The notes under the pieces: model-generated
What the model saw: only the letters and a program-made list of their open reading frames with translations
What the model was told of the DNA's origin: nothing
Databases searched by the model: none
Translations under genes and position numbers: made by a program
Shown: piece by piece, positions 1-40,905 of the stretch
Numbering within the stretch: the first letter of the stretch is position 1
How the letters are laid out: each line of letters starts with the position of its first letter
From: a virus
Reading direction: 5' to 3' (one strand)
DNA: 40,905 bases
Virus record (IMG/VR): IMGVR_UViG_3300030061_002112
Coordinates: 1 to 40,905 of that record

Positions 1-1
1 G

Positions 2-79
2 GTGTCAACAGCGCCAGGAATAACAGGAAATGGTGGCGGCGGATTTGCTTCTGCTGGACCAGCAACATTGAGTAACTAA
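2..79 (+). CDS. C-terminal end of an upstream gene (partial)
   Basis: An open frame enters from the left edge and ends at a TAA at 77-79, giving the last 25 residues, a Gly/Ala/Ser-rich tail ending GPATLSN. Its stop overlaps the ATG of the next gene (TAATG), the coupling seen across this operon. It lies directly before the adaptor-like gene, so it probably belongs to the capsid/head module, but too little is present to name it. Confidence 0.6.
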   Translation: MSTAPGITGNGGGGFASAGPATLSN

Positions 80-774
80 TGACAACATACGCAGAATTAA
101 CAACACAGATTTTAAATTATACTGAGACAAGTACAGATGTATTAACATCAACTATCACAGATGATTTTATTGAACACACTGAAAATAGAGTATTAAGAGA
201 AGCTGATTTAGATGTTTTTAAATCTCATCAGTCTTCTACATTAACTGCTAGTAATCCTTTTGTATCTTTACCTGGTGGTTCATCACCAGATCCAACGTCT
301 CTTTCTACAATTAGAACAGTTCATATTTGGCCTGCTTCTGGTACAGCAACAAGGACATTTTTAGAACAAAAAGATTTAAGTTACATGAATGAATATTGGC
401 CTAATAGAACAAGCACTAGTACACCAAAATACTGGTCTTGGTGGGATCATAACACAATTTATGTTGCACCAACGCCGGATTCAGCGTATAACGTGGAATT
501 AGGAATTACTAGATTACCAACAAGACTGTCTAGTACTAACACAACCTCATGGTTGGGTAACAACGCACCAGCAGTGTTACTTTATGGATGTCTTGCCGAA
601 GCCTTCAAATTCTTGAAGGGTCCAGCTGAAATGCTGCAATTATACGAACAATCATATCAACGTGCTATTTCAGAATTGATAATAGAGCAAACTGGAAGGC
701 ATAGAAGAGATGAATACATGCATGGGGAAATAAGAATACCTATGCAACAAGAACAGAAATCCACAGGAGGATAG
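79..774 (+). CDS. Putative head-tail adaptor protein
   Basis: This 231-aa protein looks like the adaptor family of short-tailed phages (SU10-type/gp4-like), which sits under the portal ring and receives the tail. It has an N-terminal helical part (YAELTTQILNYTE, then a TDDFIEHTENRVLREADL helix), a central Trp/Tyr-rich beta region (YWSWWDHNTIYVAPTP), and a C-terminal helical part where LLYGCLAEAFKFLKGP is followed by YEQSYQRAISEL. That order is usual for the family. It starts at the ATG overlapping the previous stop and is followed after 3 nt by the next structural gene. Seen: length, motif order and position. Inferred: adaptor function, by recollection of related marine phage proteins without a search. 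Confidence 0.6.
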   Translation: MTTYAELTTQILNYTETSTDVLTSTITDDFIEHTENRVLREADLDVFKSHQSSTLTASNPFVSLPGGSSPDPTSLSTIRTVHIWPASGTATRTFLEQKDLSYMNEYWPNRTSTSTPKYWSWWDHNTIYVAPTPDSAYNVELGITRLPTRLSSTNTTSWLGNNAPAVLLYGCLAEAFKFLKGPAEMLQLYEQSYQRAISELIIEQTGRHRRDEYMHGEIRIPMQQEQKSTGG

Positions 775-777
775 AAC

Positions 778-1209
778 ATGGCAATAACTCAAGCTGTTTG
801 CACCAGTTTTAAACAAGAAATACTTGTTGAAGGACACGATTTTACAGCTACAACTGGTGACACTTTTAAAATTGCATTGTACACAAGTTCAGCTACACTA
901 AGTGCTTCTACTACCGCTTATTCAAGTTCCAACGAAGTTTCTAACTCAGGAACATATACAGCAGGTGGAGGAAATCTAACAAGTGTAACACCAACTACTT
1001 CAGGAACAACTGCTATTTGTGATTTTGCTGACGCTTCTTTTACATCAGCGACAATTACAGCTCGTGGAGCATTAATTTATAACAGTAGTAATTCTAATAA
1101 AGCAGTATGTGTGTTGGACTTTGGAGGAGATAAAACTTCTACAAGCGGAACGTTTACAATTCAGTTTCCTACAGCCGACGCAAGTGATGCTATATTAAGA
1201 TTAGCATAG
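778..1209 (+). CDS. Small beta-rich virion protein
   Basis: A 143-aa protein without charged or helical stretches, rich in Thr, Ser, Ala and Gly, as in phage decoration and tail-fibre-associated proteins. The middle is low-complexity (TTAYSSSNEVSNSGTY, then TAGGGNLTS). The C-terminal strand pattern (VCVLDFGGDKTSTSGTF, then TIQFPTADASDAILRLA) recurs in marine phage structural proteins. A GGAGG ribosome site lies just before the ATG, inside the end of the previous gene. A virion location is inferred from composition and from its place between the adaptor and the first fibre gene; no enzymatic motif is visible. Confidence 0.55.
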   Translation: MAITQAVCTSFKQEILVEGHDFTATTGDTFKIALYTSSATLSASTTAYSSSNEVSNSGTYTAGGGNLTSVTPTTSGTTAICDFADASFTSATITARGALIYNSSNSNKAVCVLDFGGDKTSTSGTFTIQFPTADASDAILRLA

Positions 1210-1218
1210 GAGAAATAA

Positions 1219-2688
1219 ATGGCATTAGTCATTAATGATCGCGTAAAGGAAACGACTACTACTACAGGAACAGGAGCTGTTTCTCTTGGTGGTGCTACCA
1301 CTGGGTTTGAAACTTTTGCTGCTGGTATAGGTAATAGTAATACAACATATTATGTTATTGCTCATCAAACAGCCGCAGAATTTGAAGTAGGTCTTGGTAC
1401 AACAGTAATATCTTCTTCAAACAGCGATAGTGCTGTTGATTTTGCAGCAGGAACAAAAGATGTTTTCTGTACAATGCCAGCAAGCAAGTTGGTATTTGAA
1501 GATGCTAGTTCTGATGTAACTTTACCAAACGATCTTATCTTAGGATCAGATTCAGCTGTGTTAAAATTTGGTACTGATTCTGACACAACTTTAACACATA
1601 CAGACGGCACAGGTTTAACTTTAAATAGTACTAATAAACTTCTTTTCAGAGATTCTGCTTTATATATTAATTCATCTACTGATGGTCAATTAGATATTGT
1701 TGCAGACACAGAAGTACAAATAGCAGCTACAACAATAGATATTAATGGTGCAGTTGCACTTAACGGCGCTATAACTGGCGCTACTAATATTACTTTATCT
1801 GGTGAACTAGATGCAGCAACATTAGATATATCTGGTAATGCAGATATTGATGGTACACTTGAAGCAGACGCAATCACTGTTGATGGAACAACACTAGCAG
1901 AATTTATTGCTGATACTACAGGCGCGATGGTTAGTAGTAATACCGAAACAGGTATAACTGTAACTTATCAAGATGGTGATAATACTATAGATTTTGCATT
2001 AGCGGCGGCACAAACAACAATTACATCTTTACTCGCAACTGACATTAAAATTGGTGAAGATGATCAAACAAAAATAGATTTTGAAACGGCAGATACAATT
2101 AACTTTTATGCAGGAAATGAAAAACAATTAATACTTACAGACGGTGCTTTAACACCTGGGGCGGATAATATACTTGACCTTGGTAGTGCTAGTGTAGAAT
2201 TTAAAGATGCATTTTTTGATGGTACTGTAACAGCAGATGCTTTTGCAGGACCTTTGACAGGTGATGTAACTGGTAATGCTTCTGGTACAGCAGCTACAGT
2301 AACTACTGCGGCTCAATCAAATATTACTTCTCTTGGAACATTAACTACGTTAACAGTAGATAATATAATAGTTAACGGAACAACTATTGGTCATACTGAT
2401 GATACAGATTTAATTACTTTAGCAGACGGTATTGCAACTGTAGCAGGCGAAATATCTGTAACTACTCTTGACATTGGTGGAACTAATGTGGCAGCAACTG
2501 CTGCTGAATTAAACATCATGGATGGTGGTACATCTGCAACATCAACAACTTTAGCAGATGCAGATAGATTAGTAACAAACGATAATGGAACAATGGTGCA
2601 AGTAGCACTATCCGATTTAAAAACGTATTTAACAAGTGCAGGATATTCTCAAGAAGACCCCACTGCTCTTGCAATTGCGCTCGGATAA
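1219..2688 (+). CDS. Tail-fibre/appendage protein with beta-solenoid-like repeats
   Basis: A 489-aa protein. The first about 90 residues form a separate head (ALVINDRVKETTTTTGTGAV...), probably the particle-attachment part. The rest is a long chain of short repeated strands of the types 'LSGELDAATLDISGNADI', 'DGTLEADAITVDGTTLA' and 'ADNILDLGSASVEFKDAFF', typical of trimeric beta-helical phage fibres. The C-terminal part (TLADADRLVTNDNGTMVQV, then ALSDLKTYL) is shared by many marine phage fibres and leads to a short tail. Unlike two later genes it has no S74 chaperone domain. AGGAGAAATAA precedes the ATG. A receptor-binding or appendage role is inferred. Confidence 0.65.
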   Translation: MALVINDRVKETTTTTGTGAVSLGGATTGFETFAAGIGNSNTTYYVIAHQTAAEFEVGLGTTVISSSNSDSAVDFAAGTKDVFCTMPASKLVFEDASSDVTLPNDLILGSDSAVLKFGTDSDTTLTHTDGTGLTLNSTNKLLFRDSALYINSSTDGQLDIVADTEVQIAATTIDINGAVALNGAITGATNITLSGELDAATLDISGNADIDGTLEADAITVDGTTLAEFIADTTGAMVSSNTETGITVTYQDGDNTIDFALAAAQTTITSLLATDIKIGEDDQTKIDFETADTINFYAGNEKQLILTDGALTPGADNILDLGSASVEFKDAFFDGTVTADAFAGPLTGDVTGNASGTAATVTTAAQSNITSLGTLTTLTVDNIIVNGTTIGHTDDTDLITLADGIATVAGEISVTTLDIGGTNVAATAAELNIMDGGTSATSTTLADADRLVTNDNGTMVQVALSDLKTYLTSAGYSQEDPTALAIALG

Positions 2689-2706
2689 TTTATAATAGGA
2701 GGATAA

Positions 2707-3054
2707 ATGGCTAATACTTTTAAAGTTGTAACTAAAGCAGGAGTAACTAGTGCTGATGTTATCTATACCGTTGCAGGTTCTACTACTACAGTAGTTCTTG
2801 GAATGATGGTAGGTAATACAACCACTGGTCAAATTACTGCAACAGTTACGTTGACTTCAGATACCTCTAACAGAGCAGGAGCTAATAACGAAGCCAACCA
2901 AGCGGTTGAACTTGTTACTACGGCGCCGATTCCTGTTGGCGGATCGTTGGAGTTGCTTTCAGGTAACAAAGTTGTGATGGAAACAACAGACACGCTGACA
3001 TTAACAGCGACTGGTGCGGCTGACATTGCTTTGTCAATAATGGAGATAACGTAG
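2707..3054 (+). CDS. Small beta-rich structural protein, possible paralogue of the 11856 gene
   Basis: A 115-aa Thr/Val-rich protein with a strong ribosome site (TAGGAGGATAA before ATG). The pattern is 'VIYTVAGSTTTVVLGMMVGN' at residues 20-40 and a C-terminus of 'ALSIMEIT'. The 124-aa protein at 11856 has the same layout: 'LYTVPSETTAIVKSIRVSN' near the N-terminus and 'VILSVLEIS' at the end. This suggests two copies of one small virion fold. It sits between two fibre genes, so a joint, collar or decoration role is likely but not shown. Confidence 0.5.
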   Translation: MANTFKVVTKAGVTSADVIYTVAGSTTTVVLGMMVGNTTTGQITATVTLTSDTSNRAGANNEANQAVELVTTAPIPVGGSLELLSGNKVVMETTDTLTLTATGAADIALSIMEIT

Positions 3055-3055
3055 A

Positions 3056-4330
3056 ATGGCATATGTAGGGACACCCTTAGATACAACTAATGCATTTCAA
3101 TCATTAGCTGGTAAAAGATTTAGTGGTGATGGTAGTACAACTGACTTCACATTAGATTCTTCACCAAATAGCACACTTGATATTGAAGTTTTTGTAGGAA
3201 ACGTAAGACAAGATCCTAACTCAGCTTATACTGTAAGTGGAACAACTTTAGCATTCACCGGAGCACCTCCTTCTGGCACGAATAATATTTATGTTGTACA
3301 CCAAGCAAAGAGTGTTGGAACTATTGATGTTCCTGTAGGATCAACATTAGATTTAAATGGTGCAGCTGAGCTTATACTTGATGCTGACGCTGATACGACA
3401 ATAACAGCAGACACTGACGACCAAATAGATATTAAAATTGCAGGAGCAGATGATTTTACATTTACAGCCAATACATTTACAGCTGTATCTGGAAGCACAA
3501 TTGCTGCTCAAGCATTAACAGCTACTACTTTCACTGCAACAGGTAACGTTTCTTTAGATGGTGGTTCTTTTGTTTTTAATGATTCACAGGCAGATTTAGA
3601 TTTTAGAATTGAATCAGATGTTAATCAATATATGTTTATGATAGATGCTAGTACCTCAATGATAGGTTTTGGTATTCAACCCGCAACATATAAATTTAGA
3701 TTTGAAGGAAATACTTCTGGAAATTATATGTTTTATGTTGGTAATGACCAAGAAAGTGGAAATGCTTTTGTTCAACGAAATCGTCTTATTGGTATATCTC
3801 CAGATGATAACACTTCTGAATTTTTTAATTGTTTTGATAGTGGGTCATTAAGATTAAGAATTTTTTCAGATGGTGATGTTCAAAATCACGATAATTCGTA
3901 TGGAGCAACTTCTGATGAAAGAATTAAACAAGATATTACAGACTCTGGTTCACAATGGGATGATATTAAAGCTGTTAAAGTTCGTAAGTATAAAAAGAAA
4001 GACGATGTAAGACAATATGGAGATAAGGCATGGACAGAAATAGGTGTTATTGGACAAGAATTAGAAGCAGCAGGTATGGATAAACTTGTTGAAGAACATC
4101 CACCAGATGTTGATGATATTTTATCTGATAGTGCTTTTGGAACTTTAGAAGATGATACTGAAAATCCTAATAAAGATGGTTCTTTTCCTAAAAAAGTAAA
4201 AGAAGTTAAAGCTAAAGTAAAAGGTGTTAAATATTCTATATTATATATGAAAGCAATTAAAGCATTACAAGAAGCACAAACTCGTATTGAGACACTCGAG
4301 ACTAAAGTTAAAACATTGGAGGATGCATAA
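3056..4330 (+). CDS. Tail fibre with C-terminal S74 intramolecular chaperone
   Basis: A 424-aa fibre. Residues 1-85 form an attachment-like head (YVGTPLDTTNAFQSLAGKRF, 'VFVGNVRQDP'). Residues 100-165 carry 'LILDADADTTITADTDD' and 'IAGADDFTFTANTFTA'. A 'LDGGSFVFNDSQADLDFRIE' segment follows. From S286 comes 'SDERIK', the start of a peptidase S74/endosialidase-type chaperone, which assists trimer folding and then cuts itself off at the Ser with the nearby Lys (K291). The domain ends in a coiled coil (ALQEAQTRIETLETKVKTLE). The 3' end overlaps the next ATG. Cleavage is inferred from the conserved Ser/Lys spacing. Its central blocks recur in the 6566 and 8796 genes. Confidence 0.8.
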   Translation: MAYVGTPLDTTNAFQSLAGKRFSGDGSTTDFTLDSSPNSTLDIEVFVGNVRQDPNSAYTVSGTTLAFTGAPPSGTNNIYVVHQAKSVGTIDVPVGSTLDLNGAAELILDADADTTITADTDDQIDIKIAGADDFTFTANTFTAVSGSTIAAQALTATTFTATGNVSLDGGSFVFNDSQADLDFRIESDVNQYMFMIDASTSMIGFGIQPATYKFRFEGNTSGNYMFYVGNDQESGNAFVQRNRLIGISPDDNTSEFFNCFDSGSLRLRIFSDGDVQNHDNSYGATSDERIKQDITDSGSQWDDIKAVKVRKYKKKDDVRQYGDKAWTEIGVIGQELEAAGMDKLVEEHPPDVDDILSDSAFGTLEDDTENPNKDGSFPKKVKEVKAKVKGVKYSILYMKAIKALQEAQTRIETLETKVKTLEDA

Positions 4331-4905
4331 TGGCTAAAACAACAATAACATTACCTAGTTTTGGTTTAACAGATCCCGGAGCAGACAAAAATATTATGTG
4401 GGATGATTCTGCTAGCGCACTTACAATAACAGGCATGAATGGTATTACTATGGTTGATTCATGGAGACTTTCAACAAATGCAACCAATGATGTAGACCCT
4501 TTTTCAGCTAATCTTGAAAGAAATGATACAGCAGGATTTAGTCATTTAGTTGGAATGAGTGTTTCATCTGGAGTATGGACTTTTCCAAGTACAGGATTTT
4601 ACTGGGTTCAAGGTTCTGTTGCTTATGACGAACAAAATTCTACTGGTGCAGACCCCGGTTTTAGAACTGAAATACAGGTAACCACTGATAACTCTAGTTA
4701 TAATTCACATGGTATAGGTTATGCACATTTATCCGGAACTAACTATCAAGATCAAGGAATAGCTACATCAATTATTGATGTTACAGATACAGCTAATGTT
4801 AAAGTTAAATTTAGAACAGTAGGTCTGACAGATGGAAATAGAATTATAGGTAACTCAACAGAAGACCTTACTTCATTTAAATTTATTCGTTTAGGAGACA
4901 CGTAA
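4330..4905 (+). CDS. C1q-like jelly-roll fibre-tip protein
   Basis: A 191-aa protein whose second half has the look of a C1q/TNF-type trimeric jelly roll: 'GVWTFPSTGFYWVQGSVAYD', an alternating strand pattern, then 'IIDVTDTANVKVKFRT' and a closing 'LTSFKFIRLGDT' strand. Such domains cap fibres and bind surface ligands in marine phages. The N-terminus (TLPSFGLTDPGADKNIMWDD) may bind the preceding fibre. It overlaps the stop of the S74 fibre gene (ATAATGG) and is followed after 1 nt by the next gene, fitting a fibre/tip pair. The fold is proposed from pattern only. Confidence 0.55.
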   Translation: MAKTTITLPSFGLTDPGADKNIMWDDSASALTITGMNGITMVDSWRLSTNATNDVDPFSANLERNDTAGFSHLVGMSVSSGVWTFPSTGFYWVQGSVAYDEQNSTGADPGFRTEIQVTTDNSSYNSHGIGYAHLSGTNYQDQGIATSIIDVTDTANVKVKFRTVGLTDGNRIIGNSTEDLTSFKFIRLGDT

Positions 4906-4906
4906 A

Positions 4907-5263
4907 ATGGCAATAGGAAGACCTTCACATATTGAAGATTATTTAGCTCAACTACATCCTTATCAATGGTTTACTTGGACAGATAGTAAAAATAAAACTT
5001 ATACAAATTTAAGATTAACAACTGAATATGGTGTAAATGGTTCTATGATAAGTAATCCTCGTTCTTTACCAACAGAAAAACAATGCACTGATGGATTAAA
5101 AGTTTTACAAGACGCATGGGATTTAGAAAATGATTCTTATAAATCTAAAAGACGAGCAGAGTATCCAAGTATAGCAGACCAGTTAGATGATATATATCAT
5201 AATGGTATTGATGGATGGAAAGCTACAATTAAAACAATAAAAGATAAACACGCAAAAGGATAA
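4907..5263 (+). CDS. Fibre-associated small protein (possible fibre chaperone)
   Basis: A 118-aa protein with N-terminal 'AIGRPSHIEDYLAQLHPYQW' and a C-terminal block 'YPSIADQLDDIYHNGIDGW' then 'KATIKTIKDKHAKG'. This C-terminal block occurs at the end of many marine phage fibre-related proteins. Its Trp/Tyr-rich, charged composition differs from the Thr/Ala-rich fibres around it, which suggests an assembly factor or adaptor rather than a shaft. It sits between the C1q-like and carbohydrate-binding-like genes and ends 3 nt before the next ATG. No enzymatic motif is seen. Confidence 0.55.
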   Translation: MAIGRPSHIEDYLAQLHPYQWFTWTDSKNKTYTNLRLTTEYGVNGSMISNPRSLPTEKQCTDGLKVLQDAWDLENDSYKSKRRAEYPSIADQLDDIYHNGIDGWKATIKTIKDKHAKG

Positions 5264-5266
5264 AAC

Positions 5267-6382
5267 ATGGCACTAAGTAAAATAAGTAATGATATGTTCA
5301 CAACTATATCAAGACCAAATTCAACCTCCTTGATTGTGAACGGCGACATGGCTGTGGCCCAAAGAAATACAAGTGCCACTGGTAAAACTGGAAGTGGATA
5401 TTATACTTGTGATAGATGGAATATGAGTGCCTCTTCTTTGGGTACTTGGACACAAACACAAGATACTGATGTGCCAACTGGATATGGTTTTGCTAATTCT
5501 TTAAAAATGGATTGTACTACAGCCGATTCTTCCCCAGGTTCTGGAGATAATTTAGCTTTACAATATTCTTTTGAAGGTCAAGCTTTACAACTTTTAAAAA
5601 AAGGTACAGCTAGTGCTGAAAAACTTACTCTTACTTTTTGGGTTAAGTCTGTAAAAACTGGTACATATATAGTTGAGTTTTATGATCATGATAATAATAG
5701 ACAAATTTCAACAGCTTATACAGTTAGTCAAGCATCTACTTGGGAACAAAAAATAATAAATATTGATGGAGATACCACAGGTGCTTTAGGTAACGATAAC
5801 GCACAAAGTTTAAGTATTCAATTTCATTTAGCAGCTGGAAGTAATTATACTTCTGGTACTTTAAATACTTCTTGGGCAGGTAATACAAATGCTAATAGAA
5901 TGGTAGGACAAGTTAATCTTGGAGATAGTACATCAAATAATTTTTGGATTACAGGTGTTCAATTAGAAATAGGTGAATTTTCTTCTACAAGTATACCCCC
6001 ATTTCAACATGAAAGTTTTGGAGATAATTTAGCTAGGTGTCAAAGATATGCTTACGAAGTAGTTTCAAATGAATCAGCGGCTGGTAATGCCCCTATTGGT
6101 GTTGGTGGTGCTCAATATAATTCTGGTCAAATGCAGTTTAGTATTACTTTTCCAGTGCCAATGAGAACTAATCCAAGTTTAACTTGTTCTAGTGCTAGTA
6201 ATAATTATTCATTTATAAGAAATGATGCGGCAGATAATTTCGATGATTTTGTTATAGATAAAGCAAATTCTAACATGGCTGAATGTAAAAACAGTACAGA
6301 CATGAGTGGCACAGCAGGTCATTCAGGAGTTGTTAGAACTGCTAATTCTAGTTTAAGTGTTTTATTTACTGCGGAATTATAG
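5267..6382 (+). CDS. Putative receptor-binding tail protein with carbohydrate-binding-like domain
   Basis: A 371-aa protein. Its beginning 'LIVNGDMAVAQRNTS' and 'YYTCDRWNMS' is the usual N-terminus of a family of phage receptor-binding proteins with a carbohydrate-binding-module-like beta sandwich. Supporting strands are 'LALQYSFEGQALQLL', 'LTFWVKSVKTGTYIVEFYD', 'WITGVQLEIGEFSSTSI' and 'FGDNLARCQRYAYEV'; the last is a family hallmark. The C-terminal 100 residues form a further beta domain. Glycan binding on the host surface is inferred from the family. It is flanked by assembly-type small genes, so it probably makes one unit of a branched adsorption apparatus. Confidence 0.65.
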   Translation: MALSKISNDMFTTISRPNSTSLIVNGDMAVAQRNTSATGKTGSGYYTCDRWNMSASSLGTWTQTQDTDVPTGYGFANSLKMDCTTADSSPGSGDNLALQYSFEGQALQLLKKGTASAEKLTLTFWVKSVKTGTYIVEFYDHDNNRQISTAYTVSQASTWEQKIINIDGDTTGALGNDNAQSLSIQFHLAAGSNYTSGTLNTSWAGNTNANRMVGQVNLGDSTSNNFWITGVQLEIGEFSSTSIPPFQHESFGDNLARCQRYAYEVVSNESAAGNAPIGVGGAQYNSGQMQFSITFPVPMRTNPSLTCSSASNNYSFIRNDAADNFDDFVIDKANSNMAECKNSTDMSGTAGHSGVVRTANSSLSVLFTAEL

Positions 6383-6392
6383 GAGATATTAA

Positions 6393-6566
6393 ATGGCAAT
6401 TACAAAAGTTCAATATACAGACAGCGAAAAAAAAGTAGTGCATATTGTTTATAACAATGACACTTCTGTAAAAATAAGCACATCAGTAGGTAACATGGAA
6501 AACTCAGATTGGCAAAATGTTAAGGAATGGGTAGATGCAGGTAACACAATAGAGGAGGCTGATTAA
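6393..6566 (+). CDS. Small conserved-looking protein between fibre genes
   Basis: A 57-aa frame that fits exactly between two fibre genes. AGGAGATATTAA precedes its ATG at 6393, and its TAA overlaps the ATG of the next gene at 6566. It begins AITKVQYTDSEKKVVHIVYN and ends WVDAGNTIEEAD, acidic with two Trp in 'NSDWQNVKEW'. The ribosome site, stop/start overlap and gap-free fit all support a real gene. Its 'VQEWVDAGNTIEEAD'-like ending is a style often seen in short proteins next to phage fibres. Function unknown, perhaps an assembly factor. Confidence 0.75.
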   Translation: MAITKVQYTDSEKKVVHIVYNNDTSVKISTSVGNMENSDWQNVKEWVDAGNTIEEAD

Positions 6567-7921
6567 TGGCATACGTAGGACAAGGAATTAAAGGAGGCAC
6601 GTTTAGTGTACTAGATACAAGTGGAAACACTTATAATGGTTCTAATGTGACTTTTAATTTAGGTACACAAGTAGGATCCCCTGCACAACTTTTAGTCTCA
6701 CACGACGGCGTTATACAGAAACCCGTAACAGATTATACAATAGCTACAGGTGGAACACAGATTACATTTACGACTGCTCCTGCAAGTGGAGCATCAATAT
6801 TTATAACAGAAATATCTGGTGCAGTAGGTGCACCAATGAACCGTGATATAAACGGTGATGAATTAATTTTAGATGCAGATGCTGATACAAGCATTACAGC
6901 AGATACAGATGATCAGATAGATATACGAATAGCAGGTGCTGATGATTTTCAGTTTACTGCTAATACGTTCACCGCACAATCTGGAAGCACAATAGCAGGT
7001 CAAGCAATAACAGCAACAACTGTTGTTGGTAGTGGTGCGGCTCAATTTGCTACAGCAGGTATTGGTGCGGCAAAAGATTTAGGTGTTGCACTTCATGTTA
7101 AATCTGGTGATTCTGGTGCTACACCTATTGCAAGTGCTGATGAATTAATTGTTGAAGGTTCTGCTAGTGCGGGAATATCTATTCTTACTGGAAATGATGA
7201 TAATGGTTATGTTTGTTTTGGTGATGATGGGGATGCTGATATAGGAAATATTAATTATCGTCACGACACTAATGTTATGCGATTTAATGCTAATGGCACT
7301 GAATGGATAAATATTCATAGTGCGGGTGTTTCAATAGGGACTACTGAAACTGCTTATGCTAGTTTAACACAAGCTGGAGATAACGGAATTATCATAACAG
7401 ATACTAGTTCATCTATATTTGCAACAGACCAAGGAGCAACAATGGTAGTTGCTAGAACAAATGCAGATGATAATAATAGAGATATAATTAATTTTAATAG
7501 AAATGGCTCTACTTGTGGTCAAATTACAGGCACAAATAGTGCAACAACATTTGCAACTTCATCAGATTACAGATTAAAAGAAAATGTAACTTATACTTGG
7601 GATGCAACAACAAGATTAAAACAATTAAAACCAGCAAGATTTAATTGGATTTCTGACAGTACAAATACTTTACTAGATGGATTTATAGCTCATGAGGTTT
7701 CAAGTGTTGTTCCGGGAGCAATTACAGGTGAAAAAGATGCCATGGTACCAGAAGTTTTATACGCTGCTAATGATGAATTACCAGAGGGTAAAAACATTGG
7801 AGATGTAAGAATACCAACTAAAATAAAACCACAAGGAATTGACCCATCAAAATTAGTTCCATTATTAGTTAAAACTGTTCAAGAACTTGAAGCACGAATT
7901 AAAACATTGGAAGATGCATAA
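6566..7921 (+). CDS. Second tail fibre with S74 intramolecular chaperone
   Basis: A 451-aa fibre paralogous to the gene at 3056. The head is different at first (YVGQGIKGGTFSVLDTSGN, 'LVSHDGVIQKPVTDYTI'). Residues about 95-155 then repeat 'LILDADADTSITADTDD' and 'IAGADDFQFTANTFTA' almost residue by residue. The middle (VGSGAAQFATAGIGAAK...) is unique. The C-terminal S74 chaperone starts at S333 (SDYRLK, Lys 338), continues with 'LKPARFNWISD' and 'FIAHEVSSVVPGAI', and ends in the coiled coil 'LVKTVQELEARIKTLEDA'. Shared blocks with different middles indicate duplication followed by exchange of receptor-facing parts. Self-cleavage at the Ser is inferred from the family. Confidence 0.8.
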   Translation: MAYVGQGIKGGTFSVLDTSGNTYNGSNVTFNLGTQVGSPAQLLVSHDGVIQKPVTDYTIATGGTQITFTTAPASGASIFITEISGAVGAPMNRDINGDELILDADADTSITADTDDQIDIRIAGADDFQFTANTFTAQSGSTIAGQAITATTVVGSGAAQFATAGIGAAKDLGVALHVKSGDSGATPIASADELIVEGSASAGISILTGNDDNGYVCFGDDGDADIGNINYRHDTNVMRFNANGTEWINIHSAGVSIGTTETAYASLTQAGDNGIIITDTSSSIFATDQGATMVVARTNADDNNRDIINFNRNGSTCGQITGTNSATTFATSSDYRLKENVTYTWDATTRLKQLKPARFNWISDSTNTLLDGFIAHEVSSVVPGAITGEKDAMVPEVLYAANDELPEGKNIGDVRIPTKIKPQGIDPSKLVPLLVKTVQELEARIKTLEDA

Positions 7922-8316
7922 TGCTACTAGGTCACGGAACAATAGGACAATTTGCAGTAGCTGAAGCGCTATCTGGACTTGTCGTTAATGCAGGAACAGT
8001 TGATGTTTCTATGGGCCAAGCGGCAACGTTTAGTATTGGTACAGAAACAGCTACAGGAACTGCAGTATTCGCTGTAACAACAGCTGGCGCAGGAACATTT
8101 AGTTTAGGTACAGAAGTTGCAACTGGTGGAGCAGATATTGATGTAACAAGTGCTGGAGTACCAACATTTAGTATTGGTGATGAAACAGCATTTGGTGAAG
8201 CATTCCAGAATTTAATTTCATTTAGTTCAGGAAGTCCTGATTTCTTTATTTGGAATGAAACAGATGATGATGAAACTTCAACATGGTCTAACGTAGAACC
8301 AGGATCAACGGATTAA
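7921..8316 (+). CDS. Small repetitive virion protein
   Basis: A 131-aa protein containing three imperfect copies of 'TFSIGTETATG' (residues about 37-47, 'TFSLGTEVATGG' about 59-70, 'TFSIGDETAFGE' about 81-92) with 'DV(S/T)' spacers, a small beta-repeat shaft. The C-terminus becomes acidic (NETDDDETSTWSNVEPGS). It overlaps the stop of the S74 fibre gene by one base, and the next gene starts 2 nt after its stop. Likely a fibre-associated or decoration protein; no family is recognised with certainty. Confidence 0.5.
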   Translation: MLLGHGTIGQFAVAEALSGLVVNAGTVDVSMGQAATFSIGTETATGTAVFAVTTAGAGTFSLGTEVATGGADIDVTSAGVPTFSIGDETAFGEAFQNLISFSSGSPDFFIWNETDDDETSTWSNVEPGSTD

Positions 8317-8318
8317 TT

Positions 8319-8786
8319 ATGGCAGATGATGCAAGTATAACAATAAGCGCAACGATCTTACCAGATGAGATCTCTAAAACTATTAGTGGATCTATGACGG
8401 TGACACCAGATGACGCAAACGATAAATGGTATTACAAGTTAACAGCGGTAACTACTACTAGTGCTGATTTAATTGCTGGTCGCTTTATCGATTATACTGC
8501 CGTTGATCAGGATACTGATATGACAGCGGTGAGTACAAGTGATAAAGTAAAATTTTTATTTATTAAGAACACAAGCACAGCAGATGGTATTGTTATTTGC
8601 CTTGATGGTGGAACAGCGGCAAATGATTTAGCTGATGGAATCTTTATTGGTCCAGAACAATCATGGTTTGGAAGACTTCCAAACGTGACAGTTGCTAATA
8701 TTCATGCTATATCTTCTGATGTAGCAGACGCTGGCGATGCAACAGCAAATGCAATCGTTGCTGCTTTAATAGACGACGTGGCATAA
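8319..8786 (+). CDS. Structural protein of unknown role
   Basis: A 155-aa acidic protein predicted to be mostly beta: 'SITISATILPDEISKTISG', 'DKVKFLFIKNTSTADGI' and 'IFIGPEQSWFGRLPNVTVAN'. The 'FIKNTS...G.VICLDGG' and 'IGPEQSW' segments are typical of small marine phage virion proteins found near fibre genes, whose function is unknown. Spacing to both neighbours is tight (2 nt before, 9 nt after, with a GGAGGATAA ribosome site for the next gene). Confidence 0.5.
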   Translation: MADDASITISATILPDEISKTISGSMTVTPDDANDKWYYKLTAVTTTSADLIAGRFIDYTAVDQDTDMTAVSTSDKVKFLFIKNTSTADGIVICLDGGTAANDLADGIFIGPEQSWFGRLPNVTVANIHAISSDVADAGDATANAIVAALIDDVA

Positions 8787-8795
8787 GGAGGATAA

Positions 8796-9797
8796 ATGGC
8801 TTCAACATATTCAAGTTCACTAAACCTAGAACTTCAAGCTAGTGGAGAAAACTCAGGAACATGGGGAACAATAACAAATAACAATTTACAAAAGCTGGAA
8901 TCAGCTATTAAAGGATATGTATCAGTTGCCGTTGCAAGCACTACTGACTCTTTAACTGCATCTGATGGTTCAACAACAGATGAACAAAGTAATGCAATAA
9001 TTAAATTAACAGGAACACTTACTGGTAATACAACCATGCAGTGTGAAGCTGTAGAATCGTGGTACATTGTTGATAATGCAACAACAATGGGAACATATAC
9101 ATTAGGATTTAAACCAGCAGGTGGAACAGCAACAAACCTTGTCGCTAGTTCTAAACACCTACTTTACTCTGATGGCTCTACAATGTTTGATGTATTAGAA
9201 GATGCAGGTAACATAAAAGCAAACGGAACATTAACAGTATCAGGTAACACATCTCTTGATGGTGGTAGTTTTATATTTAATGAATCATCAGCAGATTTAG
9301 ATTTTAGAATTGAAGGAAACGGAGATGCTAACTTATTTTTTACTGATGCAGGAAATGATCGTGTAGGAATTAAAACAGGTTCACCTTCAACAGAGTTACA
9401 CGTTGTAGGTGGAGTTAAAGCAACAGGTAGTATTGATTTTGATGGTGGTGGATTTGTATTTAATGAATCCCACGCTGCAGTTGATTTTAGAATAGAAACA
9501 GATACTTTAACACACGCTTTCTTTGCTGATGGTTCTGCTGATAAAATTGGTTTTGGTACATCTACACCCGCAGATGCAAGTGTAGAAATTAATCAAGCTA
9601 ATTCTTCTGGTGCGATTGCATGTTTATCATTAGATCAAGATGATGAAGATCAAGAATTTATTAAATTTGATGGTACAACTGCTTCTGATCAAACAAAAAG
9701 TTTAACAACAGATACAAGTGTAGGATCATTAACAGGACATATCCGTGTCAATATTAATGGGACAGATTTTTGGATACCTTACTACGCAACTAATTAG
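8796..9797 (+). CDS. Tail-fibre protein with duplicated 'DGGSFIFNES' modules
   Basis: A 333-aa fibre. The N-terminal 'SSSLNLELQASGENSGTWG' and 'TNNNLQKLESAIKGY' opens a common marine phage fibre type. The middle carries two copies of one module: 'LDGGSFIFNESSADLDFRIE' then 'FDGGGFVFNESHAAVDFRIE'. The same module occurs once in the 3056 fibre. The C-terminus 'GHIRVNINGTDFWIPYYATN' is a compact, well-conserved end in this protein class. It has no S74 domain. AAGGAGGATAA precedes the ATG. Role as a fibre or side appendage is inferred from repeat type and location. Confidence 0.65.
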   Translation: MASTYSSSLNLELQASGENSGTWGTITNNNLQKLESAIKGYVSVAVASTTDSLTASDGSTTDEQSNAIIKLTGTLTGNTTMQCEAVESWYIVDNATTMGTYTLGFKPAGGTATNLVASSKHLLYSDGSTMFDVLEDAGNIKANGTLTVSGNTSLDGGSFIFNESSADLDFRIEGNGDANLFFTDAGNDRVGIKTGSPSTELHVVGGVKATGSIDFDGGGFVFNESHAAVDFRIETDTLTHAFFADGSADKIGFGTSTPADASVEINQANSSGAIACLSLDQDDEDQEFIKFDGTTASDQTKSLTTDTSVGSLTGHIRVNINGTDFWIPYYATN

Positions 9798-9805
9798 GAG
9801 CTTAT

Positions 9806-11683
9806 ATGCCGTTAACTAAACTGCAAGTAGCACCTGGTATAGATAAACAAAATACCGAATATGGTGCAGAAGGCAAATGGGTAGATAGTGATAATGTACG
9901 TTTTCGTTATGGACAACCTGAAAAAATTGGTGGTTGGGAAAAAGTTTCAAACGACGCGCTCCTTGGCGCAACTCGCGCTATACTTACATGGTCCAGCAAT
10001 GCCGGCGTTAACTACGCTATGTACGGAACTAATAAAAAACTTTATGCATATTCTGAAGGAAGTTACGCAGATATAACACCGACGCGTGGAACAGGAAGCA
10101 TAACACAATTTGCAACGACCTCAGGATCAACAACTGTTACAGTTACAGATGCATCACACGGCGCATTAATTGGTGATCATGTTACTATTTCAAGTGTTAG
10201 TGGAGCTATTGGTGGAATTACGCAAGCCAATCTTCAAAACGAATTTGAAATATTAACAGCAGTTGATGCTAATACTTACACAATTGAATCACCAGCTGCA
10301 GCGTCATCTTCAGCAACAGGTGCAACAGCAACCGCAACTTATCAAATAAACTCAGGACCAGCTACATCAATTTATGGATATGGATGGGGTGCTAGTGTGT
10401 GGGATTCAACAGGTGATACCGATAAAGGTACATGGAATGTTACGCGTGAAGGATTAACAGGTCCACAAGAAGTAAAATTATCAGCAGAAAACTGGGCACT
10501 TGATAACTGGGGTGAAGATGTATTGGCACAAAAATTTGATGGTAGTTTATATTATTGGGATACATCATCAGGATTATCTAGTAATGTGGCGGCAAGAACA
10601 AATGTTTCTAACGCACCAACTAAATCTCGTTTTATGTTAGTATCAGGTGATGATCGTCATGTAATATGTTTTGGCACTGAAACAACAATAGGCACAACTA
10701 CAACACAAGATAATATGTTTATTCGTTGGTCAGATCAAGAAGACACAAATACATGGACACCAACTGCAACTAACACTGCTGGATCACAAAGACTTACTGC
10801 AGGAAATAAAATAAGCTCTGCTGTTAGATCTAGAGGTGCTATTCTTATTTGGACTGATACAGCATTATATCAAATGCAATTTATTGGTCCACCTTTTACT
10901 TTTGGATTTAAACAACTAGGTGATAACTGTGGCGCAGTAGGAAGTGATGCTGCCATTGATGTTAGTGGTATGACTTACTGGATGGGTAATGATTCATTCT
11001 TTACTTTTGATGGTGCAGTTAAAAAAATACCATGCAGTGTGCAAGATTATGTGTTTGATGATATAAATAAAAACGCTTTAAATGAGGTTTTTTGTTCCTC
11101 AAATTCAGATTTTAATGAAATTATATGGTTTTATCCATCAGCAGATTCATTACAAATAGATCGTCATGTGACTTATAATTATGCAGAAAATTTATGGTGC
11201 ACTGGATCATTATCTCGAAGCACGTGGGCTGATCGCGGTGTTTATCCAAATCCATACGCAACTGAGTTTGATTCAAGTGATACAACATCTACAATTTCAA
11301 CTATCTATGGTAATAAATCTGGACGTACTTTTGTTTATGCACACGAAGAAGGTGTTAATGACGCAGGTTCAGCAATGACAGCATACATTGAATCAGGTGA
11401 TATTGATCTTGGTGAAGGAGATAATTTATTATCTATCTCACGTTTTATACCTGATTTTAAAAATCAAGTTGGGAATGTTGATATAACAGTTAAGTCAAGA
11501 TCTTACCCAGCAACAACACAAACAACACACGGACCATTCGCAATTGCAACAACAACAGAAAAACAAGATACACGCATACGAGGAAGACAGCTTGCACTTC
11601 GTGTATCAAGTGATGCTATTGATGATAAATGGCGTTACGGCACAATGCGTTTTGATGGTAAACCTGACGGAATGAGAGGATAA
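9806..11683 (+). CDS. Large tail protein, nozzle/stabilisation (gp10-like) candidate
   Basis: A 625-aa protein beginning 'LTKLQVAPGIDKQNTEYG' and 'KWVDSDNVRFRYGQPEKIGG', a recognisable start for the long tail component of marine podoviruses, comparable to the P22 gp10 or nozzle class. Repeated blade-like patterns follow (YAMYGTNKKLYAYSEG, 'DRHVICFGTETTIG', 'GAILIWTDTALYQMQF'), suggesting a beta-propeller. An inserted Thr/Ser-rich domain (about residues 95-185, 'TVTVTDASHGALIGD') resembles an Ig-like insertion. The C-terminus ends in 'RGRQLALRVSSDAIDDKWR'. Together with the adaptor at 79 it would form the short tail. The functional label is by analogy. Confidence 0.6.
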   Translation: MPLTKLQVAPGIDKQNTEYGAEGKWVDSDNVRFRYGQPEKIGGWEKVSNDALLGATRAILTWSSNAGVNYAMYGTNKKLYAYSEGSYADITPTRGTGSITQFATTSGSTTVTVTDASHGALIGDHVTISSVSGAIGGITQANLQNEFEILTAVDANTYTIESPAAASSSATGATATATYQINSGPATSIYGYGWGASVWDSTGDTDKGTWNVTREGLTGPQEVKLSAENWALDNWGEDVLAQKFDGSLYYWDTSSGLSSNVAARTNVSNAPTKSRFMLVSGDDRHVICFGTETTIGTTTTQDNMFIRWSDQEDTNTWTPTATNTAGSQRLTAGNKISSAVRSRGAILIWTDTALYQMQFIGPPFTFGFKQLGDNCGAVGSDAAIDVSGMTYWMGNDSFFTFDGAVKKIPCSVQDYVFDDINKNALNEVFCSSNSDFNEIIWFYPSADSLQIDRHVTYNYAENLWCTGSLSRSTWADRGVYPNPYATEFDSSDTTSTISTIYGNKSGRTFVYAHEEGVNDAGSAMTAYIESGDIDLGEGDNLLSISRFIPDFKNQVGNVDITVKSRSYPATTQTTHGPFAIATTTEKQDTRIRGRQLALRVSSDAIDDKWRYGTMRFDGKPDGMRG

Positions 11684-11684
11684 C

Positions 11685-11855
11685 ATGGCAAAAATAATAG
11701 TACCACTATTACCACACGCAACAGAAGAATATGATCAATCACAAATGGCACAATTAATTCAAACACTAGAGCAATTAATCTTTGCTCTTAATAACACATA
11801 CACTTCAGAACCACTTAGAAATGATGATGAAGCAGTATCATGGTTTTTAGGATAA
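11685..11855 (+). CDS. Small protein between nozzle-like and decoration-like genes
   Basis: A 56-aa frame starting 1 nt after the previous stop (TAACATGG) and ending directly before the next ATG (TAAATGG). It reads AKIIVPLLPHATEEYDQSQ at the start, then an amphipathic helix (MAQLIQTLEQLIFALNNTY), and ends with VSWFLG. Exact fit between neighbours, an AGAGGA ribosome site and balanced composition support a real gene. The helix suggests a structural bundle component or assembly aid; function unknown. Confidence 0.75.
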   Translation: MAKIIVPLLPHATEEYDQSQMAQLIQTLEQLIFALNNTYTSEPLRNDDEAVSWFLG

Positions 11856-12230
11856 ATGGCAAACGTATATACAAATTATAAAGCAGTTTTATCTAACAGT
11901 GCACTGACTACACTTTATACAGTGCCCTCAGAGACTACAGCTATTGTGAAATCAATTCGTGTATCTAACGTAGACGCTCAAAATGATTGTAAAATATCTA
12001 TTTATCTAGTAGATAGTAGCAGTGTTAGTTATAACTTACAAACTGATAGAACAGTGCAAAGTTTAACTACAGAGGAATTATTAGCTGCTGGAAGCTTAGA
12101 TCAAGATTCAGCAGATTCTTCCGTTGGTTCACCTTGTCCTTTGGTGGCTAAAGAGTCAGAGGCAATTAAAGTACAAGCGGAAAATGGTGGTGATTTACAT
12201 GTCATTTTAAGTGTTTTGGAGATAAGTTAA
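11856..12230 (+). CDS. Small beta-rich virion protein, possible paralogue of the 2707 gene
   Basis: A 124-aa protein of a type common in marine phages: 'NVYTNYKAVLSNSALTTLYT', 'VPSETTAIVKSIRVSNVD' and a terminal strand 'LHVILSVLEIS'. It contains no enzymatic motif. The likely fold is a beta sandwich used as a decoration or tail-collar protein. It starts directly at the stop of the preceding small gene, and AGGATAA serves as the ribosome site. Similarity in layout to the 115-aa product at 2707 suggests duplication. Confidence 0.6.
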   Translation: MANVYTNYKAVLSNSALTTLYTVPSETTAIVKSIRVSNVDAQNDCKISIYLVDSSSVSYNLQTDRTVQSLTTEELLAAGSLDQDSADSSVGSPCPLVAKESEAIKVQAENGGDLHVILSVLEIS

Positions 12231-12251
12231 TTATTGCAATGAGGAGAAAAA

Positions 12252-12485
12252 ATGGCTATAAATGATAATATTACCGTGATGGCAGGAAAAACAATACCTA
12301 CTGCTGTCGATGTAGAAACTAAATCTACTATCAAACACGCTACCACAGGGAAGGTTTATGCTAGTGAATCAGAAGCAGAATCCGATGTCAACGACCCTGC
12401 AACCAGCACAAAAAAAGAAGATATAAAAAGAGATGTTTCAATTTCAGTTAATAAATTACCAGACATCTTAGGAGGAAGTTCATAA
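12252..12485 (+). CDS. Small protein of unknown function
   Basis: A 77-aa protein with a good GAGGAG ribosome site. It reads AINDNITVMAGKTIPTAVD, then 'STIKHATTGKVYASESEAE', a Lys/Asp stretch 'TKKEDIKRDVSISVNKLPD' and a Gly/Ser tail. 'HATTGKVYASESEAESDV' resembles a short conserved marine phage segment of unknown role. Its stop overlaps the next ATG (CATAATGG), so it is coupled to the 409-aa gene and probably belongs to the virion set. Confidence 0.55.
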   Translation: MAINDNITVMAGKTIPTAVDVETKSTIKHATTGKVYASESEAESDVNDPATSTKKEDIKRDVSISVNKLPDILGGSS

Positions 12486-13714
12486 TGGCAGAAAGAGATA
12501 CTAGGTTTGGCGGTAATTTAGAAAGAGCCAATATTGGAATTAGAAGTTTACCAGAAAGAAATCTTATAGAAGACAGGATGAATTATGGCTACGGTCAAAT
12601 GATGAATCCTCAAGGAGGTGCTAGAGATACAAGATATATAGATGATGATAGTTATGTTAATCCTAATGTGTTTTCACGTCAAATGGCTGTGGAAGGATTT
12701 CCTAATGCTCCAAGAGAAATAGCAAATCAATCTAATTTTGGTGGACCATTTAGTTCTCCTGCTAATTTAAGAGAAAGTATTAATTATATAAACGCAATAA
12801 AAAATAATCGTTTTAGGTCCGATAATACCAGTTTAATAGATCCTATGTATAGAGATTTATATCCAGAACTATTTGACGTTAACCCATCCATGGCTGACTT
12901 ATACAAAAGTAAAGAAGAACAAATGGAAGATGCTGGACCTTTTGAAGCATTACAAATGGACAGATACGCAAGAGAAAATCCATTTTTACAAATGTTAGGA
13001 GGAACACAAACAACAGATGTTACTCATCCAAGAGGAAATGTTACAACGACAGAAGAAATGGTTGACCCAGGAGTTTATGCTATGAGCCCAGCTAAACTAA
13101 GTTATATGTATGGCGCTTCTACTGATGCTCCTATGACAACTAGACCAAATCAATTTTATCCTGATGAAAAATATTTACCTTCACCATACACCCCACCTTC
13201 AGATAGACAACCAGGATTAGATTATACTGCTCCAGCGTTACCGCCAGGTCCAGCGTTACCGCCAGGAAATATAGGATTTGATCGTTCACCTAATCCTCAA
13301 GCGTTACCGCCAGGAAATATAGGATTTGATCGTTCACCTAATCCTCAAGCGTTACCTCCTGAAAATATAGGAATGGATCGTGATCCATTTTTGTCATCAA
13401 TTCCAGAAAATATAGGCGTGGACCGTGGACCTCTCGCACCGGAAGGAGGTGGTCCTAATATGTTAGAAAAACTAGCACCATTTCTTCCACTAATGCCAGC
13501 AATGCCTTACTTGTCAAAAGGAATGGCTAAAAAAGCTTTAGATCTTTTTTCACAAGATGATATATATCAAGATCCAATTATGGACATGGCAAACATGGAA
13601 CAACCAACCACTGAAATGTCTAATCTTGAAAATTTTGATTATTATCATTATCGAAGCAATGGTTATACACATGATGAAACTATACAAATTTTAAAAGAAC
13701 AAGGCTTAGCTTAA
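12485..13714 (+). CDS. Pro-rich structural/internal protein with 16-residue tandem repeat
   Basis: A 409-aa Asn/Pro/Met-rich protein. Residues 1-235 are polar with scattered 'DRYARENPF' and 'PDEKYLPSPYTPPSD' type segments. Residues about 250-310 contain tandem copies of 'ALPPGNIGFDRSPNPQ', two of them identical at DNA level, plus degenerate copies ('ALPPENIGMDRDP', 'SIPENIGVDRGP'). A short hydrophobic helical segment follows (MLEKLAPFLPLMPAMPYL), then an acidic C-terminus. It is coupled on both sides by start/stop overlaps. It sits at the border of fibre and internal-protein genes; scaffold, linker or ejected protein are all possible. Confidence 0.5.
   Translation: MAERDTRFGGNLERANIGIRSLPERNLIEDRMNYGYGQMMNPQGGARDTRYIDDDSYVNPNVFSRQMAVEGFPNAPREIANQSNFGGPFSSPANLRESINYINAIKNNRFRSDNTSLIDPMYRDLYPELFDVNPSMADLYKSKEEQMEDAGPFEALQMDRYARENPFLQMLGGTQTTDVTHPRGNVTTTEEMVDPGVYAMSPAKLSYMYGASTDAPMTTRPNQFYPDEKYLPSPYTPPSDRQPGLDYTAPALPPGPALPPGNIGFDRSPNPQALPPGNIGFDRSPNPQALPPENIGMDRDPFLSSIPENIGVDRGPLAPEGGGPNMLEKLAPFLPLMPAMPYLSKGMAKKALDLFSQDDIYQDPIMDMANMEQPTTEMSNLENFDYYHYRSNGYTHDETIQILKEQGLA
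13253..13348 (+). repeat. Perfect 48-bp tandem duplication (two units)
   Basis: Units 13253-13300 and 13301-13348 are identical over 48 bp and encode the 16-residue unit ALPPGNIGFDRSPNPQ. A degenerate third unit follows from 13349 and an 18-nt partial copy precedes at about 13235. Length is a multiple of three, so copy number can change without frameshift. Confidence 0.95.
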
Positions 13715-14838
13715 TGGGATTTTTTGATAAGGCAATTAAGAACGTAATAAAAAGCCCACTAGGCAAAGCAGCTTTAGTTGGTGGTCTTTCCATGACTCCT
13801 TTTGGTAAAGCTGGAATTGCTAAGTTACTGCCACTTTTATCTAAAGGTGCAGCAATGCCATTGATAAGCAAACCACTTACAAGTGCAGCAACAAGTTACG
13901 GGTTAGCAAGATTAATGCGCGCACGTAATCCAGAGAAAGCAGCGCTTTATGGTGCATTGACAACACTTCCATTTTTATTTGCTGGTGCAAACAAAGAAGC
14001 ATTAGCGTTAGCTGAAAAAGGTTTTACAGGTGCTGGTGGAAAAAAAGCTAGTATGTTAGATGTACTTTTAAATAGAAGTGTAAGCACTCCAACTGTTAAA
14101 AGTATGGCAGGAAGTCTTGGACAATATGAAATACCTTTTACAATGGATGATATTAATCCTGCTTACGGAAATATACCAGATCCAATATCTGGTGTTACGG
14201 AAAGAGCAAATGTTTTAGCACAATTAAATGATCCTAGTATAACAGCACAAAGATTTGCTGATATACAAGGACCAGTGTTCCCGAAAACACTTGGTGAGTC
14301 AATGGGTGCTGGAGAAAACTTAAATTACTTTATGAAACCTCCATTAGGAGAAGGTGAATCAGAAGTAGCGAGAACAGGGATGGCAGCTTTATTACCTAAG
14401 ACAGATTTTAATGTATTAAATGCAATGGTACCAACTTTAGCTGGCGTCTATGGTGCAAGAGAAACTGACGCGCAAGCATGGAAAAGAATTAAAGCACAAA
14501 GAAAACAACAACTTGCCTTTATGTATGGTGTTGATCCAGAAGACATTGAAGGCGAAATGGATAACCCTTATTATAATATTACACCACCAGCATTAGATTT
14601 TAAATATGCAAACAAAGGTGGAATAATGAATCTTGATATGGGTGGTGATATTAGTGGACCAGGAACAGGTACATCTGATTCCATTAATGCTAAAGTATCA
14701 GACGGTGAGTTTATATTTACAAATAAAGCTGTAACAAATTTTGGTGGTGGCGATAGACAAAAAGGCGCACAGCGAATGTATGCGATGATGAATCAATTAG
14801 ATCCGCAGTCAGAAACACCACAGGAGGGAATGGTATAG
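13714..14838 (+). CDS. Internal virion protein candidate with hydrophobic N-terminal half
   Basis: A 374-aa protein. The first 120 residues are hydrophobic and Gly/Ala-rich (LGKAALVGGLSMTPFGKAG, 'AKLLPLLSKGAAMPLISKPL', 'ALYGALTTLPFLFAGANKEA'), compatible with a membrane-inserting ejection protein. The C-terminal part has 'NKGGIMNLDMGGDISGPGTG', then 'SDSINAKVSDGEFIFTNKAV', a module found near the end of many marine phage virion proteins. 'GGIM' recurs at the ends of the 18100 and 21453 products. It overlaps the preceding stop by one base (TAATGG). Ejection function is inferred from position and composition. Confidence 0.55.
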   Translation: MGFFDKAIKNVIKSPLGKAALVGGLSMTPFGKAGIAKLLPLLSKGAAMPLISKPLTSAATSYGLARLMRARNPEKAALYGALTTLPFLFAGANKEALALAEKGFTGAGGKKASMLDVLLNRSVSTPTVKSMAGSLGQYEIPFTMDDINPAYGNIPDPISGVTERANVLAQLNDPSITAQRFADIQGPVFPKTLGESMGAGENLNYFMKPPLGEGESEVARTGMAALLPKTDFNVLNAMVPTLAGVYGARETDAQAWKRIKAQRKQQLAFMYGVDPEDIEGEMDNPYYNITPPALDFKYANKGGIMNLDMGGDISGPGTGTSDSINAKVSDGEFIFTNKAVTNFGGGDRQKGAQRMYAMMNQLDPQSETPQEGMV

Positions 14839-14842
14839 ATAA

Positions 14843-15304
14843 ATGGATTGGAGATTTTTCGAAGAGAAAGATCTCTTTTGGATTCTAAAAGTATCAAAGG
14901 ATATGTATAAAGAATCTTACCTGGAGGAAAAGGGAGTTGAATTTAACGAAGATAAGGTTATAAAATACTTTAACTTCGCCGTTAAAAAACCAGATGGGTT
15001 TGCTATTATCGCAGAAGATAATGATAAACCAGTAGGATTTTTAATTAGTGACATCGCTGAGTATGGCGTTGGTCACCAAAAGATCGCGAGAAATTTGGAA
15101 CTGTACGTAGTTCCAGAAGCACGCGGTGGTACGGTTGGTTTGATGATGATGCGAAATTTTATCAAATGGGCAGAAATGAATGATGCCACAGAGATTGTTT
15201 TTGCACCAACAGCGAACAAACAACTAAATAAATTTGACGCTTTTGCAAAGCGCTTAGGAATGAAAGCAACGGCAAAAGTATACAAGAGGTTTAAACATGA
15301 GTGA
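14843..15304 (+). CDS. GNAT-type acetyltransferase in the virion operon
   Basis: A 153-aa protein with the GNAT layout: N-terminal helices (EKDLFWILKVSKDMYKES), a central beta strand (GFAIIAEDNDKPVGFLISDI), then motif A, 'LELYVVPEARGGTVGLMMMR', where the R-G-G-T-V-G loop would bind acetyl-CoA pyrophosphate. It ends with 'EIVFAPTANKQLNKFDAFAK' and 'RLGMKATAKVYKRF', the usual closing 'lG(F/M)...Y' strand. Such GNAT proteins occur between structural genes in several marine podoviruses. The substrate is unknown; a virion protein or an early host target are both possible. It overlaps the start of the next gene by 8 nt. Confidence 0.75.
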   Translation: MDWRFFEEKDLFWILKVSKDMYKESYLEEKGVEFNEDKVIKYFNFAVKKPDGFAIIAEDNDKPVGFLISDIAEYGVGHQKIARNLELYVVPEARGGTVGLMMMRNFIKWAEMNDATEIVFAPTANKQLNKFDAFAKRLGMKATAKVYKRFKHE

Positions 15305-16175
15305 TCTTTTTGGTAAAGGATATAGTACAGACGCTCCCAGTGGGACAACGTTTCAAACACAGTTTGCGCGTGAAGCACCAGCAATGGAGGCACGTCGTCT
15401 AGCTTTAATGGACGAAGCGGCGAAGTATTCTAGCCAAACACCACAAACTATTCCAACACAAGGCGTTGCAGAATTTGATCCAATGCAAACACAAGCATTT
15501 GATATGGCTCAAACAGGTATTGGTAAATTTGCACCTTATTTACAAGCTGCAGGAAATTATGTTACGCAATCGACACAGGCATATGACCCTACGTCTTATC
15601 AAGCATATATGAATCCATATCAAACTGAGGTTATAGGAGGAATAGAAGATCAATTTGCAAAATTACAAAACCAAGCTGCAGCAAGAGGAGTACAAACTGG
15701 ATCATTTGGTGGAGCAAGAGAAGGAATTCAAACTGCAGAACTTGGAGCACAACAAGCAAGAACAGTAGGACAAGCACAAGCACAAAATTATGGACAAGCA
15801 CAACAAGCCGCAAGGGGAGATTTTGAAAATCAAATGGCGCGTTATGCTGGAGCCGGTCAGCAATCTGCTCAATTAGGACAACAAATGCAAGGACAAATAC
15901 AACAAGACGTAGCATCTTCTATGGCTGCTGGATCTGTACAACAACAGCGACAGCAACAAATAATGGATGCAGGTTATAAGCAGCAAATACAACAAGCTGC
16001 TGAACCATACCAACGTTTAGGTTTTGTGTCTGACATTTATAGTAAAGTTCCTTCTACGCAGATGGCAACGACGATGGGAACATCACCAATGACTAATCCA
16101 CTAGCACAAGTTCTAGGTGGAGGAATCATGGGACTCGGCATGTATCAGGGCTATCAAAACGCAGCAGGAGGTTAA
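15297..16175 (+). CDS. Gln/Ala-rich internal virion protein candidate
   Basis: A 292-aa protein. Residues about 110-240 are a long Gln/Ala/Gly-rich helical region (AKLQNQAAARGVQTGSFGG, 'AQAQNYGQAQQAARGDF', 'GQQMQGQIQQDVASSM'), as in ejected helical proteins that form the internal core of short-tailed phages. The N-terminus is polar (SDLFGKGYSTDAPSG) and the C-terminus is Gly-rich and hydrophobic (AQVLGGGIMGLGMYQGYQNA). It overlaps the GNAT gene by 8 nt and lies 2 nt before the 640-aa gene. The role is inferred from composition and order. Confidence 0.6.
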   Translation: MSDLFGKGYSTDAPSGTTFQTQFAREAPAMEARRLALMDEAAKYSSQTPQTIPTQGVAEFDPMQTQAFDMAQTGIGKFAPYLQAAGNYVTQSTQAYDPTSYQAYMNPYQTEVIGGIEDQFAKLQNQAAARGVQTGSFGGAREGIQTAELGAQQARTVGQAQAQNYGQAQQAARGDFENQMARYAGAGQQSAQLGQQMQGQIQQDVASSMAAGSVQQQRQQQIMDAGYKQQIQQAAEPYQRLGFVSDIYSKVPSTQMATTMGTSPMTNPLAQVLGGGIMGLGMYQGYQNAAGG

Positions 16176-16177
16176 GC

Positions 16178-18100
16178 ATGGGTATTTATGACCGTGCCTT
16201 ATTTCAAGGTATAAAACATGCAACCCCTATCTATCGTAACTACATAGACATATTAGCAGGACATCAAGGTAAGTTAAAATCTATGCTTGGTTGGGGTGCA
16301 ACCATAGAAGGTGGATTGCTCGCGACAGATGCATTATATCCAAATAGAACTTATGAACCATTAGATCAAGCAACTGTTCCTAGTGATAGACAAGAATCAC
16401 TTGATGTAGATTCTAAACCAGAAAAAATAGAAACTATTAAAATTGTAACCGATCCAAACAATGCGCAGAATAAAGATTACACGACAGAGACAAAAGATTA
16501 TGAAGATACACAAGGTGGTGAAGGTGATTCAGAGAAAGGTGCGGCAGTAACAGCAGCATCAGACGACCCTAATCTTGTTGTTGATAATGATAGTATAACA
16601 AGAATTAATAAATACAAAGATGTAATGAACGAGGTACTAGGGCAAAGTGCTGGCGGTGATGAAATGCAAAAATCTGCTATGCTTATGCAACTAGGTGCAG
16701 CTCTTATGTCAGGTAAAACAAATCAACCAGGTGTTAGTGGATTTTTTGAAGTTGTAGGACAAGCAGCAGGACAAACCGCGCCTATGTTATTTCAAATGGG
16801 AATAGAAAAAGGAAAAGCAGATCGTGAATTAACAGCTGCGGCAATGGAAATGTATTTTAAAGAAATGGAAGCTAGTGAAACTAGTGGTCCATATGTATGG
16901 GTGTATAAAAATAACTATAAAACAGCAGAAGATGGCACCACATTATTACGTGATGAGAATAATAATTTTATTCCTAATGGCCCTCCAACAAAAGTAAGAC
17001 AGGTGAGAAGAACAAGTCCAGAAGAAAAATATTATTATAATTTAAATAACGAATTAGGATATGACGCATTCACATTTATAGAAGCTGGTGAAGGTTCAGA
17101 TGCACTGAACATGGCTGGCGGACAAGGTGGTGGTGCTACAATGCCAACAGACGCATCACAGGCTGATCAAAGAAAATATGGTATGTATTTACAACGTGGT
17201 ATTAAAGAATTGGCTGAAGTTGTTATGCCTACAATTATTAATAACCAACATCTTATAGGTGTAGCAGGCGAAGCCGGTAGAAAACTTGGTCCATTAGCAG
17301 AATTAATCGAACAAGCAGCAAATGATGGTGACTTTGATAAACGTTATAAAACAATGGTTACCGATATTATTAATGATGAGTTTGGGGAGTTCACTGTTTT
17401 TGATAGCAATGGTACTATTAATTTTAATGGTGAAATGGTTCCTGTTTTCATTGATCACAAAAACCAATACGGACAAAATAATTTGCAATATAATATTGAA
17501 GGAGATATTGTTTCAGAAGCTGGTGCTCCAAAAGTATACTTTACAAAATCTTCTTTAGAAAAAATATTATTAGATCCACGAAAAAGTGCACTTGAAACAT
17601 TTGAAACAACACTTGGATTAATGTTGGCAAGAGACAGACAGCCAACAGGACGTATGTTAGCAGACGTTCTTAGAAGATCATTTTCAGACACAGCACTAAC
17701 AGGTATTCTTAATCGTTCTAACTCACCAAAACAAGTAATTAATAACTACATGAAAATTTATACACAACTTCATGGCAATATGATTCGTGCAATGGAAGCA
17801 AGTGGTTTAACTAATGACAAAGAATTAGCAAACAGACGTGGTGATTTAATATATTCACCTGTAGATTTTGGTAGCGTAAATTACGGTGATTTTGAAAATG
17901 CATACTATGATTTAAGACAACGTGATCCTGCAAATTATTCCGTTTACCCAGATATATCGGGTGGTAATTCATTTATTAAATGGAATCATGGAAACAAAGG
18001 AAATATACAACAAGATTATAACGAAGATATGGTACAATCAAATTCTGTTTTACAAAAGTATGCAGACCAATGGGGACTAGACATGGACATGTTTGAATAA
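16178..18100 (+). CDS. Large internal virion/ejection protein candidate (640 aa)
   Basis: The N-terminus has a hydrophobic patch (LGWGATIEGGLLATDALYP), followed by an acidic linker (residues about 70-135). A helical block contains 'MQKSAMLMQLGAALMSGKTN' and 'GVSGFFEVVGQAAGQTAPM', a pattern frequent in proteins encoded in ejection modules of marine podoviruses. The C-terminal half is mixed, with 'LETFETTLGLMLARDRQPTG'. No lytic transglycosylase motif was found. Its stop overlaps the next ATG (AATAATGG). I do not recognise a specific family; internal core protein is inferred from size and neighbours. Confidence 0.6.
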   Translation: MGIYDRALFQGIKHATPIYRNYIDILAGHQGKLKSMLGWGATIEGGLLATDALYPNRTYEPLDQATVPSDRQESLDVDSKPEKIETIKIVTDPNNAQNKDYTTETKDYEDTQGGEGDSEKGAAVTAASDDPNLVVDNDSITRINKYKDVMNEVLGQSAGGDEMQKSAMLMQLGAALMSGKTNQPGVSGFFEVVGQAAGQTAPMLFQMGIEKGKADRELTAAAMEMYFKEMEASETSGPYVWVYKNNYKTAEDGTTLLRDENNNFIPNGPPTKVRQVRRTSPEEKYYYNLNNELGYDAFTFIEAGEGSDALNMAGGQGGGATMPTDASQADQRKYGMYLQRGIKELAEVVMPTIINNQHLIGVAGEAGRKLGPLAELIEQAANDGDFDKRYKTMVTDIINDEFGEFTVFDSNGTINFNGEMVPVFIDHKNQYGQNNLQYNIEGDIVSEAGAPKVYFTKSSLEKILLDPRKSALETFETTLGLMLARDRQPTGRMLADVLRRSFSDTALTGILNRSNSPKQVINNYMKIYTQLHGNMIRAMEASGLTNDKELANRRGDLIYSPVDFGSVNYGDFENAYYDLRQRDPANYSVYPDISGGNSFIKWNHGNKGNIQQDYNEDMVQSNSVLQKYADQWGLDMDMFE

Positions 18101-21100
18101 TGGCTAAAACATATAAAGAATACGAAGCGGATATTTTTAAAGATACAACACCTGGTGTTAGTGGTCCAGCTGACCAAACATTTACTAGCACTACTGAAGG
18201 CGGTATTCCGCAAACAGAAGCTTCAAAAATTATTGATAAAAACCGTGCTTGGCAAAAGAAATATATTGCCGACCCACTTGCAGCACCATTTCAAACTATA
18301 GGAAATATATTTACACCAAAAATAGGAGGAAAGAACTTATTTGGTAAAGATAACTATTGGATGATGACTCCAGAAGACCGTGAAAAACGTGCTGTGCAAA
18401 TGGAAAACATGCGTCTCAATAGAATGAAGCGTGATAAAGTTAAAGAAAATATTATAATACTGACACAAGAAGGTGTAAAAAAATTTCAAGAAACAGGTAA
18501 AGAAATATATCTCCAACAAGTAGATGATATGCGAAGAGAAATGCTTTTTGCATCTGGTTTAAATGAAGGTGATTTAACAGACGTAGGACCACAAGCATAT
18601 TCTAATTATGATGCATCTGGTTTATGGACAAACACACCTGATCCTTATCCTGTTATAGGAACAGGATCATTAATGGCAGGAAGCATTGGTGGATCATTAA
18701 AAGGATATAAGTATGGTCAAAAAATGTGGGGCAAAAAATTTCTAAAAAATTATTTAACTTCTGCAGGAAGAGCTGCTCGTAATGTAAAAGGTCCTTGGTG
18801 GGCAAAAGCTGGTGGCGCTGTTCTTGGTGGCATGATTGGTACAGGGTTAATGGATTATGGTTATGAAACAGCGTTAGATATAATGTCAAACGCTGGTAAA
18901 GCTAAAAACTGGTTAGCAAAAAGTGATAGCCAACAAGCTAAATTATTATCAAAACTTATTCCAGAAGATTTAACTTTTGGACCACGAGGAATTAATCGCC
19001 CTGATCAAAAAACACGTGCTGTAAATGCAACAAAAGAAATGGCACTTGATGGTGCGATAGGAACTATATTCTTTGGAGCACGTCCAGCATACTATATGCT
19101 TCGTAATGTTACTGGAGGTAATGTATTTAGAATGTTTAAACAACCAGCTGGTAAAGGTGTGCCAAGTGGTGAAGACATAATGAACGCGGAACAAAGATTA
19201 TATAAAGAATTAGGTGTAAAAGCTAACGGCGAAAAAGCTGTTCTTCGTATGCCTATTTTAGGAATGATACCAAAGTTTAATGAAGCATACACAAAAATAG
19301 CTAAATCAAAAGCATTAAATTGGTTAGGTCCAGATGAGTTTAGTCAATCTAGATTCTGGCCTTCATTAGATGAAATAGCGGGTACGAACATAAGACGACA
19401 TGAAATTGGATCACCAATGCTTGCAGGTTTAATGAAAACATTTGGCCGTGCACCATATCTTGGGACACTGGCATATAAAAATATTGCAAGAAAGATGGAT
19501 GATTTAATGGACATTGGTGATAGCATGATTGGACGTTTAGCACCATACCAAAGTGCAAAAGAAATGGGTGTTGATTTTAAACGTTTATCTAGACAATCAT
19601 TAAAAGCATTTGGTGATGTAGCAAAAGAAAAAGAAGCAGCATTAGTTAGTGCAGCAAAAGAGTACGGTGCAGTTGTTAATGATAAAACACTTGTTGATAC
19701 AGCAAAGAAAATTGTACAATTTTATGATGATACATTGCAAACAGGATTAAGAGATACAGATAGATTTGGCGGAGACGCAATAGCAGACAAAGTTGCATCA
19801 TCTGTACCAGCACCATTAATTAAATTTTTAAAGGAACAAGTTTTAAATACAACAACAGGCGCAAGAACTATTGATCAAATGTATGGCCTTCGTGCACAAC
19901 TGGATGCTATGCGTGGTAGTTTAGAGAAAGGTGCATACGGAAATCTTTCTGATGACGTATCTAATATTATGCGTGCATGGGAAGCAGATCTTGGATCATT
20001 AAGTAAAAGTGGCGCACCAGAAGTACACCGTTTATGGAAAGACTACGAAGATTTTGTAAGTAATGGCATGTTAATTTGGGGAACAGATGTAGGACAAGCA
20101 GTTGGTAAAGTTAAACGTCATGGTTTTGCATTAAACATATCAAATGATCCTGTGCGTGCATCACATAGTTTATGGAAAACATTAATAGATACAGCACAAA
20201 AAGATCCATCATTAGCAGAGTTAAATATTAAAGCACTTAGAAATATTGTTGGTGATAAAGCTTATAATAAAGGATTGGGTGTACATATTGCTAATGTGTT
20301 TAATGAATCAATTATTTCAAAAGAAGGCGCAGAATTTTTTGAAGCTAATGCATTTAGAAAAGCTTTAGGATTAGGCAAGGCAGGGAAAGAATTAGGTGGT
20401 TTCTTTAAAGAAGCATTACCAGGACCAATAACAACAAAAGCAAAATACATTGACGAGTTTGGTGTAGAAAAAGAATTTATGGAAGATCTTTACGGAAGAT
20501 CATTAAGAGAAGCTGGCATAGAAGCTGGTGAAGGTTTAACAAAGACAGTGGCTGATCGTTTACCAACGCATCAAATGCTATCAGACTTTGCTACAGTTAT
20601 GGAATCAGCAGCTAAGAATGGTATACCGGAGATTAGTACATTCATGCAACGTCGTGCAGTAATGGGAGGTGTTCGTTCATCTATTAAATCAGCACTACCT
20701 ACATCTGCTTTAGGAATACAAACGAAAACGGCTGGTGCAGCTGCGGCAGGAGCATTGTTTCCTGGTTATATAAAGACTGCAGCATTGGCGTGGGGAGCGA
20801 GGTACATGGCCGGGGTATTAACAAACCCAGTGTCCATGCGTGTATACATGAATACTATTGATGATACATTACCAGAAGCTTTACGAGTATTAAATTTTAC
20901 AAAACTAGTACGTATGTTCCCAGAAGAATGGCAAGACTTTGATAAAGAATTAGCGGAACTAGAAAATGAACAACGTTATTATGACAACACTGGTAAATTA
21001 ATGAATCGTCCTAAAGATTTAGTATCACAAGCTTCTAATATGGCAGGCGTTGCTGCAGATGCGATTGGAAGTGGCCTTGAAACATTAGACGCATTAGAAC

Positions 21101-21453
21101 CATCATTGATGGAAAAAATGTTTGAAGCTAAACCGAATAGTGCGCTTCCAGCAGATGTTGTGCCAGATGCAAGCATGGAACCACAAGCAAATCTTTCAGC
21201 AAATCAAACTGGTTCTTCTTTAATGGCTAGTAATGTTATGAATCCACAAGCAGCACAAGCTTTATATGCGGGTGATACAGACGCAGCACTTGCTTACAAT
21301 GCAGGACAACCGCGTTACGCAGCTGGTGGCGGACTAATGCAAATGAATCCTATAATGGATAACCAAGGGAAGTATACAACTCCCCAAACATCAATGAACG
21401 ACAACCCTTTTTTAAAACAAGCTAAAGAAGGTGGCATAATGAGTGTATTATAA
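18100..21453 (+). CDS. Giant internal virion/ejection protein candidate (1117 aa)
   Basis: The largest protein of the window. Residues about 185-270 contain glycine-zipper-like hydrophobic segments (GTGSLMAGSIGGSLKGYKYG, 'AGGAVLGGMIGTGLMDYGY') fitting membrane insertion during DNA ejection. The middle is long and helical with Lys/Ala/Glu-rich blocks (AKEKEAALVSAAKEYGAVV). A second hydrophobic segment lies near residue 885 (AGAAAAGALFPGYIKTAALA). The C-terminus contains 'RYAAGGGLMQMNP' and ends 'EGGIMSVL'. Giant internal proteins at this place in the operon form the transmembrane channel in podoviruses; that role is inferred by analogy, since no catalytic motif is visible. Confidence 0.6.
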   Translation: MAKTYKEYEADIFKDTTPGVSGPADQTFTSTTEGGIPQTEASKIIDKNRAWQKKYIADPLAAPFQTIGNIFTPKIGGKNLFGKDNYWMMTPEDREKRAVQMENMRLNRMKRDKVKENIIILTQEGVKKFQETGKEIYLQQVDDMRREMLFASGLNEGDLTDVGPQAYSNYDASGLWTNTPDPYPVIGTGSLMAGSIGGSLKGYKYGQKMWGKKFLKNYLTSAGRAARNVKGPWWAKAGGAVLGGMIGTGLMDYGYETALDIMSNAGKAKNWLAKSDSQQAKLLSKLIPEDLTFGPRGINRPDQKTRAVNATKEMALDGAIGTIFFGARPAYYMLRNVTGGNVFRMFKQPAGKGVPSGEDIMNAEQRLYKELGVKANGEKAVLRMPILGMIPKFNEAYTKIAKSKALNWLGPDEFSQSRFWPSLDEIAGTNIRRHEIGSPMLAGLMKTFGRAPYLGTLAYKNIARKMDDLMDIGDSMIGRLAPYQSAKEMGVDFKRLSRQSLKAFGDVAKEKEAALVSAAKEYGAVVNDKTLVDTAKKIVQFYDDTLQTGLRDTDRFGGDAIADKVASSVPAPLIKFLKEQVLNTTTGARTIDQMYGLRAQLDAMRGSLEKGAYGNLSDDVSNIMRAWEADLGSLSKSGAPEVHRLWKDYEDFVSNGMLIWGTDVGQAVGKVKRHGFALNISNDPVRASHSLWKTLIDTAQKDPSLAELNIKALRNIVGDKAYNKGLGVHIANVFNESIISKEGAEFFEANAFRKALGLGKAGKELGGFFKEALPGPITTKAKYIDEFGVEKEFMEDLYGRSLREAGIEAGEGLTKTVADRLPTHQMLSDFATVMESAAKNGIPEISTFMQRRAVMGGVRSSIKSALPTSALGIQTKTAGAAAAGALFPGYIKTAALAWGARYMAGVLTNPVSMRVYMNTIDDTLPEALRVLNFTKLVRMFPEEWQDFDKELAELENEQRYYDNTGKLMNRPKDLVSQASNMAGVAADAIGSGLETLDALEPSLMEKMFEAKPNSALPADVVPDASMEPQANLSANQTGSSLMASNVMNPQAAQALYAGDTDAALAYNAGQPRYAAGGGLMQMNPIMDNQGKYTTPQTSMNDNPFLKQAKEGGIMSVL

Positions 21454-22499
21454 TGATAGAAGACTTACAAAAACAACGAGCAACATTTCCTACATTAGAT
21501 AATGCAGTAGATGCTGTAGCGAAATATAGATCTGATTATGATAGAGCTAATACAGAATATAATCGCTTTCATGCAAGAAGTGAACCAGCTGCACAACTGG
21601 CTGAACAAGCAGCTTACGCAGACCCAAGCCGTATGAATCCTACTTTTGTTAACGCAAGAAGTCCTAGAGTGTATAGAAATACTCAGTACTCTCCTAATTA
21701 TCCTGGCGATAAATATACTACAAAATTTAAGGTTGGTAGTGGAGGCAATCGGGGTTTAAAAAGTTTACCAAGAGGTGAATATTACGATGACATGAAAGAC
21801 ACGTATGATTTTTTAATGAATGAAATGTACAAACCTGATGCTAGAAGATACATGGACCTTGAACCCTATCCCAATGAAAATAATGTAGAGGCAATACCAG
21901 CAACATCTTATTTAGATCCAACAGCAGATGATTATTTTTTAAGAGAGTTTGGACAGTACATGAAAAGATTTTTACCTGGTTATGATATAGAACAAGATGA
22001 ATTTAGATATGACCCTCCAACAGAATATGTTGAAGAGTTACCAATATATGACGGGGGATTTGGGGGTGAAACACTTTTAAATCCAGAACGATCTAATAGA
22101 GAATATTCTAAATTTCAAGTAAATGCTAATGAAGCATTAGAGAGAGAAATTATACAAAACTCATATGACAAGTTAAGAATGATAGGAAAAGATCCTATGT
22201 TTTTTAAAACTTCAGTAACAACACCTGGTTTAATAGATGCATTTAAAGAAGAGGGTATGTATAAACCTGGCATGGATTTAATGTCTCTTCCTTATGACGC
22301 TGATATGTCACCTTCTCTTACTTATGAAGATATAGAAAGACTGGCGAATACACCAAGGCTGGAAGCAGATTTAAATTTACAAGATGTAATGGATGCACAT
22401 GACGCGTTAGGATTAGATCTTGATACAAATAGATTTATAAAAAGAGCTAATAAAGCCGGTGTTAAAGTGGCGGCACGCGGAGGTATAATGAATTTATGA
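21453..22499 (+). CDS. Tyr/Asp-rich virion-associated protein ending in 'GGIMNL'
   Basis: A 348-aa hydrophilic protein rich in Tyr, Asp, Asn, Pro and Arg. It begins 'IEDLQKQRATFPTLDNAVD' and has no membrane segment. The middle contains 'RNTQYSPNYPGDKYTTKF' and 'DPTADDYFLREFGQYMKRF'. It ends 'GVKVAARGGIMNL', the same GGIM-type ending as the 1117-aa protein directly upstream. The start overlaps the preceding stop (TAATGA) and its stop overlaps the next start (ATGA). It probably acts with the internal proteins; function unknown. Confidence 0.5.
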   Translation: MIEDLQKQRATFPTLDNAVDAVAKYRSDYDRANTEYNRFHARSEPAAQLAEQAAYADPSRMNPTFVNARSPRVYRNTQYSPNYPGDKYTTKFKVGSGGNRGLKSLPRGEYYDDMKDTYDFLMNEMYKPDARRYMDLEPYPNENNVEAIPATSYLDPTADDYFLREFGQYMKRFLPGYDIEQDEFRYDPPTEYVEELPIYDGGFGGETLLNPERSNREYSKFQVNANEALEREIIQNSYDKLRMIGKDPMFFKTSVTTPGLIDAFKEEGMYKPGMDLMSLPYDADMSPSLTYEDIERLANTPRLEADLNLQDVMDAHDALGLDLDTNRFIKRANKAGVKVAARGGIMNL

Positions 22500-22702
22500 G
22501 TTTAAGAGATACAATTTGGATAGTTGGAATAATTCTTGCCTTAGGTGTAACATGGGGTATGACATCACAACGTATTAATGCGATGGAAACTGACATGGAT
22601 CGTATGGAACAAGCCATACAACTATTTACAAAAATAGAATCAAGAATCGCTGTCATAGAGACAGAGGTTAAAAATATAAATAAAAAATTGGATAGAATGT
22701 AA
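22496..22702 (+). CDS. Small membrane protein with coiled coil (holin/spanin-like candidate)
   Basis: A 68-aa protein with one N-terminal membrane helix (residues about 7-23, IWIVGIILALGVTWGM) and a following coiled coil (TDMDRMEQAIQLFTKIESR and VIETEVKNINKKLDRM). Lying two genes before the lysozyme, it suits a lysis accessory protein (holin-like or inner-membrane spanin-like). However, a single helix with a long coiled coil also occurs in other phage membrane proteins. The start overlaps the previous stop as ATGA, and the stop overlaps the next start. Confidence 0.55.
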   Translation: MSLRDTIWIVGIILALGVTWGMTSQRINAMETDMDRMEQAIQLFTKIESRIAVIETEVKNINKKLDRM

Positions 22703-23157
22703 TGGCTGATTACGGATACGAAGATCTTGCTATAGAACAAGAGCCATTAAGATTTAATGATTATTTTAATATTTTACGTGAAGCTTTTTCAAACACAATT
22801 CATAGGGATACTGTTAACGCACAAAAAAGAGCTGCAGATCAGTTAAAAAGAAAAGGAGCATATAAAATTCTTTCTTCTCCTATAGGAAGATATTCAGGTA
22901 TATTAGGAGCTATGAATAATGATTTTTTAAACACAATGGTTACAGGAGGCAGATATGCTAATCCAGCTATAGCTTTTGGAGTTCCTGCTGCTTATAGTTT
23001 TGTAAAAAATGTAAAAGATTCTTATAATATGCGAACAGAACCAATTACAATAGAAAATTATAGACAAACACCTGGAGGTCCAGCAGGTATGAGACTTAAT
23101 GAAACCTCTGCTATGTTTAATAAAAATGAAAGACCAGTAAGGAGCCCACATTTATGA
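22702..23157 (+). CDS. Unknown protein between membrane protein and lysozyme
   Basis: A 151-aa basic protein not recognised. Residues 30-60 are helical and positively charged (RDTVNAQKRAADQLKRKGA). A moderately hydrophobic patch follows (YANPAIAFGVPAAYSFV), and the C-terminus is polar (ENYRQTPGGPAGMRLNETS). The stop overlaps the ATG of the lysozyme, so it is in the lysis transcript. A membrane-associated lysis helper or a late internal protein are both possible. Confidence 0.5.
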   Translation: MADYGYEDLAIEQEPLRFNDYFNILREAFSNTIHRDTVNAQKRAADQLKRKGAYKILSSPIGRYSGILGAMNNDFLNTMVTGGRYANPAIAFGVPAAYSFVKNVKDSYNMRTEPITIENYRQTPGGPAGMRLNETSAMFNKNERPVRSPHL

Positions 23158-23594
23158 TTGATATGAATAAACTTTTAGAATCAGTAAAGAAACACGAAGG
23201 ATACAGAAACAAAGTATACCTTGATACTTTAGGAAAAAGAACCGTAGGTGTAGGTCATTTATGTGTAGAAGATTTTTGGGAAGACGATAAAGAATACGAA
23301 GAAAAATTTTTAATGACCATATTAGAACACGATTTACAAACAGCTATAAAAAGTGCTGAAAAATTATGTGAAGGTTTAAAAATATCAGATGATGCAAAAA
23401 TTTTAATAATTGAAATGATTTTCCAGCTTGGGGGGACAGGAGTTTCCAAGTTCAGGAAAATGTGGCAGGCCCTTCAGCAAGATCCACCCGATTACGCTGA
23501 AGCGTCTGTTCAAATGCTTGACTCACGTTGGGCAAAACAGACTCCTAACCGGGCACAAGAGATGGCTGGACACATGAGGGATTGTGTGGTATAA
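23154..23594 (+). CDS. T4-type lysozyme (endolysin, GH24)
   Basis: A 146-aa muramidase that would cut the MurNAc-GlcNAc bonds of peptidoglycan. The active site reads 'KKHEGYRNKVYLDTLGKRTV' then 'GVGHL': E15, D24 and T30 have exactly the spacing of T4 lysozyme E11, D20 and T26. The C-terminal signature 'MLDSRWAKQTPNRAQEMA' is also that of T4-type enzymes. Length is slightly shorter than T4 lysozyme (164 aa). There is no signal peptide, so release would need a holin; the membrane protein at 22496 is the nearest candidate. AGTAAGGAGC lies before the start, which overlaps the previous gene by 4 nt. Confidence 0.93.
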   Translation: MIDMNKLLESVKKHEGYRNKVYLDTLGKRTVGVGHLCVEDFWEDDKEYEEKFLMTILEHDLQTAIKSAEKLCEGLKISDDAKILIIEMIFQLGGTGVSKFRKMWQALQQDPPDYAEASVQMLDSRWAKQTPNRAQEMAGHMRDCVV

Positions 23595-23600
23595 GCAGCA

Positions 23601-24269
23601 GTGCAAATAATTAAGAAATATAATTACGCAGAACTAAAACGTCAAGATGGTGACTCTAGATTATATCTTACACCTGATGGGGACGCTCTACCGTCAGTTA
23701 CAACCATATTATCTAAAACGAAAGATAAAACGTTTTTAAAACAATGGCGTGCTAAGGTAGGGGAAGCAAATGCTGAAAAAATTATTCGTGATTCTGCTCA
23801 GATTGGCACCGCGCTCCACCTATATATAGAACGTTTAGTGAACGGAGAAAAGTACAAAGATTTAACAAAAATAGGCATACAAGCAGAAAAAATGGCTAAA
23901 AAAATTGTTGAAGAAGCATTTAAAGATATTACAGAAGTATGGGGATCCGAAGTACATTTATATAATCCTGGCAAATACGCAGGAACAGCAGATATGATTG
24001 CTATGTATAAAGGACGTCCATCTATTATAGATTTTAAACAAACAAATAGACCAAAGAAGCGTGAATGGATACAAGACTACCTCATGCAGCTTGCAGCATA
24101 CGCCCAGGCACACAACGCTTTATTTAACACAGAAATAGACCAAGGTGTAGTTCTTATGTGTTCTCGTGACCTCACATTTCAACGTTTTGAATTGACAGGT
24201 GAAAAATTTACACGTGCCGCAGACGCTTTTATGAAAAAGCTTGATTTATACAACGAAAGTATTATATAA
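23601..24269 (+). CDS. PD-(D/E)XK exonuclease (RecB/Cas4-like)
   Basis: A 222-aa nuclease starting at GTG. The motif order is that of RecB-type nucleases: 'LPSVTTILSKT' near the start, 'GTALHLYIERL' (motif I His), 'KYAGTADMIAMYKG' (Asp), 'SIIDFKQTN' (D-x-K core) and 'DYLMQLAAYAQAHN' (Q...Y motif). No Fe-S cysteine cluster of the Cas4 type is present. Phage proteins of this type digest DNA ends for recombination or host DNA breakdown. It lies 6 nt after the lysozyme stop and has no strong ribosome site. It closes the long rightward operon, and the promoter of the Hsp20 gene overlaps its 3' end. Confidence 0.8.
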   Translation: MQIIKKYNYAELKRQDGDSRLYLTPDGDALPSVTTILSKTKDKTFLKQWRAKVGEANAEKIIRDSAQIGTALHLYIERLVNGEKYKDLTKIGIQAEKMAKKIVEEAFKDITEVWGSEVHLYNPGKYAGTADMIAMYKGRPSIIDFKQTNRPKKREWIQDYLMQLAAYAQAHNALFNTEIDQGVVLMCSRDLTFQRFELTGEKFTRAADAFMKKLDLYNESII

Positions 24270-24270
24270 T
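24241..24270 (+). promoter_or_regulatory. Sigma70-type promoter for the Hsp20 gene
   Basis: TTGATT at 24241-24246 and a perfect TATAAT at 24265-24270 are 18 nt apart, predicting a start near 24277. The promoter sits inside the last codons of the exonuclease gene and faces the heat-shock gene, giving it a transcript of its own. Confidence 0.6.
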
Positions 24271-24277
24271 ACATATA

Positions 24278-24321
24278 GGATGCCATAATGGGTCCTTCAA
24301 TCTTGCTTTAATAGGAGGTTT
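24278..24321 (+). promoter_or_regulatory. ROSE-like RNA thermometer candidate in the Hsp20 leader
   Basis: The 47-nt leader can form two hairpins. Hairpin 1 (24278-24295) pairs GGATGCC with GGGTCC around an ATAAT loop, with a bulged G. Hairpin 2 (24298-24321) places TTGCT (24303-24307) opposite AGGA (24313-24316) across a TTAAT loop, with AATC/GGTT extending the stem. TTGCT facing AGGA, including a G opposite G, is the signature of ROSE thermometers that hide the ribosome site of alphaproteobacterial small heat-shock genes at low temperature. The AGGAGG ribosome site is fully inside hairpin 2. Pairing was worked out by eye; activity is inferred. Confidence 0.5.
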
Positions 24322-24323
24322 AT

Positions 24324-24719
24324 ATGAATGAGCTTGATATACTACGTAACCATTTTCTAGGTTACCACAACAACTTTTTTGATAATTTCAAAACAGTTTC
24401 TACTTACCCACCATACAACATAAGAGGCAACGAAGACAAAGGTGTCATTGAAATGGCGTTGGCAGGGTTCACCAAAGATGATTTAAACGTTGAGGTTAAA
24501 GATAATCTACTTACAATAACTGGTAAAAAGGAAAAGAAAGCCCAAGATGACATATGGCATAAAGGTATTTCTGAAAGAAATTTTGCCAAACGTTTTCAAT
24601 TACACGAACATGTGACAGTTGATGACGCAGATCTTAAAGATGGAATACTAACTGTGAATTATCACAGAGAAGTTCCAGAGTCTGAAAAACCTAAAACAAT
24701 AAAAATTAAATCCAATTAG
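24324..24719 (+). CDS. hsp20: Small heat-shock protein, Hsp20/IbpA family
   Basis: A 131-aa alpha-crystallin-type chaperone that would hold unfolding proteins during infection. After a short N-terminal arm comes the alpha-crystallin domain: 'YPPYNIRGNEDKGVIEMALA', 'GFTKDDLNVEVKDNLLTITG', 'ERNFAKRFQLHEHVTVDDAD', then 'LKDGILTVNYHREVPES', which carries the family G-I-L motif and the IbpA-like 'EVPE..KP' ending. The C-terminal 'KTIKIK' supplies the I-x-I type anchor. It has an AGGAGG site 5 nt from the ATG, its own promoter, and a thermometer-like leader. Its 3' end overlaps the opposite-strand helicase gene by 14 nt. Cyanophages are also known to carry hsp20. Confidence 0.92.
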   Translation: MNELDILRNHFLGYHNNFFDNFKTVSTYPPYNIRGNEDKGVIEMALAGFTKDDLNVEVKDNLLTITGKKEKKAQDDIWHKGISERNFAKRFQLHEHVTVDDADLKDGILTVNYHREVPESEKPKTIKIKSN

Positions 24720-26142
24720 AAAATTCTTCACCGCTAATTTCTTTAGCGATGTTGACTTTATTCCGAAGGGACTTGATGATTTTTTCATCTACAGTCCCTT
24801 TGGCGACCAAATCAATATACAATACTGAATTTTTTTGTCCAATACGATGGGCTCTATCTTCTGACTGTATTCTTTTTTCTAAATCGTAATTATTCGAATA
24901 ATATATGACAGTACTTGCTTCAGTAAGTGTTATTCCATACCCACCTGTTTGTGTATTACCAATAAAAAACCTTACCTTTGATTTTGAATCTTGAAATTTA
25001 CGTATACATACTTGTCTTTCATCCGTAGGTGTAGCACCATAGTAAGTACAACAAGCATCTTCTCCATATTCTTTAACAATAGCATTTTTAATACGTTCAA
25101 TGTCATGAATATAATTAGCCCAGATAATTACTTTTCCAGTAGTTTCACCTAATATTTGCATTAATTCATCAAGTCTATTATTTTTAAGATCCAATGTTTC
25201 ACCACTATCTGTTTTCATATGACCACATGTTATTTGATGTAACCTTATTAATTGTGTTAAAACATTGACAGCTGTAAGTGATTCACCTTTTAGTATAGTC
25301 ATAGCATTAGTTTTCATTTCACTATATGCTTGCTGCTGTTCATCAGTTAATTCTACTTCACGTCTTGTATATACTTTATCTGGTAGGTCCAAGCAGTCTT
25401 TCTTCAATATACGGTATGAGTGAGGTGATACTAATTGTCCTAATTGTGCCAAGTTTTTAAACTTAACTATTTTTTGATATTTATGCGTGCCACCAGCGGC
25501 ATTTGCTGTTATAACAACTGCATAGCGAGTTCTAAATGCATAATAACTTTGTTGACCAAGTATTTCAGGATCCAGGAAGTCCATTTGAGCCCATAGGTCC
25601 ATTGGCGACTGGGTCACTGGAGATCCTGTCAATATTCGTCGGTATTTGGATTCTTTGGCTAATGATAAAATATTTTTAGTTCTTTTAGCTTGTGGATTTT
25701 TAATAGCTGTACTTTCATCCACTATCATCATAGATCTGCCAATTAAAAATAAATGAGCAAATTCAACACCTTTCTTTGTAGATAATGCTTCAACATTTAT
25801 TACCATTATTTTAAATCTAAAATCATCTGCACTTTTAATATCTTTTAATTGTTGTTTATAAGTAGCACTTGTAGATTGTTTCCAAGCAACAACATGCTTT
25901 TCTACATAATCAGGTACATGTGTAGGAATTTCTTGATCAATCCAATTCATATATGTTCCTTTTGGTGCAACTATGAGCACTCTATCTATTTTACCTTTGT
26001 TATACAATATACAAGCATTATCTAACGCTATTTTAGATTTACCTGTGCCCATTTCTGCAAATATAGCAAATGCTTCTTTGTTCCAGCATTTTTTTAACGC
26101 ATCTTTTTGATGCTCATAGGGTTCTGTTTTAAATTTATACAT
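24706..26142 (-). CDS. SNF2-family (SF2) helicase/translocase
   Basis: A 478-aa ATPase. Motifs in order: Q-like 'YEHQKDAL', Walker A 'AEMGTGKSK' (K35), 'VLIVAPKGTYMNW', Walker B 'MMIVDESTAIKN' (DEST), motif III 'ILTGSPVTQSP', and C-terminal helicase motifs 'VRFFIGNTQTGGYGITLTEA' and 'SEDRAHRIGQKNSVLYIDLV'. This compact SNF2 type is common in phages, often near replication genes, and may remodel forks or remove bound proteins. The frame is open to an ATG at 26163; the ATG at 26142 is chosen because it overlaps the upstream stop (ATGTATAA). No clear ribosome site precedes either, so translation is probably coupled. The gene converges with hsp20. Confidence 0.88.
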   Translation of the reverse strand: MYKFKTEPYEHQKDALKKCWNKEAFAIFAEMGTGKSKIALDNACILYNKGKIDRVLIVAPKGTYMNWIDQEIPTHVPDYVEKHVVAWKQSTSATYKQQLKDIKSADDFRFKIMVINVEALSTKKGVEFAHLFLIGRSMMIVDESTAIKNPQAKRTKNILSLAKESKYRRILTGSPVTQSPMDLWAQMDFLDPEILGQQSYYAFRTRYAVVITANAAGGTHKYQKIVKFKNLAQLGQLVSPHSYRILKKDCLDLPDKVYTRREVELTDEQQQAYSEMKTNAMTILKGESLTAVNVLTQLIRLHQITCGHMKTDSGETLDLKNNRLDELMQILGETTGKVIIWANYIHDIERIKNAIVKEYGEDACCTYYGATPTDERQVCIRKFQDSKSKVRFFIGNTQTGGYGITLTEASTVIYYSNNYDLEKRIQSEDRAHRIGQKNSVLYIDLVAKGTVDEKIIKSLRNKVNIAKEISGEEFSNWI

Positions 26143-26647
26143 TGGCATAATATGGATCTGCATCTAAACTTTGAAACCATTTAGGTGGATGTTTCCATTC
26201 TCCAATTTTGTGTATGTAATAATCTCTGTACGCGCGCACATAATTAGCACATTTAAATTCATCCGGCATACATTGTGGGGGCTCTGTTATATTTGTAATA
26301 TCAGCATCACCACCTTGAAATGTAAACCATGATCCACATAAAGCATGTAATGTTTGTATTAATTTTTCTGATTTATGAAATTTATTATAACGGGCTGTAT
26401 ATTCTTTAGATAATGCTAAGCCATGCTCACATGCCCACATATAATTATCTTTTGTGTGACTAACCCATTGCGTCATAGGGTGATTTTCATAAGCTGGTTT
26501 ATATATACCAGGTGTATTAACATATTTAAATTTATGGGCTCCTGTAGATAACATTTGAGCCGTTTCTAATATCATTTTTACAACGTGTTTATCACATTGA
26601 GCTTTAGCAGCACGAGATGGATCCTTATGCAGGAAAAAAATATTCAT
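26135..26647 (-). CDS. Conserved phage protein of unknown function (CDKHVVKMI family)
   Basis: A 170-aa protein starting 'NIFFLHKDPSRAAKAQCDKH' and 'VVKMILETAQMLSTGAHKF', followed by 'AYENHPMTQWVSHTKDNYMW' and 'ACEHGLALSKEYTARYNKFH'. I recognise this as a family found in many phages with conserved Cys, His, Trp and Arg, possibly catalytic, but no function is established to my knowledge. It is translated before the SNF2 helicase and overlaps it, sharing the leftward promoter in the 26648-26716 gap. A role in nucleotide or DNA metabolism is only inferred from this pairing. Confidence 0.7.
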   Translation of the reverse strand: MNIFFLHKDPSRAAKAQCDKHVVKMILETAQMLSTGAHKFKYVNTPGIYKPAYENHPMTQWVSHTKDNYMWACEHGLALSKEYTARYNKFHKSEKLIQTLHALCGSWFTFQGGDADITNITEPPQCMPDEFKCANYVRAYRDYYIHKIGEWKHPPKWFQSLDADPYYANV

Positions 26648-26664
26648 ATGTACCTTTCTTAATT

Positions 26665-26704
26665 CTTGACACGACGTATATATTAATATAGAAGGATTGT
26701 CAAG
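26665..26704. promoter_or_regulatory. Symmetric divergent promoter pair
   Basis: The 69-bp gap between divergent genes contains a perfect 7-bp inverted repeat: CTTGACA at 26665-26671 and TGTCAAG at 26698-26704. Each is a consensus -35 box (TTGACA) for one direction. AT-rich -10 candidates lie between them: TATAGA at 26687-26692 for the + strand (15 nt spacing; TAGAAG at 17 nt) and TATATA/TATACG on the - strand. The -35 box of each promoter falls about where the other would start, so only one polymerase can bind at a time. A purine-rich ribosome site (AAGAAAGAAG) precedes the + gene. Confidence 0.65.
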
Positions 26705-26716
26705 AAAGAAGAAAAT

Positions 26717-27031
26717 ATGACCGTATACATTTTACAAGATATGGGTGTAAATTTTAGATCTGCTGAAGAGTACGGAGATTTAAAAGTTATTTTACCACAT
26801 AATAAAAATATTATTTTATCATCTGGACCAGTGGCGCATAAACTAAAAAAAGAGTTATCCACATTTTGTGATGATGACTACTTGTTATTAATTGGTGATC
26901 CTGCTATAATTGCCATAGCGGGTGCAATTGCCAGTGAAATGAATCTAGGCAAATTTAAAGTACTTCGGTGGGATCGGAATGAATCACGATACTACGACAT
27001 AGAAATAGACTTGAAAGGTAAAAATGAATAA
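26717..27031 (+). CDS. Unknown early protein, first gene of the replication operon
   Basis: A 104-aa protein that seems to have an alpha/beta fold: strands 'TVYILQDMGVNF', 'KNIILSSGPVAHKL' and 'DYLLLIGDPAIIAIAGAIA', then a charged end (LRWDRNESRYYDIEIDL). It is the first gene after the divergent promoter and overlaps the next gene by 8 nt. The arrangement 'LLLIGDPAIIAIAGAI' is typical of a short protein often found at the start of marine podovirus replication modules; function unknown. Confidence 0.6.
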   Translation: MTVYILQDMGVNFRSAEEYGDLKVILPHNKNIILSSGPVAHKLKKELSTFCDDDYLLLIGDPAIIAIAGAIASEMNLGKFKVLRWDRNESRYYDIEIDLKGKNE

Positions 27032-27572
27032 TTTAATTAATCAGATGAAACAAGATGCGGGGAGCACGGCCCAGGACAACATGGGTAAGATTGGTGCAGT
27101 TGCAAATGATGTAGCAGACACCGATAAAGAAATTTCTGATTTAGAAGATCAGATTAAAAAGAAAAAAGATTATAAAAAACATTTAGCAGAAAATGTATTA
27201 CCTAATCTTTTTGCAGAGGTAGGATTATCAGAATTAAAACTAGCAGACGGCAGACACTTAAAGGTTTCCAATTATTATGGTGCATCTATTAAAGAAGCTA
27301 AAAAAGAAGCAGCATTTGATTGGCTAAGAAACAATGGATTTGGTGATTTAATAAAGAACCAAGTTTCTTGTAGCTTTGGGAGGGATGAAGATGAGAAAGC
27401 TAGAGGATTGATTGATACTTTGAATCAAAAGGGATATCAATCTTCACAACGTGAATGGGTCGAACCTTCCACCCTTCGCGCTTTCATACGAGAGCAACAT
27501 GAAGCAGGTAAAGCATTACCTATGGATTTGTTAGGTGCTTTCGTAGGACAAAAAACAACGATAAAAGAGTAA
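27024..27572 (+). CDS. Unknown replication-module protein with coiled coil
   Basis: A 182-aa protein. Residues 30-60 are a charged coiled coil (ADTDKEISDLEDQIKKKKDY). A conserved-looking core follows (LPNLFAEVGLSELKLADGR, 'NYYGASIKEAKKEAAFDWLR', 'NNGFGDLIKNQVSCSFGRDE'), and the end is 'WVEPSTLRAFIREQHEAGK' and 'ALPMDLLGAFVGQKT'. The same kind of protein sits directly before the SSB-like gene in other marine phages, so a DNA-binding or nuclease-control role is plausible but unproven. A GGAGAACGG ribosome site for the SSB-like gene lies just after its stop. Confidence 0.6.
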   Translation: MNNLINQMKQDAGSTAQDNMGKIGAVANDVADTDKEISDLEDQIKKKKDYKKHLAENVLPNLFAEVGLSELKLADGRHLKVSNYYGASIKEAKKEAAFDWLRNNGFGDLIKNQVSCSFGRDEDEKARGLIDTLNQKGYQSSQREWVEPSTLRAFIREQHEAGKALPMDLLGAFVGQKTTIKE

Positions 27573-27586
27573 AGGAGAACGGCCCT

Positions 27587-28390
27587 ATGGCACAGACTAA
27601 AGCAGTTGCGAAAGCAGCAAAATTAGATCTAGCAATTCTTGCTAGTGATTCAAAAGATGCAAGTGGATTTGGCAATCTTGACATGTCAAGAGATGTTATG
27701 ATTCCTTACATCAATATACTACAAACAACTAGCCCTCAACTTAATCCATCTAAAGCGGAATATGTTGAAGGAGCAAAAGTGGGACAGTTTTATAATACTG
27801 TTTCACAAGAAGTAAGCACTTCACTCAATGTGATACCGGTGCTTTACCAACTAAAATATGTGGAATGGAAACCACGTGAAACTGGTGGTGGATTAGTAGA
27901 AATGCATGATGCCGATAGTGGTATTTTAGGCAAAACTACTCGTGACAAAGTAACATATAAAGATGTTCTTTCTAACGGCAATTATATTGCTACAACAGCA
28001 TACCATTATGTAATGGTTCAAAATAAAGATGGGAATTGGTCCCAAGCTGTAATTAGCATGACATCCACTCAATTAAAAAAGAGTAGACGTTGGAATAGTC
28101 TGATGTTAACTCAAAAAGTTGAGGGTCCATCGGGAAGTTTTACTCCACCAACTTATGCAATCATTTACAAACTATCAACAGTTAGTGAGTCTAATGATCG
28201 TGGTAGCTGGTTTGGATATCAAGTTGAGAAAACCGGTCAAGTAGAAGATGCTTCAATTTATAACGAAGCTAAATTATTTTCAACCGCAGCATCAAGAGGA
28301 GATGTCGAAGCTAAACCTGTCGTAGAAGGAGAACCTGCAAAAGTAGCGCCTCAATCTAACAAAACAGAAAGCGAAGACGTACCCTTTTAG
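27587..28390 (+). CDS. Putative single-stranded DNA-binding protein
   Basis: A 267-aa protein with a beta-rich middle (IPYINILQTTSPQLNPSKAE, 'SLNVIPVLYQLKYVEWKPRE', 'GSFTPPTYAIIYKLSTVSES'), a disordered linker, and an acidic terminus 'SEDVPF'. The last residues copy the tip of bacterial SSB proteins (DDDIPF in E. coli), which binds primase, exonucleases and polymerase clamps. It lies directly before primase. The N-terminal 20 residues are Ala/Lys-rich. I assign SSB function from the C-terminal tip, gene order and size; no classic OB-fold signature is obvious. A hairpin spans its stop codon. Confidence 0.65.
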   Translation: MAQTKAVAKAAKLDLAILASDSKDASGFGNLDMSRDVMIPYINILQTTSPQLNPSKAEYVEGAKVGQFYNTVSQEVSTSLNVIPVLYQLKYVEWKPRETGGGLVEMHDADSGILGKTTRDKVTYKDVLSNGNYIATTAYHYVMVQNKDGNWSQAVISMTSTQLKKSRRWNSLMLTQKVEGPSGSFTPPTYAIIYKLSTVSESNDRGSWFGYQVEKTGQVEDASIYNEAKLFSTAASRGDVEAKPVVEGEPAKVAPQSNKTESEDVPF

Positions 28391-28401
28391 GGAACGTCTT
28401 C
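28373..28401 (+). terminator. Strong hairpin across the SSB-like stop codon (attenuator/processing candidate)
   Basis: GAAGACGT (28373-28380) pairs with ACGTCTTC (28394-28401). After one A/A mismatch, CCC (28382-28384) pairs with GGG (28390-28392) around a TTTTA loop. The TAG stop at 28388-28390 lies in the loop and upper stem. No T-tract follows, so it is not a standard intrinsic terminator; partial termination, RNA processing or 3' protection of the upstream message are likelier. The primase ribosome site begins 10 nt later. Confidence 0.6.
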
Positions 28402-28419
28402 TACACAACTGGAGGTTTA

Positions 28420-29910
28420 GTGGAAGAATTCAAATCTATATTTGAAGGTTTAGACGTGGCTTATGGTCAGCATCAATCCGAAGGGAAGCGTGCTGACGGT
28501 AAGCAGGAAGGTAAATCTTATATTGTTAAAAAACTTGTTACAGATGACTTATGGCAGGCGCACCTTGATGGTGAAGGGCCTTCTTTGGGTATTATTCCTA
28601 TCATGGCTGATAATACATCCCGTTGGGGCTGTATTGATATTGATACTTATCCTATTGATTACAGAAAAATAATAAATAGTATTCGCACTTTACAATTACC
28701 CTTAGTGCCTTGCCGCTCCAAGAGTGGTGGATTACATATTTTTTTATTTCTTAAAAAACCAATCGCCGCAAAATTAATAAGAGCGAAGTTACGAGAGGCT
28801 GCATCAGCGTTAGGATACGCGGACGTAGAAGTATTTCCGAAACAATCAACCATATTAATAGAAAAAGGAGACTTAGGAAATTTTTTAAATCTTCCATATT
28901 ATAATGCCAAAAATTCAACTAGATATGCCTACAAAGATGATGGAACAGCAGCGTCATTGCTGGAGTTCATAGAACTATACAATAGATATGCATTAGATAA
29001 TATAGACAAAGTTGCAATCAAGGTATCTGATGAAGTCATACCTGATGGTCCTCCTTGTCTTCAACAATTATGTACACAAGGATTTCCAGAAGGCACACGC
29101 AACAATGGATTATTTAATATAGGAGTTTTTTTACGTAAATTAGATGCTGATAACTGGAAAGCATTATTAGAAAAACATAATCAACAATACATGAATCCAC
29201 CATTAGCTGCTTCTGAAGTAGTTATTGTACAAAAACAATTAGAGAAAAAAGATTATAATTATAGATGTAAGGAACCACCTATTAATTCTTATTGTAATAC
29301 ACAAGTGTGTAAAACGCGTAAACATGGAATTGGGGGTAATGGAACATCATTAGAATTTAGTGCATTAACTAAACTAGAAACAGATCCACCTGTGTGGATT
29401 CTTAATGTAGGTGATGCACGTATGGAATTACAAACAGATGAGTTGCAAATACAAACAAAGTTTCAAAAGAAATGTATGAATTCTTTGAATACTATGCCTC
29501 CTCTTGTAAAACAATCAGTATGGCAGGAAAATATAGAAAGATTATTTATTAATCTTATTAAAATTCCTGTTTCTGACGATGGGTCTGTGGCAGGTCAATT
29601 TGAAGCTTTCCTCCAGGAGTTTTGTACTGACCGTGCCCAGGCTCAGAATAGAGATGAATTATTACTACGTAAACCTTGGACAGAAAATGGTATTACATGG
29701 TTTAGATTAAAGGATCTTTTAGATTATCTTACTCGTAATAAATTTACTCATTATAATACAGGTCAACTTGTACAAGCTTTACGTAGATTAGATGGTAAGA
29801 GTGAGAAGTACAATCTTAAAGGTAGAACAGTTAGAGTGTGGGGTGTGCCTGCATACCAACAACAAGACTCAGCGTTTGATATAAAGGAGGTTGATGGTGC
29901 CCCATTTTAA
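28420..29910 (+). CDS. AEP-type DNA primase (TOTE-primase-like)
   Basis: A 496-aa protein starting at GTG with GGAGG 4 nt upstream. The catalytic domain of archaeo-eukaryotic primases is clear: 'WGCIDIDTYPIDY' (D73, D75, metal binding), 'CRSKSGGLHIFLFLKKP' (S-x-G-x-H, nucleotide binding), 'DVEVFPKQS' and 'LGNFLNLPYYN'. A PriCT-like helical part follows (FPEGTRNNGLFNIGVFLRK), then a Cys cluster, 'YRCKEPPINSYCNTQVCKT', that may bind zinc or an Fe-S cluster. The C-terminus is a separate winged-helix-like region (WFRLKDLLDYLTRNKFTHYN) and ends 'EVDGAPF', similar to the SSB tip. This replaces the TOPRIM primase of T7-type phages. The HNH gene overlaps its end. Confidence 0.85.
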   Translation: MEEFKSIFEGLDVAYGQHQSEGKRADGKQEGKSYIVKKLVTDDLWQAHLDGEGPSLGIIPIMADNTSRWGCIDIDTYPIDYRKIINSIRTLQLPLVPCRSKSGGLHIFLFLKKPIAAKLIRAKLREAASALGYADVEVFPKQSTILIEKGDLGNFLNLPYYNAKNSTRYAYKDDGTAASLLEFIELYNRYALDNIDKVAIKVSDEVIPDGPPCLQQLCTQGFPEGTRNNGLFNIGVFLRKLDADNWKALLEKHNQQYMNPPLAASEVVIVQKQLEKKDYNYRCKEPPINSYCNTQVCKTRKHGIGGNGTSLEFSALTKLETDPPVWILNVGDARMELQTDELQIQTKFQKKCMNSLNTMPPLVKQSVWQENIERLFINLIKIPVSDDGSVAGQFEAFLQEFCTDRAQAQNRDELLLRKPWTENGITWFRLKDLLDYLTRNKFTHYNTGQLVQALRRLDGKSEKYNLKGRTVRVWGVPAYQQQDSAFDIKEVDGAPF

Positions 29911-30292
29911 ATTTGGTGACGTAAGAGAAGATGGTTACATCTATGTTGGTAAAAGATATGGTAGAGAAGGCGGAGATTGGAGAAGCCCGGAAGCATATGA
30001 AAAATACAAAGAAAGAAATCGTATAAAGAAAAAGAAAAAATATGATCAAATAGCTAGTTTAGTAAACAAATATAAATTAGAAAGAGGATGCGCTCATTGT
30101 GGTTATAAAGATGAGCCAGTAGCTTTAGATTTTCATCACGAAAATAGAGAGGATAAAATTATAAATGTTTCTTCTCATTGGAAAACTAGTTGGAAACAAT
30201 ATGAAAAAATGAAGGAAGAAATGAAAAAATGCATAGTTCTTTGTTCTAACTGTCATAGAATAGAGGAGAAAAGGATTAGAAATGAAAACTAA
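29897..30292 (+). CDS. HNH endonuclease (free-standing, homing-type)
   Basis: A protein of about 131 aa with a zinc-binding HNH fold: 'GCAHCGYKDEPVALDFHHEN' (C-x2-C and the catalytic His pair) and 'CIVLCSNCHRIEEKR' (second C-x2-C with the closing His). The N-terminal half is basic (KYKERNRIKKKKKYDQIASL) and probably binds DNA. Starts at TTG 29891, ATG 29894 and GTG 29897 all follow one AAGGAGG; GTG at 29897 has the best spacing (6 nt). It overlaps primase by 14 nt and the helicase start by 11 nt, so it is wedged between two essential genes, a typical position for a mobile homing nuclease. Confidence 0.85.
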   Translation: MPHFKFGDVREDGYIYVGKRYGREGGDWRSPEAYEKYKERNRIKKKKKYDQIASLVNKYKLERGCAHCGYKDEPVALDFHHENREDKIINVSSHWKTSWKQYEKMKEEMKKCIVLCSNCHRIEEKRIRNEN

Positions 30293-31781
30293 AATTATAC
30301 TTGGTCCTCCTGGTACAGGAAAGACACACAACTTATTAAATTTAGTAGAACAAGAGTTAGCTAAGGGTACACCACCAGACCGTATTGCATTTGTAGCTTT
30401 TACAAAGAAAGCGGCTAGTGAAGCGAGGGACCGGGCAATGAAACAATTTAATTTGGAGGAACAACATCTTCCATATTTTAGAACTTTACATTCATTTGCA
30501 TTTCAGCAATTAGGATTAACAAAGTCAGAAGTTATGTCACGTGATAATTACAAAGAGTTTGGGCAAACATTTGGCATGGATCTAGGATCTGTATCTGATG
30601 GAGTAGATGCAGGTGGGGTATTTACAGTTGATAATCAACTTTTATCGGAAGTTAATTTAGCACGTATGAAATGTATGGTTTTAGAAAAACATTATAATAA
30701 TTCTAATTTAGATGTATCTTGGCACGCACTTTTAAGAGCAGAACGTTCTTTGGAAGAATTTAAAAAGAAAAAAGAAATATTAGATTTTACAGATATGATA
30801 GAAATGTACATTGAATCTGGAATGATTCCAAAGTTAGATGTAGTTTTTATAGATGAGGCACAAGATTTATGTGCTTTACAATGGCGTATGGTACATAAAA
30901 TTTGCCAAAATGCTAAACAAGTGTACATAAGTGGTGATGATGATCAGGCAATATATCGTTGGGCTGGTGCAGATGTAGATCATTTAATAAGATTAAGAGG
31001 TGAGAGAGAAGTGTTACAACAATCATACAGATGTTCAAAAGTTATACAAAATTGCTCACAAAGAATAATTGGACGTGTAAGAAATCGTATACCTAAAAGG
31101 TGGTATGGTACAAAAACTAGAGGTTTAGTACAATATCATGCTTATCCTGATAGTGTAAACGTGGGGAATGAAAATTGGCTTATAATGGCAAGAACTAATT
31201 ATTTACTTGATGAAATAGAGAGAGATATAAGATTACAGGGTTTATTTTATAAAAGAAATAATCGTTTACCTATATCACAAAAGCTATTAAACGCTACAGC
31301 TGCATGGAAAAAATTAAATGGTGGTGAACGAATAGAATTAACAGAAGTAAAAGATATATATTCTTATATGTCATCAGAAATAGGAATAGAACGTGGTCAC
31401 AAAAGTTTGAGAACAGCAAATCTAGAAAACTATGAGTTGGAAGATTTAGTCATGCATCATGGTTTACTTGTGGCGGGGAGACCTTGGGACGTAGCATTTG
31501 ATAAAGTTGGTACGCGTGATAAAGAGTTTTTAAGATCTATTGAAACAAGGAATAGAGATTTTACAAAGAGTGATCCCAAGATTCATTTAAGCACAATTCA
31601 TGGTGCTAAAGGAGGAGAAGCAGATAATGTAATGTTGCTTACAGACTTATCAAGAAAGTCACAAGAAGCAATGGAAAAGGATTCAGATGATGAATGCCGT
31701 GTGTTTTATGTAGCAGCCACACGTGCTCGTAACGAGCTACATGTAGTACAACCACAAAGAGATGGAGGGTTTATAATATGA
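30282..31781 (+). CDS. UvrD/PcrA-like SF1 helicase
   Basis: A 499-aa helicase. Motifs in order: Walker A 'GPPGTGKT' (residues 8-15), Ia 'FVAFTKKAASEARDRA', 'FRTLHSFAFQQLG', II 'DVVFIDEAQDLCALQW', III 'YISGDDDQAIYRWAGAD', IV 'LQQSYRCSKVIQN', V 'IHLSTIHGAKGGEADNVML' and VI 'RVFYVAATRARNELHVVQP'. It is shorter than bacterial UvrD (about 720 aa), lacking much of the 1B/2B insertions. No DnaB-type helicase is visible in the window, so this could be the replicative helicase; repair or recombination use is the alternative. It overlaps HNH upstream and the next ATG downstream (TATGA). Confidence 0.92.
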   Translation: MKTKIILGPPGTGKTHNLLNLVEQELAKGTPPDRIAFVAFTKKAASEARDRAMKQFNLEEQHLPYFRTLHSFAFQQLGLTKSEVMSRDNYKEFGQTFGMDLGSVSDGVDAGGVFTVDNQLLSEVNLARMKCMVLEKHYNNSNLDVSWHALLRAERSLEEFKKKKEILDFTDMIEMYIESGMIPKLDVVFIDEAQDLCALQWRMVHKICQNAKQVYISGDDDQAIYRWAGADVDHLIRLRGEREVLQQSYRCSKVIQNCSQRIIGRVRNRIPKRWYGTKTRGLVQYHAYPDSVNVGNENWLIMARTNYLLDEIERDIRLQGLFYKRNNRLPISQKLLNATAAWKKLNGGERIELTEVKDIYSYMSSEIGIERGHKSLRTANLENYELEDLVMHHGLLVAGRPWDVAFDKVGTRDKEFLRSIETRNRDFTKSDPKIHLSTIHGAKGGEADNVMLLTDLSRKSQEAMEKDSDDECRVFYVAATRARNELHVVQPQRDGGFII

Positions 31782-32071
31782 CCAAAGAAGAAGTATTAGT
31801 TAAAGCTAAAGAACTTATTTCTAATGATAGAAATGAGTCACATGGAGATGCATTCAAGAACCACGCAGAAATTGCAGAGTTTTGGAATATATTTTTAGAT
31901 AATAAATTACAACCTATGGCAAGTATCACTGCACAGGACGTAGCAATTATGATGATACTACTAAAAGTTTCACGTTCCAATCAGGGAAAGAAATTTAACT
32001 TGGATAATTTTGTTGATATGGCAGGTTATTCAGCAATCGCAGGAGAAATTGGTGACGCAGGACTTATTTAA
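31778..32071 (+). CDS. Small conserved phage protein, DUF6378-like
   Basis: A 97-aa helical protein with 'ISNDRNESHGDAFKNHAEIA', 'EFWNIFLDNKLQPMASITAQ', 'DVAIMMILLKVSRSNQGKKF' and 'NLDNFVDMAGYSAIAGEIG'. The order (R...HGD, 'I...W', 'DVA.MM.LLK..R', 'D...D.AGY.A...E') is that of a family common in phages, which I recall as DUF6378, of unknown function. The arrangement of acidic helices is reminiscent of MazG-like nucleotide hydrolases, but I do not claim activity. It is coupled to the helicase upstream and its end overlaps the polymerase start by 20 nt. Confidence 0.7.
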   Translation: MTKEEVLVKAKELISNDRNESHGDAFKNHAEIAEFWNIFLDNKLQPMASITAQDVAIMMILLKVSRSNQGKKFNLDNFVDMAGYSAIAGEIGDAGLI

Positions 32072-33899
32072 ATCAGTAACATCACAGTGGGTAGAACCTA
32101 CAGAATATCCAGATATAAAGGGTCGCATAGCCATTGACTTGGAAACATGCGATCCCGAATTAATTAAAAATGGTCCTGGTTGGCCTACACGTAGAGGAAA
32201 GGTAATTGGTATTGCGATAGCAACAGCATCATTTAAAGCTTACTATCCTATTGCTCATGATGGTGGTGGTAATATGGATGAAAAGAAAGTTATAAAATAT
32301 ATTAGATCTATATGTGAAGACGGTTCAATTGAGAAAGTGTTTCATAATGCGCAGTATGATATTGGGTGGTTGTGGACTCTTGGCATTGAAGTTAAAGGAC
32401 GTATTCACGACACAATGGTGGCTGCAGCTCTTATAGATGAGAATAGATATTCATATACTTTAAATAGTATTGTTCATGAATATCTAGGTGAATTTAAAAA
32501 TGAGCAAAAGCTTAAAGAAGCTGCTGATGCATTTGGCGTAGATCCAAAATCTGAAATGTATAAGTTACCAGCTACATTTGTTGGTGAGTATGCAGAAGCA
32601 GATGCAGATCTTACATATAAATTATATGAAAAGTTATCGTGGGAAATTGTAAAAGATAACCTAGAGACAGTTTACTACGTAGAGTGTAAATTAATTAATG
32701 TTATTTTTCAAATGACTCGTAATGGTGTTAGATTTGACACACACAAGTGCGTTGAACTTAATGATAAATTTAGAAATAAAGAAAAGAAGTTAATGAAACG
32801 CATTAAGGATCTTACTAATCTTAACATTGAGATATGGGCTGCGGCATCTATTGCTAAAGCTTTTGATGCATTAAATTTACCGTATGAAAGAACAGATAAG
32901 ACTAATGCGCCTTCATTTACTAAAATGTTTTTGACAGATCATCCGCATGAGTTACCTCGTTTAATTATGCAAGCACGTGAGTTAAATAAATTACGTGGTA
33001 CATTTTTAAATGGATTATTAAATCATACACATGACGGCAGAATACATGCGCATATAAATCAAATACGTTCTGATAGTGGAGGAACTGTAAGTGGTAGATT
33101 TTCCTATAATCATCCAAATTTACAACAAGTTCCAAGTAGAGGACAGTTTGCTAAAGAGATTAGGAAATTATTTATCCCGGAAATGGGACAGTATTGGCTT
33201 AAAGCAGACTACTCGCAACAAGAACCCAGGTTATTAACTCATTGGGCTTGTCTTGTAAATCAGTTGGGGGCCAAAGAAGTAAAAGAAGCATATCAAAAAT
33301 CAGATCTAGATTTTCATCAACAAACCGCAGACATGGCAGGAGTTGAGAGAAGATTAGCTAAGACTATTGGGCTAGGTGTTATGTATGGCATGGGGTATAA
33401 TAAATTAGCCCGTGAGTTAGATATAGAGCCACCAGAAGCAAAGAAAATGTTAGCAGATTTCCGTGAACGTGTACCATTTATGCAAGGAATGTTAGAAGCT
33501 GTAATGAATCGTGCTAATACTAAAGGTATTATTCGTACATTACTAGGACGTAAATGTAGATTTGATTTGTGGGAACCTACACAATGGGGTGTGCATAAAG
33601 CGTTACCTTTAAATCAAGCTAAAGTGGAGTATGGCGATGCTATTAAAAGAGCTGGAACATATAAAGCTTTAAATAGATTGATTCAAGGATCTGCCGCAGA
33701 TCAGACAAAGAAAGCTATGGTAGATGTGTATGAACAAACAGGTATTGTCCCTCATATACAGGTTCACGATGAGTTAGATTGTTCTGTAAAGGATGAAAAA
33801 CAAGCTAAAGAAATTCAACATATTATGGAAACATGTGTTGATTTAGAAGTACCTTCTAAAGTAGATGTAGATCTTGGAGAAAGTTGGGGTGATAAATGA
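32052..33899 (+). CDS. polA: Family A DNA polymerase with 3'-5' exonuclease
   Basis: A 615-aa polymerase. Proofreading domain: Exo I 'RIAIDLETCDPEL' (D29, E31), Exo II 'VFHNAQYDIGWL', Exo III 'YAEADADLTYKLY'. Polymerase domain: motif A 'LKADYSQQEPRLL', motif B 'RRLAKTIGLGVMYGMGYNK', motif C 'IQVHDELDCSV'. There is no 5' nuclease domain, as usual in phages. The residue matching E. coli Phe762 is Leu (codon CTA at 33372-33374). GTG at 32052 is chosen because AGGAG lies 6 nt before it; the longer frame, from a TTG at 32010, would overlap the previous gene by 62 nt. The 3' end overlaps the glucosaminidase ATG (ATGA). Confidence 0.95.
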   Translation: MTQDLFKSVTSQWVEPTEYPDIKGRIAIDLETCDPELIKNGPGWPTRRGKVIGIAIATASFKAYYPIAHDGGGNMDEKKVIKYIRSICEDGSIEKVFHNAQYDIGWLWTLGIEVKGRIHDTMVAAALIDENRYSYTLNSIVHEYLGEFKNEQKLKEAADAFGVDPKSEMYKLPATFVGEYAEADADLTYKLYEKLSWEIVKDNLETVYYVECKLINVIFQMTRNGVRFDTHKCVELNDKFRNKEKKLMKRIKDLTNLNIEIWAAASIAKAFDALNLPYERTDKTNAPSFTKMFLTDHPHELPRLIMQARELNKLRGTFLNGLLNHTHDGRIHAHINQIRSDSGGTVSGRFSYNHPNLQQVPSRGQFAKEIRKLFIPEMGQYWLKADYSQQEPRLLTHWACLVNQLGAKEVKEAYQKSDLDFHQQTADMAGVERRLAKTIGLGVMYGMGYNKLARELDIEPPEAKKMLADFRERVPFMQGMLEAVMNRANTKGIIRTLLGRKCRFDLWEPTQWGVHKALPLNQAKVEYGDAIKRAGTYKALNRLIQGSAADQTKKAMVDVYEQTGIVPHIQVHDELDCSVKDEKQAKEIQHIMETCVDLEVPSKVDVDLGESWGDK

Positions 33900-34408
33900 G
33901 TTGGTTATGCGCAACATTAATAGTTTGTTTATCTTTTAATCCAGAAATGGATTATACAAACAATGAAGAATTTGTAGAAGATGTTCGTGCATGTGTAGTG
34001 CACCATAATTCTATGTATCCAGAACAAGAAAGAGTGCCTATAAATTTAGTAATAGCACAAGCTATACATGAATCTACGTGGGGTACATCTAGATTTGCTG
34101 TAGAGGGTAATAACCTCCTTGGGATCCGCACGTTTGACCCATCAGATGATCAACTAAAGCCACTTAATAAACCTAATGTGAGCTGGGGGCTTAGGATCTT
34201 TGAGACGAAGTGCGAATCCATATCTTACTATATCGAGTTACTAAACAATAACCATCATTATTATTTGTTTCGTGAGGAGAGATTATCCCAGTATATGGGC
34301 GATAAAATTGATCTTAACAAACTAGTAAAGACACTTGCAATATATGCAGAAGACATATATTATACGCAAAAAATCATCAAAACATTGAGAGAACTAAATG
34401 ACAACTAA
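33896..34408 (+). CDS. Bax-like glucosaminidase (peptidoglycan hydrolase), exported
   Basis: A 170-aa protein resembling the E. coli Bax/GH73 group: 'VPINLVIAQAIHESTWGTSR' and 'FAVEGNNLLGIRTF' hold the likely catalytic Glu (E59) and the 'GNN..G' turn. Next come 'WGLRIFETKCESISYYIELL' and 'NNNHHYYLFREER', which match the Bax 'F.s..ESI..Y...LN....Y..lR..R' pattern. The first 15 residues (SWLCATLIVCLSF) are hydrophobic and may act as a short export signal or anchor. It is a second cell-wall enzyme, placed among replication genes away from the lysis genes, so roles in wall remodelling, early infection or superinfection blocking are possible. It overlaps the next gene by 11 nt. Confidence 0.75.
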   Translation: MSWLCATLIVCLSFNPEMDYTNNEEFVEDVRACVVHHNSMYPEQERVPINLVIAQAIHESTWGTSRFAVEGNNLLGIRTFDPSDDQLKPLNKPNVSWGLRIFETKCESISYYIELLNNNHHYYLFREERLSQYMGDKIDLNKLVKTLAIYAEDIYYTQKIIKTLRELNDN

Positions 34409-35489
34409 AAGTGGAGAAAAACCCGGGTACAGAGCCCAAGGCAAGGCAAGAGCTAATAATAAAAAAAATAATTTTGCTATAAATCCGGAGCAAATGGAAT
34501 ATGAAAGAAGAAAAGTACTTGAGCAAATGTCTACGAAAATTGATCGTAAGAAGCTCAACAATATGGCAGCAGTTGCGGCAACAAAAGAACCAGAATACTT
34601 TGACGAAGAAGGCAACAAAAGAGAACCTACAATGCGCATATTATCACTCGGGGCAGGGGTTCAGTCTTCCTGTCTTGCACTCATGGCGCAAGAAGGATTA
34701 ACTAAACACAAACCAGATTATATGATATTTGCTGATACAGGATGGGAGCCATCTTTTGTATATGATCATGTAGAATATTTAAAAAAAGCAATAACTATTT
34801 GTCCACTCATTACTGTAGAGCGAGGTAACCTTCGTGAGGATCTTATCCGTGCAGCGAACCCAATTAAAGGGTCAAATGAGGAACATAAATCTTTCGCCGG
34901 ACGTGTACCAAATCCTCCACTATTTGCTGCTCGTCCTGGTGGAAAGGTTGGTATGTTATATCGCCAATGCACTCATGATTACAAAGTTATTCCTATTCAA
35001 AAAAAGATTAGAGAGTTGTTAGGTATCAAACCAAGGCACCGTGTCAAAAAAGACATGAAAGTTGAACAATGGATTGGTATATCTACTGATGAAGCAATGC
35101 GCATGAAACACGCAAGGCTTCCATGGTTAACATCACGTTGGCCTTTAATAGAAATGAAGATGTCCCGTATGGATTGTCTTCAATGGTATCGTGACATAAA
35201 AAAACATCCTATGCCTGGTAAATCATCATGTATTGGATGTCCATACCACCACAATGATCAATGGAAAAATATGCAAAAGAATTATCCAGGAGATTTTGCG
35301 GATGCTGTGGAAGTAGACCATTTAATTAGACATGGGCTAAAGAATTCTGAAGCTGAATTATTTTTACATAAATCAGCTAAACCTTTAGGAGACATAAATT
35401 TTTTAGAACCAAAAAAACAAGCTTCACTATTTGGCGAAACATTCGATGAGGAATTTTCCGATGAATGTGAAGGATTATGCGGAGTATAA
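34398..35489 (+). CDS. PAPS-reductase-like PP-loop ATPase with Fe-S cysteines
   Basis: A 363-aa member of the PAPS reductase/adenylation superfamily. The PP-loop is 'LSLGAGVQSSCLALMA' (S83-x-G-x2-V-Q-S-S), then 'YMIFADTGWEPSFVYDHV'. Later come 'LYRQCTHDYKVIPIQKKI', 'WIGISTDEAMRM', 'WPLIEMKMSRMDCLQWY' and 'GKSSCIGCPYHHNDQW'. The Cys residues of RQC, MDC and C-x2-C are placed as possible ligands of one [4Fe-4S] cluster, as in DndC-type and thiolation enzymes. Residues 1-75 are a basic extension; an inner ATG (M79) starts the core. The enzyme would activate a substrate with ATP for sulfur transfer or reduction; the substrate is unknown. A SufE-like sulfur carrier lies four genes downstream. Confidence 0.8.
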   Translation: MTTKSGEKPGYRAQGKARANNKKNNFAINPEQMEYERRKVLEQMSTKIDRKKLNNMAAVAATKEPEYFDEEGNKREPTMRILSLGAGVQSSCLALMAQEGLTKHKPDYMIFADTGWEPSFVYDHVEYLKKAITICPLITVERGNLREDLIRAANPIKGSNEEHKSFAGRVPNPPLFAARPGGKVGMLYRQCTHDYKVIPIQKKIRELLGIKPRHRVKKDMKVEQWIGISTDEAMRMKHARLPWLTSRWPLIEMKMSRMDCLQWYRDIKKHPMPGKSSCIGCPYHHNDQWKNMQKNYPGDFADAVEVDHLIRHGLKNSEAELFLHKSAKPLGDINFLEPKKQASLFGETFDEEFSDECEGLCGV

Positions 35490-35490
35490 A

Positions 35491-35679
35491 ATGAAGAAAG
35501 AAGACATTGAAAAAAGAAAAACAGCATTACAAAATCAACATGATGATGTTAATCAAAAAATATCTCAGGGCAGAAATGCGTTGGGTAATTTAGAAGCAAC
35601 ATTGATGGGTTTGAAAGGTGCCATTTCACAAATTGATTGGGTGCTAGGATTATTTGTAGACGAAAAAAAAGATAAATAA
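35491..35679 (+). CDS. Small coiled-coil protein
   Basis: A 62-aa protein of one charged coiled coil (KKEDIEKRKTALQNQHDDVN) followed by 'ALGNLEATLMGLKGAISQID', ending 'WVLGLFVDEKKDK'. ATG at 35491 is preferred over the longer frame from 35431 because GCGGAG lies 6 nt upstream and it begins 1 nt after the previous stop. The stop overlaps the next start (TAATGA). Function unknown. Confidence 0.6.
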   Translation: MKKEDIEKRKTALQNQHDDVNQKISQGRNALGNLEATLMGLKGAISQIDWVLGLFVDEKKDK

Positions 35680-35885
35680 TGACTGAAGACTTCTACGACC
35701 ACATGAAAAAAGAACAAAAACTTTTAAATTTAAGCTATCAAGAGTCATTACGTCAAAAAGAAGAAAGAATGGCTGTTTGGGACCCTAATGATAAAATGAC
35801 GGTTTTCAGCCAAATAAAAACGCTCATAATTGCCCGGTATCGGGGTTTAAGGACATGGGTGGTAGGATTCATCCCGGGTTTTTAA
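35679..35885 (+). CDS. Small unknown protein
   Basis: A 68-aa protein with an N-terminal charged helix (TEDFYDHMKKEQKLLNLSY and QESLRQKEERMAVWDPND) and a more hydrophobic, basic end (TLIIARYRGLRTWVVGFIPG). It overlaps the stop of the previous gene and the start of the next by one base each, a sign of translational coupling. The C-terminal half could lie on the membrane. Not recognised. Confidence 0.5.
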   Translation: MTEDFYDHMKKEQKLLNLSYQESLRQKEERMAVWDPNDKMTVFSQIKTLIIARYRGLRTWVVGFIPGF

Positions 35886-36052
35886 TGGTAAAACACGTTT
35901 TACAGTGGTTTTGGGATAATGATTGGTTAGGAAAGAAATATAAAGCAATTTATTTTGGTCCGAGGTTATCTTGGATGAAATTAATGAAAGAAAAAAAGAA
36001 TGATAAAAGAAAAATTAAAAAGATACGTGGACATACTAAACAAAATTCCTGA
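35885..36052 (+). CDS. Very small basic protein
   Basis: A 55-aa strongly basic, aromatic-rich protein: 'VKHVLQWFWDNDWLGKKYKA' then 'IYFGPRLSWMKLMKEKKNDK' and a Lys/Arg tail. ATG at 35885 overlaps the previous stop (TTTTTAATGG) and is chosen over the longer frame from 35855. It overlaps the SufE-like gene by 53 nt, an unusually long overlap, so either its true end function is small or the SufE start is later. Could bind nucleic acid or membrane; unknown. Confidence 0.45.
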   Translation: MVKHVLQWFWDNDWLGKKYKAIYFGPRLSWMKLMKEKKNDKRKIKKIRGHTKQNS

Positions 36053-36401
36053 TCATCAAGAAAAATATGTATGGCTTATGTTGCTTGGTAAAAAAACAGA
36101 ACCATTAGTTGATCAATTAAAATTAGATAAGTTTGAAGTTCCTGGTTGTCAAACACGTACTTGGTTAGTGCCTGGTTATGGAAGACCAGAATTACATTTT
36201 AGTGCTGATTCAGATGCACTTATATCAAAAGGAATGGTAACTTTATTAGCTGATGTATTTAGTGGGTCTACACCAAAAGAGATTTTAGCTTTTGAAAGAA
36301 AAGATTTAGAAGACTTACATCTTGACGTTTTGTTAACGCCTGGCCGAAGGAACGGTGTGCATGGTATGTTGCAGAAAATTCGAGAGTACGCGCTAAAATA
36401 A
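36000..36401 (+). CDS. SufE-like sulfur-acceptor protein
   Basis: A 133-aa protein with the full SufE pattern: 'LNKIPDHQEKYVWLMLLGKK', then 'FEVPGCQTRTWLVPGY', where C50 matches the active-site Cys51 of E. coli SufE (GCQS.VW). Next come 'LHFSADSDALISKGMVTLLA', 'GSTPKEILAFERKDLEDLHL', and the closing 'LTPGRRNGVHGMLQKIREYA'. SufE takes persulfide sulfur from the cysteine desulfurase SufS and hands it to acceptors. No SufS or Suf scaffold gene is in the window, so it would draw on the host desulfurase. It is last in the rightward operon that also holds the PP-loop/Fe-S protein. The start at ATG 36000 is near the natural SufE length (138 aa). Confidence 0.88.
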   Translation: MIKEKLKRYVDILNKIPDHQEKYVWLMLLGKKTEPLVDQLKLDKFEVPGCQTRTWLVPGYGRPELHFSADSDALISKGMVTLLADVFSGSTPKEILAFERKDLEDLHLDVLLTPGRRNGVHGMLQKIREYALK

Positions 36402-36416
36402 GATTAATCATTAATC
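36402..36416. other. Palindrome covering both converging gene ends
   Basis: GATTAAT-C-ATTAATC is a perfect 15-bp palindrome that lies between the SufE-like gene (ends 36401) and the leftward operon (ends 36411), including the TAA of the latter. With 6 AT-rich pairs and a 3-nt loop it is weak as a terminator hairpin; a protein-binding site is another option. Confidence 0.5.
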
Positions 36417-36716
36417 CCACTTCGCTTTAGCACGAAGAGACCATCTTTCAAATGCTGCTGCATCTATATCTTTCTTAACTAATTTAGCACCATCTGGTAC
36501 TTCATTATATAATGCAATGACTTCACCATCTTTAATTTCTACTATACCAGGACCACAAAAAGCATCTTTATCATATCCAGTGTTTTTCTTTTTAAGTAAA
36601 CGCACTTCTTTCATGCAAGATGATAATGACTTCATAGGAACATATTGTGTCATTTGAGTTGCTTGGTCATTCATATTACCAAAAACAAACATGAGTATTA
36701 CGCTAATGACTTCCAT
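36411..36716 (-). CDS. Small possibly exported protein, last gene of the leftward operon
   Basis: A 101-aa protein with a short hydrophobic start (EVISVILMFVFGNMND), a Cys pair (SSCMKEVRLLKKK and DAFCGPGIVEIK) that could form a disulfide, and a charged end. The N-terminal hydrophobic stretch is brief, so export is uncertain. The core 'CMKEVRLLKK...CGPG' is similar in layout to the Cys-containing exported protein at 39764. The start overlaps the previous gene by 14 nt. Not recognised. Confidence 0.55.
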   Translation of the reverse strand: MEVISVILMFVFGNMNDQATQMTQYVPMKSLSSCMKEVRLLKKKNTGYDKDAFCGPGIVEIKDGEVIALYNEVPDGAKLVKKDIDAAAFERWSLRAKAKWD

Positions 36717-37107
36717 TTGCCCTCACTTTGTCCTCTAGTTTTTCTGTATCTATAATTAATTTTTCTATATCTTGCTGAGCTCTTTTTATATTTACGGTAT
36801 TTGACATCATACCCTCCATTTCTTCTTGCATAGCCTCAATTTGAGCCGCCATAAATTCTATAAGCATGTCTTGCTGACTATCCGCGGGCAAATTGCCCAT
36901 TTCACCACGAGGCCATTTGATTCTAAATTCCGTGTTTTTTTCAACGTCGGCAATCATTAGTTTACCATTTGTCTCGATATTATTTAGGCGCTCAATAATG
37001 CCAAAATAACTATACACGCCGATTCCGACGGCGGCCAATATCGAGAGTAAATTTCTCATAGGCATGCTTATCGCTGTGTTATCACTTACTTTCATATTAT
37101 CCACCAA
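36703..37107 (-). CDS. Membrane-anchored coiled-coil protein
   Basis: A 134-aa protein: one membrane helix (residues about 18-37, RNLLSILAAVGIGVYSYFGI), then 'IERLNNIETNGKLMIADVEK', a short non-helical part with 'IKWPRGEMGNLPADSQQD', and a long helical Met/Glu-rich coiled coil to the end (MAAQIEAMQEEMEGMMSNTV). Topology suggests the coiled coil lies outside the cytoplasm or at the membrane face. It overlaps its neighbours by 11-14 nt and has the same design as the next gene in transcription order, so the two may pair. Confidence 0.6.
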   Translation of the reverse strand: MVDNMKVSDNTAISMPMRNLLSILAAVGIGVYSYFGIIERLNNIETNGKLMIADVEKNTEFRIKWPRGEMGNLPADSQQDMLIEFMAAQIEAMQEEMEGMMSNTVNIKRAQQDIEKLIIDTEKLEDKVRANGSH

Positions 37108-37639
37108 GAGGATTTTCTAGTGCTCTTTTAATTCGCTTTTCTATTTTTTCCTCTAGCTCCTTTTGTGCTTGTTTTATTCTTTCCTCTAGTTTTTTCATAT
37201 CATCTTCAAGTGTATCAATAGTGGCTTTAAGATCTTTTGCATTGTCTCTAGAATCTTCTTTTACTTGTTGCTCAACATCATTAACAATTGACTCTACTCT
37301 GCGCACATCTTGACGTAAATCATTCTTAAGTTCATTGGCTACATCAGATACTAATCTTATTTCTTGCATCATCATTTCCATTTCACCCATAAGCATTTCA
37401 ATTTCTGTTTGTAATAAATCTGTCTTACTAGACATTTCTTCTTTTGTTAGCGCAATGTTCTTATCAAATTCTGATAGGTCCGGTGCTACATAGTTCTGTA
37501 TCTGTTCCTTCATGTTGAGGTAGTCTTTATAAAATTCAAAGCCACCCCACAATGCGCCACCAGCTGTGGTTAATGCTGTAAGTATGACAAATATCTTGCC
37601 ACCTTTAAATTTTATACCACCTACTTCTACTTCTGCCAT
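37097..37639 (-). CDS. Membrane-anchored protein with long coiled coil
   Basis: A 180-aa protein. Residues 1-13 are cytoplasmic-like (AEVEVGGIKFKGGK), followed by one membrane helix (IFVILTALTTAGGALWGG) and then over 120 residues of nearly continuous charged coiled coil (TDLLQTEIEMLMGEMEMMM, 'DVRRVESIVNDVEQQVKED', 'DMKKLEERIKQAQKELEEK'). The start overlaps the 544-aa secreted protein by 13 nt. The architecture recalls spanin or envelope-bridging proteins, but no cysteine or lipobox is present. Function unknown; a membrane scaffold for neighbours in the operon is an inference. Confidence 0.65.
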   Translation of the reverse strand: MAEVEVGGIKFKGGKIFVILTALTTAGGALWGGFEFYKDYLNMKEQIQNYVAPDLSEFDKNIALTKEEMSSKTDLLQTEIEMLMGEMEMMMQEIRLVSDVANELKNDLRQDVRRVESIVNDVEQQVKEDSRDNAKDLKATIDTLEDDMKKLEERIKQAQKELEEKIEKRIKRALENPLGG

Positions 37640-39261
37640 TGACTTTCCACCATATCGTTCATTAATCCATCGCTCCCTGCAAATAACAAATAAGCTGCAA
37701 TATTATTGTCAGATATTGTTGTATCAGGTAATATTATATCTGTAAAGAATCCAAGCCTGTCCTCTAACGCTTGCTGAGTTTCAAAAAATGTTTTTGTGTC
37801 ACCAAGAACTTGCATAACTATGAGAGTTTTGGTTTGATTTGCTGAATCATATTTACCTTTATCCCCCATTTTTTTTACAATTTTCTTAGCAGCTTTTTCT
37901 TTTTGTTGTTTTTTTATCTCCTTCTTGGGCTCAGTCTTATTTTTTGGTTTATCCATATCTTCTTCGCTTCCTTCATCCTCAGAAGCCTCTGATGTGCTTT
38001 CTTCCGTTTCTGGCTCTTCTGCCACATTTTCTGCAGGTTCTTCTGCAGGTTCATCAATTTCTTCAATAGGTTCATCATTTATCTCCTCTGTTTCAGGTTC
38101 TGGTTCTGTAGCTGTTTCCGTTTTAGGTTCTACTTCAGTTTCCATATCTGGTTCTATATCTGGTTCCGGCATTTCCATATCAGGCATGTCAAGTTCCATT
38201 TCCATTTCCATCTCCATTTCGTATTCTATAGTTGCTATTTCTATGTCTTCTATGTCAATATTAGGCATCTCAAAATCCATTTCGAAGTCCACCTCAAAAT
38301 CCATTTCCATCTCTACAGTTTCGTAAGACATTTCCATGTCAGGTTCATCAAATTCTGGTTCAAAATACATATCATCACCTGGTGCATCTATTACATCATT
38401 GTGTTCAAATATATTTTCAACAATATCAATTACTTCTGTCTCTGTGCTACCACCGTATGATACCCACATTTCAACACTAAGTATATGTTCAGTGATAATT
38501 GTATTAACCACGTTGTACAATACATTTATGGACACGTCATCAAAGAGCGGTCCAATTGCTAGGTTGATATCACGTCCTCCTACCTCCACAATTATTTTTG
38601 TTATTGTGCCCGCAAAATCAAATCCTCCTGAGTATTCTTGAAATCCACTCGCTACACCTGACTCAGACAATATATCAGTGCCACTGAATACATTTGTATT
38701 ACCGTTACGGCCCGTTACATGCATATAAATACGATCTTGCGCATCACGTTTATCTACTTTTATTGTGTAATTTGTTTTTCCTCCGTTCTTTATATCTAAT
38801 TCTGATATGTCTACAGTTTGTATAAATGTTGTGCCCATACCATCAACACCCATTGTTGATGTACTGTTGCCACTACCTGTTATTTGTGCGCATTTATCTG
38901 CTCCAAGATTGTAGCAGCTGTTGCCAGATGGCATGCTTGCAGGACCTTGGCCACCCCAATCAGTGTCCATATCACCTTCAAATTTAGATGTAACATAATC
39001 ATTATCGCCATCAAGTATATCACCTGAATCAGAATTTGTTGTTGTTACTGTTGTGGTTGTAGTTGTAGTATCTGTCGTGACTGTATAGCCATCAGCTTCA
39101 TATTCAATTGTTTCTATTTCATCTATAACAATTGTTTCTTCAACACCTGGTGTGCATAATCCTGTTGCGGTAACAGGACATTCTGCTTTAAGGGAAGAAG
39201 GCCACAATGCCAGAGTGCATAGCCATACCAGCAATAATAAACTTGAAGAGTTTTTGTCCAT
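37627..39261 (-). CDS. Secreted protein with jelly-roll-like domain and acidic Met/Glu repeat
   Basis: A 544-aa protein with a clear signal peptide (SSSLLLLVWLCTLALWPSSL, cleavage likely after LKA before ECPV). After a Thr-rich linker, residues about 85-270 form a beta domain with 'TIQTVDISELDIKNGG'-type strands and a conserved Cys pair (NSCYNLGADKCAQ), similar to lectin-like folds. Residues about 300-400 are a repetitive acidic stretch of E-M/E-I/D-M dipeptides (MEMEMEMELDMPDMEMPEPD), then Glu/Pro/Thr-rich, then a Lys-rich basic block and a compact C-terminal domain (ALEDRLGFFTDIILPDTT). Such an acidic chain may bind cations or proteins in the periplasm. Its first 74 nt overlap the preceding gene. 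Not a known family by function. Confidence 0.65.
   Translation of the reverse strand: MDKNSSSLLLLVWLCTLALWPSSLKAECPVTATGLCTPGVEETIVIDEIETIEYEADGYTVTTDTTTTTTTVTTTNSDSGDILDGDNDYVTSKFEGDMDTDWGGQGPASMPSGNSCYNLGADKCAQITGSGNSTSTMGVDGMGTTFIQTVDISELDIKNGGKTNYTIKVDKRDAQDRIYMHVTGRNGNTNVFSGTDILSESGVASGFQEYSGGFDFAGTITKIIVEVGGRDINLAIGPLFDDVSINVLYNVVNTIITEHILSVEMWVSYGGSTETEVIDIVENIFEHNDVIDAPGDDMYFEPEFDEPDMEMSYETVEMEMDFEVDFEMDFEMPNIDIEDIEIATIEYEMEMEMEMELDMPDMEMPEPDIEPDMETEVEPKTETATEPEPETEEINDEPIEEIDEPAEEPAENVAEEPETEESTSEASEDEGSEEDMDKPKNKTEPKKEIKKQQKEKAAKKIVKKMGDKGKYDSANQTKTLIVMQVLGDTKTFFETQQALEDRLGFFTDIILPDTTISDNNIAAYLLFAGSDGLMNDMVESQWQK
38145..38340. repeat. Hexamer-like repeat coding the acidic Met/Glu stretch
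   Basis: On the + strand the tract is built from repeated TCCATT(T/C)CCAT-type units; on the coding strand these are GAAATGGA(A/G)ATGG units. It encodes alternating Glu/Asp-Met/Ile in the 544-aa secreted protein. Such a tract can gain or lose units in frame. Boundaries are approximate. Confidence 0.7.
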
Positions 39262-39763
39262 CCGTTAATCCAGTTGTTTGGTTTTCTTTTTGTTCAATTT
39301 CTATTTTCTTATATACTAATGATCCTTTAGGAACCATGTCAGGGTTTTCTTCCCATCCTTTTCGCGCATCTTCTCCTATAGCACCCATGTAAGGACAATA
39401 TGTCCCCGCCATATGCATGGCATCAAATACTCTTGGATCAGCACATAGTGTTGACACTGCGGCCACCTTCATGCCCATCGAGTATAAAGATCTAGATAAT
39501 TTTATTCTTTCACAGTTTTCGTCTGTAATAGTAATTCCGCTGCTAATACCGAGGATCTGGGTTTGTACGGCGCCTGCAGCTGCTGTCTTACATACATCAG
39601 AGTTGTTTACAACAACGCTAGGTGAGTTTGCCGTAGGTGGGGTATTATTTGTCACTACCGTTGAGCTCACCGTGTTGGTATCTGCAGCTATAATTGGTTT
39701 AGCCCACAGAGAAACTAATATTAAAGTTATTAATAATGTTATTATTTTTAACCAAAGTTTCAT
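39188..39763 (-). CDS. Exported protein with signal peptide and C-terminal membrane segment
   Basis: A 191-aa protein beginning with a strong signal peptide (LWLKIITLLITLILVSLWAK, cleavage likely near IIA-ADT). A Thr/Asn/Pro-rich linker follows (TNNTPPTANSPSVVVNNSD), then a domain with four Cys (NSDVCKTAAAG, ENCERIKLSR, STLCADPRVF, GTYCPYMGAI) that could form two disulfides. It ends in a hydrophobic helix (KLFKFIIAGMAMHSGIVAFF). I recall this protein type from other marine phages as a hypothetical protein. The last 74 nt also encode the signal peptide of the 544-aa protein in another frame. Function unknown. Confidence 0.7.
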   Translation of the reverse strand: MKLWLKIITLLITLILVSLWAKPIIAADTNTVSSTVVTNNTPPTANSPSVVVNNSDVCKTAAAGAVQTQILGISSGITITDENCERIKLSRSLYSMGMKVAAVSTLCADPRVFDAMHMAGTYCPYMGAIGEDARKGWEENPDMVPKGSLVYKKIEIEQKENQTTGLTDGQKLFKFIIAGMAMHSGIVAFFP

Positions 39764-39994
39764 TTAAGCACCTATTTTATTTAAATTTTTTATAGGAAAA
39801 GCTTCGAAGGGTAAACAAAAAGCATCTGTAACGAGAGTATCTTTGTATTCTTGGGGTTTAGCTTCGTAATAATTTAAGTAATTAGCCACTGAATCTAAAC
39901 ATTCTGTTTCTGTATTATATAATAATGCATTGTATTTCACTGATGGCAAATTTGGTGAAGACACTAACATTAGCATAAGCCATATAGTTTTCAT
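39764..39994 (-). CDS. Small exported protein
   Basis: A 76-aa protein with a short signal peptide (KTIWLMLMLVSSPNLPSV) and two Cys ('TETECLDSVANYLNYY', 'VTDAFCLPFEAFPI') able to form one disulfide. The next gene in transcription order starts immediately after its stop (39763). It shares the 'C...C' plan with the product at 36411. Start overlaps the previous gene's stop as ATGA. Function unknown; periplasmic location inferred. Confidence 0.6.
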   Translation of the reverse strand: MKTIWLMLMLVSSPNLPSVKYNALLYNTETECLDSVANYLNYYEAKPQEYKDTLVTDAFCLPFEAFPIKNLNKIGA

Positions 39995-40164
39995 TTTTTC
40001 TTTTTAATATCTTTACTCAACATTTTATTAAGTGCTGATTTGGAATAAGATTGTTTTGCAAGACTAGGATTCTTTTTTAATATATCCCATTCTTTACCAG
40101 GTTTTTTATTTTTTACCTTAAGTAACGCTTTCCCTACTCCTCTAAGTGCTACACCTATAACCAT
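39991..40164 (-). CDS. Small basic protein, paralogue of its upstream neighbour
   Basis: A 57-aa Lys-rich protein: N-terminal 'MVIGVALRGVGKALLKVKNK', then 'WDILKKNPSLAKQSYSKSAL', ending 'KDIKKKK'. AGGAGG, which spans the end of the upstream gene, lies 5 nt before the ATG, and the stop overlaps the next start (ATGA). The first 16 residues match the 97-aa neighbour at 14 positions (MVIGIALRGLGKALLK). The amphipathic Gly/Leu/Lys start could insert in a membrane; unknown function. Confidence 0.75.
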   Translation of the reverse strand: MVIGVALRGVGKALLKVKNKKPGKEWDILKKNPSLAKQSYSKSALNKMLSKDIKKKK

Positions 40165-40165
40165 A

Positions 40166-40459
40166 TTATCCTCCTGATTTCTTTTTTAAATCTTTACTAA
40201 ATTTATCTGCTCTTTCGCTTGCTTTTGAGAAATCTGTAACTACTCTTTTAAATTTTTTCTTTGTTTGATCTTGACTAGCTTTTTTTGATGCCCCTCTCAA
40301 TACTTCACGTCTTTTCATAAATTTTGCAGCTGCATCATCTATTTTTTTATCTCTTAAATTAACTCGTCTTTCTAAAAATTTACCTGCTTTAGATTTTTTC
40401 CTGCTACCTTTTTTAAGGAGTGCTTTACCTAATCCTCTAAGTGCTATTCCTATTACCAT
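40166..40459 (-). CDS. Small highly basic protein
   Basis: A 97-aa Lys/Arg-rich protein (about one third basic): N-terminal 'MVIGIALRGLGKALLKKGSR', then 'KAGKFLERRVNLRDKKIDDA', 'AAKFMKRREVLRGASKKAS' and 'KFKRVVTDFSKASERADKFS', ending 'KKKSGG'. GGGGACAG lies before the ATG. Its N-terminal block is repeated in the next gene. The amphipathic start plus basic helices could suit membrane or nucleic-acid binding. It is the first clearly supported gene of the leftward exported-protein operon. Confidence 0.65.
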   Translation of the reverse strand: MVIGIALRGLGKALLKKGSRKKSKAGKFLERRVNLRDKKIDDAAAKFMKRREVLRGASKKASQDQTKKKFKRVVTDFSKASERADKFSKDLKKKSGG

Positions 40460-40544
40460 GCTGTCCCCTCATGTATGTTTTATTAGGTTTGTAGTATAAC
40501 CATTTTTTAAATTTATACCATATATTTCTAATTCGTGTTGCCAT
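40437..40544 (-). CDS. Possible 35-aa basic leader protein
   Basis: A short frame with AGGAA 6 nt before its ATG at 40544: 'MATRIRNIWYKFKKWLYYKP' then 'NKTYMRGQHGNRNST'. Rich in Lys, Arg, Trp and Tyr, it resembles the small basic protein at 35885 in style. It overlaps the start of the next gene by 23 nt. Ribosome site and amino-acid choice argue for it; its size and overlap argue against it. Confidence 0.4.
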   Translation of the reverse strand: MATRIRNIWYKFKKWLYYKPNKTYMRGQHGNRNST

Positions 40545-40562
40545 TATGTTCCTGTTAAATGG

Positions 40563-40595
40563 GGATCAAAGCGCTACGAATGAGCGCCAAGATCC
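40563..40595. other. Two-part stem-loop
   Basis: GGATC (40563-40567) pairs with GATCC (40591-40595). After a 3/3 internal loop, GCGCT (40571-40575) pairs with AGCGC (40583-40587) around a 7-nt loop. No T-tract follows on either strand, so it is not a typical terminator. It lies upstream of the leftward genes. Confidence 0.65.
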
Positions 40596-40634
40596 ACCGA
40601 GATGAAATGAAGTTGAGAACTTTGTTCTACACCC

Positions 40635-40643
40635 TGTGGATAA
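40635..40643 (-). other. Consensus DnaA box
   Basis: TGTGGATAA on the + strand is TTATCCACA on the - strand, the high-affinity DnaA 9-mer. It lies in non-coding DNA 8 nt before a 22-nt tract with 20 A/T (40651-40672), as in a DNA-unwinding element. Only one such box is seen here. Confidence 0.5.
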
Positions 40644-40700
40644 CTTTTGCAAGAAATAAATTAATTTTTATCTTGACACGTTTATGGCAGAAATTAGCCA

Positions 40701-40767
40701 AATAATGTTCTTGATATGTTTGGGTCATTATGCTATATACAAGGCATACGCAGAAAAGAACATTATT
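40701..40767. repeat. 12-bp inverted repeat flanking the rightward promoter
   Basis: AATAATGTTCTT (40701-40712) and its exact reverse complement AAGAACATTATT (40756-40767) lie on either side of the promoter at 40711-40739; the left arm overlaps the -35 box. A third copy of AATAATGTT at 40773-40781 makes a perfect 9-bp hairpin with the right arm (40759-40781). Binding sites for a regulator are likely. Confidence 0.75.
40711..40739 (+). promoter_or_regulatory. Rightward sigma70-type promoter with extended -10
   Basis: TTGATA (40711-40716), a 17-nt spacer and TATATA (40734-40739), with TG at 40731-40732 one base before the -10 box (extended -10). It points right, out of the window, and probably drives the genes that precede the head module. 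Confidence 0.6.
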
Positions 40768-40905
40768 ACATGAATAATGTTTCTATCTGGCTGAACAACA
40801 ATCGCAACGTTGTAAAGCAATGGCTCCGGGGGATATGTCCAAATGGATGAAGGACTGGATGTTAGGTACTGAGTACTCCTAGGAAACTAGTTGCAGGGAA
40901 AGGTT

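Follow-up and report, generated by a model that had tools for sequence, protein, structure and literature searches.

The window, that is, the whole stretch of 40,905 nucleotides analysed here, is a 40.9-kb marine phage fragment whose database record is classed as virus, and it contains a tail-fibre gene similar to the tail-fibre genes of Pelagibacter phages. It shows an hsp20 gene whose neighbours are a PD-(D/E)XK nuclease gene, ending at 24269, and a convergent gene encoding an SNF2-type helicase. The phage replication region contains a primase-like gene (28420-29910; AEP-TOTE, E = 5e-13) followed by a gene encoding a UvrD/viral-type helicase (30282-31781). The hsp20 gene and the region upstream of it show the following features:

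24241-24246, plus strand: -35 hexamer TTGATT, within the 3' end of the nuclease gene; TTGACT in the relatives L004 and L005
24265-24270, plus strand: -10 hexamer TATAAT, overlapping the nuclease stop codon; unchanged in close relatives
24275-24322, plus strand: match to covariance model R1 (26.5 bits, E = 8.4e-6, filters off)
24277-24296, plus strand: hairpin I, AGGAU-[G]-CC-AUAAU-GG-GUCCU, with bulged G24282, from covariation
24299-24320, plus strand: hairpin II, AAUCUU-[G]-CU-UUAAU-AG-GAGGUU, covering the ribosome binding site, from covariation and register comparison
24303-24307, plus strand: ROSE motif UUGCU with bulged G24305, from the sequence and the motif definition of PMC3669281
24313-24318, plus strand: Shine-Dalgarno (SD) sequence AGGAGG, by sequence inspection
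24324-24719, plus strand: hsp20, encoding 131 aa with an alpha-crystallin domain and a C-terminal IKI (PF00011, E = 4.6e-19)

The two hexamers, 18 nucleotides apart, make up a sigma70-like promoter (24241-24270) with 10 of 12 matches. With a predicted transcript start near 24277 and the ATG at 24324 the leader has 47 nt, and only two linker bases lie between the hairpins. An earlier note on this DNA had described a separate promoter, a 47-nt leader and a first bulged hairpin, and all of them are present where it placed them; its reading of TTGCT facing the AGGA of AGGAGG, G24305 included, is correct as sequence. In 144 of 200 leaders of the family, against 24 of 196 for a control stretch, a -10 or T4-late-like box lies directly 5' of hairpin I; transcription therefore probably begins with hairpin I, which may protect the RNA.

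The element recurs upstream of phage hsp20 genes. Five scans of IMG/VR gave about 330 loci, and a TYGCT properly spaced from GGA and ATG is found in 295 of 344 phage hsp20 leaders (254 of the 298 unique ones), against 27 of 419 other SD-bearing genes on the same contigs, many of these 27 being TTGCTATAAT promoter boxes or coding sequence. No usable pattern came from searches based on highly divergent protein alignments. The closest relatives are six IMG/VR contigs with a complete leader, whose Hsp20 is 86-100% identical over the available part, and which retain the -10 hexamer, hairpin I and TTGCT..AGGAG. In one of them, L005 (86%), the loop of hairpin II is shorter, and a single SD change, GGAGG to GGAGA, gives the lower stem a U-A pair where the others have U-G. 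Phage Hsp20s that are only 35-49% identical have the same leader plan written in different letters: hairpin I is GAAGCA-U-G-CC-AUAA-GG-GUGUUUC in HTVC008M and UGACAA-U-G-CC-AUAA-GG-GUUGUCA in Mosig, followed in both by UUUGCUU..AAGGAGG. The element is absent from the hsp20 leaders of two Vibrio phages (L027 and L029) and of S-TIM54 (L020).

Two covariance models, whose E-values are approximate according to the tool itself, served to search for the element. Model R1 was made from 13 cyanophage-type leaders (alignment A8), none of them of the window lineage, and its second-best match in the window reaches only 10.3 bits (E = 0.29). Model R2 was made from 76 leaders, the window included, and it gives exactly one match, directly upstream of hsp20, in each of 15 out of 17 annotated phage genomes; five of these phages (HTVC115P, HTVC103P, C48C1, HTVC008M and Atu_ph07) are outside the model, and the two of the 17 genomes with no match are Vibrio phage PWH3a-P1 and cyanophage S-TIM54. 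The second-best R2 match in the window (11068-11124, 15.7 bits) lies within a structural gene and was taken as chance.

Hairpin I was anchored on its core alone (G, CC or CT, loop, GG or AG), which avoids circularity, before its outer arms were examined. On average, the 200 unique leaders form 4.71 of the first five outer pairs, against 2.90 when the 3' arms are swapped between leaders, with a maximum of 3.11 among 2000 swaps. The difference persists when each of the 95 distinct arm pairs is counted once (4.57 pairs versus 2.69 swapped). In an alignment fitted to the model, and hence biased toward the structure, 96.4% of cells are paired and 162 double changes are counted, versus 45 in shuffles; seven of the eight hairpin I pairs changed on both sides, and shifting the partner by one to three columns abolishes the signal. 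The bulged G of hairpin I is present in 75 of 75 aligned sequences and that of hairpin II in 76 of 76. The earlier note had named a lack of covariance or hairpin conservation in related phages as what would refute its reading; the outcome was the opposite, with strong covariation. The role of hairpin I in ROSE elements is unknown (PMC3669281), and a large natural alignment with a compensated stem and an invariant bulged G bears on it.

In hairpin II the pairing supported by comparison is U24307-A24313, C24306-G24314, U24304-G24315, U24303-A24316 and C24302-G24317, with G24305 out of the stem. In this bulge register the next pair down is intact in all 192 of the 192 leaders (C-G in 163, U-G in 25, G-C in three and A-U in one), and the following pair forms in 40% of leaders versus 22% when swapped. 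A pyrimidine opposite G invariably occupies the Y position of UYGCU, and the SD side is hardly free to vary. The earlier note had set a G opposite a G here; in that symmetric register the neighbouring pair is formed in 25% of leaders, against 192 of 192 for the bulge register, and the comparison supports a bulged G rather than a facing one. Pairing of UCCU (24293-24296) with the SD sequence was also considered and has a probability near 0. Two groups of leaders show a variant hairpin II that lacks UYGCU: one group reads AGACGCU..GGAGGUCU, the other AUAACGCU..GGAGGUUAU. These variants include L199, L203, L206, L208, L212, L213, L222, L227 and others, and L318, L322-L327 and L347; the lower stem enclosing the SD sequence differs by group and its complementarity is retained.

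No Rfam family was found in the window at gathering level, and the permissive matches (a 2dG-I riboswitch at 13.3 bits against 51, a snoRNA and an sRNA) were rejected as chance. The Rfam ROSE models, put forward in the earlier note as a check, do not reach their thresholds on the window leader: RF02523 ROSE_3 gives no match at E <= 10 (gathering score 43) and RF00435 ROSE gives no match (gathering score 45). On the relatives ROSE_3 gives 21-40 bits, with 34.1 bits for Melnitz (E = 0.0025) and 39.9 bits for L331 (E = 5.9e-5), against the gathering score of 43. The layout of ROSE_3 is like that of the element, with two hairpins, a first stem GAU-[G]-CC..GGGUC that includes the bulged G, and then UCGCU..AGGAG.

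ROSE-like thermometers are defined in PMC3669281 and PMC11342760, and most members lead small heat-shock genes. The window leader precedes such a gene, judged by the PF00011 match; its UUGCU (24303-24307) is imperfectly paired with the SD sequence (AGGA, 24313-24316) around a bulged G; and it has two hairpins by covariation, within the published range of two to four, with the SD sequence in the 3'-most. The short ROSE-like thermometers of Pseudomonas also have two hairpins, of which II melts and I is unaffected by temperature, and removal of the bulged G locks them (PMC3669281). The short ROSE element of Pseudomonas ibpA and the window element share a stable hairpin I, U(U/C)GCU opposite the SD sequence in hairpin II, a small heat-shock gene downstream and a start codon outside the stem (PMC3669281). 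Unlike it, the window element is phage-borne and AT-rich, its hairpins are 2 nt apart in a 47-nt leader, its hairpin II is predicted to be weaker, and its promoter is sigma70-like instead of sigma32. RF00435 ROSE and RF01832 ROSE_2 are like the window in having an SD hairpin with U(U/C)GCU and in leading small heat-shock genes, but these classical forms have three to four hairpins (PMC3669281). ROSE-G (PMC12857270) also sequesters the SD sequence and, unlike the window, shows CUGCU with facing G bulges; membership was rejected since the window motif is UUGCU and the symmetric register is unsupported at the neighbouring pair. The cyanobacterial hsp17 thermometer (PMC4477652) sequesters the SD sequence of a small heat-shock gene as well, but in a single hairpin that includes the start codon. 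The fourU type was rejected because UUGCU, and not UUUU, lies opposite AGGA. By its sequence and predicted structure, then, the window element is ROSE-like, nearest to Rfam ROSE_3 and the Pseudomonas short ROSE and below all Rfam thresholds; it is called ROSE-like, and not a member of RF02523, because it fits the published short-ROSE definition by sequence and structure and stays below the gathering score. Conservation and covariation lend good support to what the earlier note identified, namely a small heat-shock gene of a phage preceded by a ROSE-type leader.

The folding energy of the leader is not distinguishable from that of shuffles (z-score +0.26; 112 of 200 shuffles fold equally well). 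Taken alone, hairpin II has computed energies of -6.5, -5.0, -3.6 and -2.1 kcal/mol at 5, 15, 25 and 37 C, values that omit the non-standard ROSE contacts and whose drop in stability with heat is expected of any hairpin; its lower stem is computed to fray between 15 and 25 C. Folding of the leader across temperatures, suggested in the earlier note, gave a divided answer: both hairpins appear when the leader is folded by itself, but with 20 nt of coding sequence added the folding programs prefer other folds over hairpin II at every temperature. Predicted accessibility of the SD sequence is modestly lower, in medians, than for other phage genes, a weak difference (p about 0.03). The energies of hairpin II at 25 C (-3.6 kcal/mol) and 37 C (-2.1 kcal/mol) compare with -4.1 to -7.6 kcal/mol for the Pseudomonas hairpins (PMC3669281); a weaker hairpin II would suit a cooler set point than in Pseudomonas, which is a guess from the predicted energies.

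Translation of the phage Hsp20 is quite probably controlled by the leader acting as a short ROSE-like RNA thermometer with two hairpins, a reading drawn from sequence comparison. Hairpin I would form where the transcript begins and remain folded, and hairpin II would pair UUGCU with the SD sequence through a weak stem interrupted by the bulged G; warming would fray hairpin II and free AGGAGG for ribosome binding, and the chaperone would be produced when the infected cell is warm. We infer that the element folds in the cell, melts at physiological temperature and affects translation. The earlier note had proposed that Hsp20 is translated only when temperature rises or the structure is melted; neither the publications nor the computations covered here yielded a temperature response for the hsp20 leader of a phage.

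Another account, possible and clearly less probable than the thermometer, is that the leader is mainly a binding site for feedback by Hsp20 itself: free oligomers would block translation and unfolded protein would titrate them, so that aggregation would be sensed rather than heat, or both. Y28, R85, K89 and R90 of the window Hsp20 correspond to Y34, R93, R97 and K98 of E. coli IbpA, in a numbering that agrees with PMC10474464. According to that paper, IbpA from E. coli, Cedecea and Vibrio represses translation by binding the thermometer leader of its own gene; R93 is essential, position 34 must be aromatic and positions 97 and 98 must be basic. Among the phage Hsp20s encoded behind the element, the arginine is present in 251 of 256, the aromatic residue in 251 of 255 and a basic residue at the place of 97 in 234 of 256, and self-binding would also give hairpin I a reason for its conservation. 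Against this, a basic residue at the place of 98 is rare in phages (23 of 256), and the arginine is not diagnostic of self-binding because it is also present in the Hsp20 of S-TIM54, which lacks the element. A second layer of control by self-binding of Hsp20 is plausible by analogy with IbpA.

It is improbable that the conserved 5' hairpin and the weak SD hairpin serve only mRNA stability and a constant translation rate, inherited from a bacterial hsp20 and put to no regulatory use. Such a role would fit the position of hairpin I at the predicted 5' end, where hairpins can protect transcripts, and the capsid-maturation helper role proposed for cyanophage hsp20 (PMC3037559), for which no heat control is needed; passive inheritance, however, leaves unexplained the invariant G bulges of both hairpins and the compensated arms across several separate phage lineages. 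Chance resemblance to ROSE of an AT-rich leader beside a purine-rich ribosome site, with which the near-zero energy z-score and the empty Rfam search at gathering level would agree, is refuted by the covariance-model, arm-swap and per-genome specificity results and is exceedingly unlikely.

The same leader is found before chromosomal hsp20 genes in the SAR11 strain HIMB114 and its relatives, Bartonella, marine gammaproteobacteria, betaproteobacteria and a Sphingobacteriales genome. A sample of the HIMB114 order contains 97 genomes: 45 show one R2 match each, and 40 others have hsp20 and no match. All 45 matches are just upstream, on the same strand, of a PF00011 match (coordinates compared by eye). 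With stricter filters, seven of 190 genomes in a sample of the HIMB114 class show a match at E <= 0.001. The Sphingobacteriales genome, which belongs to the Bacteroidota, shows two R2 matches (C58:99256-99311 and C79:89961-90015). ROSE elements are best known from another phylum. The earlier note had called the pairing a hallmark of alphaproteobacteria; this is too narrow, since the layout is also present in gamma- and betaproteobacteria and Bacteroidota and has been published for Pseudomonas (PMC3669281). A tree of 73 Hsp20s requires seven switches between phage and bacterial carriers, of which well-supported branches force at least three; this indicates that hsp20 and its leader moved jointly between phages and bacteria more than once. 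The clade with the window Hsp20 (four rows, support 100/100) is near no bacterium in this tree.

The phage RNA thermometers named in the literature covered here are lambda cIII, SPbeta blyA and the sigma70 gene of a gut Caudoviricetes phage (PMC11182007). They share temperature-controlled translation in a phage leader with the thermometer proposed here, but the sigma70 candidate belongs to the fourU type, lambda cIII has two alternative structures, and PMC11182007 describes none of them as a ROSE element or as a control of small heat-shock genes. If the thermometer reading is true, it adds to these three, widens the range of ROSE elements beyond bacteria to hundreds of viruses, phages of cyanobacteria included, and ties infection outcome to water temperature. 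A search of the mostly open-access literature on phages, cyanophages and Pelagibacter gave no report of a ROSE element in a phage. Papers on cyanophage small heat-shock proteins make no mention of the leader (PMC3827213, PMC5028025). The core genes of T4-like cyanophages include hsp20 (PMC3037559), and pelagiphages have it too; capsid scaffolding has been suggested as a reason why phages keep it. The conserved ROSE leader points to control of hsp20 by heat or protein damage instead. A wider and rather doubtful proposal is that marine phages, cyanophages included, carry a mobile module, consisting of the ROSE leader and a self-binding Hsp20, that would read both temperature and protein aggregation: free Hsp20 would shut the leader and unfolded host or viral proteins would release it, the leader would have travelled together with hsp20, on at least two occasions, between phages and bacteria, and would have a set point tuned to sea temperature.

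Some phage loci show further features around the element. In L321 (389-687) and L330 (380-654) it is located before an ORF of 71-79 aa, phasin-like, that precedes hsp20, and it may control a two-gene operon there. In Prochlorococcus phage P-SSM2 (L021, 309-506) a strong manA RNA (RF01745, 181.6 bits) lies a few hundred bases upstream of hsp20. Upstream of hsp20 in S-PM2, a study listed ATTCAAACTCGCTTAAATA as a putative Pho box, but then found that PhoB does not bind there and that low phosphate evokes no response (PMC10976474); this sequence (L023, upstream of hsp20 at 983) contains UCGCU, the ROSE motif of hairpin II.
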